Assembly: GCA_002898295.1 (NCBI GenBank)
Contig: BEHX01000004.1
Location: forward strand, 1-64,000
Reading direction: 5' to 3'
Length of the DNA: 64,000 nt
DNA from: a bacterium HR21
Lineage (GTDB): Bacteria; Bacteroidota; Ignavibacteria; Kapaibacteriales; HRBIN21
The notes under the pieces were generated by a model. It was not told the DNA's origin, did no database searches, and saw nothing but the letters and a program-made list of their open reading frames with translations. Positions 1 to 64,000 of the stretch are shown piece after piece. The translations under genes and the position numbers were made by a program. The number at the start of each line of letters is the position of its first letter. Within the stretch, counting starts at the first letter, position 1.

Positions 1-593
1 ACGGACGCGAAAGCCGTAAGCGCAGCAAGCCAGGTAGAGTACTCCCGCCGCAGTACCTGCCGCCAGCTGAAGGGAAGCGCTGCAGGACGGTAATCCCCGC
101 ATGGGAGCACTGCGGGAGTTTGCTCTGCCCATCGGCGGAACTCATCCCGAAAGCGCTCCAGCAAGAACGCCTCTTCGGCAAGCATGATGCGCTCGTAGAG
201 GAGCACGAACCACATCATTCCAAGGAGCCAAACCCACCAAATCGCCGGGCGCCCGAGGACCGCCGTCCACATGAGCGCATTGGCCACATAGAGCGGATGG
301 CGCATAAGGGCGTATGCCCCAGTCGTGTTGAGCGCTTCGGCAACTTGTTCCCGCGTCGTGCGCCCTGAGGTTCCCTCCGGGACTCTGCCGACAATCCACG
401 CACGTACCGCCGCGCCGACCACCAGCAGGGCTCCACAGAATGCCTGCCACCAGCCGCTGCGAGCAAGCTCAGGAACGGGTCCGGTCAGAACCGCCACCCC
501 AACAACGGGCACCACAAGGAGCGGTAACCACCCTCGATGTCGAAAGAGCCAATTGCCCTGGCGCCGCAAGGTGCGTTCCAATGGGGTCACCAT
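1..593 (-). CDS. Isoprenylcysteine carboxyl methyltransferase (ICMT/PEMT)-family membrane protein, C-terminus cut by window edge
   Basis: The frame is open from an ATG at 593 down to the first base of the window, giving 197 residues without a stop, so the C-terminus lies outside. Several hydrophobic segments are visible, for example around residues 23-37 and 46-60. Next comes the motif RHPLYVANALM, the signature of the ICMT/phospholipid-methyltransferase superfamily, and later an acidic ERF-type segment. A GGAGGG Shine-Dalgarno-like run lies just before the ATG. Members methylate small or lipid substrates with S-adenosylmethionine in the inner membrane; the substrate here cannot be told. It is transcribed divergently from the ATP synthase operon. 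Confidence 0.75.
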   Translation of the reverse strand, partial: MVTPLERTLRRQGNWLFRHRGWLPLLVVPVVGVAVLTGPVPELARSGWWQAFCGALLVVGAAVRAWIVGRVPEGTSGRTTREQVAEALNTTGAYALMRHPLYVANALMWTAVLGRPAIWWVWLLGMMWFVLLYERIMLAEEAFLLERFRDEFRRWAEQTPAVLPCGDYRPAALPFSWRQVLRREYSTWLAALTAFAS

Positions 594-680
594 GCTCCCT
601 CCATAGGCTGCAAGCGCCGCTTAGGACGCACATCCGGCTCAGGCTGGTATAGCTTCAGGAGGAATCTGCAGGGAAAGGGC

Positions 681-688
681 TAATTTTG
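681..688 (+). promoter_or_regulatory. Putative Bacteroidota-type -7 box of the ATP synthase operon
   Basis: TAATTTTG matches the TAnnTTTG -7 element known from Bacteroidota primary-sigma promoters. No TTG sits at the expected -33 position. Transcription would start near 695, which argues for the GTG at 724 rather than the GTG at 688 as the first start codon. Confidence 0.5.
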
Positions 689-723
689 TGACCTGCGTGG
701 TCTCACCGTGTCAGGTTTGTTCC

Positions 724-981
724 GTGAAGGAACCAGAGCAACGGCACCCGAACCTTCTGCCGGGGAGACGATGGAGACAGCTGGCGCCATACGCCAATCT
801 GGGCATGACAATTGCCGTCGCCCTGCTCGGCTGCGGTGCCCTGGGCTGGTGGTTCGACCACATGGTGCACAGCTCCCCTTTCGGACTCCTGGTTGGGCTC
901 TTCCTCGGCTGCGCTGTAGCGCTCTGGGAAATCTGGAAAGTCGTTCGCAGACTCAATCGCATGGAGGGAAATCACCAATGA
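724..981 (+). CDS. atpZ: AtpZ/AtpI-family ATP synthase assembly protein
   Basis: A protein of 85 residues read from GTG 724. An earlier in-frame GTG at 688 overlaps the likely -7 box. It has two hydrophobic helices (about residues 23-40 and 47-65) joined by a short loop with WFDH and SSPFG, the layout of the AtpZ family found at the head of ATP synthase operons. These small membrane proteins are thought to help Mg/Ca handling or Fo assembly; they are not part of the rotary machine. Its stop overlaps the next start in an ATGA junction, so it is probably translationally coupled to the AtpI-like gene. Confidence 0.7.
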   Translation: MKEPEQRHPNLLPGRRWRQLAPYANLGMTIAVALLGCGALGWWFDHMVHSSPFGLLVGLFLGCAVALWEIWKVVRRLNRMEGNHQ

Positions 982-1292
982 GTTCAGAGACCCTCAACGG
1001 CATTCTCTGGGGTAGCGGGCTGTGCCTTGCGAACTTCCTTGCCTCGTACGTGATTGCTCGGTGGACGTTTCGGAAATCACTTCGCACCTTCCTCCGCTGG
1101 GTTCTCGGGGGAATGGTGGCGCGCCTGCTGCTGACCAGCGCAACGGCAGTCTACCTGCTGACCGTTGTGAAACTGGACCCTCTGGGCTTTGCTCTCTCTT
1201 TTGCGCTCGGGGTTGTTGTACTTCTGACAGCGGAGGTGTGGGACTTCCACCGCCGCTACGTCACCTTTCGTCTCCGTCCACTTACGGCGTAA
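978..1292 (+). CDS. AtpI-like small membrane protein of the ATP synthase operon
   Basis: The product has 104 residues and three to four hydrophobic segments, with little soluble sequence beyond a basic C-terminal tail. It starts inside the stop of the upstream atpZ-like gene and ends 12 bases before atpB. Position and topology fit the AtpI (UncI) family, which assists c-ring assembly in other bacteria. No invariant motif proves this, so the name rests mainly on context. Confidence 0.6.
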   Translation: MSSETLNGILWGSGLCLANFLASYVIARWTFRKSLRTFLRWVLGGMVARLLLTSATAVYLLTVVKLDPLGFALSFALGVVVLLTAEVWDFHRRYVTFRLRPLTA

Positions 1293-1304
1293 TGCAGAGC
1301 AGCG

Positions 1305-2237
1305 ATGAGTGCCCAACCGCACCAGACGCCTGCTGAGAGCAACGTCTTTACCCAGCTCTTGGAGGAGCTCGGCGATCACCATGGCTTCTACGTGGGACCG
1401 TACAAGCTCCTCGACCTGCCGATCATCCTCTGGGACAATGGCAGGCTGCACCTTTACCCCTCGCCGACCGCGATGGAGCAGGCGGGACTGTACCGCATGG
1501 TTGAGGGGCATCCTGTCCGTGTTGCCGATGGGAAGCCTCCCGCGCTGGATCTCTCGATCACGAACCTGGTGGTCTACCAGTGGCTGGGGATGCTGCTTGT
1601 GGGCATCGCGCTCTGGCGCGCCGTGCGCCGGTATCGAGCCCATCCACTGCGTCCCCCGCGTGGGCTGCAAAATGCCATCGAAGCGCTGGTGGTTTTCATC
1701 CGGGATGAGGTTGTCTTCGCCAATGTCGGGCATCAGCGTCTGGGGGTGCGCCTGCTGCCGTACTTTTTGACGCTGTTCTTCTTCATCCTCGTGCTGAATC
1801 TGCTCGGGCTGGTCCCGGGCGGGCATACGGCAACAGGCTCGCTGGCGGTGACCGGAGCGCTCGCCACGATTGCCTTCTTTGTCATCAACGGCGGAGCCAT
1901 TGCAACCATCGGGCTGAAGAACTGGCTCCGCCACCTGCTGGGCGGAGGTCCTCTGTGGCTCAGCCCGATTCTGGTGCCGATTGAAATCATCGGCATGTTC
2001 GCCAAGGCATTTGCTCTCTGCGTGCGATTGTTCGCCAATATGACTGCTGGGCACATCGCCTTGCTGTCCTTAGTGGGGCTGATCTTCTTCTTCGGCACAG
2101 TGCTCATCGCACCGGTCTCAGTTGCCTTCTCGGTGTTCGTCTACCTGCTGGAAACGCTGGTTGCGTTTCTGCAGGCGTACATCTTCACGATTCTGACGGC
2201 TGTCTTCCTCGGGCTGGCAAGCGAGGAGACACACTGA
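1305..2237 (+). CDS. atpB: F1Fo ATP synthase subunit a
   Basis: At 310 residues this is a long subunit a. It has an N-terminal extension of roughly 80 residues before the first membrane helix, as in Bacteroidota/Chlorobiota homologues. The diagnostic segment CVRLFANMTAGH near residues 235-250 carries the essential arginine that faces the c-ring carboxylate. Several further hydrophobic helices surround it. Subunit a forms the two half-channels for ions in the inner membrane. It lies 12 bases after the AtpI-like gene and before atpE. Confidence 0.95.
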   Translation: MSAQPHQTPAESNVFTQLLEELGDHHGFYVGPYKLLDLPIILWDNGRLHLYPSPTAMEQAGLYRMVEGHPVRVADGKPPALDLSITNLVVYQWLGMLLVGIALWRAVRRYRAHPLRPPRGLQNAIEALVVFIRDEVVFANVGHQRLGVRLLPYFLTLFFFILVLNLLGLVPGGHTATGSLAVTGALATIAFFVINGGAIATIGLKNWLRHLLGGGPLWLSPILVPIEIIGMFAKAFALCVRLFANMTAGHIALLSLVGLIFFFGTVLIAPVSVAFSVFVYLLETLVAFLQAYIFTILTAVFLGLASEETH

Positions 2238-2306
2238 TGAGCAACACCAGCGGGGTTCGTCCCCCTTGGGAATGTGGGATGGTTCAACAATCAGAGCTGT
2301 ACACCA

Positions 2307-2537
2307 ATGGAGCTTGGATTGGCATGGCTGGCTGCTGGCATTGGCGTCGGGATTAGCGTCCTGGGTGCTGGGACGGGGATCGGACGGCTGGGCGCCGCCG
2401 CATTGGAAGCCGCGAGCCGTCAGCCGGAGACAGCAGCGGAGACCCGGACGCTGATGCTGATTGCTGCAGCTCTCATCGAGGGAATCGCCCTGATTGCCTG
2501 CATTGTCTGCATTCTGTTGGCGGTCAAAACGGCATAA
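2307..2537 (+). CDS. atpE: F1Fo ATP synthase subunit c
   Basis: Two hydrophobic helices flank the polar loop ASRQPE in a 76-residue protein, the hallmark of the c-ring hairpin. The ion-binding carboxylate is the glutamate in LIEGIALIA of helix 2. Helix 1 has isoleucine where sodium-type c subunits have glutamine, and the residue after the glutamate is glycine rather than serine or threonine. A proton-coupled ring is therefore inferred. The ATG at 2307 is chosen because it starts directly before helix 1; a GTG at 2274 would add 11 residues. An ATG overlapping the atpB stop (2237) opens only a 39-codon dead frame. Confidence 0.93.
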   Translation: MELGLAWLAAGIGVGISVLGAGTGIGRLGAAALEAASRQPETAAETRTLMLIAAALIEGIALIACIVCILLAVKTA

Positions 2538-2550
2538 GCAGAGCGGCACC

Positions 2551-3048
2551 ATGCCGAACTTCCTGGAACTCTCGCCGGGCTTGATGTTCTGGACGCTGCT
2601 CAACTTCCTGCTCTTCGTGGCAGTGCTTGCCCGCTTTGCCTGGCGCCCACTGCTGAACGCTTTAGAGCAGCGGGAACACCACATTGCTGAAGCACTCCGT
2701 CAGGCCGAGCAAGCGCGCCAGGATGCTGAACGCCTCCTGCAGGAAGCCCAAAACCGCCTGCAGGAGGCGCAGCAGGAAATGCAGCGCCTCATCCGCGAAG
2801 GGAAGCAGCAAGCAGAAGCCTTCCTGCGGGAAGCGACCGAGAAAGCCGAGCAGCTCAAGCGACAGAAACTGGAGGAAGCTCAGCGGGAACTGCAGCGCCA
2901 AGTCGAGCGTGCCTACAGCCAGCTGTATGCCGAAGTCGTTGACCTGGTGCTGGAAGGCACCGCTCGGCTCCTGCACCAGACGTTGGACTCAACGACCCAC
3001 CGGCGGCTGGTTGAGTCCTTCCTCGCCGAAGTCGCACGGCAGAACTGA
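2551..3048 (+). CDS. atpF: F1Fo ATP synthase subunit b
   Basis: This 165-residue protein has one N-terminal membrane helix (about residues 10-28). A long charged heptad-rich coiled coil follows, full of E, Q, R and K (about 38-135), with a short C-terminal region after it. This is the classical layout of the peripheral stalk subunit b. It starts 13 bases after atpE and ends 4 bases before atpH. Only one b-type gene is present, so the stalk is probably a homodimer. Confidence 0.93.
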   Translation: MPNFLELSPGLMFWTLLNFLLFVAVLARFAWRPLLNALEQREHHIAEALRQAEQARQDAERLLQEAQNRLQEAQQEMQRLIREGKQQAEAFLREATEKAEQLKRQKLEEAQRELQRQVERAYSQLYAEVVDLVLEGTARLLHQTLDSTTHRRLVESFLAEVARQN

Positions 3049-3052
3049 GGGG

Positions 3053-3652
3053 ATGTCTCCGCTGCGCATCGCCCGCCGGTACGCTACCGCACTCTTGAAG
3101 CTGGCGCAAGAGAGCCAGGAACACGAGCGCATCTACGAGGAACTCTGCTGGCTCCGCCGCATCGTCCAGAGCTCCTCGGAATTGCGGGCGTTTCTGCGCA
3201 ACCCCATCATCCGCTCTGAACAAAAGCGCGCCGTCATCCGCGAGCTTCTCGCCCCGCATGTCAGCCCGTTGCTTGTGCAGTTCTTGATGTTGCTCATCGA
3301 AAAACGGCGTGAAGCACTGCTGCCGGACATCATCGCAGCGTACGAGGAGCTCTACTACCAGTACACCGACCGCCTGGCAGTCCTGATTCGCTCGGCAGTC
3401 CCTCTGGAAGAGGAGCTGCAGGCACGGCTGGTTGCTGCCCTCCACGAGCGGACCGGGAAGACGATCGTGCCCTCCTTCGCGGTTGACCCAACTCTCCTCG
3501 GAGGCGTCCAGCTGCAGATCGGGGACACCGTCATTGACGGTACCCTCCGCCACGCACTGGAGCGGCTCCGACGGGAGCTGCTGGAACGGATGCCTGTCCA
3601 CTGGCTCCGTACGCATGGCGACGTCAGTCTCCCAACCGATCACCAACCATGA
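3053..3652 (+). CDS. atpH: F1Fo ATP synthase subunit delta
   Basis: The product has 199 residues beginning with [13 protein letters not shown], the conserved delta/OSCP N-terminal motif. The C-terminal part holds [15 protein letters not shown] and [13 protein letters not shown], matching the conserved D(P)xLIGG...D.S segment of the family. Delta joins the b stalk to the alpha3beta3 head. The last bases of the gene overlap the atpA start codon (ATGA at 3649-3652). Confidence 0.94.
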
Positions 3653-5211
3653 TTGAGCTGCGTCCGGAAGAAATCTCCACCATCCTGCGCCGCCAGCTCT
3701 CCGGCTTCGAGAGCGAAGTGGACATCTACGACGTGGGGACCGTGCTGCAGGTCGGCGACGGAGTTGCTCGCGTCTACGGCTTGCGGCAGGCAATGATGTC
3801 CGAGCTGGTGGAATTCCCCAACGGCGTTGTCGGAATGGTCCTCAACCTCGAAGAGGACCATGTCGGCGTCATCCTCTTCGGCGACGACCGCTTGGTCAAA
3901 GAGGGCGATGTGGTGCGCCGCACCGGGCGTGTCGCCTCTGTCCCCGTGGGAGAAGAATTGCTCGGGCGCGTGGTCAACCCGCTGGGATTTCCCCTCGATG
4001 GCAAGGGACCGATCAACGCCAAGCAGTACTTCCCCATCGAGCGGAAAGCCATCGGTGTCATCTACCGACAGCCTGTCAAAGAACCCCTGCAGACCGGCAT
4101 CAAAGTCATCGATGCCCTGGTCCCTATCGGGCGCGGGCAGCGCGAGCTGATCATTGGCGACCGCCAGACAGGCAAGACAGCGCTGGCAATTGACACGATC
4201 ATCAACCAGAAGTACACGCACACCGAAGAGGCACAGCGCCGCGGTATCAAGCCAGTCTACTGCATCTACGTGGCTATCGGGCAGAAAGCTTCCACCGTTG
4301 CCAACGTGGTGGCAACCCTCAAAGAACACGGGGCACTGGACTACACGATCGTGGTTGCCGCCAATGCTTCCGATCCTGCCCCGCTGCAGTACATCGCCCC
4401 GTATTGCGGTGCCTCCATGGGCGAGTACTTCCGCGACACTGGTCGCCACGCCCTCATTGTCTACGATGACCTCTCAAAGCAAGCAGCTGCATACCGCCAG
4501 GTCTCGCTTCTGCTGCGCCGTCCACCAGGGCGAGAGGCATACCCAGGCGACATCTTCTACATCCACAGCCGCCTCCTGGAACGGGCTGCCAAGCTGAGCG
4601 ATGAGCTCGGGGGCGGCTCCTTGACGGCTCTGCCGATTGTGGAAACGCAAGCCGGCGACGTCTCCGCCTACATCCCCACAAACGTCATCTCCATCACCGA
4701 CGGGCAGATTTACCTGGAAACCGGGCTCTTCAATGCCGGTATCCGCCCGGCGATGAACATCGGGATCTCGGTCTCCCGCGTCGGTGGCAATGCCCAAATC
4801 AAAGCCATGAAGAAGGTCGCCGGACCGCTCAAAATCGAGCTGGCAATGTACCGCGAGCTGGAAGCCTTTGCCAAATTCGGCTCCGATCTGGACCCGACTA
4901 CGCAGAAGCAGCTCCGGCGCGGTTCCCGCCTCATCGAAGTACTCAAACAACCGCAGTACTCGCCGATGCCAGTCGAGGAACAGGTCGCAATCCTCTATGC
5001 TGCTACCAACGGCTGGCTCGACGAGCTCCCGCTGGAGCTTGTCTCCGCCTTCGAGCAGCACTTCCTGGAGTACTTGCGCACCTTCCACCGGCACGACATT
5101 CTGGAAGCCATTCTGGACACCCAGGACCTGACGCCTGAGATTACCCAGCGGCTCGATGCTGCCCTTGAACGCTTCAGCGCTGAGTTCCGCAAACAGCACG
5201 GATTGGGATGA
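3649..5211 (+). CDS. atpA: F1Fo ATP synthase subunit alpha
   Basis: At 520 residues it matches the family length. The P-loop GDRQTGKT lies at residues 170-177. The signature [17 protein letters not shown] follows in the C-terminal half, then the alpha-specific FAKFGSDLD. Alpha subunits bind nucleotide without turning it over and alternate with beta in the F1 head. No beta gene (atpD) follows. Instead the stop overlaps the start of an epimerase gene (ATGA at 5208-5211), and gamma comes after that. Confidence 0.98.
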
Positions 5212-6167
5212 TTCTGCTCACCGGCGGCGCAGGCTTCATCGGGAGCTGCTTCCTCTGGAAGCTGAACCAGGAAGGCATCACCGATGTCCTCATCGCCGAT
5301 ACACTCACTGCTACCAACTGGCGGAACCTGCTCGGCAAGCGCTTCCGGGACTTCATCCCGAAAGACCAGCTGCTTGCACGCCTGCAGCAGGGAAAGCTCC
5401 CTCGGCTCGACGTCATCGTACACTTGGGAGCTCGCACCGATACGACTGAATCCGATCTGACGGCGCTGCTACAGGACAACTACGAATTCAGCAAAGCGCT
5501 GGCACTCTACGCGGCAGAACACAACATCCGCTTTCTCTACGCCAGCAGCGCTGCCACCTACGGCGCCGGTGAACACGGCTTCCAGGAATGCCAGCTTTGG
5601 AAACTCCGTCCACGGAATCTTTACGGCTTCTCTAAGCATCTGTTCGATTGCTGGGCAGCCGCCGAGGGAATTCTGGATGTTGCCGTCGGAGTCAAACTCT
5701 TCAACGTGTACGGACCCAACGAGTACCACAAAGGGCGCATGGCAAGCCTTGTCTGGCAGGGCTTCCAGCAAATCCAGACGACCGGACGTATCCGCCTCTT
5801 CAAATCCACCGATCCCCGCTACCGCGACGGCGAGCAGAAGCGGGATTTCGTCTACGTCAAAGACGTCGTCGAAGTCCTCTGGAAGCTCCTCTGCCACCGG
5901 GAAGTGGCAGGGCTTTACAACGTCGGGACCGGGCACGCACGGAGCTGGAACGAGCTGGCATATGCGCTGTTTGCCGCGCTCGACCGACCTGTCTCGATCG
6001 AGTACATCGACATACCCGCCGAGCTCCAGGAGTGGTACCAGAACTTTACCCAAGCCGACATCCGCAAACTACAAGCAACACCGGCAGCACATCACTTCAC
6101 GCCGCTCGAAGATGGCGTGCGTGAGTATGTCCACGACTTCCTCCTCTCCGGACGCTTGTACCTGTAA
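5208..6167 (+). CDS. hldD: ADP-L-glycero-D-manno-heptose 6-epimerase
   Basis: A short-chain dehydrogenase/reductase-type epimerase of 319 residues, the HldD/RfaD length. The NAD(P)-binding motif GGAGFIGS is at residues 6-13. The catalytic serine region SSAATYG follows, with the YxxxK pair in YGFSK. The family-specific segments [10 protein letters not shown] and [10 protein letters not shown] are also present. The enzyme makes ADP-L-glycero-D-manno-heptose for the LPS inner core. It is embedded between atpA and atpG, overlapping atpA by four bases and ending 15 bases before atpG. A heptosyltransferase-like gene lies at 21291-22382. Confidence 0.93.
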
Positions 6168-6182
6168 CCGCGTCAGCCAGCT

Positions 6183-7064
6183 ATGGCAACCCTGCGGGAC
6201 ATTCGGCGGCGTATTCAGGCGGTTCGCAATACGGCGAAAATCACTGCCGCCATGCGGATGGTCTCCGCTGCCAAACTGCGCCGTGCCCAGGAAGCAATCT
6301 GGGCTGCGCGACCCTATGCCCGCAAGCTCGCGGAAATTCTCTGGCATCTGGCAGCCACAACCCAGGATTTCGTTCACCCTTTCTTCCAAGTCCGGTCGGA
6401 CATCCGTCGTATCGCCCTCGTGGTGGTGACAGCTGACCGCGGACTGTGCGGCAGCTTCAACAACAACGTCCTCCGCGCCGCCGTCCAGCGCCTGGAGGAT
6501 ATCCACCGGAGCTTCCCCGGCGCTACCGTGGAGATCTTCGCCATCGGACGCCGCGGACTGGCGTTTTTCCGTAAGCGCAACCGAGAGCCGATTGCTTACG
6601 CCCATCCCACCGCCTTCTCACCTTTACGCTACGACACCGCTCAAGAACTGAGCCACGTGCTCATCGACGCCTACCTTGCCGGACGGTACGATCGCGTGGA
6701 AGCCATCTACAACGAATTCCGCTCCGTCCTGCGGCAGGAAGTCCGCCACGAAACCCTGCTCCCGATTGTCCCACCGACACCCGCTCACCATCCCCGCACG
6801 GAGTACATCTACGAGCCCTCGCAAGCAGAAATTCTCACGGCACTCCTTCCGCTATCGGTCCAGACCCAACTATGGCGAATTCTGCTGGACTCCAACACTG
6901 CCGAGCACGCTGCCCGCATGCTCGCAATGGAGAACGCCACCACCAACGCCCGGGAGCTCATCCGCTACCTGCAGCTGCAGTACAACAAGGAGCGGCAGGC
7001 AGCAATCACGAAGGAGATGGTCGAAATCACAAGCGGAGCCGAAGCTCTCCGCTCGGAGGGATAG
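6183..7064 (+). CDS. atpG: F1Fo ATP synthase subunit gamma
   Basis: This 293-residue protein opens with RDIRRRIQAVRNTAKITAAM and AAKLRRAQ, the N-terminal rotor helix of gamma. The middle holds TADRGLCGSFNNN, the most conserved family motif. The C-terminus has MENATTNA and EITSGAEAL, the second rotor helix. It is the last ATP synthase gene here; beta and epsilon are absent and presumably lie elsewhere as atpDC, an arrangement known in Bacteroidota and Chlorobi relatives. Confidence 0.97.
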   Translation: MATLRDIRRRIQAVRNTAKITAAMRMVSAAKLRRAQEAIWAARPYARKLAEILWHLAATTQDFVHPFFQVRSDIRRIALVVVTADRGLCGSFNNNVLRAAVQRLEDIHRSFPGATVEIFAIGRRGLAFFRKRNREPIAYAHPTAFSPLRYDTAQELSHVLIDAYLAGRYDRVEAIYNEFRSVLRQEVRHETLLPIVPPTPAHHPRTEYIYEPSQAEILTALLPLSVQTQLWRILLDSNTAEHAARMLAMENATTNARELIRYLQLQYNKERQAAITKEMVEITSGAEALRSEG

Positions 7065-7088
7065 TCCCAGCTCTCGAGAGACCTCTCC

Positions 7089-9254
7089 ATGACATGGGTG
7101 CCAGCACCTGGAAGTAGCCCCCTCCTGGACGTCCGCCCGCTTGTGGAACCACGCTCGATCGCCGTCATCGGAGCATCACGCCAGCCACACAGTGTCGGCT
7201 GGCTCTTGCTGGACAACTTGCTCACAAGCGGGTACACTGGCGTGGTCTATCCGGTCAATCCCCACGCTCACGCTGTCCGTGGCATCCGGGCATACCCCAG
7301 CATTGAGGCTGTGCCCGAAGTTGTTGATTTGGCACTCATCGCTGTGCCGGCACCTTTCGTGGCGGAGGTGTTGGAGGCATGCGGACGCCGCGGGGTCCGC
7401 GCTGCCATTGTCATCAGTGCCGGGTTCAAGGAAATCGGTCCTGAAGGTGCTGCCCGAGAGGCTCGCCTCCGGGAGATTGCTCACCGCTTCGGTATCGTGC
7501 TGCTCGGACCTAACTGCCTGGGAGTAATGAATACCGACCCTGCCATCCTGCTCAACGCCACCTTCGGGCAAGCAATGGCACAGCCCGGGAACATCGGCTT
7601 CATCAGCCAGAGTGGGGCTCTCTGTGCCGCTGTGTTGGACTATACCCGCGCGCAGAACATCGGCTTGAGCAAGGTCATCAGTCTGGGCAATAAAGCCGGG
7701 GCAACCGAGGTAGACTTCCTCGCCTATCTCTGGCAAGACCCGCAAACACGGGTTATCTTGCTCTACATCGAGGAGCTCTCCGATGGGCGCACTTTCCTGG
7801 AATACGCCCACCGCATTACCAGCGACCCAGACAACCCGAAGCCGATTCTGGCACTGAAAGCTGGGCGCACCAGTGCCGGGGCTCGCGCCGTTGCCTCGCA
7901 CACGGGCTCGCTTGCCGGAAGCGATGAGGTCTACCAAGCGCTCTTCAAGCAAGCAGGTGTGCTGCGCGTCGAGACTGTTGAGGATCTCTTCGAGTATGCC
8001 ACCGCGTTCGCCAGCCAGCCGCTACCAGGAGGTTCCCGCGTGGCTATCGTGACAAACGCTGGCGGTCCGGGTATTATGGCAGCCGATACTTGCATCCAGC
8101 ACGGACTCGACGTGCCCCCGCTTCCTGAGCCAGACCGCTTCCGCCAGCGCTGCCAGCTGCCTGCCCACGCGGGACTCAGTAACCCGATTGACCTCATCGC
8201 CGATGCCCGCTCTGAGCGTTACGCCTGTGTACTCGATGCGCTGCTCCAAGACCCTACTTTCGATGCCCTGTTGGTGCTCTTTGTTCCGATCCCCACAGCG
8301 GACACGGACGCCATTGCGCAAACCATTATCGAGGCGGCGCGTCGCCGTCTGAAGCCCATCGTTACCTGCTTCATGGGCGTTGTTGACATCAGTCCCGTCA
8401 AAGCAGCCCTGCGGGCAGCTGGGGTACCGTGCTACGACTTCCCCGAAGATGCTGCTCGGGCACTTGCAGCGATGGTACGCTTCCACCGCTGGCGCATCCG
8501 CCCAGTGACAGGATACCGCACCTTTACCGCCGACCGGGAGAAAGCCTCCGCTCTGCTCCAGAGGTCTGCCGCGAACCGTCACGGCTTCATCCCCGAGGAC
8601 ATCGCCTTCCGAGTGCTGGAAGCCTACGGCTTTCCGTTGCTCCCGTGGCAGGCTGCCCGAACACCGCAGGAAGCAGCCGAGGCTGCCTGTGCGATCGGCT
8701 TCCCCGTTGCGCTCAAGGTGCTCTCCCCTGACATCGTGCACAAATTCGACATTGGTGGGGTACTCTTGCACCTGGATTCCCCAGAGGCTGTTCGCCGGGG
8801 CTTTGAGCAGATCCAGCATGCCGTTGCCCAGCACGCTCCGGAAGCAGATTTCCAGGGGGTTATCGTGCAGAAAATGGGCGCCCGCGGACACGAACTGATT
8901 CTCGGCGTCAAGCGAGATGTACACTTCGGACCAATCATCATGGCTGGTCTGGGGGGTATCTACGTGGAAGTCTTCCGCGACGTTGCTTTCCGTATTGCCC
9001 CGCTGCGGGAACGGAGTGCCTATTTGATGCTGGAGGAAACCCGCGTCTCCGCCCTCCTGCACGGAGTTCGCGGACAGCCCGCCGCAGACATTGATGCTGT
9101 AGCCGAATGCCTTCTGCGCCTCTCCCAGCTCGCCCTGGAACAGCCTCTGGTGGAAGAGCTCGATATCAACCCCCTGCTGGTCTACCCACGGGGCAATGGG
9201 GCAGTGGTTGTGGACGTCCGTATCGCCGTCCGACAATCTGAGCCTGCCGCGTGA
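7089..9254 (+). CDS. ADP-forming acetate/acyl-CoA ligase, fused alpha-beta subunits
   Basis: The protein has 721 residues. The N-terminal half is a CoA-binding domain (AVIGASRQPHSVG near residue 26; GPNCLGVMN; ISQSGAL) followed by a ligase domain. In this the ASHTGSLAG segment carries the probable phosphohistidine, near residue 271. The C-terminal part (about 490-721) is an ATP-grasp domain with IVQKMGARGHELILGVKRD and a DINPLLV ending. This alpha-beta fusion converts acyl-CoA, ADP and phosphate to acid, CoA and ATP, typical of archaea and some anaerobic or thermophilic bacteria. It lies 24 bases after atpG and overlaps radA by four bases. Protein acyl-CoA ligases share the fold, so the substrate is not certain. 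Confidence 0.8.
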   Translation: MTWVPAPGSSPLLDVRPLVEPRSIAVIGASRQPHSVGWLLLDNLLTSGYTGVVYPVNPHAHAVRGIRAYPSIEAVPEVVDLALIAVPAPFVAEVLEACGRRGVRAAIVISAGFKEIGPEGAAREARLREIAHRFGIVLLGPNCLGVMNTDPAILLNATFGQAMAQPGNIGFISQSGALCAAVLDYTRAQNIGLSKVISLGNKAGATEVDFLAYLWQDPQTRVILLYIEELSDGRTFLEYAHRITSDPDNPKPILALKAGRTSAGARAVASHTGSLAGSDEVYQALFKQAGVLRVETVEDLFEYATAFASQPLPGGSRVAIVTNAGGPGIMAADTCIQHGLDVPPLPEPDRFRQRCQLPAHAGLSNPIDLIADARSERYACVLDALLQDPTFDALLVLFVPIPTADTDAIAQTIIEAARRRLKPIVTCFMGVVDISPVKAALRAAGVPCYDFPEDAARALAAMVRFHRWRIRPVTGYRTFTADREKASALLQRSAANRHGFIPEDIAFRVLEAYGFPLLPWQAARTPQEAAEAACAIGFPVALKVLSPDIVHKFDIGGVLLHLDSPEAVRRGFEQIQHAVAQHAPEADFQGVIVQKMGARGHELILGVKRDVHFGPIIMAGLGGIYVEVFRDVAFRIAPLRERSAYLMLEETRVSALLHGVRGQPAADIDAVAECLLRLSQLALEQPLVEELDINPLLVYPRGNGAVVVDVRIAVRQSEPAA

Positions 9255-10603
9255 AGGCGCAGACAGTGTACATCTGCCAGAACTGCGGAGCGACCTCCGC
9301 CCGCTGGACCGGGCGCTGTCCTGTTTGTGGTCAGTGGGACACGTTCGTTGAGGAGCGTCGCGAGCGCGCTGGGGACCGCACCCAGTACCGTTCAACACCA
9401 GCCCAGCCTCTGCCTCTCTCAGCTGTTGGCACACACCCGCTGGAGCGCCTCTCCACAGGGATCGGCGAGCTCGACCGCGTAACCGGGGGCGGCTTCGTGC
9501 CCGGCTCGCTCGTCCTCGTTGCAGGTGACCCAGGGGTTGGGAAATCAACACTGCTGCTGCAGGTCTGCGCCGCGCTCGGCTCTGTGCAATCGCTCTACAT
9601 TTCGGGCGAGGAGTCCTTAGAACAGCTCCGTCTGCGGGCAGAACGCATTCGCCCGTCACCCAGCACCCTTCTGGTGCTTGCAGAAACAGAACTGGAGGCG
9701 GTGTGCACCGCAATCACGCAGAGTACGGCAGCAGTTGTGGTCATTGACTCCGTGCAGACCCTCTACAGCCCCGACCTAGAGTCGCCTCCCGGCTCTGTGG
9801 CACAGGTACGGGAAGCCGCTACTCGGCTTCAGAAACTGGCAAAGCAGCGCGGGACCGTTATCATCCTCATCGGGCACGTCACCAAAGAGGGGCTTATCGC
9901 CGGTCCGAAAGTGCTCGAACACATTGTGGACACCGTCTTGCAGCTGGAGGGCGAAGTCCCGTATGCGTATCGCATTCTCCGGGCACTCAAGAACCGCTTC
10001 GGTCCGACACACGAGCTAGGCTTTTTCGAGATGACCGCCACCGGGCTACGGGAGCTCCCGAATCCATCGGCGCTGTTCGTGAGCCGGACTTCCGCCGGGG
10101 AGTCTGGTGTTGCTATCGCCGCCGTTCTGGAGGGAACCCGTCCCCTGCTGGTCGAGGTACAAGCGCTGGTGACACCGAGCGCGTATGCGGTGCCGCAGCG
10201 TACCATGACGGGCTACGACTCCCGACGACTGCAGATGATTATGGCAGTGCTGGAACGCCGGCTCGGGATCGGTCTTCGGCAGTATGACTTGTTTGCAAAC
10301 ATCGTCGGCGGGCTGCGCCTGGACGATCCTGCCGTTGATGCTGCCGTTGCGCTCGCCATCGTGAGCTCCTATCGGGAACATCCTCTGCCAGCCGATACCG
10401 CACTGTTTGGCGAGCTCGGGCTGACGGGAGAGCTGCGCCCTGTCCGGCTGCCTGAGCTTCGCGTCAACGAAGCACGCCGGCTCGGTATCCGACGCCTTCT
10501 CCTGCCGAAAGCGAACGCCGATGCCGTTGCCGAGGTTGCCGAGACACTCGAACTCATCCCCGTCGATCGCCTCTCGCTCGCGTTGGCGCACCTCTTCCCA
10601 TAG
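9251..10603 (+). CDS. radA: DNA repair protein RadA (Sms)
   Basis: At 450 residues and starting from GTG inside the previous stop, this shows every RadA hallmark. There is an N-terminal C4 zinc finger (CQNCG and CPVCG), a Walker A motif GDPGVGKST near residues 92-100, a KNRFG motif, and a C-terminal Lon-protease-like domain without protease residues. RadA is a branch-migrating helicase that processes recombination intermediates. It is followed by a sigma factor gene 25 bases downstream. Confidence 0.96.
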   Translation: MKAQTVYICQNCGATSARWTGRCPVCGQWDTFVEERRERAGDRTQYRSTPAQPLPLSAVGTHPLERLSTGIGELDRVTGGGFVPGSLVLVAGDPGVGKSTLLLQVCAALGSVQSLYISGEESLEQLRLRAERIRPSPSTLLVLAETELEAVCTAITQSTAAVVVIDSVQTLYSPDLESPPGSVAQVREAATRLQKLAKQRGTVIILIGHVTKEGLIAGPKVLEHIVDTVLQLEGEVPYAYRILRALKNRFGPTHELGFFEMTATGLRELPNPSALFVSRTSAGESGVAIAAVLEGTRPLLVEVQALVTPSAYAVPQRTMTGYDSRRLQMIMAVLERRLGIGLRQYDLFANIVGGLRLDDPAVDAAVALAIVSSYREHPLPADTALFGELGLTGELRPVRLPELRVNEARRLGIRRLLLPKANADAVAEVAETLELIPVDRLSLALAHLFP

Positions 10604-10628
10604 CTGTCCCATAACAACCGGAGGAGTT

Positions 10629-11270
10629 ATGCCCCTTCGTGCCGCGGAATTGAAAAGCCTGGCAGACGCCGATGACGAACAGTTGATGGCACTGTTCCAG
10701 AACGAAAACTCCGAGGCTGCCTACACGGTGCTGGTCCGCCGGTACAAATCCCCGATCGTGAACTTTCTCTACCGCTTCGTGGGCAACTATGACGACGCCC
10801 TTGATTTAGCACAGGAAACGTTTCTGCGCCTCTACAAGTACAAGCACACGTATGAGCCTACGCAACGCTTCTCAACATGGCTCTATACAATTGCCACCAA
10901 TGTCGCACGAACCTTCTACCGGCAGCGCCGTCGCCTCGCCGAGCTTCCCTTCTCCTCACTCCGGCGCTCGGAAGAAGAAGAGGAAGCCGAGTGGGAAATC
11001 CCCGACACGAGCTACTTGCCCGATACGCGAGTAGACTCCGACTATATCGCCCAGCGAATCCAGCAAGCTCTCATGCAACTACCGCCCGTCTTCCGCGAGG
11101 CAGTTATCCTGCGGGACATCATGGAGCTCTCGTACGAAGAGATTGCCGAAGCCACGCAGACCGAGCTCGGGACCGTCAAGTCCCGTATCAACCGTGCTCG
11201 CCGGCGCCTGCAGGAGCTGCTGCGCGATCTTTACGAGGAATTGTACGGCAGAGTCCCTGACCAGCCATGA
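10629..11270 (+). CDS. ECF-type RNA polymerase sigma factor (sigma-70 family)
   Basis: From ATG 10629, behind a textbook GGAGGAG ribosome site, 213 residues are encoded. Region 2 (about residues 35-100) holds DDALDLAQETFLRLYKY and FSTWLYTIATNVA, the core-binding and -10 recognition helices. Region 4 (about 145-200) holds LPPVFREAVILRDIMELSYE and GTVKSRINRARRRL, the helix-turn-helix. The two-domain layout defines ECF factors. The downstream membrane protein, joined by an ATGA overlap, is a likely anti-sigma factor, so activity is probably controlled by release from the membrane. The stimulus is unknown. Confidence 0.92.
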   Translation: MPLRAAELKSLADADDEQLMALFQNENSEAAYTVLVRRYKSPIVNFLYRFVGNYDDALDLAQETFLRLYKYKHTYEPTQRFSTWLYTIATNVARTFYRQRRRLAELPFSSLRRSEEEEEAEWEIPDTSYLPDTRVDSDYIAQRIQQALMQLPPVFREAVILRDIMELSYEEIAEATQTELGTVKSRINRARRRLQELLRDLYEELYGRVPDQP

Positions 11271-11713
11271 CACACCAGTCTGAGCACAAGCCTTTGCTGA
11301 AAGCCTTTCTCCCTCCCGTACCAGTGCCGCAGGACTTCGAAGAGAGGCTCTGGCTCCGGCGTATGCTGCAGGCTTTGCCAATCCCGACTGTACCAGACCA
11401 CTTCGAAGAGAGACTCTGGGAGCGGCTACACAGAGAGTCTCAGAAGGCATTCCTCCGACGCTTGGGGCTACTCTCCCTCTTTGTACTCGCCCTCGGTGGC
11501 AGTGTCGCCGGTGTCTGGCACTTTCTCCAAAAGTCACGGGAGTTCCCTGCTGCTCCCCTCCGTCCGGTCGTTCAGATTGAGCCCCTCACCGTCCCGGTGA
11601 CGCCACCTTCTCCAACTCCGAGCCTCCCTGGGCGAACTTCTACGGCACCACCTCAATCTCCTGCTGCTCCCATCACTGGCGGGACTCACCCGCTGCCACC
11701 CCCCGAGGAGTAA
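11267..11713 (+). CDS. Putative membrane anti-sigma factor with duplicated N-terminal motif
   Basis: The protein has 148 residues. The N-terminal cytoplasmic part carries two copies of the motif VPxxFEERLWxR, 22 residues apart. One membrane helix lies near residues 64-85. The outer tail is very rich in Pro, Ser and Thr. The start overlaps the stop of the ECF sigma gene, the usual position for a cognate anti-sigma factor. No ZAS-type His-Cys-Cys zinc motif is seen. The call rests on topology and position rather than a recognised domain. A strong terminator follows. Confidence 0.6.
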   Translation: MTHQSEHKPLLKAFLPPVPVPQDFEERLWLRRMLQALPIPTVPDHFEERLWERLHRESQKAFLRRLGLLSLFVLALGGSVAGVWHFLQKSREFPAAPLRPVVQIEPLTVPVTPPSPTPSLPGRTSTAPPQSPAAPITGGTHPLPPPEE

Positions 11714-11734
11714 GGTCCTGCTCTCCAAAGTACA

Positions 11735-11775
11735 GAGGGCGTACCCGTTTCCCGGGTACGCCCTCACGCTTTTCC
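11735..11775 (+). terminator. Rho-independent terminator after the sigma/anti-sigma genes
   Basis: A perfect 13-bp inverted repeat (11735-11747 and 11753-11765) encloses a 5-base loop and is followed by a short T run (CGCTTTTCC). It lies 21 bases after the stop of the anti-sigma-like gene and ends the long plus-strand run that begins at the ATP synthase genes. Confidence 0.8.
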
Positions 11776-11804
11776 TGAAAGGCTGTCTCATTCTCCCCCG
11801 TCGG

Positions 11805-11840
11805 GGGTACCCTACGGGCGCTTCAACGCCCGGGGTACCC
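11805..11840. repeat. Second GC-rich hairpin between convergent genes
   Basis: CGGGCG (11815-11820) pairs with CGCCCG (11827-11832) around the loop CTTCAA. The outer arms are both the palindrome GGGTACCC (11805-11812 and 11833-11840), leaving a two-base bulge. It sits 31 bases downstream of the 3' end of the 3-hydroxyanthranilate dioxygenase gene and may end minus-strand transcription, although no clear T run follows on that strand. Confidence 0.5.
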
Positions 11841-11870
11841 ACTCGCAGGGGATACAGCTTCCACTGCCGT

Positions 11871-12401
11871 CTATTCGCGCGCCGGTTGGGGTGGTTCCAT
11901 GACTGCCCCGCACTTCTTACACGTGCGGAGCTCCAGGGAGCTGTAGAAGCGCTCAAAGACGCGTGGAAGCTGCTCGACGATGTCGCTGACGTGGAGGAAC
12001 TCCTCGTAGAGCTTGTTTCCACACCGTTCACAGAACCACATAAAGCCATCCAGCTCGTCTGGACGCCGCTTCCGTTCAATGACCAGCCCGACCGTGTTCG
12101 CCGGGCGTTGCGGTGAATGTGGCACCCGCGGCGGCAAAAGGAAAATCTCCCCCTCCCGGATCGGGATGTCCTTCGGCTGACCGTCCTCAATGACCTTCAG
12201 CACAATATCGCCCTCGATCTGGTAGAAGAACTCCTCGCCCTCGTCGTAGTGGTAATCCTTCCGGGAGTTGGGACCACCTACCACCATGATGATGAAGTCC
12301 TCGTTGTCCTTGTAGACCACCGCATTCCCCACCGGAGGTTTGAGCAGCGAGCGATGCTCCTCAATCCATTGGCGGAAGTTGATCGGAGGCAGCAGTGCCA
12401 T
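11871..12401 (-). CDS. nbaC: 3-hydroxyanthranilate 3,4-dioxygenase
   Basis: A single cupin of 176 residues. The iron ligands are visible in DYHYDEGEEFFYQ (H and E), with a second histidine in PPRVPHSPQRP. A substrate-binding arginine follows in SPQRP and a glutamate in VIERKR. The C-terminus has two CxxC pairs (FCERCG, CKKCG), the rubredoxin-like metal site of bacterial and fungal homologues. The enzyme opens 3-hydroxyanthranilate on the route to quinolinate and NAD, or in tryptophan degradation. Kynurenine 3-monooxygenase lies at 43845-45269; kynureninase and tryptophan dioxygenase are not in the window. It is separated by 112 bases from the upstream TPR gene. Confidence 0.94.
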   Translation of the reverse strand: MALLPPINFRQWIEEHRSLLKPPVGNAVVYKDNEDFIIMVVGGPNSRKDYHYDEGEEFFYQIEGDIVLKVIEDGQPKDIPIREGEIFLLPPRVPHSPQRPANTVGLVIERKRRPDELDGFMWFCERCGNKLYEEFLHVSDIVEQLPRVFERFYSSLELRTCKKCGAVMEPPQPARE

Positions 12402-12513
12402 GAGAGGTCCCTTGCGCTAGTCGAACCTTCGTGCCTGTGCTCCTTGGACCGGACGCAATTTACGGAAAAGAGTCCGAAGTGCGAGAGACACAAATTCCTT
12501 GTACACCAACGTG

Positions 12514-14511
12514 TTATGGAATTCGCCGCGGTGCCTGTCCCGGAGCCGTCCTCGGCTGTTCGGAGGGCTCAGCAGAACCGGGCACGATGGGCGCGGGGGA
12601 AGCTTCCGGGGTAAGAGTCGGTGGGGCTGGCAGCTCCGGCGCAGGGCGCGGTGGTTGGGAGGGCTCCCCGTACTGCTGCAGGATTGTCTCCACAGGAATT
12701 CCCTCGCGCCGAGCACGGGCATAGGCAACACTGAGGCGGACATCGGCAGCGTATTCCGAGCTCGGGTAGCGCTCGACGAGCTGCCGGTAGTACAGCACGG
12801 CGCTGTCCAGGTTCCGTAATGGAGGATGCTCATAGAACCAGCCCAGGGCATAGAGAGCCCGCGGAGCATAGGGCGAGCCTGGGAACCGTTCAACGAGGGT
12901 GGAGAGCTGCTTCTGCGCAAGGGCATACTCTCCGACACGCCAGAGGCGTATCCCAGAGTCATAGAGCTCAGCTGCTGTGTCAATGTCTGCCTCCGTCACA
13001 TAGCCTAGCAGGCGCTGCGCTTCCCTGCCGTACGGCGTCTTCGGGCAGCACGCAACGATGGCTTCCAGGAGGGAGTCGGCCTGGCTGGGCTGGGTCGTGG
13101 TCAGGAGGTGAGCCAGAGCAAACCAGCTCCGCGCCCGAGCGCTCCCCGTGTCCGGGGCAACTTCTGCTGCCTGAGTATAGAAATGCTGTGCTGAATCTGG
13201 TTTCCCGAGCACAGCGTAGACGCGTCCGAGCTCGTAGAAGGCAGCGCTGAGGACATTTCGGAGACTGTCGGAGAGCTCCTCCGGTACTCCAGGATTCCGC
13301 TGGAGCTGCTGCAGCGTTGCCATTGCTCGCTCCCAGCGGGTGAGCACTTCGCTATAGAAGCGGGCTTTGTGGAAGACCGGCGAGCGCGTGACGCTGGCAC
13401 GGGCGAACAGACGTTGGGCAGCCCGGTAGTCCCCGCGCCGGAGCACACGCATAGCTTCCTCGTACTGCACTGCCAACAGGGCGGGATTGCCGGGGAAGGC
13501 TGAATCGGCTCGCCGTTCCAGCTGCTGCAGCGTGTCCGGCGCGCTCCCCATTCGGCGCCGGAGAGCAAGCTCCTGCGCCAGGGTATAGCTCAGCCATTGC
13601 TCGTAGCGCCGACGCCGCTTGAGTTCGTTGAGCAGCTCTTCTGCTTCCCGGTAGCGACCACTGCGCGCCAAGGCGGCAGCGCGGTAGAGCTTTGCTTCGT
13701 ACTCAATCACCAGGCTGGGGCTATGGCGGAAGACCTCCGCGAAGGCATCAGCAGCCTGCTCGAAACGCCCGACACGGTAGAACAGCGCAGCAAGCTCGAG
13801 CTGCCAGCGGGCGCGTTGCTCCCCATCGGGGGACAGCAGAATAGCCTGACGGTAGGGACGGAAAGCCTCCTCCAGCTCGCCCCGACTCAAGGCAAGCTCT
13901 GCCTGCAGACGGAAGGCTTCACTGAGGACATCGAAACGCTTGTGATACCAGCCAATGTCCACGGCACGGGAGAGAGCTTGCCGACCAAGGGTGAACTTCC
14001 GTTGCATCAAGTACGCCTTTGCCAGAAGGAGCTGGGCATCGGGTGCAAGTTCCCCTTGCGGGAAAAGCTGTAGCAGCTCTTGACACTTACTCTGCGCCGG
14101 CAGCCACTCACCGCGGTAGAAAAATGCTTGCGCCATCAAGAAGAGAGCATTGTCAACGAAGTCCGAACGTGCCCGGAAGGCGAGAATTTTCGAGCCCTTC
14201 TGCAGGATAGAATCCAGCTGCTTTTGGACCAGCTGGAGCTTCGGTGGCTCAATGAGGAACTCGCGGAGAAATGGCGGGATTTCTCCCGCTTCTGCCTCCG
14301 GAATGATAGCCGAATCCGGGACGAAGACACGCGGGCGTTGTGTACGGCGTGTCTCGTCGTAGTATCCAAACTCTTCTTCTACCTCGCTCATGAGGCGGTG
14401 CATGTTGTAGTAGATGTTGAAGTACGCCTCGGTATTGCGCCACAGCTGGCAGCCGCTACTGAGCACGGCGAGAGTCGTTACAGCAAGGGCAAGCGCGGTT
14501 CGAGCTCCCAT
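12514..14511 (-). CDS. Tetratricopeptide-repeat lipoprotein
   Basis: Reading from ATG 14511 gives 665 residues with a signal peptide ending in the lipobox LSSGC (Cys near residue 21). An upstream in-frame ATG at 14586 would bury this signal and is rejected. The rest is mostly helical TPR-type repeats, recognisable by alternating ALY.LG/A...Y spacing, from about residue 105 to 610. A Pro-rich tail holding runs such as PRPAPELPAPP follows. Such periplasmic TPR lipoproteins scaffold envelope assembly in Bacteroidota-like bacteria, but no specific role can be assigned. It overlaps the 3' end of the M61 peptidase gene by 34 bases. Confidence 0.8.
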   Translation of the reverse strand: MGARTALALAVTTLAVLSSGCQLWRNTEAYFNIYYNMHRLMSEVEEEFGYYDETRRTQRPRVFVPDSAIIPEAEAGEIPPFLREFLIEPPKLQLVQKQLDSILQKGSKILAFRARSDFVDNALFLMAQAFFYRGEWLPAQSKCQELLQLFPQGELAPDAQLLLAKAYLMQRKFTLGRQALSRAVDIGWYHKRFDVLSEAFRLQAELALSRGELEEAFRPYRQAILLSPDGEQRARWQLELAALFYRVGRFEQAADAFAEVFRHSPSLVIEYEAKLYRAAALARSGRYREAEELLNELKRRRRYEQWLSYTLAQELALRRRMGSAPDTLQQLERRADSAFPGNPALLAVQYEEAMRVLRRGDYRAAQRLFARASVTRSPVFHKARFYSEVLTRWERAMATLQQLQRNPGVPEELSDSLRNVLSAAFYELGRVYAVLGKPDSAQHFYTQAAEVAPDTGSARARSWFALAHLLTTTQPSQADSLLEAIVACCPKTPYGREAQRLLGYVTEADIDTAAELYDSGIRLWRVGEYALAQKQLSTLVERFPGSPYAPRALYALGWFYEHPPLRNLDSAVLYYRQLVERYPSSEYAADVRLSVAYARARREGIPVETILQQYGEPSQPPRPAPELPAPPTLTPEASPAPIVPGSAEPSEQPRTAPGQAPRRIP

Positions 14512-16388
14512 GGCGACCAGAGGCTTACTGGGAGAGTATCCAAGGCATCTGCCGGAACGAACTCTGGCAAGGGGCGTTCCAGCCATGCTCGGCAGAGCCG
14601 TGCCTGGGGTGTCCCTTCCTCCGCTTGGAGCTCCAGCCGGACTTGGCGGCTTGGCTCCGGCGTTATCGTCGTCGTATACAGCCGTCCATTACTGGCAGCG
14701 GTGAGCTCAAGCTCTCCATCGCTCATCCCAAGGAGGGCTTCCCATTGAGCGCGGGTGCGCAGGCGTATACCGTTGAGTGCTACAAGCTCATCACCGACAG
14801 CAATTCCAGCCCGTGCAGCTGGCGAGAACTCTTCCACCCGCTCGACAATCAAGCCCCCGGGCTCCTCGCGCAGAGTCAGCCCTGTAAAGCGGGATGCAGG
14901 GATTCTCCCGAAGACGAAGCGCTCTCCCAAGAGCCGCTCCTCCAGTGTGGCAGTATTCCACCGGAGCTGCAGTCCAAGAGCCGGGAGCACCTCCTCATAG
15001 GGCAGCTCTCCCCGCTCTGTGAGCCACTCCATGAGCACACCCCGCAGCTGCACACCCGTTCCTGCCTCCAGTGCTTCGAGAACTTCCTCCTCTGAGATGC
15101 CGCGTTCGGGATGGTTCTGTGCCCACCGCCACAGCTCCTGCAAGCCGTGCTGGAGCCGCCTTTTCCCCTGCGTCTGCTGCAGAATCCACGCATCCGCAAG
15201 CCACGCAATCAGACCGCCTTTCAGGTAGTACGAGGGAAATCGATTGGGTCCGTCGGGACTCCTGCCGTAGAGCTTCACCCAGGCAAGGAAGCTGCTGTCC
15301 CGCACGGAGAGGTAGAAGCGTCCGGGCACATGCGATAACTGCTGGACTTCCAGCCCCAAGTGTACGAGAAGCTCCTGCTGCGTAAAAAAGCCGCACCAGT
15401 ACGGGAGCAGCATCTCGTAGTACGAGGTAATCCCCTCAACCAGCCAGAGCAGCGGCGTGTAATGCTCCTGGCTGTAATCGAATGGACCCAGCCCTTCGGG
15501 GCGAATCCGCTTGCCGTTCCACGTGTGGAAAAACTCATGGCAGATCAGGCGCAGGAACCGGTGTACACCGGACAATTCGCGCAGTGCCGCTGGCTCCACT
15601 CCGATGACGCTCGACCGCGCGTGTTCGAGCCCACCGAGAATATCCGGGGCAATGTGGAAGAAGAAGACGTACCGGTCGTACGGCAATTCCCCATCCCAGA
15701 ACGCCCACGTCATGCGGACAATGTGCTCGGTTGCGCGGACAATCCACTGCTCATCTACCGGCTCATCGGCCAGAATCGCAACTTCATGCAGGCGCTGCCC
15801 GAGCGTGAAGGGATAGACCCGGTGATTGCCCAGCTGGATTGGGGAATCGGCCAGAATGTCGTAGGTCAGCGCACCCAGCCGCGGTGGGAACCCGTAATCC
15901 ACAGGCGCCAACGGCGTGGTTACCCGTCGCCAGCGCGCCGGGTCATACTCCAAAACGACGTGATGCGGCTCCCAGAGCCGCCCCTCAACGTAGGGCAAAC
16001 AGTTCGATGGCATGATGAACGCCTGCCAGCGGTCGACGTGGGTAGTCCGCACTGAGCGTTCATTGCCGAAGTACACTGCCTTGAGGTAGACCTTCTGCGT
16101 CCCGTCACAGCGGATACGGAAGCGGTTCTTCGCCCGCCATTCTACCTCCAGCGGGCGTCCCTGCTCATCGAGCACTCCTTCAAGGGTGAAATCCGTGATG
16201 AACTCCCGCACCTTATAGCTGCCCGGTGTCCACGAAGGCAAGACGAACTCCAGAAAGGGTTCGCCGCGAGTTGCCACCTCAATCCGGATATCGAGCAGAT
16301 GGCGCTCAGCACGCTCGAAGGAGAGCACGTAGCAGATATCTGCCGGCAGACCGAAAACCTCCCGATCGCGCTGGTCAAGCCGATACAT
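14478..16388 (-). CDS. M61-family metallopeptidase with C-terminal PDZ domain
   Basis: A protein of 636 residues read from ATG 16388. The zinc motif HEFFH lies near residues 284-288, and a downstream WLVEGITSYYE supplies the third ligand, as in M61 glycyl aminopeptidases. An N-terminal beta-rich domain with LPSWTPGSYKVREF is typical of the family. A PDZ domain occupies the C-terminal part, with SPAARAGIAVGDELVALNG. No signal peptide is evident from this start, so it may be cytoplasmic. The start overlaps the upstream methyltransferase gene by 14 bases, and its end overlaps the TPR lipoprotein start. Confidence 0.9.
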   Translation of the reverse strand: MYRLDQRDREVFGLPADICYVLSFERAERHLLDIRIEVATRGEPFLEFVLPSWTPGSYKVREFITDFTLEGVLDEQGRPLEVEWRAKNRFRIRCDGTQKVYLKAVYFGNERSVRTTHVDRWQAFIMPSNCLPYVEGRLWEPHHVVLEYDPARWRRVTTPLAPVDYGFPPRLGALTYDILADSPIQLGNHRVYPFTLGQRLHEVAILADEPVDEQWIVRATEHIVRMTWAFWDGELPYDRYVFFFHIAPDILGGLEHARSSVIGVEPAALRELSGVHRFLRLICHEFFHTWNGKRIRPEGLGPFDYSQEHYTPLLWLVEGITSYYEMLLPYWCGFFTQQELLVHLGLEVQQLSHVPGRFYLSVRDSSFLAWVKLYGRSPDGPNRFPSYYLKGGLIAWLADAWILQQTQGKRRLQHGLQELWRWAQNHPERGISEEEVLEALEAGTGVQLRGVLMEWLTERGELPYEEVLPALGLQLRWNTATLEERLLGERFVFGRIPASRFTGLTLREEPGGLIVERVEEFSPAARAGIAVGDELVALNGIRLRTRAQWEALLGMSDGELELTAASNGRLYTTTITPEPSRQVRLELQAEEGTPQARLCRAWLERPLPEFVPADALDTLPVSLWSPWELEPRLPLL

Positions 16389-17166
16389 CGCAGCAAACCT
16401 GCACGGTAGAGAGACTCTGCTGACGCTGTCGACGGATTTCAAACAGAAGCACCGCCGCGGCTGCCGAAGCGTTCAGCGAAGCGATCTTGCCGAAAAGCGG
16501 AATGCGAACCACGCGGTCACATAGCGCCCGGATGCTGGGGCGCATCCCTCGGTGTTCGCTCCCGATGACAAGCACGAGCGAACAATCGGCAAAGGGTTCC
16601 CAGCAGAGGTGTTCCCCATCCGGCGCAGTGCCGATAATCCACCACCCCTGTTCTTGCAGCCTCCGGAGAGCCGCACCGAGGTTCGGCACATGAGCCACCG
16701 GCAGATGGAGCAAAGCTCCTGCGGCTGCTTTCAGTGTCGCTGGTGTCAGCGGTGCACTGTGGCAGCGGGGAAGGAGCAATCCGTGAGCGCCGGCTGCTTC
16801 GGCACTGCGGGCAATAGCTCCAAGATTCTGCGGATCTTCAATGCCATCGAGGGCAACCAGCAGCCCCTCTTCCCCCGCAGGGATAGCCTCCAGTACCTCG
16901 GCAAGAGAGCGCACCGGCACCGGAGAGAGCAATGCCAGAACCCCCTGCGTTTCCCTGACGGCAACACCTGCTGCCCGAGCCAGCTCGGTGAAACGTTCCC
17001 GATCAACCACCGTGCAGGGAACGCCCACGCTGCGGGCACGAGCACGGAACTCTTGCTCATCCCGGATGCCGTAAAGTAGGTATACCTTCTGTACTCCCTC
17101 CCGGCGGCGAAGCGCCTCGAGCACGGGACGGCGACCGTAGAGGTATATGCTCGGCTGCTGGCTCAT
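16375..17166 (-). CDS. rlmB: SpoU-family 2'-O-ribose RNA methyltransferase (RlmB-like)
   Basis: The 263-residue product has an N-terminal substrate-binding domain starting YLYGRRPVLEALRR. A C-terminal SpoU (trefoil-knot) methyltransferase domain follows, with the three classical motifs NLGAIARSAEAAG, LVIGSEHRGM and IPLFGKIASLNASAAAAV. RlmB methylates G2251 of 23S rRNA; relatives TrmH and TsnR share the motifs, so target assignment is inference. It follows rpsP after an 8-base gap and overlaps the next gene. Confidence 0.88.
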   Translation of the reverse strand: MSQQPSIYLYGRRPVLEALRRREGVQKVYLLYGIRDEQEFRARARSVGVPCTVVDRERFTELARAAGVAVRETQGVLALLSPVPVRSLAEVLEAIPAGEEGLLVALDGIEDPQNLGAIARSAEAAGAHGLLLPRCHSAPLTPATLKAAAGALLHLPVAHVPNLGAALRRLQEQGWWIIGTAPDGEHLCWEPFADCSLVLVIGSEHRGMRPSIRALCDRVVRIPLFGKIASLNASAAAAVLLFEIRRQRQQSLSTVQVCCDVSA

Positions 17167-17174
17167 ACGAGCTG

Positions 17175-17573
17175 CTACGCATGCGGTGTCTCTGCCGCGA
17201 CTTTCCGCCGAGCCTCACGCTGCTTGCGGCGTTCCTTCAGGCGGAAATACCGCTGGCGAACACGCTCCTTATGTTCAGCAACCAGGCGCTCGATCTCCTC
17301 CGGGGATTTCCCCGCCTTCATCAAGCGCCATCGCAGGAGAATCCCTTCGTAGCTCAGCAGCAGGCGAACTGTGTGTGTCGGACGTGCCCCCACAGCGAGC
17401 CAGTAGAGCGCCCGCTCAGGATCAATGACAATCGTGGAGGGAGTGGTGTTTGGATCGTAGTAGCCGATACGCTCGATGAAGCGCCCATCGCGGGGTGAGC
17501 GGCTGTCGGCAGCGACGATGTCATAGAAAGCGTAGTTGCGCCGTCCTCGGCGCCGCAAGCGGAGCTTGACCAT
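17175..17573 (-). CDS. rpsP: 30S ribosomal protein bS16
   Basis: The N-terminus reads [20 protein letters not shown], with [19 protein letters not shown] following, unmistakable for S16. At 132 residues it has a basic, Lys/Arg/Glu-rich C-terminal extension of about 45 residues beyond the core. It lies 13 bases downstream of ffh, an ffh-rpsP pairing common across bacteria. Downstream is a 23S rRNA methyltransferase instead of the usual rimM-trmD. Confidence 0.97.
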
Positions 17574-17586
17574 GGGAAGTGTGGAC

Positions 17587-18909
17587 TCACAGTTTGTTCA
17601 ACTTACCCAACACAGCGGCATTGGGCAGACGCGCGCGCTTCCATTGCCGCCAGAGCTTCCGCATCTGTTCGAGGTGGGCGACAAGACGATTGACCTCCTG
17701 AACCGTTGTGCCACTGCCATAGGCAATGCGCCGCCGGCGCGACGCATTGAGAATCCGCGGATTGCGCCGCTCCTCCGGAGTCATAGACAGGATAATGGCT
17801 TCCGCACGAACGAGTGCCTTCGGGTCTAGCGTGGCGGTCTTGAGCCAGTGTCCGGCACCGGGGAGCAAGGACAGCAGCTCCGATACCGACCCCATCTTCC
17901 GCAGCGAACGCAAGTACTCCAGCACCGTCTCGAAAGTCACCTCATCGGGATCAGCCGGTACAGCAGTAGCTGGCACGTCTGCTATCTGTTGCTGGAGCCG
18001 CTCTACCAGCGTTGCCACATCACCCATGCCTAGGATGCGGGAAGCTATCCGCTCGGGATGGAACGGTTCGAGCGCTTCGGGACGTTCGCCCGTACCGAGG
18101 AACTTGACCGGTATTCCCGTTGCGGCACGCAGCGAGAGTGCTGCACCCCCACGGGCATCGCCATCGAGCTTGGTCAGTATAATGCCAGTCACTCCCACTG
18201 CCTGGTGAAATGCCTGAGCTGTCGGGAGGGCATCTTGCCCGCTCATAGCATCGCAGACGAAGAGGATTTCCTCAGGCTGCAGGAGGGAGCGCAGATGGCG
18301 AAGCTCCTCCATCAGGGGCTCGTCCACGGCGAGCCGTCCCGCAGTGTCCACAATGAGCACATCGCGGGCACGGAGCCGGGCAAAGCGCAGAGCCGCTCCA
18401 GCAACATCTGCGACCGCCGTCCCTTCCGGGCGGAAGAAAGGAACCCGGATTGTTGCCGCCAGACGCTCCAATTGCTCTACCGCTGCTGGACGACGCAGGT
18501 CGCAGGAGACCAGCAGAGGGTGCCTCCCCCGTTGCTGAAGGTAGAGTGCCAACTTCGCCGCGGTGGTAGTCTTCCCAGATCCCTGCAAGCCTACCAACAG
18601 AATGCGGGTAGGAGGCTTCGGGGCAAAGCGTAGTGGGACCCACTGCTTTCCCAACACGGCAACGAGCTCTTCGTAGATGAGCTTCAGCACGAACTGCTCC
18701 GGGAGTACCATGGCAGGCAGCTCAACACCCACGGCGCGCTGGCGTATCCGCTCGATGAACTCCCGGACAATCCCGACATGGACATCGGCCTCGAGCAGAC
18801 TCCGCCGCAGCTCCCGCAGAGGCTCCTCTAACTCGGACACACTCAGCGTACGCAGTCCCCGCAAACGCCGCAGGACCTTCTGAAGTCGCTCGCTCAACTG
18901 CTCGAACAT
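17587..18909 (-). CDS. ffh: Signal recognition particle protein Ffh (SRP54)
   Basis: The length, 440 residues, is near the family norm. It has the N domain, then the GTPase domain with GLQGSGKT at residues 107-114, DTAGR, and [16 protein letters not shown]-terminal M domain follows with [23 protein letters not shown] and a [10 protein letters not shown] segment. It targets nascent membrane proteins to FtsY. The gene heads a minus-strand run with rpsP and the rlmB-like gene. A putative -7 box lies at 18936-18943. Confidence 0.97.
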
Positions 18910-18935
18910 TCGGAAGCTCCTCTCTCAAACACCCG

Positions 18936-18943
18936 CGAAACTA
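18936..18943 (-). promoter_or_regulatory. Putative -7 box upstream of ffh (TAnnTTCG variant)
   Basis: TAGTTTCG on the minus strand, 26 bases before the ffh start. The same octamer precedes rpoN (40796-40803) and a one-base variant precedes the metalloprotease gene. It differs from the Bacteroidota TAnnTTTG consensus at one base. Confidence 0.35.
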
Positions 18944-18968
18944 CGCACCCTTATCCTGCTACCCCCTC

Positions 18969-18999
18969 TTGACAGAATCGTCTCGACTCCGTAATTTTG
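18969..18999 (+). promoter_or_regulatory. Bacteroidota-type promoter (TTG-N20-TAATTTTG) upstream of the amidohydrolase
   Basis: TTG at 18969-18971 and TAATTTTG at 18992-18999 are separated by 20 bases, matching the -33/-7 spacing known for Bacteroidota primary-sigma promoters. It is the only candidate in this window with both elements. The predicted start near 19005 leaves a leader of about 160 bases before the gene at 19167. Confidence 0.6.
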
Positions 19000-19045
19000 C
19001 ATCGCCTCCTATGGCCTCCTTTGTGGTGGTGAAAGGTGGGAAGGG

Positions 19046-19082
19046 GAGTACCCCTCGGCAGCCAACTGTCGAGGGGTATCTC
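19046..19082 (+). promoter_or_regulatory. Terminator-like hairpin in the leader of the amidohydrolase gene
   Basis: TACCCCTCG (19049-19057) pairs perfectly with CGAGGGGTA (19070-19078) around a 12-base loop. The stem extends by GAG/CTC across a single bulged base and is followed by ACTTTT. It lies between a good promoter and the likely start codon at 19167, so it could be an attenuator or a partial terminator. Confidence 0.45.
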
Positions 19083-19166
19083 ACTTTTAGGGGTGAGGGA
19101 GCGGAAGATTCCTGCTGCAACGTCCATAGGCGCTGTCAGCACGTGCCTTCAGCGTGGTCGGTAGGT

Positions 19167-20444
19167 ATGCCTCTGCTCTGCCTTATCCTGGTTTTCCCTG
19201 TGGCTATGGCAGTCGCGCAGGTCCCTGCTCCGCCACAGAAGCAGCCTATTGCCTTAGTCAATGCGACCGTCTACACTGTCAGCGGCGGGACCATCGAAGG
19301 CGGGACTGTGCTCTTTGACAACGGGCGTATCGTCGCCGTCGGGCGCGCCGTGGACATCCCCGCCCATGCTATCCGGATTGATTGCACGGGCAAGCGTGTC
19401 TATCCCGGTTTTATCACCGCCTTCTCGCAACTCGGGTTGGTAGAAATCGACGCCGTCCGGGCAACCCGAGATGTTGCCGAAGTCGGCGATTTCAACCCGA
19501 ACATCGTTGCCGCCACAGCATACAATGCCGAAAGCGAGATCATCCCGACGGTCCGCTCCAACGGCGTCCTTATTGCCCACGTTGCCCCTGTGGGTGGACT
19601 CGTCGCTGGGCGAAGCTCCGTCATGGAACTGGAGGGCTGGAACGCAGAGGAAGCCGCTCTCAAGCGGGTCTGCGGTGTTGTCGTCTCCTTCCCTTCCCTG
19701 AGCCTGCGACGCTCGTGGTGGGACTCCCGCCCGGCAGAAGAACAGTACAGGGAAGCACAAGAGCGCCTGCAGAAGCTGTACGACTTCTTCGAGCAGGCAC
19801 GTCAGTATGCCCAAGCAGCCGAAGCAGCCATTCTGGACAAGCGCGACCTCCGCTTTGAGGCACTGCGGGCAGTGTTCCGAGATTCCCTGCCCGTGTTCAT
19901 CCTGGCAGATGAGGAGCAACAGCTGCGGGAGGCACTCCGCTTTGCTCGCCATTTCGGTCTGCGCATCGTCCTGGTCGGCGCTGCCGATGCCTGGCGCTGT
20001 CTGGAAGAGCTCCGCCAGGCACAAGTCCCGATCATCCTCCAGCGCGTGCATCAGTTGCCTCGGCGGGAGGAAGAGCCTTACGACATCGCATACCGGCTGC
20101 CGGCACTCTTGGAGCACGCGGGTATCCGCTTTGCCATTGCAGAGGAACATACCTGGCCCCAACGCAATCTCCCTTTCAACGTCGGGACTGCCCTCGCTTT
20201 CGGGCTTTCCCCGGAGGCAGCACTGCGCTCTGTGACGCTCTGGGCGGCAGAAATCCTCGGCATTGCTGACCGCGTTGGCTCCATCGAGGTGGGCAAGGAT
20301 GCTACCCTCATTGTCTGTTCCGGCGACCCGTTCGATGTGCGCACCAATCGGGTTGAGTATGCCTTCGTGCGCGGTCGCCAGCTGGACTTGAGCAACCGGC
20401 ACACGCGGCTGGCAGACAAGTACCGGCAGCGCTATCGCCGCTAG
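19167..20444 (+). CDS. Exported amidohydrolase-superfamily protein, metal motifs degenerate
   Basis: ATG 19167 begins a clear signal peptide (MPLLCLILVFPVAMAVAQ) in this 425-residue protein. An in-frame ATG at 19011 would put 52 residues before it. The N-terminal beta-sandwich (NATVYTVSGGTIEGGTVLFDNGRI) and the C-terminal SVTLWAAEILGIADRVGSIEVGKDATLIV are typical of imidazolonepropionase-like amidohydrolases. However, the first metal motif, normally PGLIDAHxH, reads YPGFITAFSQLG with no histidines. The usual late aspartate segment reads IRFAIAEEH. It is probably a non-canonical or inactive member, acting in the periplasm. Confidence 0.8.
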   Translation: MPLLCLILVFPVAMAVAQVPAPPQKQPIALVNATVYTVSGGTIEGGTVLFDNGRIVAVGRAVDIPAHAIRIDCTGKRVYPGFITAFSQLGLVEIDAVRATRDVAEVGDFNPNIVAATAYNAESEIIPTVRSNGVLIAHVAPVGGLVAGRSSVMELEGWNAEEAALKRVCGVVVSFPSLSLRRSWWDSRPAEEQYREAQERLQKLYDFFEQARQYAQAAEAAILDKRDLRFEALRAVFRDSLPVFILADEEQQLREALRFARHFGLRIVLVGAADAWRCLEELRQAQVPIILQRVHQLPRREEEPYDIAYRLPALLEHAGIRFAIAEEHTWPQRNLPFNVGTALAFGLSPEAALRSVTLWAAEILGIADRVGSIEVGKDATLIVCSGDPFDVRTNRVEYAFVRGRQLDLSNRHTRLADKYRQRYRR

Positions 20445-20448
20445 CCAT

Positions 20449-21342
20449 ATGGAAGACGGCGAGCTCCTGGAACAAACCCCGGTAGAGATTCCCCGAACCA
20501 TCCGCTCTCTCTTCCGCCGACGGCTCACCGCTGCAGATTTCGAGCGTTTCTGTGCCGTCCGGCTCTTCAGGATTGTCTACTCCAGCCAAGGACTGCGGAT
20601 TTGCGGCTACCTGGCTCTCCCGCCGAACCCCGAACCCCGAGCGCCTGCCATCATCTTCAATCGTGGTGGGAGCGGAGAGCGTGCCGCGCTGACTCCGAGA
20701 ACAGCTGCCGCGACCATTGGGCTTTTCGCCGCGTGGGGCTACCTTGCTGTAGCAAGCCAGTACCGAGGTGTGGGAGGTAGCGAAGGTGCCGAAGAATGGG
20801 GCGGTGCCGATGTGGACGACGCCCTGGCGTTGATTCCCTTGCTGGAACGGTACCCCGGTGTGGATCCCGATCGTCTCGGACTCGTCGGCGGAAGCCGCGG
20901 CGGAATGATGGCACTGCAGATGCTGCGCCGCACCTGCCGTTTCCGCGCCGCCATCACTATCGGCGCTCCGACAATGCTGCACGCTCTCCCTTCCACAGAT
21001 CCGCTTCTCCGCACCCTCCTCCGCTTCCTGCCCCCGGGAATTTCCCCTGCCACTGCTGCCGCAGAGCGCTCTGCTGTCCTCTGGGCGGAGCAGCTCTGCA
21101 AGACAACCCCCTTACTGGTGCTCCACGGGACAGGCGACCGCCGGGTCTCCCCCGAACATGCTCTCTACCTGGGGCTCGCGCTCCAACGGACCCTCCACCC
21201 CTACAAGCTCATCCTCTACGACAACGCCGACCATGTCTTGGCAGGGCGCTGGGCGGAGAGCATCGCCGACATCCGGTGGTGGCTGGACCACTACGTCCGC
21301 AACCGCGCTCCACTCCCGAAGGTTGGTCCCCACGGCGCATGA
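20449..21342 (+). CDS. Alpha/beta hydrolase, prolyl oligopeptidase-like
   Basis: This 297-residue protein has the nucleophile elbow GGSRGG (about residues 147-152). The probable acid lies in HGTGDRRVSP and the probable base histidine in NADHVL, giving a complete Ser-Asp-His triad. No signal peptide is seen. It starts 4 bases after the amidohydrolase stop, so the two are co-transcribed. Its last 52 bases overlap, on the opposite strand, the 3' end of the glycosyltransferase gene. Substrate unknown; peptidase or esterase is equally possible. Confidence 0.78.
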   Translation: MEDGELLEQTPVEIPRTIRSLFRRRLTAADFERFCAVRLFRIVYSSQGLRICGYLALPPNPEPRAPAIIFNRGGSGERAALTPRTAAATIGLFAAWGYLAVASQYRGVGGSEGAEEWGGADVDDALALIPLLERYPGVDPDRLGLVGGSRGGMMALQMLRRTCRFRAAITIGAPTMLHALPSTDPLLRTLLRFLPPGISPATAAAERSAVLWAEQLCKTTPLLVLHGTGDRRVSPEHALYLGLALQRTLHPYKLILYDNADHVLAGRWAESIADIRWWLDHYVRNRAPLPKVGPHGA

Positions 21343-22382
21343 GGGCGGACGCCTTCCCGAAGCCAGTGCTGGAGCACCTCCAGGGCATGGAAGACGTGCT
21401 CCGGGCGGAGCTCCCAAGCGCAGCGAAAATGCCCCAGCGGGCACAGCTCCCGCCCAATCGGCGTACAGGGACGGCACGGGAGCGGATACTGTACCACGAT
21501 AGAGGGAACCCCAACGGGGGCAAAACCGAGCTCCGGCACCGTTGAGCAGAAAAGGGCAACAACTGGTATCCGACGCGCCGCCGCCACATGGAGTAAGCCT
21601 GTGTCATTTGCCACGACCAGGTCCACTCCATCCAGATACCGGGCAACCTCGAAGAGCGATGGCGTGCGCACGCACTCAACATCGGGCGCAATCGCTGCCG
21701 CAAGCCGCTCTGCTGCAGGATCTGCCGGATCACCAACAACCACCACTTCGTAGCCCCGACAGCGGAGCAGCCGCCCGAGTGTAACTACATGGTCCGCCAC
21801 CCACCGCTTCGTGGCATGCCGTGCGCCGGGAACGAGAGCAACCCGACGAACCTCCACCGGGTATGGACGCAGCGCCGGAGGATAGACCGCTGCCGAGCGC
21901 TCTTCGGGCAGCCAGAACTCCAACCCTTCCCCATCGTCCTCAATGCCAAGCTCTGCAACAGCCTGGCGATATCGCTCCGGAACCGGCAGCAGGCGCCACC
22001 ATCCCCAACGCTTTGCCCACACCAGCAGGAGTTTTCGCCACCGCTGCTTCGGTGCCCGCAGCAGCCGTGCCCGTGCTCCCCAGCGCAGGTACCACGTGCG
22101 CCAATTCCGGTGTAGGTCAACAATCCACAGCTCCTCTGCCGGCGAACGCAGTCCTTGGCGCAGTTGCCGGCGTTCCCGCTCTGCTTGCCAGAACACCCCT
22201 TCGCTCTGGTACGGGAGAACTGCCGTAAGCCGTGGATTTGCCTGGAGCAGCTCGACGTAGCGGCGTCGGACAACTGCGACCAACTCTGCCTCTGGAAAGC
22301 TCCGCCGTAGCTGCCGCAAGAGCGGGGTTGCCAGCAGAATATCGCCCAGGGAGCTGAGCCGGAGCACCGCGATGCGCAGCAT
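21291..22382 (-). CDS. Glycosyltransferase family 9 (heptosyltransferase-like)
   Basis: At 363 residues it begins MLRIAVLRLSSLGDILLATP, the classical GT9 N-terminus, and has LVPGARHATKRW in the middle. The C-terminal motif DLVVANDTGLLHVAAA is the nucleotide-sugar-binding site of ADP-heptose transferases. Together with hldD at 5208 this supports heptose in the LPS core. It follows dtd directly in a minus-strand run. The last 52 bases are antisense to the end of the hydrolase gene. Confidence 0.88.
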   Translation of the reverse strand: MLRIAVLRLSSLGDILLATPLLRQLRRSFPEAELVAVVRRRYVELLQANPRLTAVLPYQSEGVFWQAERERRQLRQGLRSPAEELWIVDLHRNWRTWYLRWGARARLLRAPKQRWRKLLLVWAKRWGWWRLLPVPERYRQAVAELGIEDDGEGLEFWLPEERSAAVYPPALRPYPVEVRRVALVPGARHATKRWVADHVVTLGRLLRCRGYEVVVVGDPADPAAERLAAAIAPDVECVRTPSLFEVARYLDGVDLVVANDTGLLHVAAARRIPVVALFCSTVPELGFAPVGVPSIVVQYPLPCRPCTPIGRELCPLGHFRCAWELRPEHVFHALEVLQHWLREGVRPHAPWGPTFGSGARLRT

Positions 22383-22832
22383 TTACTCGCCTGCCTCCCG
22401 TTCAATCCAGATGGTCACCGGTCCATCGTTGAGCAGTTCGACCTCCATCATCGCACCGAAGACGCCGCATGCGACCGGCACGGGGTACTGCCGGCACAGC
22501 TGGAGGAATTCCTCATAGAGCCGGCGCGCTTGGTCCGGGGAAGCCGCATCGGTGAAGCTCGGACGAAAGCCGCGGCGGACATCGCCGTAGAGTGTAAACT
22601 GTGACACCACCAGAAGCCCGCCCCTGACTTCCTGCAGCGAGCGATTCATCCGCCCGGTGGCATCAGGGAAGATGCGCAAGTGGAGGAGCTTGTGCGCCAT
22701 CCAGCGGAGGACTTCGGCAGTATCCGTCGGGGCGAAGGCAACAAACACCAGGAGCCCTGGACCAATTTCGCCCACCACGGTACCGTCGACCCGTACCCGT
22801 GCGTAGCGTACCCGTTGGACCAGCGTCCGCAT
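22383..22832 (-). CDS. dtd: D-aminoacyl-tRNA deacylase
   Basis: The 149-residue length is exactly the family size. It starts MRTLVQRVRYARVRVDG. It contains SQFTLYGD and the cross-subunit motif LNDGPVTIWIE, which together form the chiral proofreading pocket of DTD. It removes D-amino acids, and glycine from mischarged tRNAs. Its start overlaps the stop of the small upstream membrane protein (TAATG), and its stop abuts the glycosyltransferase start. Confidence 0.96.
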   Translation of the reverse strand: MRTLVQRVRYARVRVDGTVVGEIGPGLLVFVAFAPTDTAEVLRWMAHKLLHLRIFPDATGRMNRSLQEVRGGLLVVSQFTLYGDVRRGFRPSFTDAASPDQARRLYEEFLQLCRQYPVPVACGVFGAMMEVELLNDGPVTIWIEREAGE

Positions 22833-23032
22833 TACTCCAGTGGCTCGATGGGATACCCGTTGCCGGAAATCGTCCGGCGGCGCCGTCGCAGCAGTGCTGC
22901 CACAAGCGGCGGGGCAAACACCAACACGAGCAACACAATGCCCGTAAGCCAGTACACCACTACTGCCAGCACCACCCCTGCCAGAAGCAGCAGCAGGGAA
23001 ATACCCCAGACGGAGCGGTCAAACCCCCGCAT
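22832..23032 (-). CDS. Small two-helix membrane protein, unknown
   Basis: A 66-residue product read from ATG 23032 (a TTG at 23041 would add three). It holds about 40 hydrophobic residues that probably form two membrane helices, followed by an RRRRR run and a polar tail. It overlaps both neighbours: the RsmF-like gene's last bases upstream and the dtd start downstream. The tight coupling suggests it is really translated. No family recognised. Confidence 0.6.
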   Translation of the reverse strand: MRGFDRSVWGISLLLLLAGVVLAVVVYWLTGIVLLVLVFAPPLVAALLRRRRRTISGNGYPIEPLE

Positions 23033-24446
23033 GGTCGGCAATCATCGTGTGGAGACTCCGTGGGATCTGTGAATGGAGCTGCCCACGCGCGTAGAGCCCG
23101 CAGCCCAGCTCGAACTCTCGATACCGCACGTGGACAAAGCCCGGCTCGACATCGGTCAGCACGTTCTGCGATTGCCCGCTGACGAAGCGAATTGCCGCCT
23201 GCTCCTCAGGCAATTCAACCACATTGCGCCGGATAGATTTCCCGAAAAGCTGCAGTGCAAAGGTCTTCGGCTTGACGTGCTCTCGCTTGTAGCTCAGCAG
23301 GGCAATTCCCACACTCTCCGGTGGGAGCTCTACAGGCGGTTCCACCTCCGGGATTGCCATCCACAGCTTCTCCCGACCCCGCATCCAGTAGCGGTAGGCA
23401 GCGAAGAGCTCCGGCTCCAGCCCGAAACGCTCGCAGAGCCAGGCAATCCCGTCCAAACGCTGAGCCGGCTGCAGCGGCGCTCGCCCCGGGCAGGAGACCT
23501 TCCCCAGCGGGGGCATTGGGACATCGGTCCGCCGAATCCGGGCAAGGAAAAAGCCCCCGGTGTTATTCAAATGGGGCCAGAAGCGACATGCGTTGACTAC
23601 ATCGCTGCGCAGCTCCTTGCCCATCCACTGCCGGATACCCGGCGCCGAGCGCAAGCCGGCAACGGAAAACGGCTCTACCACCCCGTAGTCTCCCAGGACA
23701 GCATCGAGCACCAGCTCATTCTCTTCCGGGGCAAAGGTACACGTGCTGTAGACGACTATCCCGCCAGGCTTGACCAGCTGCAGCGCACGGCGCAGGAGCG
23801 CTCGCTGGAGAGCTGAGCAGTACTGCCGAAATTCTCTGTGGACAGGGCGCCAGCCCTGCTTCATCTTCCGCACTGTGCCCTCACCCGTACAGGGGGCATC
23901 GACCAGGACCCGATCCCAGACGCCTTCCGGCAGCGGAAGCCGCCGTCCGTCGCCCCAGGTGACAACGACATTGAGCAACCCCAGGCGATCAACCGTCGTA
24001 CGTAGCCCGGAGAGGCGCTCCATTGCTGCCTCGTTCGCCACAACCATGCCGTTCGGGCGAACCCGGAGGGCAATCTGTGCTGTCTTGCCGCCCGGCGCGG
24101 CACACAAGTCCACAATCCGCTCCCCCGGCTGCGGGTCCAACGCTACCACCGCTGCCATAGCGATTTCCTCCTGCACGTAGTACCACCCCGCCACGAACGG
24201 CAGCGTGGCACCGGGACGCTCCAGTCCCGGCACCCGGAATGCCCCTGGATACCACGAAATCGGCTCCAGCAGGATGCCGTGTTCCCGGCAGTAGGCGTGG
24301 AATGCCTCTAGCGTCGTCTTGAGCGGATTGACCCAGAGGCACGGCTGCAGCGGCTCGAACACACACTGCCAAAATGCCTGTGGTTCCTCGATGAGCGGCA
24401 TATACCGAGCAAAGGCTTCCTCAAGCCGTCGGCGCTTGTTCTCCAT
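23019..24446 (-). CDS. NOL1/NOP2/Sun-family RNA cytosine-C5 methyltransferase (RsmF-like)
   Basis: Reading from ATG 24446 gives 475 residues. The SAM site is VDLCAAPGGKTAQIA. The two catalytic cysteines are in DAPCTGEG and in YSTCTFAPEENE, as in m5C methyltransferases. A C-terminal extension of roughly 160 residues resembles the PUA-like part of RsmF, which modifies 16S rRNA C1407. An in-frame ATG at 24491 lies at the divergent -7 box and lacks a ribosome site, so the later start is preferred. It heads a four-gene minus-strand run. Confidence 0.87.
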   Translation of the reverse strand: MENKRRRLEEAFARYMPLIEEPQAFWQCVFEPLQPCLWVNPLKTTLEAFHAYCREHGILLEPISWYPGAFRVPGLERPGATLPFVAGWYYVQEEIAMAAVVALDPQPGERIVDLCAAPGGKTAQIALRVRPNGMVVANEAAMERLSGLRTTVDRLGLLNVVVTWGDGRRLPLPEGVWDRVLVDAPCTGEGTVRKMKQGWRPVHREFRQYCSALQRALLRRALQLVKPGGIVVYSTCTFAPEENELVLDAVLGDYGVVEPFSVAGLRSAPGIRQWMGKELRSDVVNACRFWPHLNNTGGFFLARIRRTDVPMPPLGKVSCPGRAPLQPAQRLDGIAWLCERFGLEPELFAAYRYWMRGREKLWMAIPEVEPPVELPPESVGIALLSYKREHVKPKTFALQLFGKSIRRNVVELPEEQAAIRFVSGQSQNVLTDVEPGFVHVRYREFELGCGLYARGQLHSQIPRSLHTMIADHAGV

Positions 24447-24490
24447 CGCGGTGTGCACCCCTGCAGGGAGCCAATGACGTGAAGCCGGCA

Positions 24491-24498
24491 TAAATTTG
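24491..24498 (+). promoter_or_regulatory. Putative -7 box upstream of the lptF/G-gldL-gldM-like genes
   Basis: TAAATTTG matches TAnnTTTG and lies 30 bases before the ATG at 24529, in the 82-base divergent gap next to the RsmF-like gene. No TTG at -33. Confidence 0.5.
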
Positions 24499-24528
24499 TG
24501 CTGTCCCGCATACTACCGCCCATCACGG

Positions 24529-25605
24529 ATGCGGCTCCTGACGCTCTACGTCTTGCGCCACATTGCTGCCATCTTCGCCTTCAGCATCGCCGCACTCTGC
24601 ACCATCTTCATCGTGGTCAACCTCATCGAGAACCTGGACGACTTCCTGGACACGCACACCCCGGCAGCAGTTATTGCCGAGTACTACGTGCTGTTCCTGC
24701 CGGAGATGCTCAAATACCTTGCCCCTGTTGCTACACTGCTGGCAATTCTGTTCGGTATCGGACGCCTGACACAACGGCACGAAGTCACCGCCATGAAGGC
24801 GTCCGGGATGGGACTGCGACAGCTGGCTGCCCCAGTTCTGGTGAGCACCGCGATACTGAGCTCCCTGCAGCTGCTCTTCAACGGCTGGCTTGTCCCGAAA
24901 GCCAACCAACGGAAAATAGCAATTGAGCGGCGCTACCTTCAGCGTTCTCCCAGCGGCGCCTTCTTCAACCTCGCCTTCCGGGACAGCCCCACGCGATTGG
25001 TGCTCCTCCAGCGCTATGAGCCGGAAGAGCAGCGAGCCTACGGGGTTGCCATCGAAGAGTATACAGGGCAGCTTGCTCCACGCTGGAGCCATCGGCTTGA
25101 AGCACCCGTGATGGCATGGGATAGTCTCCTCCAGCGCTGGCATCTCCGCGAGGTGACGGTGCGTTCCTATGGACCCCTGCCCACCGTCCACACACTCCCG
25201 GAGACCACGCTGGCGCTGCGTCTCCGCCACGAGACTATCGTCCGCCTCCAACGGAGCCCTGCAGAGATGACCCTGCCGGAACTGCACCGCTACGTCGAAG
25301 AACTCGCCGCCGGCGGGCAGGATGTGCGCACTCTGCAGGTTACCTACTTCAGCGAATACGCCCTGCCCTTCGCCCACTTCATCGTAGCTCTGCTCGCCAT
25401 CCCGCTGGCATCCATGTATCGGCGGGCAGGGTTGGCAGCACAGTTCGGGACTGCAGCGGTCTTGACCTTTACCTACCTGGTCTTTGCCCGCATTAGCCAG
25501 ACCCTCGGGGTAGTGTTGATGATGCCGCCGCTCTTGGCAGGCTGGTTTGCTAACCTCGTATTCTTCCTCATCGGCTGCGGAATCCTATGGCGCACACGAA
25601 CCTGA
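24529..25605 (+). CDS. LptF/LptG-family LPS export permease
   Basis: The protein has 358 residues read from ATG 24529. Three N-terminal membrane helices enclose the family motif around PVATLLAILFGIGRL. A loop with EVTAMKASGMG follows, then a periplasmic beta-jellyroll region (about residues 110-260) and three C-terminal helices. LptF and LptG pair with the LptB ATPase to extract LPS from the inner membrane. Only one permease is found in this window. The 3' end overlaps the GldL-like gene by 19 bases, so the LPS permease and the motor-like genes are one operon. Confidence 0.88.
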   Translation: MRLLTLYVLRHIAAIFAFSIAALCTIFIVVNLIENLDDFLDTHTPAAVIAEYYVLFLPEMLKYLAPVATLLAILFGIGRLTQRHEVTAMKASGMGLRQLAAPVLVSTAILSSLQLLFNGWLVPKANQRKIAIERRYLQRSPSGAFFNLAFRDSPTRLVLLQRYEPEEQRAYGVAIEEYTGQLAPRWSHRLEAPVMAWDSLLQRWHLREVTVRSYGPLPTVHTLPETTLALRLRHETIVRLQRSPAEMTLPELHRYVEELAAGGQDVRTLQVTYFSEYALPFAHFIVALLAIPLASMYRRAGLAAQFGTAAVLTFTYLVFARISQTLGVVLMMPPLLAGWFANLVFFLIGCGILWRTRT

Positions 25606-26348
25606 ACCTCCACGAACAGCTCTCCGCCTATGCCAAGTCGCTCCTGCAGAGCAGTGGGAAACTGTCGACGCTCTGGAAAACCCTCCAGGTTGGGATCCGG
25701 GGGCTGACAGAGCAAGGTGCCGAGCAGTTCCCAGGACAGGGCGTCTGGCGCGGCATCCTGGTGTGGTTCGAGGCTGTTGTGGCTCCCTACTACGCTGGCT
25801 GGATCAGCGCATTGGTCTATGCCGGTGCAGCACTCCTCCTACTCCTGATCGGTCTTCATCGCTTCACCGACGGGGTTGGTCCAGAAGCGATCCTCGCTGC
25901 ACTCTTCCTGGAAGCCTCCCTCCTCGTGCTGCTGGCACTGACGCTCGGTGCTGCCCCAGCAACACGGACCAGCGCGGTGGAAGAGGATGAGCTGCGAAGC
26001 ATTGCCGACGAGATTGCCGAGATTGCCGGTGATGCTGGGCGTATCCTGGACTCCCACCGCGAGTTGCTCACCCAGTGGCACGCGGTAGGCGAGCGGCAGA
26101 GAAAGCTCCTGGAGCAGATCAGCACCCTGCTCAACACCCTGGCTACCCTGCCGCTGCCGAGCACGAAACTGGCAGAAACCATAGAGCGGCTGAATCAGAA
26201 CCTCGATACCACGACCGCCATGCTGCAGCGCTTCCGAGAGGAGCTCCAGCAGTGGCAGCGAGAACAGCTCCAGGAGCTTGTCCGGCAAGAATTGGCACGC
26301 CTCCTCAGCAACAGAGTCACTCCTCCAGCGCCGCCAGAGCAGTCATGA
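25587..26348 (+). CDS. GldL-like inner-membrane motor protein
   Basis: The 253-residue product has a soluble N-terminus of about 60 residues. Two membrane helices follow (about 71-90 and 97-118), then a long Glu/Gln/Leu coiled coil to the end. The helix pair reads YAGAALLLLLIGLHRF and LEASLLVLLALTLG. This resembles the T9SS motor protein GldL, including the glutamate in the middle of helix 2 that GldL uses for proton flow. Known GldL is shorter before helix 1. The next gene encodes a GldM-like protein, with an ATGA overlap, the usual gldL-gldM order. This is motif-level recognition, not a database hit. Confidence 0.6.
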   Translation: MAHTNLNLHEQLSAYAKSLLQSSGKLSTLWKTLQVGIRGLTEQGAEQFPGQGVWRGILVWFEAVVAPYYAGWISALVYAGAALLLLLIGLHRFTDGVGPEAILAALFLEASLLVLLALTLGAAPATRTSAVEEDELRSIADEIAEIAGDAGRILDSHRELLTQWHAVGERQRKLLEQISTLLNTLATLPLPSTKLAETIERLNQNLDTTTAMLQRFREELQQWQREQLQELVRQELARLLSNRVTPPAPPEQS

Positions 26349-27748
26349 GCCGGCACCCAAAGCGAGTGGAGCTCTACTTCGTGCTCTACCTCGTTGCCCT
26401 CCTGCTGCTCCTCTTCGAGCCGCACGCCCCCGAAAGTCAGACACAGCCGCCCCCATTGCTTCCTTCGGAAACAGCGGTGGAATTCTTCCCCGATCCATCG
26501 GAGCCCCGCTGTATCGTTGCCGATAGCGCCGGACATCGAGTGCTCCAGGTCTACGACTCGGTCATCTCGCTCCGGTATTCCCGTCCACTGCAGCACGTGA
26601 CGGTCAGCCTTCAGCTGGACTCTGCCGGCTCTCTGCTCTGGAGCTCGGAGCAGCCCCGTCTGCAAGCTCCCATCACGGTCGAGCATACTCCCGAAGAACG
26701 CCGCTTCCAGCTGCGCTGGCGCTTCCGCTGGTGGGACACCGAACTCTCTCCAGGGGTCCACGAATACCGGCTCCGTATGCGCATCGACTACACTCTGGGG
26801 ACGGTGCGCCATGTCGAACGTCTCTCGCTGCCCCTGCGTGTCAGTCTCTTCCTACTGCCCGCCGTTGAGCCTGGTCAACCCCCGGCGTCCTTGCCTCCAT
26901 CCGTGCCAGCGGCGTCGCCACTGCCTCCGCTGCGCCTCTTTGTCCCGGACACGCTGCTCGAAGTTCCCCCATTTGGGCAGTGGTCGCTGGAGCTTACAGT
27001 GTTCGGGGTGGAGGATGTCCGCCGTGAATTGGATTCCATCTTCGTCCAGCCTGCTGGTGCTGCCTGGGTCAAGCCGCAGAATGGCTCCACGCTGCTAGTC
27101 CAAGGGCGGGCTCCCCAAGAGGGCACGCAGCGGGTGCGCGTGACCGTGATCCGGCATGCAGATAGGCAGACAGCAGCAGCGACGCTCACCGCCGTTGTGC
27201 AGCCACTTCCCCGCCCCGACGTTCCGGAGGAGCTCTACCCCGAACGAGAGTACCGGCTCGACCCCCGATTACGCTTCTCCGGACAGGAGACGCGAGCAGA
27301 GCTCACCGATGGACAGCGGCTCCTTGCCTCCTCTCCGGGGACTCCGCTGGTAGTGCGACCAACCCTCTCCGACACCGGGAAGGTGCTCGTCCTGCGCCGT
27401 TTCCTGAACGATCAGCTGCTCGATGAACTCCGGCTCCCCATCCGGGACTTCCCTGCCCCGGAACTCCTCAGTTTACGCCCTGAAGGCACTGCGGTGAAGG
27501 TCCGCACCCGCTGCTTCGGCACCGTCGGAGGCAGCCCGAATGAGTGTCGGTGCGAGTTGCTCTCCCCTGCCGGGAAAGTTCGGGAGCTGCGTGGCGACCT
27601 GCGCCGTATCCTGCACGAACGCTACGGATTTGTCATCGAGCAGAGCTTCCTCCTCGAAGGGGTCAGTCCCTCGGCGCCGGTGACGCTGCTTCTCCGCGAC
27701 CGCGCCGGACGCCAGCTCCGCTGGAGCGGACACGTCCCGCCGCGTTAG
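26345..27748 (+). CDS. GldM-like single-pass periplasmic protein (shorter paralogue)
   Basis: At 467 residues it has a short basic N-terminus, one membrane helix starting YFVLYLVALLLLLFE (residues 11-25), and then an entirely beta-rich periplasmic part. A Pro-rich linker sits near residues 180-205. The YFVLYL helix start and acidic residue after the helix are shared with the 731-residue protein at 58325. The layout (helix, then tandem beta domains) and position behind a GldL-like gene fit GldM/PorM. It is shorter than the other copy. The stop overlaps the convergent murD stop (TTAG at 27745-27748). Confidence 0.55.
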   Translation: MSRHPKRVELYFVLYLVALLLLLFEPHAPESQTQPPPLLPSETAVEFFPDPSEPRCIVADSAGHRVLQVYDSVISLRYSRPLQHVTVSLQLDSAGSLLWSSEQPRLQAPITVEHTPEERRFQLRWRFRWWDTELSPGVHEYRLRMRIDYTLGTVRHVERLSLPLRVSLFLLPAVEPGQPPASLPPSVPAASPLPPLRLFVPDTLLEVPPFGQWSLELTVFGVEDVRRELDSIFVQPAGAAWVKPQNGSTLLVQGRAPQEGTQRVRVTVIRHADRQTAAATLTAVVQPLPRPDVPEELYPEREYRLDPRLRFSGQETRAELTDGQRLLASSPGTPLVVRPTLSDTGKVLVLRRFLNDQLLDELRLPIRDFPAPELLSLRPEGTAVKVRTRCFGTVGGSPNECRCELLSPAGKVRELRGDLRRILHERYGFVIEQSFLLEGVSPSAPVTLLLRDRAGRQLRWSGHVPPR

Positions 27749-29097
27749 ACGGGCATCTCCTCTGGCAAGCGCCATACTGCTTCTCGGAAAACCTCGCCCC
27801 GGTGCTCGAAGTTGAGGAACATGTCGAAGGACTTGCACGCGGGGGAGAACAGCACCACATCACCAGGTTCGGCGTAGAGCGCTGCCTGGTAGACCGCTTC
27901 CTCCAGCGAGGCTGCCCGCACACAGTGGACCATCGTGCAGAAGTGGGCGCAGAGTGCTTCGGCTTCCTCCCCGATGGCAATCAGCAGGCGGACTCTTTCT
28001 CGGACGAGTTCGTCGAGCAGGCTGTAGTCGTTGCCTTCGCCCCGTCCCCCGGCAATCCAGATGATGGGCTGCGTGTAGCTGGAAAGAGCGTACCAGGCAG
28101 CGTTGACGTTGGTGGCTTTCGAGTCATTGATGAACTCCACTCCCCGCCAGCGGCGAACTAGCTCCAGCCGATGCTCCACACCGGCAAAGAGCATGAGGCT
28201 ATCGCGGATATCCTCATTGCGGATTTCCAGCGCCCGAGCTGCTACCGCCGCTGCCAGGGAATTGTAGAGGTTGTGGACCCCCGGCAGACGCACCTCATCT
28301 GTGCGCATGAGGACTTCCTCTCTATGCTGCCAGACCAGCACAATATCCGTGCCTCGGACATAGGCGCCCTGCTGCACGGGTCGCCGTCCGAAATAGGCAC
28401 ACTGTGCTCGCGTCCGGTGCTCGGCAGCACGAGCATCCGGATCATCGGCGTTCAAAATTAGAAAATCCTCCGGGCGTTGCTGCGCTGTGATCCGCCATTT
28501 TGCTCGTCGATAGGCTTCATAGCTGCCGTGGTAGTCCAAATGGTCCGGCGTGATGTTGAGCAGCACAGCAAGGTCAGGGCGGAACTCACGGACGAACTCC
28601 AGTTGGAAGCTACTCACCTCCAGCACCACGACGGCATCGGGATGGAGTCCATCGAGGAGCAGAGCAGAAAGCGGCGTCCCGATGTTCCCGCCCACCGCCA
28701 CTGGCTTGCCTGCCCGCTGGAGGAGAAACCCCAGGAGCGCTACCGTGGTGGTCTTCCCATTGGTCCCCGTTACCGCAATGACGCGCTGCCCGGCAAGGAA
28801 ACGCCACGCAAATTCCAGCTCCGACACCACAGGAAGCCCTCGCCGGAGTGCCTCCTGCACTACGGGAGCAGAGGGCGGAATGCCCGGCGAGATGACTACC
28901 TCTCGCGCGTGGAATACCCGCTCGGTATGTCCTCCGAATTCCGCCGGGATGCCCAGCCGCGCAAATTCCTCGGACACTTCCCGACAGGCGGCTTCCGGCT
29001 TCTGTTCCGAGACAAAGACCGATAGCCCCTTCTGCCGCGCCAGCCGCGCTGCCGCTCGACCACTCCGCGCCGCACCGAGGACAACGACATCAATCAT
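27745..29097 (-). CDS. murD: UDP-N-acetylmuramoyl-L-alanine--D-glutamate ligase
   Basis: From ATG 29097 the protein has 450 residues. An N-terminal Rossmann domain (VVVLGAARSGRAAARLA) precedes the Mur ligase ATP site VTGTNGKTTTVALLG. The LLNITPDHLDYHG motif with its catalytic histidine follows, then NDSKATNVNAAWYAL and WIAGGRGEGNDYS. It adds D-glutamate to the peptidoglycan precursor in the cytoplasm. No other dcw-cluster gene is nearby, so murD is isolated here. It overlaps the upstream EEP-family gene by 8 bases. Confidence 0.97.
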   Translation of the reverse strand: MIDVVVLGAARSGRAAARLARQKGLSVFVSEQKPEAACREVSEEFARLGIPAEFGGHTERVFHAREVVISPGIPPSAPVVQEALRRGLPVVSELEFAWRFLAGQRVIAVTGTNGKTTTVALLGFLLQRAGKPVAVGGNIGTPLSALLLDGLHPDAVVVLEVSSFQLEFVREFRPDLAVLLNITPDHLDYHGSYEAYRRAKWRITAQQRPEDFLILNADDPDARAAEHRTRAQCAYFGRRPVQQGAYVRGTDIVLVWQHREEVLMRTDEVRLPGVHNLYNSLAAAVAARALEIRNEDIRDSLMLFAGVEHRLELVRRWRGVEFINDSKATNVNAAWYALSSYTQPIIWIAGGRGEGNDYSLLDELVRERVRLLIAIGEEAEALCAHFCTMVHCVRAASLEEAVYQAALYAEPGDVVLFSPACKSFDMFLNFEHRGEVFREAVWRLPEEMPV

Positions 29098-29998
29098 TAT
29101 CCGGGGCTGCGATATCGAACTGTGCAACAACTGGACAATGGTCAGAGAGGCGCTCCGCCTGTGGGAACGGATACCGAGCGTAGAAATTCACCACATGGGC
29201 ACTCCCGGCAATGTAGCGCTGCCGGAAGCTGCGGCTGACAACGAGATGGTCGATCGTATAGGCACGCTCGTAGCGGCAGCTCCGTAGGTCCGCGGTGAGA
29301 AATTCCACCCCCGGGTATTCGAGCAGCGGTGTCAACGTCGGGTATTGGCGCCGGCGCGGTGTGTCGTTGAAGTCTCCCACAATCACCACATCCTGTTCCG
29401 GACCGGCAGCCAGAAGGGAATCCACCCAGCGGACAAGCTGATGGGCTTGCCGGAGACGGAGCTGTCGCGACAGCTCCCTTAGCTCATTGGTGCTGTCATA
29501 GCGGGAAGTTGACTTCAAGTGCACCACCATCAGGTAGAAATCCGCATTTCCCGCCCGGCAGTATGCCAGCAGCCCGGGACGAGTCCGTCCAGGCTGGACG
29601 ATGAGCGGTGTGTACTCTCCCAGAATCCGCACCACAAGCGAGCGATCACGGCGATAGAGGAGCCCAACATTCTGCTGTCCCCCGAGGGAGCCCACGGCAC
29701 CGGTAAACTCAGGCAGGTACCGGAGCAACCGCTGGAGCGCACGCTCGTTTTCCACCTCCTGCAGTCCGAGGATGTCCACCCCAGTCTGACGGATGAGCTC
29801 TGCCAGCTGCTGGAGCTCTTCCTCAGTGCGCGGATTGCGATCCCTCAGCCCATCACCGAGCCACTCAATGTTGAAGGTGCCCAGCGTGAGCACCGACAGC
29901 GGCTGTGACTGCTGCCGCACCGGCTGGCATGCCGTAACTGCCAGCCCGAAGAACACCAGGCAGGAGAAGCGTGTCAGCGCACCCATTGCTTTCCTCAT
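29090..29998 (-). CDS. Endonuclease/exonuclease/phosphatase (EEP)-family lipoprotein
   Basis: The 302-residue protein has a signal peptide ending in the lipobox VTAC (Cys near residue 24). The EEP fold follows: GTFNIEWLGDG, LGLQEVEN with the metal-binding glutamate, VVHLKS, VIVGDFNDTP, and a C-terminal SDHCPVVAQF with the catalytic Asp-His. It probably cleaves phosphodiesters of nucleic acids or lipids outside the cytoplasm. It overlaps the upstream proline dehydrogenase gene by 4 bases. Confidence 0.88.
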   Translation of the reverse strand: MRKAMGALTRFSCLVFFGLAVTACQPVRQQSQPLSVLTLGTFNIEWLGDGLRDRNPRTEEELQQLAELIRQTGVDILGLQEVENERALQRLLRYLPEFTGAVGSLGGQQNVGLLYRRDRSLVVRILGEYTPLIVQPGRTRPGLLAYCRAGNADFYLMVVHLKSTSRYDSTNELRELSRQLRLRQAHQLVRWVDSLLAAGPEQDVVIVGDFNDTPRRRQYPTLTPLLEYPGVEFLTADLRSCRYERAYTIDHLVVSRSFRQRYIAGSAHVVNFYARYPFPQAERLSDHCPVVAQFDIAAPDND

Positions 29999-30906
29999 TG
30001 TTGACGGTCAAGCCGGAAGAGGGCACGGAGAATGTGCGCGACAATGTTCGGGTTCTCCCGCAGTCGGCGCAGCGAATACCCGTACCAATGGTGCCCGAAC
30101 GGGATGTAGACCCGTACGGGATGCCCCTGCTGGCGCAGCAGCTCCCGCCGTTCCGGACGCACCCCGAGCAGCATTTGGAATTCATAGCGTTCCTTCGGCA
30201 CATCGTAGCGGCGCAAGGCTTCCTCTGCAAACCGCAGCAATTCCTCATCGTGCGTGGCTATAGCCGTATGGACCCCGCTGCGGAGCAGCATCTCCAGGAG
30301 CTCCTTGTAATTGCGTCGCACCTCATCTCGGCTCCGGTAGGCAATCTCCGGTGGCTCGATGTAAATCCCCTTGCAGAGGCGAATCGCCGGGCGAAGCGGC
30401 AAGAGGCTCTCGACGTCGTCCCGGCTTCGGCGCAGGTACGCCTGGATGACAATGCCGACGTTGTCATAGCCCTCCTGCCGCAGCCGGCGGTAGAAAGCAA
30501 GGGTGATATCGGTGTACGGGGAATTCTCCATGTCGATACGGACAAAGAGCCCACGCTGACGCGCCTGGTCCACAAGGTAGCGCAGGAGCCCGTAGCTTCT
30601 CTCAGGCTCGATATCGATGCCGAGCGCTGTGAGCTTGACTGAGAGATACGCTGGAAGCTGCCGTTGAGCGATCGCTCGCAGCACCGCCTCTGCCTGTTCG
30701 GCGTAGCGCTGTGCGTGGCTCCATTCAGTCACGAATTCTCCGAGGACATCGAGCGTGCTCCAAATCCCCCGAGCGGCGAACTGCTCCGCGGAGCGGAGAG
30801 CATCCTCAAGCTCTGTCCCGGCAATGTAGCGCCGCCCGACTGCCCAGACGAGCCGGCGCGGCAGCAGTGGGAGCAGACGAGCAACCCAGGCTGAGAACAG
30901 TGCCAC
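29995..30906 (-). CDS. Proline dehydrogenase (monofunctional)
   Basis: At 303 residues it matches stand-alone bacterial proline dehydrogenases. A TIM-barrel pattern is visible with VKLTALGID, RIDMENSPYT, IVIQAYLRRS and RLCKGIY. The C-terminal YSLRRLRENPN holds the paired arginines that bind the proline carboxylate. It oxidises proline to pyrroline-5-carboxylate with FAD, passing electrons to quinones. The P5C dehydrogenase partner is not in the window. It lies 15 bases after the metalloprotease gene. Confidence 0.92.
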   Translation of the reverse strand: MALFSAWVARLLPLLPRRLVWAVGRRYIAGTELEDALRSAEQFAARGIWSTLDVLGEFVTEWSHAQRYAEQAEAVLRAIAQRQLPAYLSVKLTALGIDIEPERSYGLLRYLVDQARQRGLFVRIDMENSPYTDITLAFYRRLRQEGYDNVGIVIQAYLRRSRDDVESLLPLRPAIRLCKGIYIEPPEIAYRSRDEVRRNYKELLEMLLRSGVHTAIATHDEELLRFAEEALRRYDVPKERYEFQMLLGVRPERRELLRQQGHPVRVYIPFGHHWYGYSLRRLRENPNIVAHILRALFRLDRQQ

Positions 30907-30921
30907 CGGCTGTTCGTAGCC

Positions 30922-33393
30922 CTATCGTACAAGTCCAAGCGGGAGGATCCACCGTCCCTGGGGAGCATCCAGCTGCACAAGGTACATCCCCTGGGCAAGC
31001 CCTTCAGGGACGGGGAGCCAGAGGCTCTGCTCGCCCTCCGGAAGCACATCCCAGGAGCGCTCCGCCAGGGTCTGCCCCAGAACCGTGAGCAAGCGCACGT
31101 GGACCCCATGGAGCGGCTCCCCGAGCCGGAGCCGAAGTCGGAGAGTCTTCCCCTCAAGCTCTGCCCCGTAGAGCTGCACTGCCGGGGAGTGCCCCACCGT
31201 GCCTGCCCCGGATGCCTGCCCTTCGATCACGAAGGGTGCGGCACTCTGGACCTGCTGCTCAGGATTTGCACGGTTCTGCAGCCGAATGAGAGCCTGCTCT
31301 GTCGGCGTATCGGGGACCTCCCACTCGTAGCTCTGCGCCGTTGCATCATAGCTGAGCCGAATAGTGCGCCAGCTCTGCCCGCCATCGGTGGAGTAGTCAA
31401 TCCGGATGCGGCTCACAAAGTCAGAATACCACCGAATCTGCTGGCGGCTGCCTACGGTCCAGCGCTCTCCTCCGTTAGGAACGAGCAGCTGCAAGACCGG
31501 TGCCCCAATGGCAAAGGGCTCGCTCTGGTCGGCAACCGTGGGATCCTGCGTGTCCTCAATCCGTATGACAGCCTGCGTGGTTGCCAGCTGGGGTACCCGC
31601 CACGCGTACGAGACACCGGTCACGCCCCGGGCAAGTGTATCCCAGTGGCTTCCCCCATCAGCGGAGAAGAGCACGGTAACAGCCTCGACCAAGGACTTCG
31701 ACCACTCAATGGAGACCTGCTCGCCGTAGCCGTAGCGCTCCCCACCCCGCGGTGTCCCTAAAGTCAGCGAGGGGATAGCGATGGCAAAGCTTGCCATCGT
31801 TGTATCGCCAACCGTGGGATCCGTGACGTCGACGACCCGCAGCCAGACTCTCGGGATAGACTCCCGGGGCAATGTCCAGCTATAGCTCCGCTGGATGGCG
31901 GGAACACCCGTCGCAATGGGGATCCAGCTCCGCATCGTGTCGGTTGAGTACTCCAGTGACACCAGCTGCACCTGCCAGGAGGTCCAGCGAATTTCCAGCG
32001 GCTCCCCGCCGCGCAGCTGCTGATTTCCAACCGGGTACTGCAGCAGGAGCATCGGTGCTGGAGGAGGCTGTAAGCAGGTCTCCGCTCGGCTGGAGCGGAT
32101 CACCGCCGCCACCCGAGGTCGGAAGGTCAACGCTACCGAGGGTTGAACCAAGTGGCAGTAGCTCATGATGCTGCCCCCATCCCAGGATGGACGGGGGCGA
32201 ATCGGAGAAGCGTAACATGCATCCCCTATCGGGGGGTTGCCGTCTCGGGTAACGCACGTATCCAGCGGCGGACTCCAGTAACAGGCGTGCGTGTGTGGCG
32301 CGCCGAAGACATGCCCGATCTCGTGCGCGACCACGTGCACATCCCAAGTATAGCTCAGCGTCGGGTACTGGTACGTTCCCCGAATGCCACTGACACTGTA
32401 GGCAGAGTTGGTCTGGCACAGCGTGTTGAGCCGGGCAATACCGCCGACTTCCGTCGCCCCCGGAGCAGTCATCACATGGACAAGGTCTCGGGACACATTG
32501 CGCCGGTTCTGGTTCCAATAGGTGCTCACTTCGCTGAGGAGGGCACCGATATCGCTGTCGTTCTGGTACGGGTCCTCTTCCCCTTCCGGCGGTGCCATCC
32601 AAATCAGGACCCAGGGCAGGGTGAAGGTCACATTGACCTCGTCCTCATAGATGCGGCTGACCATCGCGAAGAGCGAGGCAACGTAGGCAGCCAGCCGATC
32701 GTAGTCCCGGTTGAAGCGCAGATAAAGGGAAGAGAGCACCTCGACAGCAACTCGTGCCTGCCGGAGCGTGATTGCCTGCGGCTGCGGGACCGGGGGTTCC
32801 TTCGCTGTCCGGAGCCACTCCCAGTAGTCGGGCGTCTGCTCAACGGCGCAGATCCAGTGCGTCAGCTCTGCAGCTGCCGCTGTACTGAGGATATGTTCCA
32901 CGGATTCGCCCCACCGTTGTCCGGTCGGGACAAGCCCGACAGCTCGCCCATCACCCCGACGGAGTACACCGTAGAGCTCGCCACCGACAATGCTCAGGAC
33001 AACACGCGAGGCTGGTTCTCCGACAACTTCACCGTCGAAGACCATCTGGACAATACCCGGTGCTGCCTGGAGAAGCTCCGGCTCTCCCTGCCGGGCAGGG
33101 CGGAGCCCCCGCCACCACTGGGTTTGCCCGTCCACCACCGAGCGTGCTCGGCGCACCCGTATGCTACCTACCTCCGTTGCGGAGAGCGGAAAATCCCGAA
33201 GCTCAAACTCCCCAAGCGGCAGCCGAGTAAGCCCCTGGAGGGCGGACTCCCGTACCCAGTAGAATCCCGCTGTCTGCGGTGCCAAAACAGTTGCCGCCGG
33301 CTGCAGGAAGAGCCGCGCCGAGAGCGATTCCTGCGCAACCGCGCTCCCGCCAACCACCGCGACAACTACTGCGTACCATGCCAGACGAGCCAT
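30922..33393 (-). CDS. Secreted metzincin metalloprotease with T9SS-like sorting domain
   Basis: The protein has 823 residues and a signal peptide (ending AVAQ) at the ATG 33393. A pro-region precedes a reprolysin-like catalytic domain with HEIGHVFGAPH, the HExxHxxGxxH zinc site, and a Met-turn SIMSYCH. Three repeats of about 90 residues follow, each with a [S/T]xDxGxSW-like strand (YSTDTMRSW, FSADGGSHW, YSTDGGQSW). The last 85 residues are beta-rich with LTVLGQTL, GMYLVQL and a short LGLVR tail, as in type A T9SS C-terminal sorting domains. It is therefore probably exported by type IX secretion and cell-attached or released. Confidence 0.85.
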   Translation of the reverse strand: MARLAWYAVVVAVVGGSAVAQESLSARLFLQPAATVLAPQTAGFYWVRESALQGLTRLPLGEFELRDFPLSATEVGSIRVRRARSVVDGQTQWWRGLRPARQGEPELLQAAPGIVQMVFDGEVVGEPASRVVLSIVGGELYGVLRRGDGRAVGLVPTGQRWGESVEHILSTAAAAELTHWICAVEQTPDYWEWLRTAKEPPVPQPQAITLRQARVAVEVLSSLYLRFNRDYDRLAAYVASLFAMVSRIYEDEVNVTFTLPWVLIWMAPPEGEEDPYQNDSDIGALLSEVSTYWNQNRRNVSRDLVHVMTAPGATEVGGIARLNTLCQTNSAYSVSGIRGTYQYPTLSYTWDVHVVAHEIGHVFGAPHTHACYWSPPLDTCVTRDGNPPIGDACYASPIRPRPSWDGGSIMSYCHLVQPSVALTFRPRVAAVIRSSRAETCLQPPPAPMLLLQYPVGNQQLRGGEPLEIRWTSWQVQLVSLEYSTDTMRSWIPIATGVPAIQRSYSWTLPRESIPRVWLRVVDVTDPTVGDTTMASFAIAIPSLTLGTPRGGERYGYGEQVSIEWSKSLVEAVTVLFSADGGSHWDTLARGVTGVSYAWRVPQLATTQAVIRIEDTQDPTVADQSEPFAIGAPVLQLLVPNGGERWTVGSRQQIRWYSDFVSRIRIDYSTDGGQSWRTIRLSYDATAQSYEWEVPDTPTEQALIRLQNRANPEQQVQSAAPFVIEGQASGAGTVGHSPAVQLYGAELEGKTLRLRLRLGEPLHGVHVRLLTVLGQTLAERSWDVLPEGEQSLWLPVPEGLAQGMYLVQLDAPQGRWILPLGLVR

Positions 33394-33423
33394 CTCGGCA
33401 CTCTCTTCGATGAGACTTGGGCA

Positions 33424-33431
33424 CGAAATTA
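33424..33431 (-). promoter_or_regulatory. Putative -7 box upstream of the metalloprotease gene
   Basis: TAATTTCG on the minus strand, 30 bases before the ATG at 33393. It is one base from TAnnTTTG and is followed by GTGCC, as the rpoN box is. Confidence 0.35.
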
Positions 33432-33541
33432 CGAATCTGCCTTGCCGGACGGGCGCCGACGCTGCCCCCCGAGAGACGCCTTCCCATAAACGCGGCGCGC
33501 TGAAGCGTCTTATACGTGCCAGCAGATGGGTCAAGACTGCC

Positions 33542-35965
33542 ATGGCACGCCGCCGAACCTCTTCGAGCTCTCCCCGTCTGAAGCAGACGGGCACCGCGAC
33601 TCCGTCCCGGAAAGCCCGGTCGGAGACAGCTCCCACTGCGGACTCAGGGGAACTGCGCCATTTGGTCGTGGTCGAATCCCCTGCCAAAGCCCGGACAATC
33701 CAGCGCTACCTTGGCTCGGGCTACCGTGTTGAGGCATCGCTCGGGCATATCAAGGACCTGCCGGAACACACCCTCGGGGTAGACATCCACAACGGCTTCC
33801 AGCCCCATTACCACCTACTCCCTGGGCGGCGGCGGCTTGTGCAGCAGCTCAAACAGCTGGCTCAGCAGGCAGAAGATGTCCTGTTGGCAACCGATCCTGA
33901 TCGCGAAGGCGAAGCCATTGCCTGGCACATCGCCGAGGAGCTCCGTCCGCAGAATCCTAATATCCGCCGCGTCCTGTTCCACGAAATCACTCCGAGCGGC
34001 ATCCGCTCAGGGATTGCTCAGCCACGCGAGCTCAATCAGGCGCTGGTCCTCTCGCAGCAGGCGCGTCGTGTCATGGATCGCCTCATCGGCTACGAGGTCT
34101 CGCCCTGGCTCAGCCAGGTGCTGGCCACCGAAGTCGCGCACGCCCTCTCTGCCGGGCGTGTGCAGTCGGTCGCACTCCGGCTCATCTGCGAGCGCGAGGA
34201 GGCAATCGAGCGCTTCGAGCCCATCCCCTTCTGGAAGATCCTTGCCCGTTTCCGCACGCCAGCCGGGGAGGAGTTCACGGCAGAACTGGTCGAATACGAC
34301 GGACTCCCGGTTCGGTATCCCGAAGGCTCTGCCACAGAGCTCCCGGAGACAGATTCTGAGCGCCGTCACTATCTCCGCTCGGCAGAGGAAGCCGAACGCC
34401 TCATGGAGGCTCTCCGGGAGTGCTCCGAGTGGCGCATCGCGCAGCTGCGCAAGCGACGTCAGAAACGCACGCCACCACCGCCATTTACCACAAGCCTCCT
34501 CCAGCAAGACGCTTCCCGCCGGCTAGGGCTCTCCCCACAGCAGACCATGCGCCTGGCTCAGCAACTCTACGAAGGAGTTCTGCTCGGCAAGGAGGGACCC
34601 GTCGGGCTGATCACCTATATGCGGACAGATTCCATGCGCGTCAGCCACGAAGCCCAACAAGCCGCTCGGACAACCATTGCCCACCTCTTCGGCGAGCGCT
34701 ACCTCCCGGCAGAACCCCCGCAGTACACAAGCAAATCTGCCCACATCCAGGATGCCCACGAAGCCATTCGTCCCACCCACCTGGAGTACACCCCTGAGCG
34801 TGTCCGCCCATATCTGTCCAAAGAGCTGGCAGCACTGTACGAGTTGATCTACACCCGCTTCCTCGCCTCGCAGATGGTACCAGCAGAACTGGAGAGCACC
34901 ACGGTCGTGGTTCGGAGCAACGGCTTTGCCTTCCGTGCCAGCGGCAGCGTGCTCCTCTTCGATGGCTTCCTGCGTGCATACGCCGAGCTTACCGACGAGG
35001 ACGATGCGCCCGAGGACCGCCAGAGCTTACCCGCCGGGCTGACCGAAGGTATGCCCGTTACACTGCAGGAACTTCTCCCGAGAGCCTCGCAGACGAAAGC
35101 CCCGCCGCGCTACACCGAAGCGACACTCATCAAGGAGCTCGATGAAAAAGGTATTGGGCGCCCGAGCACCTATGCCACAATTGTCAGAACGCTCTTCGAA
35201 CGCAAGTACGTCCGGCGCCAGCGCAAGTATCTGCAGCCTACCCCACTGGGACGGAAGGTCAACGAGATCTTAGTGCGGCATTTCCCCGAAATCTTCACCG
35301 TTGGCTTTACAGCCGCCATGGAAGAACAATTGGACGCCATCGCCGAGGGAGAGGCAGCCTACGAAGAGGTGTTGCACAACTTCTACCAGCCCTTCCGTCA
35401 AGCGCTCGAACGTGCCCGTCACGAGCTGGGACAGCTCTGCCCGCAGTGCAACACCCCATTGGAGGTGCACTACTCCCGACGGACCGGCAAGCGATACCTC
35501 CGCTGCCCTGCCTGTGGCACCACACAAGCATTCCCGAAGGTAACCGAGACGTCCCCACCAGTGGAGCACATTCGCTGTCCTCTGTGCAATGCTCCGATGG
35601 TCCTGCGACACGGCAAATACGGTCCCTTCTACAGCTGCTCCCGCTTCCCCGAATGCCGGGGCATTCGCCCGCTGAGCTCCGGAGTTCGCTGCCCAGAGTG
35701 CGGCGAAGGCGAACTGGTTGAGCGCCGCAGCCGGAACGGACGCCGCTTCTGGAGCTGCTCACGCTACCCGCACTGTCAGTACGCGCTCTGGCACCGCCCT
35801 ATCCCCGTCCCATGCCCCCAGTGCGGTTTCCCCCTGCTGGAAGAGCGCGGACGCTGGCACCAGGGCGAATGGCAGCCCCTATGGCATTGCCCTAAGTGCC
35901 ATCACGCCATGGAGCCGATGGAACCTGAGCTCTCCGTTGAATCCTCCGATGAACCCGAGGAATGA
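33542..35965 (+). CDS. topA: DNA topoisomerase I (type IA)
   Basis: The start is set at ATG 33542, giving 807 residues; an upstream in-frame start at 33410 would overlap the divergent promoter region. A low-complexity basic N-terminus of about 45 residues precedes the TOPRIM domain ([28 protein letters not shown]). The catalytic tyrosine is in [12 protein letters not shown]. The C-terminus has four zinc-ribbon repeats, each with two CxxC-type pairs. It relaxes negative supercoils. It leads a run with the macrodomain, Nudix-TadA, rsmI and tmk genes. Confidence 0.97.
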
Positions 35966-36537
35966 GCACCCGTGAGTCAGTCCACAGGGCAGAGGAAATG
36001 CTCGAGCGGATCGAAATCGTCCGTGGCGATATCACGCAGGAGCACGTCGACGCCATTGTCAATGCCGCCAATGCTGCGCTTCTGCCGGGCGGTGGGGTCT
36101 GCGGTGCTATCCACCGAGCCGCCGGTCCAGAACTGGCAGAAGAGTGCCGCCAACTCGGTGGCTGTGCCCCCGGCGATGCGAAACTGACCCGCGGCTATCG
36201 CCTTCCAGCTCGGTATGTTATCCATACCGTTGGTCCTCTCTGGCGCGGCGGGACACACGGGGAAGATGAGACGCTGGCATCGTGCTACCGCCGAACACTG
36301 GAGGTAGCCCACGCGCATGGCATCCGCACGCTTGCCTTCCCCTCCATTAGCACCGGGGCTTATGGCTTCCCCGTCGAGCGTGCCTGCCGTATTGCCCTGC
36401 GGGAGCTCCTGGCAGGACTCCAGCGCTTCCCCGATATTGAGCGCATCCGCATTGTGTGCTTCGACCAGCATACCTACGACTGTTACTGCCAGGCATACCA
36501 GGAGCTGGCACACCAGCAATCGGGGACCACGCCATGA
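35962..36537 (+). CDS. Macrodomain protein (ADP-ribose/O-acetyl-ADP-ribose binding)
   Basis: A single macrodomain of 191 residues. The binding loops are visible: [20 protein letters not shown] (residues 32-51) and [14 protein letters not shown]. This is the YmdB/MacroD-type pattern with the catalytic Asn-Asn-Asp region, so it likely hydrolyses ADP-ribose esters or removes mono-ADP-ribose. The start overlaps the topA stop (ATGA) and its stop overlaps the next start. Confidence 0.92.
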
Positions 36538-37472
36538 CCTCTCGGGAGGAGAATCCCGCTCGTCCTCTGGTATCCTCTCCGGCGGATGCTCCCATTGAGG
36601 TTGTCGCCGGGGTCTTTGTCCGCGATGGGCACGTTCTGCTCTGCCAGCGAGCAGCTGACGTCCCGTACCCCTTGCGGTGGGAATTCCCGGGTGGGAAACT
36701 CGAGCCGGGAGAATCCCCTGCTGACGCCTTGCGTCGCGAGCTTGCCGAAGAGCTCAATGTCCACGCCCACATCGGCGAAGAGCTCTGGCACAGCCAGGCA
36801 GAGTACCCCGACGGCATGCGCTTCCACCTGCGGTTCTACCGCGTCTCCTGGGACGGCACAGCAGAAGCCCGTGCTGGCATCGCTCAGCTGCGCTGGGTAC
36901 CGCTCTCGGAGTTGGAGCACTACGACGTGTTGGAAGGCGACCGAGAGTTCTGCCTTGTGCTTCCCTGGCTGCTGGACCCCGAGAACGTGGATGCTGACGA
37001 TGTCTTCATGCGCGTTGCCCTGCTCGAGGCACAGCGTGCCTACGCAGAAGGAGAGGTCCCCGTCGGTGCGATTGTGGTTCACCATGGGCGCATCCTGGCA
37101 CGGGGACGCAATGCCGTTGAGCGCAAGCAGGATGCAACGCTGCATGCGGAAATGCAGGTCATCCGGGAGGCATCGCGGCATTTGGGGCGCCGCCTGGAAG
37201 GATGCACGCTCTACGTCACCCTGGAGCCCTGCCCGATGTGCGCTGGTGCTATCGTCTGGGCACGTATCCCGCGCGTGGTCTTCGCTGCTGCCGATCCACG
37301 GGCAGGGGCTTGCGGGACGCTCTACAACATCGTCCAGGACGAGCGGCTCAACCACCGTTGCCAGCTCCGTGGTGGCGTGCGGGCAGAGGAATCCGCCGAG
37401 CTTCTGCGCCGGTTTTTCCAACAGCTGCGGGAGCAAGAGCGTGGAGTGGACTCCAGAAATACTGGCAAATAA
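36534..37472 (+). CDS. Nudix hydrolase-TadA fusion (NTP pyrophosphatase + tRNA adenosine deaminase)
   Basis: One uninterrupted 312-residue frame encodes two enzymes. Residues about 20-150 form a MutT-like Nudix domain. Its Nudix box at 54-76 fits GX5EX7REUXEEXGU except N for the final G, and WEFPGGK precedes it. Residues about 157-312 form a complete TadA. Its zinc ligands and catalytic glutamate are in HAE (204-206) and PCPMC (232-236), with [13 protein letters not shown] afterwards. TadA makes inosine-34 in tRNA-Arg; MutT-type Nudix enzymes clear oxidised nucleotides. The start overlaps the macrodomain stop, and the 3' end overlaps rsmI by 32 bases. The fusion is unusual; normally these are separate proteins. 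Confidence 0.88.
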
Positions 37473-38163
37473 GCTCTACGTCGTTCCTACCCCCATTGGA
37501 AACCGAGGGGACATCACGCTGCGAGCACTCCACATCCTGCGCAGCGTCGCAGTTATCGCCTGCGAGGATACTCGCCGAACTGGACTGCTGCTGAAAGCCT
37601 ATGGGATTGTCCCCCGACGCTTGCTCCGCTGCGACGAGCACACCGAATCCCGCTGCGCGCAGGAAGTCCTCCAGCTCCTTGCCCGAGGGGAAAGCGTGGC
37701 GTTGGTTTCCGATGCCGGGACCCCAGGGCTGTGCGACCCCGGCGGCGAGCTGATCCGCCGCGTCCTGGAAGCTGGGCACGAGGTGAGCGTCCTGCCTGGA
37801 GCTTCTGCGCTCATCCCCGCGTTAGTCGGCAGTGGACTGCCATCCCATCCATTCCTCTTCTGGGGGTTTCCCCCGCAGCGGGGAAATGCTCGCCACCGAC
37901 GGCTGGCTGAAATCGCCGCCTGCCCGTGGACCAGCGTCCTCTACGAAGCGCCCCATCGTCTCCAGCGCCTTCTGGAGGAGCTACACGTGTTGTGCTCGCC
38001 CCAGCGACGCATCTGCATTGCCCGGGAGCTCAGCAAGTTTCACGAAGAATACCTCCGCGGCACCGTAGCTGAATGTCTCCAGGAGCTGCAACGCCGTCCA
38101 CGGATCCGGGGTGAATGTGTCGTCGTCCTGGAAGGAGCACGCCGTGAGCGGGATGCTGATTAG
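37441..38163 (+). CDS. rsmI: 16S rRNA (cytidine-1402-2'-O)-methyltransferase
   Basis: The start is GTG 37441, placed 7 bases after a GGAG site inside the end of the Nudix-TadA gene, giving 240 residues. The tetrapyrrole-methylase fold is shown by LYVVPTPIGNRGDITLRAL, ACEDTRRTG, VALVSDAGTPGLCDPGG and LPGASALIPALV, all diagnostic for RsmI. It 2'-O-methylates C1402 in the decoding centre. It is followed with overlap by tmk. Confidence 0.95.
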   Translation: MEWTPEILANKLYVVPTPIGNRGDITLRALHILRSVAVIACEDTRRTGLLLKAYGIVPRRLLRCDEHTESRCAQEVLQLLARGESVALVSDAGTPGLCDPGGELIRRVLEAGHEVSVLPGASALIPALVGSGLPSHPFLFWGFPPQRGNARHRRLAEIAACPWTSVLYEAPHRLQRLLEELHVLCSPQRRICIARELSKFHEEYLRGTVAECLQELQRRPRIRGECVVVLEGARRERDAD

Positions 38164-38761
38164 CTTCGAGGGGCTAGACGGCTGCGGGAAATCTACCCAA
38201 GCTCACCGTCTGGCCCAGCGTCTCCGGGAACAGGGCTATCGGGTCGAGCTCTTCCGTGAGCCCGGAGCAACGCCGCTATCGGAGTCCATCCGACGCCTCC
38301 TGCTGGAGAGCGCTACCGAGATCACCCCGCTGGCGGAGCTGTTGCTCTTCAACGCTGCTCGTGCCCAGCTGGTGGAAACCGCCCTGCGTCCTGCCCTGGA
38401 ATCCGGCGCTATCGTGCTCTGCGACCGCTTTGATGATTCTACAACGGCATACCAGGGCTATGGGCGAGGACTCCCGCTGGAGGTGGTCGCCACATGCAAC
38501 CGGATTGCCACCGGCGGACTCAAGCCAGCAGTCACCTTCTTCCTGGATGTCCCCGTCGAGCTTGCCCTCCGCCGCAGTCGAGGCTCGGACCGTCTGGAAC
38601 AGGCAGGGCGGGAATTCTTCGAGCGCGTCCGCTCCGGCTACTGGGAAATCGCCCGGCAGGAACCCGAACGCGTCTTCTGCATTGATGCTACCCGCTCCCC
38701 TGAGGAAGTGCACGCCCACATCTGGCGCACGCTCCAGCCGCGGCTTCCTCCCCTACCATAG
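38144..38761 (+). CDS. tmk: Thymidylate kinase
   Basis: A protein of 205 residues, with GTG 38144 chosen because an AAGGAG site lies 7 bases upstream; the ATG at 38153 is the alternative. The P-loop FEGLDGCGKST, the DR pair in VLCDRFDDSTTAYQG, and a LID region with RSRGSDRLEQ define dTMP kinase. It converts dTMP to dTDP. Its stop is directly adjacent (no gap) to the stop of the convergent lipoprotein gene. Confidence 0.96.
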   Translation: MSGMLISFEGLDGCGKSTQAHRLAQRLREQGYRVELFREPGATPLSESIRRLLLESATEITPLAELLLFNAARAQLVETALRPALESGAIVLCDRFDDSTTAYQGYGRGLPLEVVATCNRIATGGLKPAVTFFLDVPVELALRRSRGSDRLEQAGREFFERVRSGYWEIARQEPERVFCIDATRSPEEVHAHIWRTLQPRLPPLP

Positions 38762-39253
38762 CTACGGACGCAGCGCCTCTACGATAATCTGTTCGAGCGT
38801 CTTATCCGGCGGAAGCTCACCGAGAATGCTGCCCCGAATGTCCGCCCCCGAGGTGATGTAGAACGAGGGCAGACGCTCAATACGGAAGCGGTTCTGGTGT
38901 GGATGCTTATCCCCCGTCCCGTGCATAGCGTAGATCTCGCAATCCTCTTCCCGAACCCCTGCCTCAGCGAGGATGCGGAGGAAGTGTGGGAAGAGCTTCT
39001 GCGTACCGACACACGAGCAGGTAGGCTTGACGTAGACGTAGAAGTGATGCTGCCCCGGCACGTACGCCGAGCGAATCTGCGCCACCAACGCGGTATCGGG
39101 CTGGTAGGCCCGAAATTCTGCATCGAACCACGCAAAGCCCGGGGTCGTGCGGAGCTGCTCCAGCGTCAGCCGCTCTGCAGTGTACTCCGGCTGCGTGCTC
39201 TGCACACACGCACCGAGCAGGAACGCACACGCCACAGCAGTCACTTCCCGCAT
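38762..39253 (-). CDS. Thioredoxin-like lipoprotein
   Basis: From ATG 39253 the protein has 163 residues. A short signal ends in the lipobox LLGAC (Cys near residue 16). The rest looks like a thioredoxin-type fold, with YVYVKPTCSCVG holding a CxC pair where thioredoxins have CxxC, and LPSFYITSG as a possible cis-proline strand. It probably resides in the periplasm. Its redox role is uncertain because of the CxC spacing. The tRNA-Pro gene lies 22 bases upstream. Confidence 0.65.
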   Translation of the reverse strand: MREVTAVACAFLLGACVQSTQPEYTAERLTLEQLRTTPGFAWFDAEFRAYQPDTALVAQIRSAYVPGQHHFYVYVKPTCSCVGTQKLFPHFLRILAEAGVREEDCEIYAMHGTGDKHPHQNRFRIERLPSFYITSGADIRGSILGELPPDKTLEQIIVEALRP

Positions 39254-39275
39254 GGCACTCCTCCTCTGTTGCAGG

Positions 39276-39351
39276 TCGGGACGGTGGGATTTGAACCCAC
39301 GACCTCCTGGTCCCAAACCAGGCGCGCTAAACCGGGCTGCGCTACGTCCCG
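39276..39351 (-). tRNA. tRNA-Pro (anticodon UGG)
   Basis: A 76-base cloverleaf reads on the minus strand. The acceptor stem is CGGGACG/CGTCCCG and the D stem GCGC/GCGC. The anticodon stem CCTGG/CCAGG encloses the loop TTTGGGA (anticodon TGG). The T stem GTGGG/CCCAC encloses TTCAAAT. The discriminator base is A. The genome gives CCT after it, so the CCA end must be added by nucleotidyltransferase. Confidence 0.97.
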
Positions 39352-39361
39352 GAGAGGCGTC

Positions 39362-39369
39362 CAAATTTA
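39362..39369 (-). promoter_or_regulatory. Putative -7 box of tRNA-Pro
   Basis: TAAATTTG on the minus strand, ending 10 bases before the 5' end of the tRNA. It is an exact TAnnTTTG match at a distance expected for a tRNA promoter. Confidence 0.55.
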
Positions 39370-39461
39370 GGAATTTTCCCGGGCTGCACTCACCGCGCAT
39401 CGTTCCATCTGCTGGATTTACCCTAATTTGCTCATGTGTCTGCCGGAGAGATGCTGCGACA

Positions 39462-40760
39462 ATGGCGCAGCAGGATTTCTGCAGCTGGAGTTTTGAAGCA
39501 ATCTCGCGCGAGTTCAAGTACGCTGCCGACTTCATCTGCCAGCGGGTGGTCAACCGTGAAGAGGTCGTCGAGCAAGCTCTCTGTGCACTCCTGACCGGAG
39601 AGCACCTCCTGCTGCAGAGCCGCACTGGGGTGGGCAAGAGCTTGCTGGCAGAGCAAATCTTTACGATGTTCTCCGGTGCTCGCGTCTTCCGTGTCCAAGC
39701 CAGCAAGGAACAGCAGCCCGATACGTACTTCGGCGCCCTCGACATTGAGGAGCTCAAGCGCGGGCGGATCGTGCACAACATCGAGGGCTCCATCGTGGAC
39801 TGCGAATTCGCCTTCATTGATGAGATCTTCGACGCGAACGATTTCACCCTGCGGGCGCTGCTCTCCGTGCTCAACGAACGGCAGCTCATGCGCGGTGTGC
39901 AGAATGTTCCGGCAAAACTCCACACCGTGATTGCTGCCACCAATTACCTGCGGGTCAGCGAAATCACCGAAGCCATCCTGGACCGTTTCCTCTACAAGGC
40001 GGTCATCCTGCCGGACAAGGAGCCCTACATCCAGTACAAAATTGCCCAGCAGTTCCTCCTCCATGGCGGGAAGCCAGCACCGCCTCCTCGGCAGATTCCT
40101 TTCGCCCTGCTGAAGTACGTCCACCACATCGTCACCGGACAAGATCCCGAACGCCGCATCGAGATACGCCCCGAGCTGGTCTACTTTGCGAACCTGGTCA
40201 TCCGTTACTACGAGGTGCTGCGCAACCGCGCTCTGCGGGAACACTACCGCGGGGCAACCCCACCGATTGACTACTACATCTCGCCCCGGACCCAAGCAAA
40301 GTCGCTCACCTTACTTCGCGCCATTGCCTTGCTGCACGGACGCGACGAGGTCACACCGGAAGATGTCGGCAAGCTCTACTTCATCTTCGCCACCGTCGGT
40401 GTCCCGGAGGAGGTGGAGCTCTTCCGGAAAGCCTACTCCACGATTTTGAGCTCACTCCAGGCGTCTAACGGCTTTGAGCAGCTGCGGCTCCTGCTGGCGT
40501 TCCAGTCACTGCTGGAGCAACTGCGCCAGGATAGGAGCCTCTTTTTCAAACCGCTCAGCACCTTGACCAACTCTCCTCTGCGGCGCACTTTCCTGGAGTG
40601 GTTGCGGGAAACCTTCGGCGGTGCAGACCATACCGTCGAGCAGAACAAGCGGATCCTGGAACACTTCCTGCGTGATTTTGTCCCCACCTGTGAAGAGGTC
40701 CGCGAACTGAAACAGGCTCTGGAGCGCGAACTGTTCGCACTGCTGCGCAGCCTGCAGTAG
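39462..40760 (+). CDS. MoxR-family AAA+ ATPase
   Basis: The product has 432 residues from ATG 39462. The Walker A is RTGVGKS (about residues 54-60), Walker B is FAFIDEIFDAND, and sensor 1 is VIAATNY, with an ILDRFLY arginine finger. This is the MoxR/RavA chaperone-like pattern. MoxR ATPases usually work with a VWA-domain protein to mature complexes. No VWA gene is adjacent, although a VWA-like secreted protein begins at 63668. No clear promoter box is seen in the 110-base gap. Confidence 0.87.
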   Translation: MAQQDFCSWSFEAISREFKYAADFICQRVVNREEVVEQALCALLTGEHLLLQSRTGVGKSLLAEQIFTMFSGARVFRVQASKEQQPDTYFGALDIEELKRGRIVHNIEGSIVDCEFAFIDEIFDANDFTLRALLSVLNERQLMRGVQNVPAKLHTVIAATNYLRVSEITEAILDRFLYKAVILPDKEPYIQYKIAQQFLLHGGKPAPPPRQIPFALLKYVHHIVTGQDPERRIEIRPELVYFANLVIRYYEVLRNRALREHYRGATPPIDYYISPRTQAKSLTLLRAIALLHGRDEVTPEDVGKLYFIFATVGVPEEVELFRKAYSTILSSLQASNGFEQLRLLLAFQSLLEQLRQDRSLFFKPLSTLTNSPLRRTFLEWLRETFGGADHTVEQNKRILEHFLRDFVPTCEEVRELKQALERELFALLRSLQ

Positions 40761-40795
40761 TCCAGACAATTAGACTGCCAATTAGGGCTTTTTCG

Positions 40796-40803
40796 TAGTT
40801 TCG
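40796..40803 (+). promoter_or_regulatory. Putative -7 box upstream of rpoN (TAnnTTCG variant)
   Basis: TAGTTTCG, 34 bases before the rpoN ATG, identical to the octamer before ffh. No -33 TTG is visible. Confidence 0.35.
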
Positions 40804-40837
40804 TGCCGACACCAAGTTCGGCAGCCAGCCCAGAGCA

Positions 40838-42478
40838 ATGGCCCAGCAGAAACTCCAGCTGACCCAGCAGCTCAAGCAGCAACTCCGGCTCTCTCCGGCT
40901 CTGTTGCTGCAACAGGGGCTCTTCCAGAACCTGCTCTCACTGTCCAACGAAGAAGCCTACGAGGAGCTCTTCGCCCTCATGGGCGAGAACCCTTACCTGG
41001 AAGAAGCTCCGACAGCAGACACTGAAGAGGATACCGGCGAAGACCTGGTCAGTGAACCTGAGAGCGCTGAGCAACTCCGCACAGAAGAGGTAACCGCCTA
41101 CGATACGCTGCAGGATCCCTTCGCGTTCTACTCCATGTTCTGGCACCCCCATCCGAGCTCACCCTCAGAAGGCGAGGAAGACGAGGACGACGACGCCCTC
41201 GCCCCCGCTGCGCAACCGAGCTTCCACGAAGCGCTCGTGGACCAACTCTGGATGCTGAACCTGAGCCCGGAGGAACGTATTCTGGCAGAGGAAATCATCG
41301 GGAGCCTGGATCTGGATGGCTACCTCCGAGAAGCGCTCGACACGGTGCTGCAACGAGCAAACGCCCGGATCGCCGAACTCAATGCTGAACGGCTCGCTGC
41401 CTCGAACCGCCAGGCAGAAGCGGAGAACCCCGCCCGCCGTTATGCTCTGGACCCCATAGCAGCGCATCTGGTGCTCCACCGCGAGCTGCCTGCGGTCTCG
41501 CTCCTGAAGCCGCTCACCATCGAGCAGGCAGAGCAGCTCCTGCACCGGCTCCAGCGGGAGCTGGATCCTCCCGGCATCGGTGCCCGAAGCCTGCAGGAAT
41601 GCCTCCTGGCGCAGCTGGAAAGCCGCCCCCTGCGGACCGAGGCAGAACAGTGGGCACACCGCATTCTCAAAGAAGCTTTCCCCGAACTGACCCGCCGCAC
41701 CTGGCGCGAAGTGCTCAAGCATTTCCAGGGCACCCTCTCCCCCGAGATGCTCACCAAGGCTTTTGAGGTCATCCGTCACCTCAACCCGCGACCTGGCGCC
41801 GGAGCACCGCAGGAGCTCCCATTGCAGGTTCTGCCTGACTTTATCGTCGAGCGCGATCCTGAAAGCGGCGAGCTGACCATCACACTCAACGACGGCGTCC
41901 TACCGACCCTGCGCCTCAACCCCATCTTGAGCCGCCTCAAGCGACTCCCCCGCAAATCGTCACACCGCACCGTCCCTGAGCCAGCTCGGAAGGTGCTGCG
42001 CCAGGACTACCTGACCGCCCATACGCTGCTATCCGTCCTCCGCCAGCGGAAGGAAACCCTCCTGCGGGTCATGGCTGCTATCGTCAAGCTGCAACGCGAC
42101 TTCTTCGAGCACGGTCCGCAGCACCTCAAGCCTATGATTTACGCCGACATCGCTCGGGAAACGGGGCTGGATACCTCGACCATCTGTCGCGCCGTGGCCA
42201 ACAAGTACGTGCAAACAGATTTCGGCATCTTCGCCCTCAAAGACCTCTTCACCGAGGCGCTCCCCAGCACGGAAAGTGGCGAGGGTGTCTCCGTCGAAGT
42301 GGTCAAGCAAAAGCTCCGGGAGCTCTTGGAAGCCGAGGACCCGAACAATCCGCTGAGCGACATCCAGCTGGCTCGGAAACTGCAGGAGATGGGCTACAAG
42401 ATCGCCCGGCGGACCGTGGCAAAGTACCGGGAGGAGCTGGGCTTTCCACCGATCTGGAAGCGGAAAGCCCTGCAATGA
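40838..42478 (+). CDS. rpoN: RNA polymerase sigma-54 factor
   Basis: This 546-residue protein has the Gln/Leu-rich region I (LQLTQQLKQQLRLSPALLLQQ) and an acidic region II (about 60-125). A core-binding domain follows, then a helix-turn-helix near YADIARETGLDTSTICRAVA. The RpoN box ARRTVAKYRE sits near the C-terminus. Sigma-54 needs AAA+ enhancer-binding activators; none is in the window, as the MoxR ATPase before it is of a different class. Its stop overlaps the next start. Confidence 0.98.
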   Translation: MAQQKLQLTQQLKQQLRLSPALLLQQGLFQNLLSLSNEEAYEELFALMGENPYLEEAPTADTEEDTGEDLVSEPESAEQLRTEEVTAYDTLQDPFAFYSMFWHPHPSSPSEGEEDEDDDALAPAAQPSFHEALVDQLWMLNLSPEERILAEEIIGSLDLDGYLREALDTVLQRANARIAELNAERLAASNRQAEAENPARRYALDPIAAHLVLHRELPAVSLLKPLTIEQAEQLLHRLQRELDPPGIGARSLQECLLAQLESRPLRTEAEQWAHRILKEAFPELTRRTWREVLKHFQGTLSPEMLTKAFEVIRHLNPRPGAGAPQELPLQVLPDFIVERDPESGELTITLNDGVLPTLRLNPILSRLKRLPRKSSHRTVPEPARKVLRQDYLTAHTLLSVLRQRKETLLRVMAAIVKLQRDFFEHGPQHLKPMIYADIARETGLDTSTICRAVANKYVQTDFGIFALKDLFTEALPSTESGEGVSVEVVKQKLRELLEAEDPNNPLSDIQLARKLQEMGYKIARRTVAKYREELGFPPIWKRKALQ

Positions 42479-43587
42479 GCCTCCGACTACGCCTCCTGCG
42501 CTGGGGACACAGACTGCCTCTCCATCGTCTTCCCTTCCACCTCTCGGTAGCTCTCTCCAGCTGGGGACGTCGGCACCTCTGGAAGCTCCTTGCCGAGCGA
42601 GTCCCCGCAACGGTGACCACGCCGCCACCGCACGCGGCGCGGCATCTCTGGGGGCTGTGCTTCCGGGCGCCCCTGTTCAATGCTGCCGGGATGTTCAAAT
42701 ACGGCGAAGGCTACGAGCTTGCCTATCGCCAAGGAGCCGGTGCGTACCTGGCCGGAACTGCAACCGACCTCCCTCGTCGTGGGCGCATCAGTGCCGGGAT
42801 CTGTCAGCCGTTTGCCAGCTATCCCCGCTCCCGAGCTGCCCTCAACGCGCTGGGGCTTCCCAATCCCGGACACTCCGCGCTTGCCCGACGCATAGCTCGC
42901 CTGCCGCGCTACCCTGGTTTCCCGATCGGGGTCAGTGTCGCTGTCGATCCCGAGCTCCCACCAGAGGAAGCCCTGCCGCGCCTCCTGGGCGGGCTGCGGC
43001 AGTACGTGGATGCCGGCGTTGACTTCATCGAGCTCAACGAGAGCTGTCCGAATGTCCCGCACAACGCCTCGTGGCGCGCTGTCGAATTCCGTCTCCGCTG
43101 GCTGGCAGAGCACTTCCTCCAGCACCGGGAACGCTTCGTCCCGGTGGTGGTCAAAGTTTCCCTCGACCTTTCCCCGGAAATGCTCACTGTGCTGTTGCAT
43201 CTGCTGCTCCACCTCGGGTACGACGGCATTACCCTGGGCAATACATCCACAGCGTACGAAGCTCTCCTGCCGGCAATCGCGCCGGAGGAACAACCCGCCT
43301 ACTCACACTTCTGGCAACGCTTCGGTGGTGGCATCAGTGGTGCCCCTCTGCGGGAACGCCGGCGAGAGCTGATACGGCTTGCCTCCGCCTGGCTTGCTCA
43401 GAGCCGACCGGAGCGGGAATTTCACCTGATTGCCGCCGGTGGTATCCTCTGCCCTGACGACCTGACTGCTGCCCTTGCCGATGGCGCTTCTCTGGCACAG
43501 TGGTATACGGGCTACCTGTTCGCCCTGGACGAACACGGGGATGCACTCTACCGTCACATGTACGCTGGAATTCCTGCCGATCCATGA
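42475..43587 (+). CDS. pyrD: Dihydroorotate dehydrogenase-like flavoprotein
   Basis: This 370-residue protein starts inside the rpoN stop and has a 45-60 residue N-terminal segment like class 2 enzymes. The FMN barrel motifs are LFNAAGMFKYGEG, ALNALGLPNPG, FIELNESCPNVPH, GITLGNTST, GGGISGAPLR and IAAGGI. At the catalytic position the class 2 serine is replaced by cysteine (SCPN), as in class 1. It may be the pyrimidine enzyme or a related oxidoreductase. Confidence 0.75.
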   Translation: MSLRLRLLRWGHRLPLHRLPFHLSVALSSWGRRHLWKLLAERVPATVTTPPPHAARHLWGLCFRAPLFNAAGMFKYGEGYELAYRQGAGAYLAGTATDLPRRGRISAGICQPFASYPRSRAALNALGLPNPGHSALARRIARLPRYPGFPIGVSVAVDPELPPEEALPRLLGGLRQYVDAGVDFIELNESCPNVPHNASWRAVEFRLRWLAEHFLQHRERFVPVVVKVSLDLSPEMLTVLLHLLLHLGYDGITLGNTSTAYEALLPAIAPEEQPAYSHFWQRFGGGISGAPLRERRRELIRLASAWLAQSRPEREFHLIAAGGILCPDDLTAALADGASLAQWYTGYLFALDEHGDALYRHMYAGIPADP

Positions 43588-43910
43588 GGTGGCATCTGAC
43601 CAGCATCGTTGTGGGTCTGGCAGTCTTGACCGCCTGCGGCGGTGACTGGAACGCTGAGGATGAGCGTTTTGCGCAGACGTATGCCGAAATTCTCGTTGCC
43701 CGGGAACTCTATCCCGACACTGCCCGCGGCAATGCCCGCGTGCGGGATATCCTGCAGCGCTCCGGCTATAGCGGGGAGGAGGAGTTTCGGCACCACTTCG
43801 TCCTCTTGGCGCGTGATCCGGTCCGGCTCCGCCGCGTCTTCGATTCAGCTGCTGCCCGAGCTCAGCGCATGCTGGCGGATTCCCTCCGGCAACGTCCCCT
43901 CCAGCGTTGA
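43584..43910 (+). CDS. Small lipoprotein, unknown (DUF4296-like layout)
   Basis: The product has 108 residues with a lipobox LTAC (Cys near residue 17) and a charged helical remainder. This holds FAQTYAEILVARELY and RVRDILQRSGYSGEEEFRHH. The pattern of a short lipoprotein with a YxxxL...Y repair-like helix resembles small Bacteroidota lipoproteins of the DUF4296 type; this is an impression only. It starts inside the previous stop. Its last 66 bases overlap the 3' end of the kynurenine 3-monooxygenase gene on the opposite strand. Confidence 0.6.
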   Translation: MRWHLTSIVVGLAVLTACGGDWNAEDERFAQTYAEILVARELYPDTARGNARVRDILQRSGYSGEEEFRHHFVLLARDPVRLRRVFDSAAARAQRMLADSLRQRPLQR

Positions 43911-45269
43911 AAGCTCGTAGGGTTCCAGCTCCGCAACCAGTGCGTCCATCTGCTGCCGAAGCTCTGGTCTCTGCCAGTCAGCCTCCGACTCCGTCTGCGC
44001 CATGAGGACGTCCAAGATGCGCTCTTGCAGGCGTCCGCGCCGCAGCGCCTCGGCGTACGGCATGTGGCTGAAGGTGACCATCGTGTAGAGCGGGATGAAA
44101 CGCCCGGGATACCGTTCGGCAAGGTACTGCTCCAGCTTCTTGCGGAGGAGGAACCGGGGGTCTGCGACCTTGTCGCGCATTTCCAGGAAATTCTCCAGTG
44201 CCAGCTGGGCAATGGCATCCGCGCTGGGCTTCCGGAAGCGCTCAAAGGCACGGAAAGCGGCGTCCCAGTCATCGCCGAAGTGCTGCAGGAATTCCAGTAG
44301 CAGCACGCAATCCTCCACTCCGGCGTTCATTCCCTGCCCGTAGAAGGGCACAATTGCATGGGCAGCATCACCGAGCAGGAGCACCTTGCCGTCATAGCTC
44401 CAGGGAAAGCAGCGGATGGTCACCAGATGCCCGGTGGGGTTGGCGAAAAATTCCTCCGTCAGCTGCGGCATGAGTGCCACGGCATCCGGGAACTCCTGGC
44501 GGAAGAAGGCGCGCACATCGGCTTCCGTCCGCAGAGCGGCAAAGGAGCGCTCGCCTTCGAGCGGGAGGAAGAGCGTTGCGGTAAAGCTCCGGTCGGGGTT
44601 CGGCAGGGCGATGAGCATGAAGGCATGGCGTGGCCAGATATGGAGCGCCCGCGGCTCGAGCGCCCAATCCCCGTTCGGCGTCGGGGGAATAGTCAGCTCC
44701 TTGTAGCCGTAGTCCAGGTACTCCTGGCAGTAGTTGAAGCCCTCCCGGTGCTGCAGTCGTGCCCGAACGGCAGAGTACGCGCCATCTACCCCGAAGACAA
44801 CCTCAGCTTCCAGCCATTGGAGTGCTCCGGAGGGCGTCTCAACGAGGATAGCGGGGGTCTCCAGCTCGACATCCACACAGCGATGCTCGAAGCGAAGCTC
44901 CACATTGGGGTATTCTTCCACCGCCGTGAGCAGCAGCTCATTGAGGCGGCGTCGGTGGAAGGAGTAGATCGCCTGCCCAGGCTTGCCGTAGGGCTGGAAG
45001 CGGAGCTCGCCGGTGCGATCGTGAATCATACGCCCCTCCATCGGGAGAGCAAACGGGCGGACACGCTCTTCCAGTCCTGCCAGGCGTAATCCCCGCCAGC
45101 CTCGGTCAGAGACTGCCAAATTGATGGACCGCCCGCCGGGAATTGTGCTCCGACGCAGGTCTGGACGGCGCTCCACGAGCGTCACTCGATGCCCGCGCTG
45201 GGCCAGCAGGAGCGCCCACAACGTCCCGACCAAACCTGCACCGACAACGATAACCGAGCGCTGCCGCAT
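43845..45269 (-). CDS. kmo: Kynurenine 3-monooxygenase
   Basis: From ATG 45269 it has 474 residues. The FAD-binding fingerprint VVGAGLVGTLWALLLAQRG is at residues 7-25, followed by GGRSINLAVSDRG. Later come VFGVDGAYSAVR, LLGDAAHAIVPFYGQGMNAG and the substrate-region FSHMPYAEALRRG, all matching bacterial KMO. It hydroxylates L-kynurenine to 3-hydroxykynurenine. With 3-hydroxyanthranilate dioxygenase (11871) it marks a kynurenine route, likely toward quinolinate and NAD. Start and previous stop overlap (TGATG). Confidence 0.95.
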   Translation of the reverse strand: MRQRSVIVVGAGLVGTLWALLLAQRGHRVTLVERRPDLRRSTIPGGRSINLAVSDRGWRGLRLAGLEERVRPFALPMEGRMIHDRTGELRFQPYGKPGQAIYSFHRRRLNELLLTAVEEYPNVELRFEHRCVDVELETPAILVETPSGALQWLEAEVVFGVDGAYSAVRARLQHREGFNYCQEYLDYGYKELTIPPTPNGDWALEPRALHIWPRHAFMLIALPNPDRSFTATLFLPLEGERSFAALRTEADVRAFFRQEFPDAVALMPQLTEEFFANPTGHLVTIRCFPWSYDGKVLLLGDAAHAIVPFYGQGMNAGVEDCVLLLEFLQHFGDDWDAAFRAFERFRKPSADAIAQLALENFLEMRDKVADPRFLLRKKLEQYLAERYPGRFIPLYTMVTFSHMPYAEALRRGRLQERILDVLMAQTESEADWQRPELRQQMDALVAELEPYELSTLEGTLPEGIRQHALSSGSS

Positions 45270-45880
45270 CACTGCGTCTGCTGCTCGACTACGAACGGCA
45301 AAGCTTCCTCTATCGTGATCGCCTCCAGCGTCACGGAAGACCCCGGGAGCGGCTCCAGGAGTATCCACTCCGTCAGTGGCTCCGGTGCCGGGAGCCACAT
45401 CCGCGGGAGGCATTCGAGCCGGAGCCAGCAACCACTCTCGAGCTGGAGCAGTTCCCAGCGATAGCTACCCGCCCCAGGGAAGTCGAGCGTATCGCTGCCA
45501 GCCGCCGTCTGTAGGATCACCCGCTCGGGCAGCACTGTCAAGCTCACCGGTGCTCTGCGCTGCCGCATCCACTCCTGCGGGGTTGTCCGCACCAGCATGC
45601 GGTAGCCCCCGGAGGAACGCACCTGCAGCACTGCTCGGAACATGGTCAACCCAGGCACCCGCACTGCAAGAGAGCTTCCAGAGCGCACGGAGATGCCCCC
45701 GGACGCCGTCCGTGCCCAGTTGCCGGGGTCACCGACAAAGCGGAGTTCCAGCGGGAGCTGCCTGCCCGCTTGCCGTACCAGGAAGCCCTCCGGCGGTGGA
45801 GCAAGTTCACGCAGGACCGGGATTGCCAGCCCGCAGCCTCCAAGTCCCAGCGCTAGTCCAGCAACGAGCCATCGACTCAT
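45269..45880 (-). CDS. Hypothetical lipoprotein
   Basis: A 203-residue protein starting with a signal peptide whose lipobox is LGGC (Cys near residue 16). The remainder is beta-rich with no recognised domain. It lies between the methyltransferase/MTHFR fusion and kmo, overlapping both by a few bases. Nothing in it suggests a link to kynurenine chemistry. Confidence 0.65.
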   Translation of the reverse strand: MSRWLVAGLALGLGGCGLAIPVLRELAPPPEGFLVRQAGRQLPLELRFVGDPGNWARTASGGISVRSGSSLAVRVPGLTMFRAVLQVRSSGGYRMLVRTTPQEWMRQRRAPVSLTVLPERVILQTAAGSDTLDFPGAGSYRWELLQLESGCWLRLECLPRMWLPAPEPLTEWILLEPLPGSSVTLEAITIEEALPFVVEQQTQ

Positions 45881-47733
45881 GGAGCCACCTGAGGCTGTTC
45901 AGGCACCAGCTCCAGCTGCCGGAGGATCTCAACGGCAACATCGTAGCGCCGGAACGGTGGCATCAGGTACACCCCGTCAGCGCTCTGCTGCACCGCGCGG
46001 ATAAACTCGACAGCGATGGCAATCCCTTCACGCAGGGCATCCTCCGGGTTCGATGCCCGCGCCATCCGCTGCCTGACCCATCGGGGGATCACAATGCCCG
46101 GCACTTCATGGTGCAGGAACTCCGCATGGCGCAAACTCCGCAAGGGAAGCACCCCCACCAGTACAGCAACAGGCAGCTGCGCCGTTGCTTGCCGGAAACG
46201 CTCCCAGAGCTCCGGATCGAACACCGGCTGGGTAAAGACCACGTGCGCTCCTTCGGCAACCTTCCGTTCTAAGCGCTCCAGCTCCGTTTCCCACTGCTCT
46301 GCCACTGGATTGCAGGAGCAGGCAATGCAGAACCCTGCGGCTGCCCCGAGGGGATTGCCCATCGCATCCCGCCCTTCGTTGAGCAAGCGCAGAATCCGGA
46401 TAAGCCCAATGGAGTCTACATCGAAGACCGCCTTCGCGTACGGGTAATCGCCAATGTGGGGCGGATCACCGGTGACCGCCAAAATATTGCGCACCCCGAG
46501 GGCATGGGCACCGAGCAACTCTGCCTGCAGCGCGACGATGTTCCGGTCACGGCACGCCAGGTGCGTAATGCACTCCATGCCGGTCTGGCTCTGCACCAAG
46601 TGCGAGAGGGCAATCGGGCTCATCCGCAAGCGGGCTCGCGCCCCATCGGAGATATTGACCGCATCGACGCCCCAGCGCCGAAGGAAGCGAGCTCCTTCCA
46701 GGACTGACCGCATATCGAAGCCCCGGGGGACATCGAGCTCAACTGTTATGAGGAACTTCCGCCCCAGCTTCTGAGCAAATGGAGTAGGCTCGGGCACAAG
46801 GGGCTCCGGTACGGGTGGGTCGGCAGAGCTCTCCGGTGTGCTCACGCTCACTGCCCCATGGGGCACCTGCCGGACTGCTGCCACAAGTGCCTGGACACAC
46901 TCCCGTGTTGCCCCCCCATCAATGCCCACGATACGCACCCCGAGAGAAACCAGCTCCTGCGCCATACGGGCAACGTAGTCTGGCTCAGGATCGTAGAAGC
47001 GCACATCCCCGATGATGCGCGGCACGCTCACATCCGGTAGAGCGCAGACGGGCTTTTCCGTAGCTGAGACAAGGGCACGGGCAATTCCGACCATCCGCTG
47101 CGGTCCGACCGTCCCCGCTGCTCCGAGCGCCACAATGGGTAGCCGGCTCACCGCACGGGCAACCCGTGCCGGAAACGAGCTTGCCAGAACCGCGCCATCT
47201 TCAGGGAACGCCTTCAACGCAATCACGGGCAAGCGGGGATTGACCAGCTGTGCTGCCTCGACTGCGAGCTGCAGCTCCTCCAGCTCAATGAACCCTTTCA
47301 GCACGAGCAGCTCTGCCCCGCCATCGACGAGCGCCACGATTTGCTCGATAAAGGCTTGCCGCGCCTGCTGTGCCGTCACGTTCCCCAGCGGTGCCAGAAA
47401 GCGCCCCGTCGGTCCGACAACCCCTGCCGTATATGCCCGGTGCAGCGCCGCACAGCGTGCCAACCACACCCCGGTGCGGTTCAGCTCGTACACCTTATCT
47501 GCCAGACCGTAGCGCTCCAGCGCAATGCGGTTGGCGCGCACGGTGTTGGTCAGCACAACCTCCACGCCGGCTTCGACGAAGCCCCGATGGATTTCCTCCA
47601 CCACCGCGGGCTGGCGCAAGTTATAGAGCTCAGGCGGCTGTTCGTGTAAGCCACGCCGCTGCAGCTCCGCCTCAATGGAACCACCCATTACCACAATCCC
47701 CTGCTGAAGCCGCTGCGGGAAAGCTTCCTTCAT
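45877..47733 (-). CDS. Homocysteine S-methyltransferase-like/methylenetetrahydrofolate reductase fusion; zinc site lost
   Basis: The protein has 618 residues. The C-terminal half (about 330-610) is a methylenetetrahydrofolate reductase-type domain, with NISDGARARL, ITHLACRDRN, ILAVTGDPP and VFTQPVFD. The N-terminal half resembles the homocysteine methyltransferase domain of MetH/YitJ (VLTNTVRANRIALERYGL, ALGAAGTVGP, IVGIDGGAT). All three zinc cysteines are replaced: NC becomes AG in the first motif, and GGCCG becomes GIDGG in the second. The opening DGAMGT is altered to MGGS. Reductase activity is likely; methyl transfer to homocysteine by zinc catalysis is not. Confidence 0.85.
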   Translation of the reverse strand: MKEAFPQRLQQGIVVMGGSIEAELQRRGLHEQPPELYNLRQPAVVEEIHRGFVEAGVEVVLTNTVRANRIALERYGLADKVYELNRTGVWLARCAALHRAYTAGVVGPTGRFLAPLGNVTAQQARQAFIEQIVALVDGGAELLVLKGFIELEELQLAVEAAQLVNPRLPVIALKAFPEDGAVLASSFPARVARAVSRLPIVALGAAGTVGPQRMVGIARALVSATEKPVCALPDVSVPRIIGDVRFYDPEPDYVARMAQELVSLGVRIVGIDGGATRECVQALVAAVRQVPHGAVSVSTPESSADPPVPEPLVPEPTPFAQKLGRKFLITVELDVPRGFDMRSVLEGARFLRRWGVDAVNISDGARARLRMSPIALSHLVQSQTGMECITHLACRDRNIVALQAELLGAHALGVRNILAVTGDPPHIGDYPYAKAVFDVDSIGLIRILRLLNEGRDAMGNPLGAAAGFCIACSCNPVAEQWETELERLERKVAEGAHVVFTQPVFDPELWERFRQATAQLPVAVLVGVLPLRSLRHAEFLHHEVPGIVIPRWVRQRMARASNPEDALREGIAIAVEFIRAVQQSADGVYLMPPFRRYDVAVEILRQLELVPEQPQVAP

Positions 47734-48185
47734 GCGCTGCGCCGCAGGTACTGCTCGACGCTCCACCTCGATGGAGTCCATACCACAAGGAGGACAGCCA
47801 GTACCAAAAGCCCCACATCCTCCACAACCCGCCCCCACCCAATGCGCTCGGCTGCCGTCTGCGAGAAGCAGCCGCAATGGATATCAAGACCACGAGCCAG
47901 CGCACTGACCAACGCTGCCGTGAACACCACCAGCAGCACCGCTGCGACCGCTGCTGCCGCCCGTATCCGCACCCCAACGAGCAACATCAAGCCAATCAGC
48001 AGCTCCAGCCAGGGCAGGATAAGTGCGGGCAGATTAACCAGCTCCAGCGGCAGAAGCCGATAGTTCGCAATGCTACGGGCAAACGCTTCTGGATTGCCCA
48101 CCTTGTCTGCCGCTGCCACCAGAAAGACCATGCCCACCACGACCCGGGCAGCAAGACCGAGCAGCTCGCGCACCCACGCCGGCAT
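47730..48185 (-). CDS. DoxX/MauE-like membrane protein
   Basis: This 151-residue protein has four hydrophobic helices. Its ARVVVGMVFLVAAADKVGNP and SIANYRLLP resemble the start of DoxX/MauE proteins, and DIHCGCFS is a motif of MauE-type members. They are thought to support disulfide or redox steps in the envelope; no specific role is known. It lies 53 bases after the flippase and overlaps the methyltransferase/MTHFR start by four bases. Confidence 0.7.
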   Translation of the reverse strand: MPAWVRELLGLAARVVVGMVFLVAAADKVGNPEAFARSIANYRLLPLELVNLPALILPWLELLIGLMLLVGVRIRAAAAVAAVLLVVFTAALVSALARGLDIHCGCFSQTAAERIGWGRVVEDVGLLVLAVLLVVWTPSRWSVEQYLRRSA

Positions 48186-48238
48186 CGCTTCCCCTCTGGG
48201 CTCCGCTGGTACAGACACGGCGAAATTACAGAAAGCCG

Positions 48239-49657
48239 CTAAACGCTCTGCCTCCGGACCCCCCACCAGAGCCCTACACCAAGCCCGGCACCGAGACTTG
48301 CCAGAAGCCGTGCCACAAGAGTCTCCCCTTGTCCCCCCAAGACGGCAGCCAGGAGCACTACACCCCAGAACCCTGCAACTGTTCCCCACGGATACGGGAC
48401 CGGATAGAGCCGCCGACTCATCACCACTATCAGCGCTGCCGCGACCAGGTAAGCCCCTGCTGTTGCCCATGCGGCACCGATGTAGCCCAGCTGAGGCACG
48501 AGGAGCAGGGTGAGCACTACATTGACTCCCGCTGCCGCTCCCATTGCGATCGGAAGCCGTTCAGTCCGCTTCCGAATGTGCGCCGCCGCTGCTGCCAGAA
48601 CGTAGATACCATAAGCTCCATAGCCTGCCGCCACAATCGGTACTACACCCAGCCCCTCCCAGTAAGCAGGATGGAGCACGTAGACCCCGCCGAGCCGCGC
48701 TTGGGCGAGCACCGGCATCCACAGCGCCAGAGCGGCGAAGACGCAGGCTGCGACCGCATTCCACAGGGCGAAAACTCGGGCAAAGAGCCTCGGAGCATCT
48801 GCCCGTTGGAGCTGCTCCAGGAAAAACGGACGCCAAGCATACTCGAAGACCACGACAAACATCAGCATCGGCAGCGCCAGTCGGTAATTTGCTTGGTAAA
48901 TCCCCACGGAATGGGCATCTGTCAGCGCCATCAGGATCGGGCGGTCTGCAACCTGAAGCACAATGTTCGAAAGCGCCGTCGGCACCAGCGGGAGCCCATA
49001 GCGGAGCATCTCCCGCCAGAGTTCTCCATCCCACCGCCAGCGGAAGTTCCGCTGCAGAATCGGCGCGGTTGCCCCAGCCGTTACCGCTGAGGCAATCAAC
49101 CCCGCCCAGAGGACCCCGAGGGCTCCCCACCGCAGCACCAGGAGGAAGAAGAGCGTTGCTGCAACTGTTACAGCAGCGTTGCCGAGCCGGAGGGCAGAGA
49201 AGAGTCCCAGACGTCGCTGAAGTCGCAAGTGCGCCAGGGGGACCACCGCGAGCGCATCGCACACAGCAATCGCTGCCGCCAGACGGATCCCTGGAGTGCC
49301 GAGCAGCTCCAGCCGTAACATCCTTCCCAACACCGGTGCCAGAACCCAGAGCACGGCACCGAGAATCCCCGCATTGACCGCCATGCCCACCCAGGCCAGG
49401 GCGAAGACTTCCCCCTGCTCCTCGCGCTGCCGCTCGACGGCAAAGCGCATGTACGCCGATTCCCAGCCCAGATTCAACACCACATTCACGAACGCCAGCA
49501 GGGCGTAGAGATAACTGACCTCACCGAGCTCGGCAGGGCTGAGCACGTTCGTGTACAAAGGGGTCAGGAAGAAGTTCAGCGCCCGCACCACTGCCGTCGT
49601 AACGCCGTAGACGAGCGTATCGCCGGCGAGCCGGTGCAGTTGCCCACGGGAGTCCAT
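48239..49657 (-). CDS. Polysaccharide flippase (MOP/Wzx-like)
   Basis: The product has 472 residues from ATG 49657 with about 12-14 hydrophobic helices. The N-terminal LAGDTLVYGVTTAVVRALNFF and LTPLYTNVLSPAELGEVSYL are typical of Wzx/MurJ-type MOP exporters in Bacteroidota. It likely moves undecaprenol-linked sugar units across the inner membrane. No O-antigen cluster is seen around it. Confidence 0.85.
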   Translation of the reverse strand: MDSRGQLHRLAGDTLVYGVTTAVVRALNFFLTPLYTNVLSPAELGEVSYLYALLAFVNVVLNLGWESAYMRFAVERQREEQGEVFALAWVGMAVNAGILGAVLWVLAPVLGRMLRLELLGTPGIRLAAAIAVCDALAVVPLAHLRLQRRLGLFSALRLGNAAVTVAATLFFLLVLRWGALGVLWAGLIASAVTAGATAPILQRNFRWRWDGELWREMLRYGLPLVPTALSNIVLQVADRPILMALTDAHSVGIYQANYRLALPMLMFVVVFEYAWRPFFLEQLQRADAPRLFARVFALWNAVAACVFAALALWMPVLAQARLGGVYVLHPAYWEGLGVVPIVAAGYGAYGIYVLAAAAAHIRKRTERLPIAMGAAAGVNVVLTLLLVPQLGYIGAAWATAGAYLVAAALIVVMSRRLYPVPYPWGTVAGFWGVVLLAAVLGGQGETLVARLLASLGAGLGVGLWWGVRRQSV

Positions 49658-49690
49658 CCCGTACCACCCCCCGGTACCTTCGGAAAGCCC

Positions 49691-49698
49691 TATTTTTG
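49691..49698 (+). promoter_or_regulatory. Putative -7 box of the M28 peptidase operon
   Basis: TATTTTTG, an exact TAnnTTTG match, 30 bases before the ATG at 49729, in the 71-base gap between divergent genes. A GTACC/GGTAC inverted repeat lies just upstream (49661-49677). Confidence 0.5.
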
Positions 49699-49728
49699 CA
49701 CGCCCTTTGAGTTGACCCCTGGCGCCTA

Positions 49729-51588
49729 ATGCAAAGCTATCGCTTTTCCGGCGTCCTCGCCGTGCTCGGGATAGCCCTGCTGTGGTTGCCCGTTGTGGCG
49801 CACTCCCAAGCTCTCTCTCCCACAGCTCAGCGTCTGCTAGAATCCGTCCGCTTCTTGTCCTCCCCAGAGCTCGAAGGGCGTGCCCCAGGTTCGGAGGGCA
49901 ACCGCAAAGCAGCCGAGTACATTGCAGCACGCTTCCGCCAAGCGGGATTACACCCCCTGGCTGGGAGCTACTTCCAGCCGTTCCCGATAGTCACCGACCT
50001 GCGGATCGGCGCTGGGACCCGAGCAGAATTCACCATCACGGTCGAACGCGTTGACCTTCCCCGCAATCTCTGGCGTTCCTATACTCTGCGGTGGACGGCG
50101 GGAACGGATTTCGTGCCTCTGAGCTTCAGTGCACGCGGGACAGCTTCGGGAACGGTGGTCTTTGCCGGCTTCGGCATCTCTGCCCCGGAGCGGGGCTACG
50201 ACGACTACGCCGGTATTTCGGTCCAGGGCAAAATCGTGCTCATCCTCCGCGGCACCCCGTGGGACGAACGCCTGCGCTCAAAGCTGGTTCGAGAAAAGCT
50301 GCAGGAAGAGAAGCAAGCTGCCGATCCCCGCTATGCCTCGCTGCGCTACAAGGTCTCCACGGCAGAACAGCGCGGGGCTGCCGCCGTCATCCTGGTTGAC
50401 CCACAGGGCGACTCTTCCAACGTCCTCCTGCCCCTTTCCCCCGAGATGATGTCCCCACAAGCCGGCATTCCCGTCATCCATGCCCGGCGCACCGAGGCTG
50501 CCAAGCTCTTCCCGCGAGAACGCTCGCTCTATACCCGTGAGCTGGAAATCCTGCGTACGCTCACCCCTCACAGCTTCGAGCTCTCGCTGGTACAGGCAAC
50601 CATCACCGTGGAGTTAGAAACCTCCCAGGCGGAAGTCCCGAACGTGGTGGGCTATGTCCGCGGAAGCACCCCACAGTGGGCACACGAATACCTGATCGTT
50701 GGCGCTCACTTCGACCATCTGGGCTGGGGTGGGTCCGGTTCCCTTTCCCCCTCCCGGGAGCCCGCACTCCACCCCGGAGCCGATGACAATGCCTCTGGCA
50801 CCGCCATCTTGCTCGAATTGGCGGAACGGATTGCCCGGAACCCTCTTCCCCGCTCGGTTCTCTTCATCGCTTTCAATGCCGAAGAGCGCGGCCTACTGGG
50901 CTCTGCCTTCTACGTTCGCCACCCTCTCTTGCCGCTGGATAGCGCTCTGGCAATGGTCAATCTCGACATGGTCGGACGCCTGAAGGACAGCACCCTCATC
51001 GTGCAAGGGGTCGGGAGCTCCTCGATATGGGCACCACTGCTGGATTCCCTGGCACCTCACTTCGGGCTCACCCTCTCCCGCAGCCAGAGCGGCTTCGGTC
51101 CGAGCGATCATACCTCCTTCCACGCCCGCGGACTGCCCGTACTGTTCTTCTTCACCGGACTCCACCGCGACTACCACCGCCCCAGCGATACGTGGGACAA
51201 GCTCAACTACGAAGGGATGGCACTGATTACCGACTTCGTCGAAGCGGTGCTCCGCAGCGTTGCCCAGCGCCCGGAACGCCCGGATTTCCGCCGGACACAG
51301 GCAGCGATGGGACCGCACGGTGAGGGACGCTTCCGAGTTCGCCTCGGCATTATCCCCGACTACAGCGATCAGTCCGACGGACTCCGCATCAACGGGGTCA
51401 ACGAGAACAGCCCTGCTCACCGTGCCGGCTTGCAAGCCGATGACATCCTCACCGCTCTGGGCTCCTACCGCATCCGTTCCATCTACGACCTGATGGAAGC
51501 CCTGCAGCACTTCTCCCCGGGCGACACCACGTCGGTGGAATTTCTCCGCAATGGGGTTCTGCAGAAAGCAACAGTCATCTTCCCGTAG
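49729..51588 (+). CDS. Secreted M28-family metallopeptidase with PA and PDZ domains
   Basis: This 619-residue protein has a signal peptide ending near AHSQA. A protease-associated insert (about residues 105-275) precedes the M28 domain. Its two-zinc ligands are visible: GAHFDHLG, GADDNASGT, FNAEERGLLGS with the catalytic glutamate, and VNLDMVGRL. A C-terminal PDZ domain holds VNENSPAHRAGLQADDILTALG. It is an exported aminopeptidase-like enzyme. An alpha/beta hydrolase and a small lipoprotein follow in the same run. Confidence 0.93.
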   Translation: MQSYRFSGVLAVLGIALLWLPVVAHSQALSPTAQRLLESVRFLSSPELEGRAPGSEGNRKAAEYIAARFRQAGLHPLAGSYFQPFPIVTDLRIGAGTRAEFTITVERVDLPRNLWRSYTLRWTAGTDFVPLSFSARGTASGTVVFAGFGISAPERGYDDYAGISVQGKIVLILRGTPWDERLRSKLVREKLQEEKQAADPRYASLRYKVSTAEQRGAAAVILVDPQGDSSNVLLPLSPEMMSPQAGIPVIHARRTEAAKLFPRERSLYTRELEILRTLTPHSFELSLVQATITVELETSQAEVPNVVGYVRGSTPQWAHEYLIVGAHFDHLGWGGSGSLSPSREPALHPGADDNASGTAILLELAERIARNPLPRSVLFIAFNAEERGLLGSAFYVRHPLLPLDSALAMVNLDMVGRLKDSTLIVQGVGSSSIWAPLLDSLAPHFGLTLSRSQSGFGPSDHTSFHARGLPVLFFFTGLHRDYHRPSDTWDKLNYEGMALITDFVEAVLRSVAQRPERPDFRRTQAAMGPHGEGRFRVRLGIIPDYSDQSDGLRINGVNENSPAHRAGLQADDILTALGSYRIRSIYDLMEALQHFSPGDTTSVEFLRNGVLQKATVIFP

Positions 51589-51603
51589 CCCGGTCCCCAG
51601 AGC

Positions 51604-52467
51604 ATGACAACTCTGACGGTCTTTACCGAACGCTTTTGGCTGGTGAGCACCTCCGGCGAGCGTATCCTCGGGGATCTCCGCTGGCTGCCCAGCCGCGGCA
51701 CCGGACCGATGATCATCATGCTGCATGGCTTTACGGGCTTCAAGGACTGGGGCTTCTTCCCCTACGTGGCAACGGAATTTGCCCTGCGAGGCGCCTGTGT
51801 GGTCACGTTCAACTTCTCCCTGAGCGGGTACATTGAAGGCTCTGACCGTGTCGAACGCCCGGAGCTTTTTGCCCGCAACACGATCGGGCAGGAGGTCGCC
51901 GATACCCGCACCGTCATTACCGCTTTCACGAAGCGCACCGTTGAAGCCCCCGCCTCGTGGTGGAAACGCTGGAACAAACGGCTCTTCTTGCTGGGGTATT
52001 CGCGAGGGGCAGGCGTTGCCCTGATCACCCTGCGGGAGGATCCCAAGCTCGGTGTTGAGCGCCTGGCACTATGGTCTCCGGTGACGACGTTCGACCACTA
52101 CACCGAGCGCCAGAAGAAGCGCTGGCGTCAGCGCGGGACGCTTGAAGTCTCGCACACCCGCACCAGCCAGATCCTGCACATGAACGTGGAGTACCTGGAA
52201 GACCTGGAAGCAAACGTGGAGCGTTACAACCTCCACCGCGCCATTGCTGCACTGCGCTGTCCGACCCTCATCGTGCATGGGATGCACGACATCACCGTCC
52301 CGCTGCGCTCAGTCCAAGAGCTCGTTGCAGCTGCCCCGGAGGGACTCGTCAAGCTGCACGTCCTTCCCCACACCGGGCATACGTTCGGGGTCGATCACCC
52401 TATGCGCCAACCCTCTCCAGCTGTCATTGAAGCCACGACGGTGACAGCAGAGTTCTTCGGGCTATGA
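51604..52467 (+). CDS. Alpha/beta hydrolase
   Basis: The product has 287 residues. The nucleophile elbow is GYSRGAG (about residue 131). The acid is in VHGMHDITVP and the base in HTGHTFGVDHP. The oxyanion loop HGFTGFKDWG near residue 42 fits bacterial serine hydrolases of the prolyl oligopeptidase/dienelactone type. No signal peptide. It follows the M28 gene by 15 bases and overlaps the next start (ATGA). Substrate unknown. Confidence 0.8.
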   Translation: MTTLTVFTERFWLVSTSGERILGDLRWLPSRGTGPMIIMLHGFTGFKDWGFFPYVATEFALRGACVVTFNFSLSGYIEGSDRVERPELFARNTIGQEVADTRTVITAFTKRTVEAPASWWKRWNKRLFLLGYSRGAGVALITLREDPKLGVERLALWSPVTTFDHYTERQKKRWRQRGTLEVSHTRTSQILHMNVEYLEDLEANVERYNLHRAIAALRCPTLIVHGMHDITVPLRSVQELVAAAPEGLVKLHVLPHTGHTFGVDHPMRQPSPAVIEATTVTAEFFGL

Positions 52468-52910
52468 ACACTCGCGTGCTCTTCTGGCTAGGTTTGCTCG
52501 TCAGTGGGTGTGAAAGCCTTGCCCCAACACCCCGGCGGGAGGCATTCCAGCCCGGGCGAAGTACGCCACCCGGGATCGCTCTCTTGTTCAAAAGCGCTCT
52601 GGACAGCGGACGCATTGCCGACGCGCTCACCCTGCTGGGGACCCCTGAAGGAGCGCCACTGCCTGCCGCAGAGCGATACGAGCTGCTGCCTGAATTGGAG
52701 CGTCTGCAGAATCTCCTGGCAGGGCTCCCGATCACAGCCCTGCGGATCGACACGCTCGCTCCAGGCAGCGCTGCCGTATGGCTGGAGGTAGACTATCTGC
52801 ACACGCTCCACTTCCTCCTCCACCGCCGGGACAGCCTCTGGCTCATCATTGCCCTGGAACGCCTTCCGTGGCGCCGCCCTGCCGTCCCGGTTTTCCCGCC
52901 ACCGGAGTAG
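52464..52910 (+). CDS. Small hypothetical lipoprotein
   Basis: This 148-residue protein has a lipobox LVSGC (Cys near residue 16). The rest is soluble with no recognisable domain. A proline-rich end (PAVPVFPPPE) closes the protein. Its start overlaps the hydrolase stop. Confidence 0.6.
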   Translation: MNTRVLFWLGLLVSGCESLAPTPRREAFQPGRSTPPGIALLFKSALDSGRIADALTLLGTPEGAPLPAAERYELLPELERLQNLLAGLPITALRIDTLAPGSAAVWLEVDYLHTLHFLLHRRDSLWLIIALERLPWRRPAVPVFPPPE

Positions 52911-52967
52911 CACGGGAATGCGTTCGGAGGCGTATTTTGCCCCTGGTCACACGAAGCGGTGCCGGCA

Positions 52968-53270
52968 ATGAAAGTCATCGGCATGGTCAGCATCATTCCG
53001 ATCGGCAGCGGGATGTCGTTGTCGCCCTACATTGCAACCTGCGTCCGTACCCTTCGCGAGGCAGGGCTCCACTGCGAGCTCCACGCCGAGGGGACGAACG
53101 TGGAAGGGCAATGGGAGACACTCTGCACGGCACTCCGGCAGTGCTTCGAGCGCCTGCAAGACCAGGGCGTACAGCGGATAAGCGTCCTCCTCAAAGTTGA
53201 GATGCGCTCCGACCGCGAACCCTCCCTTGAGGCTGCCCGTCGCTCGGTAGAATCTAAGCTGGCAGGATGA
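52968..53270 (+). CDS. MTH1187/YqgV-family thiamine-binding-like protein
   Basis: The product has 100 residues from ATG 52968; a GTG at 52959 would add three. It begins KVIGMVSIIPIG and contains SLSPYIATCVRTLREAG, LHAEGTNVEG and a C-terminal RISVLLKVEMRSDR. This pattern fits the DUF77 family, small ferredoxin-like proteins proposed to bind thiamine or hydroxymethylpyrimidine. No thiamine genes are adjacent. Confidence 0.75.
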   Translation: MKVIGMVSIIPIGSGMSLSPYIATCVRTLREAGLHCELHAEGTNVEGQWETLCTALRQCFERLQDQGVQRISVLLKVEMRSDREPSLEAARRSVESKLAG

Positions 53271-53314
53271 GCTCGTAGCCTCTGGGGTGAAGCGGTCAAT
53301 GTGCCCGGGTGCCA

Positions 53315-53322
53315 TAATTTTG
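53315..53322 (+). promoter_or_regulatory. Putative -7 box of nrdJ
   Basis: TAATTTTG, an exact TAnnTTTG match, 80 bases before the preferred nrdJ start and 56 before the alternative. It makes a start at 53301 impossible. Confidence 0.5.
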
Positions 53323-53402
53323 CCCCCGCTCCGGATACGTCCCTGGTGCGGGGTGGTGTGCTGGTCGACTCTGTCTGTATGTCCCATCTGCCCGGCTCTC
53401 CC

Positions 53403-56400
53403 ATGAAGATCCCCCGACGCTTTACCGAACCGAACCGCAGCCCGTACGACTCCTTCACCTACGAGCGGCGCTCCTCCGTGCTCCGCAATCCCGATGGCAC
53501 CGTTGTCTTCGAAATGCACAACATTGAGGTTCCCACGCACTGGTCGCAGGTCGCTACCGACATCCTGGCACAGAAGTACTTCCGCAAAACCGGGGTGCCG
53601 CAGTACGACGACGCCGGCAATCCCCTTCTGGATGCAGAAGGCAAGCCGGTACTGGGACCAGAGCGGTCGGTCAAGCAAGTTGTCCACCGCCTCGTCGGGT
53701 GTTGGCGCTGGTGGGGCGAACAGTATGGCTACTTCGATACCCCGGAGGATGCGCAGGCGTTCTACGACGAGCTCGTCTACATGATCCTGGCGCAGATGGC
53801 AGCGCCCAACTCCCCGCAGTGGTTCAATACCGGGCTTGCTTACGCGTACGGCATCACGGGCAAACCGCAAGGTCATTGGTACGTCGATCCCAAGACCGGA
53901 CGCCTCCACCGCTCCAAAGATGCGTATAGCCGCCCACAACCTCACGCCTGTTTCATCCAGTCCATTGCCGACGATCTGGTCAACGAAGGCGGGATCTTCG
54001 ATCTGCTGACCCGCGAAGCGCGCATTTTCAAGTACGGCTCCGGAACGGGCACGAACTTCTCCCCTCTGCGCGCAGCCGGTGAACCCCTCTCCGGTGGGGG
54101 TGTCTCCTCTGGGCTGATGAGCTTTCTGAAGATCTTCGACCGCGCGGCCGGCGCTATCAAATCCGGCGGGACAACGCGCCGCGCCGCCAAGATGGTCATC
54201 GTCAACATCGATCATCCGGACATCGAGGAGTTCATCGAGTGGAAAGCCCGCGAAGAGGAGAAAGTCGCCGCCCTGGTCACCGGCTCGCGCATTTGCGCTA
54301 CCTTCCTGCAGGCAATCATGGATGAAGCCATCGCCCATGGGACGGACTGGCGGCGCAATCCCCAACTCCAGACCCTCATCCGCCGCGCTCTCCACCGAGG
54401 TATCCCCCGAGCCTACATCCTGCGGACGCTCGCCCTCGTTGAGCAAGGCTACACGCGGCTGGACTTCCCCATCTTCACGCTCGACTACGAAGGCGAAGCT
54501 TACAACACCGTCAGCGGGCAGAACTCGAACAACTCCGTGCGCATCCCGAACGAATTCATGGAGGCAGTGCTCCAGGACGGCACCTGGGACTTGCGCTGGC
54601 GCACCGATGGACGCGTCTGCAAGACGGTCCGCGCCCGTGACCTCTGGAACAAGCTCGCCCTGGCAGCCTGGAAGTGCGCCGATCCCGGTGTGCAGTTCGA
54701 CACCACCATCAACGAATGGCACACCTGCCCGAACTCCGGACGGATCAACGCCTCGAATCCCTGCTCGGAATACCTCTTCCTGGACGACACAGCTTGCAAC
54801 CTGGCAAGCCTGAACCTGCTGAAGTTCTACGACGAGCAGACCGGGACCTTCCGGATCGAGGACTTCCGCCACGCCGTCCGGCTGTGGACCATCGTGTTGG
54901 AAATCTCCGTGCTCATGGCACAGTTTCCCTCCAAGGAAATCGCTCGCAAGAGCTACGAATTCCGCACCCTCGGGCTGGGCTATGCGAACCTGGGCGCACT
55001 GCTGATGGTCAGCGGCATTCCGTACGATTCCCCCGAGGCCCTTGCCATTGCCGGCGCCATCACCGCAGTGATGACCGCGGAAGCCTATGCAACCTCTGCA
55101 GAGATGGCGCGTGAGCTCGGTCCCTTCCCCGGCTTTGCTGCCAACCGCGAGGCAATGCTGCGAGTCATCCGCAACCACCGCCGCGCGGCTTACAATGCCC
55201 CGCCGGAGGAATACGAAGGGCTGAGCATCCCGCCTCTGGGCATCGACCCGCGGTACTGCCCCGAATACCTCCTGCGCGCTGCCCGAGAGAGCTGGGACCG
55301 CGCCCTGGAGTTGGGTGAACGCTATGGGTACCGCAACGCTCAGGTGACTGTCATCGCCCCGACCGGCACCATTGGTCTCTTGATGGACTGCGATACCACG
55401 GGGATTGAGCCCGACTTTGCACTGGTCAAGTTCAAGAAGCTCGCCGGCGGTGGCTACCTGAAAATTGTCAACCAATCTGTCCCGAAAGCCCTGCGCCGGC
55501 TCGGCTACAGCGAAGAGCAGATCCGGGATATCGTCGCCTACTGCGTCGGGCATGGAACGCTCGTAGGGTGCCCTACCATCACGCACGATCGGCTACGCCA
55601 GAAGGGCTTCACTGACAAAGAGCTGGCACTCATTGAGTCCCTCCTGCCGAACGCCTTCGATATCCGCTTTGCCTTTACCAAATGGACGCTGGGGGAGGAA
55701 TTCTGCCTGCGCTTGGGCTTCAGCCGAGAACAGCTCGATGACCCCAAGTTCGACCTGCTGCAGGCGTTAGGCTTCACCTCTGAGGAAATCGAGGTGGCAA
55801 ACGAGTACGTCTGTGGCACTATGATGCTGGAAGGTGCCCCACACCTCCGTCCGGAGCATCTACCTGTCTTCGATTGTGCGAACAAATGCGGCAAGCGCGG
55901 CACGCGCTACATTGACTACCTGGCGCACGTGCGCATGATGGCAGCCGTGCAACCGTTCATCTCCGGTGGCATCTCGAAGACGGTCAACATGCCAGCGGAA
56001 GCAACCGTTGCCGATGTTGCCGAAGTCTACTTCCAGGCCTGGCGCCTGGGAGTCAAGTGTATCGCCCTCTACCGAGACGGCTCCAAACTCTCCCAACCTC
56101 TGAGCACAGCCCTAGCGGAGCTGGAAGATGAAATCGTCATGCTCGGCGACGAGGAAACCCTCGACGAGACGAAGGGTCCGCGGGAAGTCCAGGAGCGCAT
56201 CGTCGAGCGCATTGTGTACCAGCGCCCGCAACGGCGCCGCCTGCCCAAGAAACGGCATGGCTTCGTCCGCGAAGCCTACGTCGGCGGGCATAAGGTCTAC
56301 CTGCGCACGGGCGAGTACGAAGATGGCACGCTCGGCGAAATCTTCATTGACATGTACAAGGAAGGCGCCTCCTTCAAAGGGCTGCTCAACTGCTTTGCCG

Positions 56401-56945
56401 TGCTCGCCTCGAAAGCCCTGCAGTACGGCATCCCGCTCGAAGAGTTGGTGGACACCTTCACCTTTACCCGCTTTGAACCCTCCGGTCCGGTCGAAGGACA
56501 CGAGGCAATCAAGTACGCCACCTCCGTTCTGGACTACGTCTTCCGCTCTCTGGCGTACGACTACTTAGGGCGCACCGATTTCGTCCATGTCAAAGCCGTG
56601 GACGAAGTGCCGTCACACCTCAGTCCGTCGGTTGCACCGGAGAAATCCGCTCCGCAGCCTTCTCCGTCCTCTCCGCTACCGGCAGCAGAACCTCCTGTGG
56701 AGCCTCCGGCGCGCACCGTCACGCGCATCACCGAGTGGGAAGCCCTCCCCCAGGGCACCGAAGAGCCGGAACCGGTCCCGGCCGACGGCGTCGGGACCAA
56801 CGGTGCCTATGCCCGCCGTGTTGCTGAAGCAAAAGCCCGTGGATACACCGGTGAGTCCTGCCCTGTGTGCGGCTCCATGCGCATGCGCCAGAGCGGGAGC
56901 TGCGCAGTCTGCGAGGATTGTGGCACAACAAGCGGATGCTCCTGA
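53403..56945 (+). CDS. nrdJ: Adenosylcobalamin-dependent (class II) ribonucleotide reductase
   Basis: ATG 53403 (MKIPRRFTEP) fits the NrdJ N-terminus; ATG 53379 is the alternative. The protein has 1,180 residues. The finger loop carries NPCSEYLFLDD with the thiyl-radical cysteine. Substrate and active-site segments are KYGSGTGTNFSPLR and APTGTIGLLMDCDTTGIEP. The C-terminal redox tail is CPVCGS and CEDCGTTSGCS. It makes deoxyribonucleotides without oxygen, using B12. No B12 riboswitch is recognised upstream. It overlaps speE by 10 bases. Confidence 0.95.
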   Translation: MKIPRRFTEPNRSPYDSFTYERRSSVLRNPDGTVVFEMHNIEVPTHWSQVATDILAQKYFRKTGVPQYDDAGNPLLDAEGKPVLGPERSVKQVVHRLVGCWRWWGEQYGYFDTPEDAQAFYDELVYMILAQMAAPNSPQWFNTGLAYAYGITGKPQGHWYVDPKTGRLHRSKDAYSRPQPHACFIQSIADDLVNEGGIFDLLTREARIFKYGSGTGTNFSPLRAAGEPLSGGGVSSGLMSFLKIFDRAAGAIKSGGTTRRAAKMVIVNIDHPDIEEFIEWKAREEEKVAALVTGSRICATFLQAIMDEAIAHGTDWRRNPQLQTLIRRALHRGIPRAYILRTLALVEQGYTRLDFPIFTLDYEGEAYNTVSGQNSNNSVRIPNEFMEAVLQDGTWDLRWRTDGRVCKTVRARDLWNKLALAAWKCADPGVQFDTTINEWHTCPNSGRINASNPCSEYLFLDDTACNLASLNLLKFYDEQTGTFRIEDFRHAVRLWTIVLEISVLMAQFPSKEIARKSYEFRTLGLGYANLGALLMVSGIPYDSPEALAIAGAITAVMTAEAYATSAEMARELGPFPGFAANREAMLRVIRNHRRAAYNAPPEEYEGLSIPPLGIDPRYCPEYLLRAARESWDRALELGERYGYRNAQVTVIAPTGTIGLLMDCDTTGIEPDFALVKFKKLAGGGYLKIVNQSVPKALRRLGYSEEQIRDIVAYCVGHGTLVGCPTITHDRLRQKGFTDKELALIESLLPNAFDIRFAFTKWTLGEEFCLRLGFSREQLDDPKFDLLQALGFTSEEIEVANEYVCGTMMLEGAPHLRPEHLPVFDCANKCGKRGTRYIDYLAHVRMMAAVQPFISGGISKTVNMPAEATVADVAEVYFQAWRLGVKCIALYRDGSKLSQPLSTALAELEDEIVMLGDEETLDETKGPREVQERIVERIVYQRPQRRRLPKKRHGFVREAYVGGHKVYLRTGEYEDGTLGEIFIDMYKEGASFKGLLNCFAVLASKALQYGIPLEELVDTFTFTRFEPSGPVEGHEAIKYATSVLDYVFRSLAYDYLGRTDFVHVKAVDEVPSHLSPSVAPEKSAPQPSPSSPLPAAEPPVEPPARTVTRITEWEALPQGTEEPEPVPADGVGTNGAYARRVAEAKARGYTGESCPVCGSMRMRQSGSCAVCEDCGTTSGCS

Positions 56946-57862
56946 CCCCGATGGCAAGCGGGCTGTGGATCGTTGACCAGCATACCGATCACTTGCATTT
57001 CCACTATCGCATCGATGCCGTGCTCTATACGGGCACAACAGCGTACCAGCGCGTGGACATTGTGCGCACCCCTCTACTCGGCAAAGTGCTCTTCCTCGAT
57101 GGGCGGATCCAATCGGCAGAGTTCGACGAATTTATCTACCACGAATCCCTCGTGCACCCGGCACTGCTGACGCATCCTCGTCCCAAGCGCGTGCTCATCA
57201 TGGGCGGTGGCGAAGGCGCCACACTGCGCGAAGTGCTCCGCCACCCCAGCGTCGAACATGCCGTCATGGTGGACATTGACCGGGAGCTTGTCGAGCTCTG
57301 TGAACGCTTCCTGCCGGAATGGCACCAGGGCTGCTTCCACCACCCGCGAGCGGTTCTCCACTACGGTGACGCCCGGGCATTCGTGGAAGGGTCGCCTGAC
57401 AGCGCCTACGACCTGATTCTCTCTGACCTGACCGAACCTCTCGAAGGCGGACCCTCCGTCATGCTCTTCACGGTAGAGTTCTACCATCGCCTGGCGCAGA
57501 CCCTCAGTCCCGACGGGCTCTTCGTCGCCCAAGCTGGCAGCGCTGATCCATTCTACCCCGACTTCGCCGCTAGCCTCAAACGCACGCTCGAGGAGGTCTT
57601 CCCCATCGTGCGTGTCTTCTGGGCATTCGTCCCCTCGTTCCAGTTGCCGTGGGCGTTCGTGCTGGCAAGCAAGCGCTACGACCCGCTGGCACTCTCCGGG
57701 GAAGAGCTCCACCACCGCTACCGAGAGCGCAAACTGCAGACACGCTACTACTCTGCCCAGCTCCATCCGGCAATGTTTGCTCTCCCTCCGTACCTGGAAA
57801 ACGCCCTGCGTGAACGCGGGAGCCTCATCTCGGATCACTCCACCTTCGTCTGGAAAGCCTAA
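56936..57862 (+). CDS. speE: Polyamine aminopropyltransferase (spermidine synthase family, Thermus-like)
   Basis: The product has 308 residues from ATG 56936 (ATG 56951 is an alternative). The SAM-type motif is VLIMGGGEGATLREVLRH. The catalytic acid lies in LILSDLTEPLEGGPS, where most bacteria have VDSSDP; DLT(D/E)P is the form remembered from Thermus and archaeal enzymes. It transfers aminopropyl to putrescine, agmatine or a similar amine. It overlaps nrdJ, an uncommon pairing. Substrate cannot be fixed from sequence. Confidence 0.88.
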   Translation: MLLTPMASGLWIVDQHTDHLHFHYRIDAVLYTGTTAYQRVDIVRTPLLGKVLFLDGRIQSAEFDEFIYHESLVHPALLTHPRPKRVLIMGGGEGATLREVLRHPSVEHAVMVDIDRELVELCERFLPEWHQGCFHHPRAVLHYGDARAFVEGSPDSAYDLILSDLTEPLEGGPSVMLFTVEFYHRLAQTLSPDGLFVAQAGSADPFYPDFAASLKRTLEEVFPIVRVFWAFVPSFQLPWAFVLASKRYDPLALSGEELHHRYRERKLQTRYYSAQLHPAMFALPPYLENALRERGSLISDHSTFVWKA

Positions 57863-57884
57863 GGCGCAGGAGATGCCGACACAC

Positions 57885-57892
57885 TATATTTG
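57885..57892 (+). promoter_or_regulatory. Putative -7 box of the Cys-rich/GldM-like gene run
   Basis: TATATTTG, an exact TAnnTTTG match, 46 bases before the ATG at 57939. It would drive the exported Cys-rich protein, the GldM-like protein and the barrel genes. Confidence 0.55.
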
Positions 57893-57938
57893 TTCCCCGT
57901 TCGTACGTGCTCGATGTTCCACAGATGGTGCGTGTCTC

Positions 57939-58295
57939 ATGAAGCTCCTCCAATTGCTCAGCGTGTGCTTCGCTGTTTCTACGCTGGCCTTCTGCATTGC
58001 CCATGCTCACGATGGCTGTGGCACGGCACAAGCGCGCTCTGCTGCCGGCTGCTGCGCAGCGAAACAAGCCAAAGCAGAAGCGCAAAGCCAGAGCACCTCT
58101 GCCCATGCGACAGCTGCCCAGGCTCTGCCAGCAGCTTCCCACAATGCCTCCGCTGGAGAGGCTGACTGCGCCGCCGAAGACGACGATGAGGGCTGCTGCC
58201 AGAAAGCAGAGGCTGCGAGCACCAGCGCACAATCCGACAACTGCTGTCGGAAGAAAGCCTCTACTGAGCACATCGAACCCTCTCCTCAACGGTAA
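57939..58295 (+). CDS. Exported cysteine-rich small protein, unknown
   Basis: The 118-residue product has an N-terminal signal peptide (LLSVCFAVSTLAFCIAHA). Ala/Gln/Ser-rich spacers separate a DGCG site and CC pairs in AGCCAAK, EGCCQK and DNCCRK. The paired cysteines suggest disulfide links or metal binding in the periplasm. It follows a good -7 box and lies 29 bases before the GldM-like gene. No family recognised. Confidence 0.65.
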   Translation: MKLLQLLSVCFAVSTLAFCIAHAHDGCGTAQARSAAGCCAAKQAKAEAQSQSTSAHATAAQALPAASHNASAGEADCAAEDDDEGCCQKAEAASTSAQSDNCCRKKASTEHIEPSPQR

Positions 58296-58324
58296 CCGGT
58301 TACACAACGTGATCAGACCTACCG

Positions 58325-60520
58325 ATGGCACGTGGTGGCGGTCCTGGCAAAGTGTACTTCGTCCTCTACCTCGCGGTCGTCCTCGAGCTGCTGCTCATCA
58401 TCGTGGAGCGGGATGATGCCGAAGAGCACCTGCTCAAAAAGCAGAAAGAGTCCATGCGCATTGTGCAGAGCATCCTCTCCCAGCTCCAGGTTGGGACCGG
58501 AACAGAGGGAATCAGTACCCGTCCGAAGGACGAGATCACCATTGCCGAGGGATATCTCCAGACCGGCACTGGCACCCAAATCCGGCAGGACCGCTACTAC
58601 GAAGTTGAGGTTGGCGTCACCGACGTCACCGGCATGACTCCTCCCGGAGAGCTAGAGCCGGAGGAAGCAGCTCAGCAGCTGCAGACGCTGATCCGCCTGG
58701 CTAACGTCCAGGAGCTTGACTATCAAATCTTCTACCACCCCAGTCCCAATCCTGACCAAGCCCCGCCGTTCCCTTCTGACGATACACTCCGCCGCCTTCC
58801 ATGGGACCGCTTCATGGAAGGACAGCCCATCGGACCGGAGGTGGACGGCGCTCCCTGGCGCCTGCTGGTAATGCGTCGCCTCGAGCTGGACCAGGAGAAA
58901 ACCCGGGACTACCAAACCCCCGTCTACAAACCGTTCACCATTGCCATTGGCGATCTCAAGCGCTATGCTCCGCCCGATGCTGTCGCCCGAGATAGCATCT
59001 TCTGGTACGACCACAAGCGGACCCTGGACCGGGCACAACAGAACGGCGGGCGTATCAAAAAGCGCATCTTTGCTGTCCGCTTCCAACCCCCGCCACAGCC
59101 CGGCTGGTACAAACTCCGCTTCGCTTCCCGGACGAATCGCATTCTGGGCATCCAGGGGGATAAACCTCTGGAGCTCACCGGCGAGGAGACGGTCAATATC
59201 GGCACTGTGCAGATCAAGGTCAAAGACCTGCAGCTGGTCAAGCGGGAGCTGGAGTACGAGCTCAGCGCCTATAACCTCCCCTCTGCCGATGACCTCATTG
59301 CCGGGAAGATAGATGCAGAAGCGTTCCTCACCCAGCTGCGTTCTTCCATTGAGTATGTGCGGCAGGAATTCCCGGAGAAGGCACCGGAAATCACAAGCAA
59401 ACTGGAACTCTACGGTTACATCGCGCGCCTTCTGGCCCCCGGGCAATCTGCTGGCTTTGAGCAAAACCGCTCCAGTATCGCCATCGACATCCGGGTTATC
59501 AAGCCAGCCGTTCCTCCCCCGGCAGACCCGAAGATTTTCCTGGCACAGGAGGAGTTCTACTCCTTCGACAAAGCTCAGCGTACAGTCATTCCCTTCGTTG
59601 CCGGTCCTATCTCCCCCGGCGGGAAGACCCCAACAGTCACCGTTCAGCCCTCGGTTGCTTTCCGGCTGGCTGATTTGGGTCCAGAACAAGTTGCCGGGAC
59701 ACCAGCTGCCGGAGCTGCAACGAACCACAAGTTTGAAATCCAAATCACTGAGCCCGTTCCTGCGGGGGAGTATACCGTACGCATCACCCATGCGAATATC
59801 GCCGGAAAGCAGACAACGGCGGAAACCCGGCTGGTGGTGTTCCCCAGTCGGCTGAACAACGCTGAAGACATCGATGCCGCCCTCCAGCAGTTCTGCTACT
59901 ATGGCTATAGCTTCCAGGTCACTGCTGAACCGCCCTCTGCTGGGAAAATTCCAGCCGCGCAATTCCGTACCAGCATTGCTGTCGGGGGAGGAGACCAGCA
60001 GCCCGTTGTCCCCGGTCTCCAAGCCCAACGGGATATTCCCGCATCGGCTTCCACGGTGACCGTCCGTGTGGCCTGGCAGAATCCTTACACGGGCGAACAG
60101 GTCACACTCTACGAACGGAGCGGCACTCCACAACAACGATACCCTCAAATTGCGGTCAGCAACGTCAAGGTTGACCCCACAATCAACCCGCGCAACCCCG
60201 AGATTCTCGTAACCGGTATCATGATTCTGCCGCCATTCATTGACGTCGGGCGTCAAGCAAGCCCGGAAGACATCAAGGACGTCCGAGTGCAGATTACCCG
60301 CGCTGACATTCCCAACTACAAGCCCAGCGCTACTATCCAGCGCTCCGGAGCAACCACGTACGACGTGCGCATCCGTCTGGATGGTCCCATCCCGGTCCGG
60401 CGCGGGAGGCTCGATGGAACCGTCTCGCTGCTGATTACCGCAAAAGTCCGCAACCCCATCAATGGGGTGGAATCCCGCGAAGGACGCGCAGTCATCCAAA
60501 ACATCCCCGTTTCGTACTGA
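58325..60520 (+). CDS. GldM-like large periplasmic protein of a T9SS-type motor
   Basis: The product has 731 residues. A short basic N-terminus leads to one membrane helix (YFVLYLAVVLELLLII, residues 11-26), with a glutamate inside the helix. A short coiled coil follows (about 28-55), then beta-rich periplasmic domains to the end. This layout matches GldM/PorM, the rotor-shaft protein of the type IX motor, which is usually about 520 residues. The helix start YFVLYL is shared with the 467-residue protein at 26345. No GldL or GldN gene is beside it. The call is based on topology and the paralogue, not on a search. Confidence 0.55.
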   Translation: MARGGGPGKVYFVLYLAVVLELLLIIVERDDAEEHLLKKQKESMRIVQSILSQLQVGTGTEGISTRPKDEITIAEGYLQTGTGTQIRQDRYYEVEVGVTDVTGMTPPGELEPEEAAQQLQTLIRLANVQELDYQIFYHPSPNPDQAPPFPSDDTLRRLPWDRFMEGQPIGPEVDGAPWRLLVMRRLELDQEKTRDYQTPVYKPFTIAIGDLKRYAPPDAVARDSIFWYDHKRTLDRAQQNGGRIKKRIFAVRFQPPPQPGWYKLRFASRTNRILGIQGDKPLELTGEETVNIGTVQIKVKDLQLVKRELEYELSAYNLPSADDLIAGKIDAEAFLTQLRSSIEYVRQEFPEKAPEITSKLELYGYIARLLAPGQSAGFEQNRSSIAIDIRVIKPAVPPPADPKIFLAQEEFYSFDKAQRTVIPFVAGPISPGGKTPTVTVQPSVAFRLADLGPEQVAGTPAAGAATNHKFEIQITEPVPAGEYTVRITHANIAGKQTTAETRLVVFPSRLNNAEDIDAALQQFCYYGYSFQVTAEPPSAGKIPAAQFRTSIAVGGGDQQPVVPGLQAQRDIPASASTVTVRVAWQNPYTGEQVTLYERSGTPQQRYPQIAVSNVKVDPTINPRNPEILVTGIMILPPFIDVGRQASPEDIKDVRVQITRADIPNYKPSATIQRSGATTYDVRIRLDGPIPVRRGRLDGTVSLLITAKVRNPINGVESREGRAVIQNIPVSY

Positions 60521-60524
60521 AGTC

Positions 60525-62216
60525 ATGTGGCACACTCCTCAGAGAGCAATGTGGCGGACTGCCCTGCACCGACTCCTGCTCGGGAGCCTTCTGCTTGCCT
60601 TCGGCGGCAGCCTGGCAGCGCTGGCCCAAGATGCTGAGCTGCGCGCCATCCTGCGCAAGTTCAAAAACTACCGCTACAGCACGATCTCCATCTTCCGCCT
60701 CGAAGGGCAGGCCTTTTCCGAAGTCCAAGAGCTCCTCAACCCCATGCCGAAGGCTCCCGACGCTGTTGCCAACTTACAGTCAACCAATCCCGCACTCTAC
60801 CAGCAAATCCAGGACCGTGTCATGCTCGAGGGCTGCGCTGCTGATATCCAGGAGGTTCTGCGCAAACTCCGGGACGAAGACGGTGTCCCGCCGGGCATCG
60901 TCAGCCGTGCTGAAACCATTGAAGCAGTCAAGTATGCCGTCCAAGTCATGCAGAACAACTGCAACGCCTTCAAGAATGCCTTCGTCGTCACCACCCGGTA
61001 TCGCCCTGGCGAACCCTTCAGCATCATTGCCCTGATCAAGACCCGGGACCGCTCGCGTACGATCGCCCGCGACTTGCGCAGTGTCCAGGACGCTGACATC
61101 CTGCTCTTTTCCGAACTGCGCCGGATTGCGGCACCGCCCACCTCACCGTCGGCAACGCTCTACGACTACCTTGCGAACGCCATCATCCAGGGCGCAGCCG
61201 AAAACGTCACGCTCGAAGCCCAAGGAATCGGGGACGAAGAAACCCGCTTTGCTCCCCCGACGTTTGGGAACTCAGAACCCGTTGCCGAAGACGACCTCCA
61301 GACCTACCTGCGCATCTCCGAAGGGCAGCCGCTGAACTACTACCATCCCAATGAGCTCGTGGTGAGCTTCCCGAACTTCGTCCGCTATCGCCATTACGCT
61401 ACCCCAGCAGAAGCCGAGGAAGAAGTAGTGGAAGACACAGCTGCTCTCCGCATCTACAACCGTACCCTCCCTCAGCTGGGAGTCGAGCTCCGCTATGGAC
61501 TCGAAGAGCTGAACTACCCCTCGGTCTGGTCACAACGACTGACCGTGAGCGCCCTCTGGAGCAGTGCCCGTCTCGGCGCAGTGCTTCCTGTAAAAGGCTG
61601 GAGCGACCTATCCTCCAAGCTCGGCGCACAGCCGCGGCTGACCACAGCAGGCTGGGGCATTTACGGAACGGTAGACTTCCCCATCAAGCTCATCCAGGAC
61701 GGCGGCGTCTTCCACGCCTCGGGCTCGTACGTCTTCGGTGATGCCAAAGCCTCCGACCACCCCATCTGGAATGACCGGCTCGGACGCTTGACCGATTTCC
61801 TCATCCGCTACCATGCCCAGCTCCTCTACTCCTTCGGCATCGCTGTTGACAAAAACTACTTCTTCCGCTTCAAGCTCGGTGGTACCCTCTACGGCGCCGA
61901 GACCTGGGCTGACCATGCTGATACGACGGAGGACCGGACCGTTGTCCACCGCTTCTCACGAGAGGAGACCCAAACGATTGGCGGCATTACTGGTGGAGTT
62001 GACTTCATGGCAACCGGCATCAGCACACCGTACGGGTTCAGCGTGCAGTACCTCGATGGCTCCCTGCTGGGGACTGTCTGGCTTCAGATTCCCGTCACAC
62101 GCAGCTTGGCTCTCCGCTTCGATGGACGGGTCTTCGCCTGCGTGCTGCGCGACCCTCATCTGTGGGAACAGGAAACCCTGTTCCTGCCCTCGGTGCATCT
62201 GGTGTTGAACTTCTAA
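60525..62216 (+). CDS. Putative outer-membrane beta-barrel with N-terminal periplasmic domain
   Basis: From ATG 60525 (ATG 60549 alternative) the protein has 563 residues and a signal peptide ending AALAQ. About 200 residues of helical/mixed sequence precede an OmpA/PorP-like beta-rich region. This has alternating aromatic strands such as FLIRYHAQLLYSFGIAV and YFFRFKLGGTLYG. The final residue is Phe (VHLVLNF), the usual end of outer-membrane barrels. It follows the GldM-like gene by 4 bases. Confidence 0.6.
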   Translation: MWHTPQRAMWRTALHRLLLGSLLLAFGGSLAALAQDAELRAILRKFKNYRYSTISIFRLEGQAFSEVQELLNPMPKAPDAVANLQSTNPALYQQIQDRVMLEGCAADIQEVLRKLRDEDGVPPGIVSRAETIEAVKYAVQVMQNNCNAFKNAFVVTTRYRPGEPFSIIALIKTRDRSRTIARDLRSVQDADILLFSELRRIAAPPTSPSATLYDYLANAIIQGAAENVTLEAQGIGDEETRFAPPTFGNSEPVAEDDLQTYLRISEGQPLNYYHPNELVVSFPNFVRYRHYATPAEAEEEVVEDTAALRIYNRTLPQLGVELRYGLEELNYPSVWSQRLTVSALWSSARLGAVLPVKGWSDLSSKLGAQPRLTTAGWGIYGTVDFPIKLIQDGGVFHASGSYVFGDAKASDHPIWNDRLGRLTDFLIRYHAQLLYSFGIAVDKNYFFRFKLGGTLYGAETWADHADTTEDRTVVHRFSREETQTIGGITGGVDFMATGISTPYGFSVQYLDGSLLGTVWLQIPVTRSLALRFDGRVFACVLRDPHLWEQETLFLPSVHLVLNF

Positions 62217-62230
62217 CTCACGGGGTAACA

Positions 62231-63643
62231 ATGAAGGGCTTCCTGCTCGGCTTCCTGCTCGGAACGGCGTTGGGGTGGGCACAACAGCAGCCCTCCACTC
62301 CGCGGACGACAACGCCTCTACCGGACTACGATACGGTGGTGGCAGCACTGAAGACTATTGACCCGAACATCTTGAAGTACTTCCCGCGGTGGCGGGTCTG
62401 CGAGCCGAACTTGATGATCCAAATCCACCAAGCATTTCTCCTGCTGGGCTATCCGGCAGACGAGCTCGACATGCAGCGTATTATCGTCACAGCTGCCCCT
62501 ACCGTCGTGCGCCCCGATGAGGAATTCGAGATTCTCCTGATCGAGTGCGGGAATGCTCGCATGGTCTCCTCGGAAATCGAAGCCAACATCCGCAGCCTGG
62601 CAAGTTTCTTGTCTCATCCGAAACGCCCGTACTGCTACGAAGACATTCCCCCGAGTGTGCCTCCAACCCCAGCACAGCTCGAAGCTATTGTCAACTTCAC
62701 TATGCCGACGCATGTCGGGCACGCTATCTCGGTTTCGCTCTTCGAGCAAAGCCTCAAGCTAGGGCGGAGTGGATTCTGGCTGCGAGCAAATCTCGGTGCT
62801 GATCCCATTGGGTACCACTTCTGGTCGGCTGGGGTAGCACACGTTCTCCTGCAGCGCCCGCTGATTCGGAATGCTGACGAGCGCACGCAGAAGGCGATTC
62901 CCCACCTGCTCGACGCTGTTCTCGGCGTCGGATACCGCATCACCGGTGGACTCGACCCCACCTTCCTCGGGGGTGTGATCCCTGTGCGCAAGCTCAATAC
63001 CGACGCCGGTGGACGGCTCCTGGCAGGGGTGGATTTCTCCTTCCCCTTCTACCCCCACGCAGGAACTGCGCTGCACGTTGAAATCCCGCTCCGCAGCATT
63101 GACCCATCGCACTCCATCAATCCGCAGACATACGCAATCTTGCCATTGGGACTAGACCGGGACCCCCTCCGCGCAGAAGACCCCACCGTCCAGATTTTCT
63201 CCGATAGCGTCGTTCCACTCCTCCGCTCCACCGGGCGATGGACTCTCTTCTACAACTGGTGGCCCGATCCGGATCGCCCCATCCACTTCTTCCGGTTCGA
63301 TGTCGGCATCAGCTACGCTGAGGTCCAGGAAGCCGCTCTGGTGCGGCATCCAGATGGCAGCACTGCGCTCGCCCGCGAAGGCATCAGGGGCTTGAACACG
63401 TACAAGCCGCGCGAGTTCGGCGATTGGCTCTACCTGCGCCTTGAGTACCGCAATCAGAGCAGCTTCCCCTTCGGAATCGCCTTGCAGTACTCGAACCAGA
63501 TTCTCCTGGGACGGGCATACGTGCCTCTCATCGGACGCTGGCTCTACCTAGAGGGCAAGTACGCTACCCCGCTGCGTCCGTTGCGTCCTTTCGAGACACG
63601 GCACTTCTTCATGGTCTCACCGCTATTCCGGATCACGCTCTGA
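62231..63643 (+). CDS. Second putative outer-membrane beta-barrel protein
   Basis: The product has 470 residues with a signal peptide ending LGWAQ. An N-terminal domain of about 150 residues has two cysteine-containing segments (WRVCEPNLM, LIECGN). The C-terminal part has alternating beta strands (FFRFDVGISYAEV, WLYLRLEYRNQ, FGIALQYSNQILL). It lies 14 bases after the first barrel gene and looks like a partner or paralogue of it, although the N-terminal domains show no obvious similarity. Confidence 0.6.
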   Translation: MKGFLLGFLLGTALGWAQQQPSTPRTTTPLPDYDTVVAALKTIDPNILKYFPRWRVCEPNLMIQIHQAFLLLGYPADELDMQRIIVTAAPTVVRPDEEFEILLIECGNARMVSSEIEANIRSLASFLSHPKRPYCYEDIPPSVPPTPAQLEAIVNFTMPTHVGHAISVSLFEQSLKLGRSGFWLRANLGADPIGYHFWSAGVAHVLLQRPLIRNADERTQKAIPHLLDAVLGVGYRITGGLDPTFLGGVIPVRKLNTDAGGRLLAGVDFSFPFYPHAGTALHVEIPLRSIDPSHSINPQTYAILPLGLDRDPLRAEDPTVQIFSDSVVPLLRSTGRWTLFYNWWPDPDRPIHFFRFDVGISYAEVQEAALVRHPDGSTALAREGIRGLNTYKPREFGDWLYLRLEYRNQSSFPFGIALQYSNQILLGRAYVPLIGRWLYLEGKYATPLRPLRPFETRHFFMVSPLFRITL

Positions 63644-63667
63644 AGCTTCCTCACTTCTCCCGATGAC

Positions 63668-64000
63668 ATGCGCTGGGCTGCACCTCTGCTTGTCGCCGGC
63701 TTCCTCCAGACGGTCGTGACTGCCCAGCAAGAGCCCTCAGGTGCCGACACAAGCGTGCTCCTCCAGCGCCGTCTACTGGAGCAGGCCCGTATCCAGCCCC
63801 GTTCTCCTGCCCTCCAGCTCCGGCTACACAACGTCGACATCTCCCACTTTCCCGAAATCAACCTGATTGTCGAGGTCATCGGCGAGAGCCCCGATACGCT
63901 CCGAGCGGAAGACTTTACGGTGATCGAAAATGAACGCGTCTACCCTGTCCTGTCCGTCGGACGCCTCTCGCCACAGCGCCGCGTCCCGGTTGACTTCATC
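63668..64000 (+). CDS. Exported protein, VWA-domain-like N-terminus, truncated at window end
   Basis: The frame from ATG 63668 is open to the last base, giving 111 residues. A signal peptide ends near VTAQQ. The following DISHFPEINLIVEVIGE, then LRAEDFTVIENERVYPVLSV, is like the domain before many secreted VWA modules, and the final PVDFI could begin a MIDAS strand. The rest is outside. It is 24 bases after the barrel gene. Confidence 0.5.
   Translation, partial: MRWAAPLLVAGFLQTVVTAQQEPSGADTSVLLQRRLLEQARIQPRSPALQLRLHNVDISHFPEINLIVEVIGESPDTLRAEDFTVIENERVYPVLSVGRLSPQRRVPVDFI

Follow-up and report, generated by a model that had tools for sequence, protein, structure and literature searches.

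The window, by which we mean the whole stretch of 64,000 nucleotides that was analysed, belongs to contig C4 (the genome measures 1.83 Mb and is 95% complete), and it carries a compact operon of three genes. The first, lptG (24529–25605, + strand, from its ATG to the end of its stop codon), encodes a permease of the LptF/LptG family for lipopolysaccharide (LPS) export. It is followed by L2 (25587–26348, +), encoding a GldL-like protein of 253 aa with an amphipathic pre-helix, a membrane hairpin and a cytoplasmic coiled coil, and by M2 (26345–27748, +), encoding a GldM-like protein of 467 aa in which a single membrane helix at the N-terminus is followed by four beta domains. The mechanically called ORF of M2 begins at 26075, and we chose the ATG at 26345 because it agrees with the alignment of the relatives. 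The preliminary description had reported that the three genes overlap or touch, and we verified both the coordinates and the overlaps, which measure 19 bp between lptG and L2 and 4 bp (ATGA) between the stop of L2 and the ATG of M2. Since the gene upstream is the divergent rsmF (23019–24491, −), 37 bp away, and the gene downstream is the convergent murD (27745–29130, −), which overlaps the end of M2, the operon consists of exactly lptG-L2-M2.

LptG is an ordinary member of PF03739 (E = 9.4e-75; 252 bits, gathering cut-off 27.9), and its best equivalog model is TIGR04408 (LptG), at 200 bits for a cut-off of 240. The known partners of LptF and LptG are LptB and LptC, and to our knowledge canonical lptFG operons carry no motor pair. 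Nor does the operon have the gldK-gldL-gldM-gldN layout of the core locus of type IX secretion (T9SS): lptG stands in place of gldK and gldN, and lptG-L2-M2 is all there is.

In the AF2 model of L2 (mean pLDDT 83, with 89–95 in the hairpin) helices at residues 53–93 and 99–122 are followed by long helices at 128–187 and 193–244, the latter making up the cytoplasmic coiled-coil part (residues 128–244; 25968–26318, +), a helical tail of a kind that GldL has as well. The earlier picture of two membrane helices with a glutamate in the middle of the second, and a coiled coil behind them, is therefore borne out by the model. The glutamate is Glu109 (25911–25913, +), which lies mid-way along helix 2, corresponds to Glu49 of GldL and is found in 109/109 relatives, as is Gly80-Ala81-Ala82 of helix 1 (25824–25832, +), the counterpart of Gly16-Ala17-Ala18 in GldL. 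Ala110, the second residue of an EA pair, is conserved in 99/109 relatives and Pro124 in 108/109, and the distance from Gly80 to Glu109 is 29 residues in 101/109. The same GAA-to-Glu distance is seen in 13 of 29 GldL sequences, and in 12 more, which are of the F. johnsoniae type, 4 residues are inserted.

Unlike GldL, L2 has an N-terminal extension of about 65 residues, in which a conserved W-E helix precedes helix 1, and the amphipathic lead-in within helix 53–93 keeps W60, E/Q62, mostly E at position 63, and Y69. It also has no equivalent of GldL Glu59, with Ser/Thr preceding the conserved Pro, its helix 2 is longer, and the Glu-to-Pro distance is 15 residues in L2 versus 11 in GldL.

The AF2 model of M2 (mean pLDDT 88) shows a helix at residues 10–23 and then four beta domains, with limits at about 47–170, 197–285, 303–391 and 401–462. 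The membrane helix (26372–26413, +; motif RRxVEIYFVLYLAALxLLL), supported by both AF2 and alignment A2, has invariant F12 and L16, and E9, Y11, L14 and Y15 are each conserved at more than 90% in that alignment. M2 thus has the single-pass topology of GldM, with one N-terminal helix and four periplasmic domains. The two differ in the first of these domains, since GldM D1 is a five-helix domain (PMC5790014) whereas the region 47–170 of M2 is all beta in the model.

Searches of Pfam, NCBIfam and PDB sequences assigned neither L2 nor M2 to a family, apart from spurious coiled-coil matches, and Foldseek against the PDB returned no match for the hairpin-plus-coil model of L2 and generic Ig-chain matches for M2. 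The GldL model TIGR03513 (cut-off 68.3 bits) had no match in this genome and was over its cut-off in 0/61 genomes of the order, whereas in the positive control it was over cut-off in 36/148 genomes of the phylum. The GldM model TIGR03517 (cut-off 180 bits) was likewise over cut-off in 0/61 genomes of the order, with Bacteroidia GldM scoring 381–574 bits as the positive control, and the GldN model TIGR03523, run without a positive control, gave 0/61. Because GldL and GldM are over cut-off nowhere in the order, the term 'split-off pair' used previously, which implied a canonical gldK-L-M-N set elsewhere, is not supported.

For profile-profile comparison we built one reference alignment from 29 canonical GldL sequences and another from the N-terminal parts of GldM, both taken from Bacteroidia-type loci. 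With HHalign, L2 matched GldL at E = 1.4e-6 and a probability of 90%, hairpin on hairpin and Glu109 on Glu49, and M2 matched GldM at E = 1.7e-4, with M2 domains 2–3 collinear with GldM D2–D3; identity over the aligned columns was 17% and 11%, respectively. As controls we used 100 column-shuffled versions of each target in 20-column windows, additionally in 10-column windows for GldL, together with reversed targets. The score of L2 against GldL was 49.9, compared with shuffle maxima of 29.6 (window 20) and 36.6 (window 10) and a reversed score of 22.1, while that of M2 against GldM was 40.8, compared with a shuffle maximum of 21.9 and a reversed score of 19.7. The real score was reached by 0/100 shuffles in either comparison.

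Both proteins thus match their counterparts at the profile-profile level, yet both stay below the family cut-offs. That two partners should match the two halves of one motor, and in the same L-then-M gene order as GldL/PorL and GldM/PorM of the Bacteroidia T9SS and gliding motor (PDB 6YS8), is hard to get by chance. Together with the shuffle controls and the helix-2 glutamate, this turns the resemblance to GldL and GldM first noticed by eye, including that of a single-pass beta-rich protein to GldM, into remote homology; a match to MotA/ExbB only, the outcome that had been set against it, did not occur. We conclude that the pair next to lptG is a real, conserved and divergent GldLM-type pair, which represents a variant, spread through the lineage, of an already known motor and not a fragment of gldKLMN.

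The L2 gene is present in 61/61 genomes of the order, and this conservation argues that the pair is not a chance arrangement. M2 ORFs were found at 26 of the 30 genome loci of L2. Among 80 named loci, retrieved with the L2 profile mostly from Candidatus Kapaibacterium/Kapabacteria and Ignavibacteria MAGs, M2 directly follows L2 in about 69, and none was detected adjacent in about 10. In the class as a whole, the L2 profile A1 gave L2-type or hairpin matches in 91/197 genomes, and the absence of L2 from the others may reflect divergence only. The triple lptG-L2-M2 is kept in the recovered loci of the window's genus (L001–L004 and L006), and lptG lies directly upstream of the pair in 35/80 named loci and in 16/30 genome loci of the order, the latter a minimum where more distant linkage is concerned, since these loci include only 1.5 kb of flank. 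By family, lptG is linked to the pair in 7/10 (f1, f3, f4, f5, f6, f8 and f10), and none was seen beside it in the sampled families f2, f7 and f9. The association with lptG is genuine, though incomplete. The triple proposed in the preliminary description is accordingly conserved in its L2-M2 part and only in places with lptG, and the co-transcription of LPS export with the motor pair is one layout of several.

Type IX secretion itself is well represented in this lineage. Each of the 61 genomes of the order has a SprA match over cut-off (E = 8e-219 in this organism), and 195/197 genomes of the class have one at E ≤ 1e-20, so that co-occurrence of L2 with SprA is uninformative. This genome has 27 matches to sorting tails, 14 of them over the TIGR04183 cut-off, and hence both the SprA translocon and cargo proteins that end in sorting signals; it also encodes a 1900-aa protein resembling PorU/PorU2 sortases, which at E = 1.7e-54 does not reach the curated cut-off. 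With SprA in every genome of the order, 14 sorting tails over cut-off in this genome and no GldL or GldM over cut-off, the lineage has a T9SS without a recognisable GldLM. A survey using GldL and GldM models described T9SS as restricted to Bacteroidetes (PMC4793230), and it has been suggested that T9SS may occur in Chlorobiota/Ignavibacteriota (PMC11285876); in the open-licence full-text literature we found GldLM described neither from Kapaibacterium nor from Ignavibacteria. A divergent GldLM pair would fill this missing-motor gap, and diverse GldLM sequences would help to trace the origin of GldLM, which work on 5:2 motors has left open relative to MotAB (PMC9389320, PMC12505986).

The reading we favour, at a probability of roughly 60%, is that L2 and M2 together make up a proton-driven motor of the inner membrane, of the GldLM type (5:2 class) and related, at great divergence, to the motor of the T9SS, with T9SS as its most likely, though not secured, client. 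Conservation, gene order, topology, remote homology, the invariant glutamate and the presence of T9SS genes are computed results, and from them we infer the 5:2 assembly, the proton drive and the T9SS client. Five copies of L2 would form a ring around the membrane helices, one apiece, of two M2, inward proton flow would turn or re-pack these helices through protonation and deprotonation of Glu109, and the beta-domain shaft of M2 would transmit the movement through the periplasm to a machine in the outer membrane. That machine would most likely be the T9SS, which is present throughout a lineage that has no recognisable standard GldL or GldM. One genome, which speaks for this reading, has lptG-L2-M2-B-PorU-like in an unbroken row (B is a protein of the second set described below). 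In F. johnsoniae, Glu49 in helix 2 of GldL is strictly conserved and essential for secretion, and it controls helix contacts and the conformation of GldM (PMC8986121); by analogy, protons would probably act at Glu109, with M2 as the probable shaft. Glu59 of F. johnsoniae GldL is needed for gliding only, and its absence from L2 suggests a secretion or transport motor rather than a gliding one.

Against the motor reading count the remoteness of the homology, below curated cut-offs, the beta first domain of M2, the missing Glu59 equivalent and the roughly 10 of 80 named loci in which no M2 is detected next to L2. Against T9SS as the client counts a second set of related genes, nearer to SprA and PorU, which could be the T9SS motor instead.

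Part of this second set lies in the window, outside the lptG operon. M' (58325–60520, +) encodes a second GldM-like protein, of 731 aa, on which the preliminary description is silent; profile A4 matches it at the membrane segment with E = 6e-10, and its presence means that the genome has two GldLM-like sets, a further difference from GldL/GldM loci. A profile of M proteins from class loci found M' in 10/10 Kapaibacterium-type genomes tested. M' is followed in 7/7 genomes by P1 (60462–62216, +; start codon uncertain) and by P2 (62162–63643, +), which is related to P1, and both match equivalent neighbours elsewhere in the class (HHalign E = 3e-13 and 4e-22, respectively). The C-terminal half of P1 is probably an outer-membrane barrel. 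Two more hairpin proteins come up in the L2 search: B, of about 440 aa, and C, of about 330 aa, the latter in many genomes. In this organism B lies at C4:81.3–82.6 kb. An apparent four-helix layout had made B a candidate bridge between GldL and MotA, which we dropped since it gave no ExbB profile signal (E about 0.01–0.05).

Judged by its neighbours, this second set stands closer to T9SS: in 7/8 genomes inspected the PorU-like gene comes immediately after B, and in G050 the start of M' is about 1 kb beyond SprA. Judged by sequence, it is the LptG-linked set that stands closer to GldLM, since it recovers GldL and GldM whereas B against GldL gives E = 0.04 and M' against GldM gives E = 0.24 (HHalign, from shallow alignments of B and M'). 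This opposition is the main uncertainty about function. It leaves room for a tentative alternative in which the pair beside lptG works as a GldLM-type motor for LPS or another envelope process and the second set drives T9SS. The frequent position of lptG directly upstream of the pair favours such a division, as do the other neighbours: in class family f16 the pair is preceded by an ABC exporter whose best model is the lipid A exporter MsbA (429 bits, cut-off 602), and in two more class families, f40 and f49, by a GalE-like sugar epimerase. These lptG, MsbA-like and GalE-like neighbours hint at a link to envelope polysaccharides. T9SS cargo is, however, attached to A-LPS in P. gingivalis (PMC7323717), which makes an LPS neighbour compatible with a T9SS motor too. 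Against a division, moreover, stand the three families with no lptG seen beside the pair and genome G010, in which B and PorU directly adjoin the pair, and gene order alone does not demonstrate a client. In its fullest form, with Kapaibacterium-type bacteria having two GldLM-type motors, a SprA/PorU-near one for T9SS and an LptG-linked one for lipopolysaccharide or other outer-membrane delivery, the proposal is a doubtful one; if true, the LptG-linked pair would be a GldLM-class motor working outside type IX secretion and gliding.

Contiguity of the two sets could also mean that both form a single T9SS energiser, with L2-M2 and B-M' as two stator types of one machine. The genes L2-M2-B-M'-P1-P2 are contiguous in some species, with the order L2-M2-B-M' in class families f40 and f49 (loci L206 and L208) and P1-P2-like genes next in f40. 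In two genomes of the window's genus (G001 and G003) a single stretch of about 90 kb holds SprA, L2, M' and B. We nevertheless consider this unlikely, as other members of the class (L201 and L198) have a single L-M pair in the cluster and other Kapaibacterium families show no linkage between the two sets.

We give equally little credence to a non-motor envelope scaffold, in which a hairpin-coiled coil and a periplasmic Ig-chain protein would resemble GldLM in topology only. The Foldseek results, generic Ig-chain matches for M2 and none for L2, fit such a scaffold, but the invariant intramembrane glutamate speaks against it, as does the fact that each partner independently matches its own counterpart, GldL or GldM, with gene order preserved.

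That L2 is instead a motor subunit of the ExbB/TolQ/MotA family is very improbable: the two belong to the same general class, a membrane hairpin with an ionisable residue, but L2 against same-order ExbB alignments gave E of about 0.5 and a score of 13, inside the shuffle range. With no Pfam match to PF01618 and no ExbB profile signal, we rejected this membership, and L2-M2 shares the ion-driven 5:2 motor class of MotAB, ExbBD and TolQR by analogy. In those motors the outer subunits have four or three helices and the Asp lies in the inner subunit. GldLM itself has no obvious homology to MotAB (review, PMC9389320). The PF01618 proteins of this genome (G000) are located elsewhere, on C10 and C5.

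The GldL-like hairpin protein B (440 aa; L041 9320-10642) lies directly upstream of a 1900-aa PorU/PorU2-like C25 protease (L041 3585-9287), the two being adjacent in 7 of 8 genomes, and in the genome studied here this stretch corresponds to 75.6-82.6 kb of contig C4, a little past the end of the window. For C, a third hairpin paralogue of ~310-350 aa (L044 7715-8761; also L046, L049 and L052), neither a constant neighbour nor a nearby GldM-like partner was found in these four loci.

Within the window, the second GldM-like gene, M' (731 aa), occurs with P1 and P2 at 58325-63643. Both conserved neighbours are family-less, and are probably outer-membrane barrels. The trio is conserved within the order.

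In family f16 the GldL-like/GldM-like pair L2-M2 is directly preceded by an MsbA-like ABC exporter (L207 6477-8450; L215 1452-3341). No adjoining M2 was detectable beside L2 in L103, L115, L134, L140 and approximately seven further loci. Two class members carry L2-M2-B-M' contiguously, one together with P1-P2 (L206 818-9692) and the other at L208 3095-8189; in both, two GldLM-like pairs adjoin each other. Other class families have a shorter cluster (L198, L199, L204 and L210; L201, L211 and L212), in which a 170-255-aa hairpin protein is followed by a GldM-like protein of ~200 or 446 aa and then by pairs of P1/P2-like proteins, possibly representing the type IX secretion (T9SS) core of these lineages.

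The window also encodes a 921-aa reprolysin-like metalloprotease with Ig-like domains (30922-33687, minus strand), whose tail is not matched by models and, judged by eye, resembles a T9SS sorting domain.
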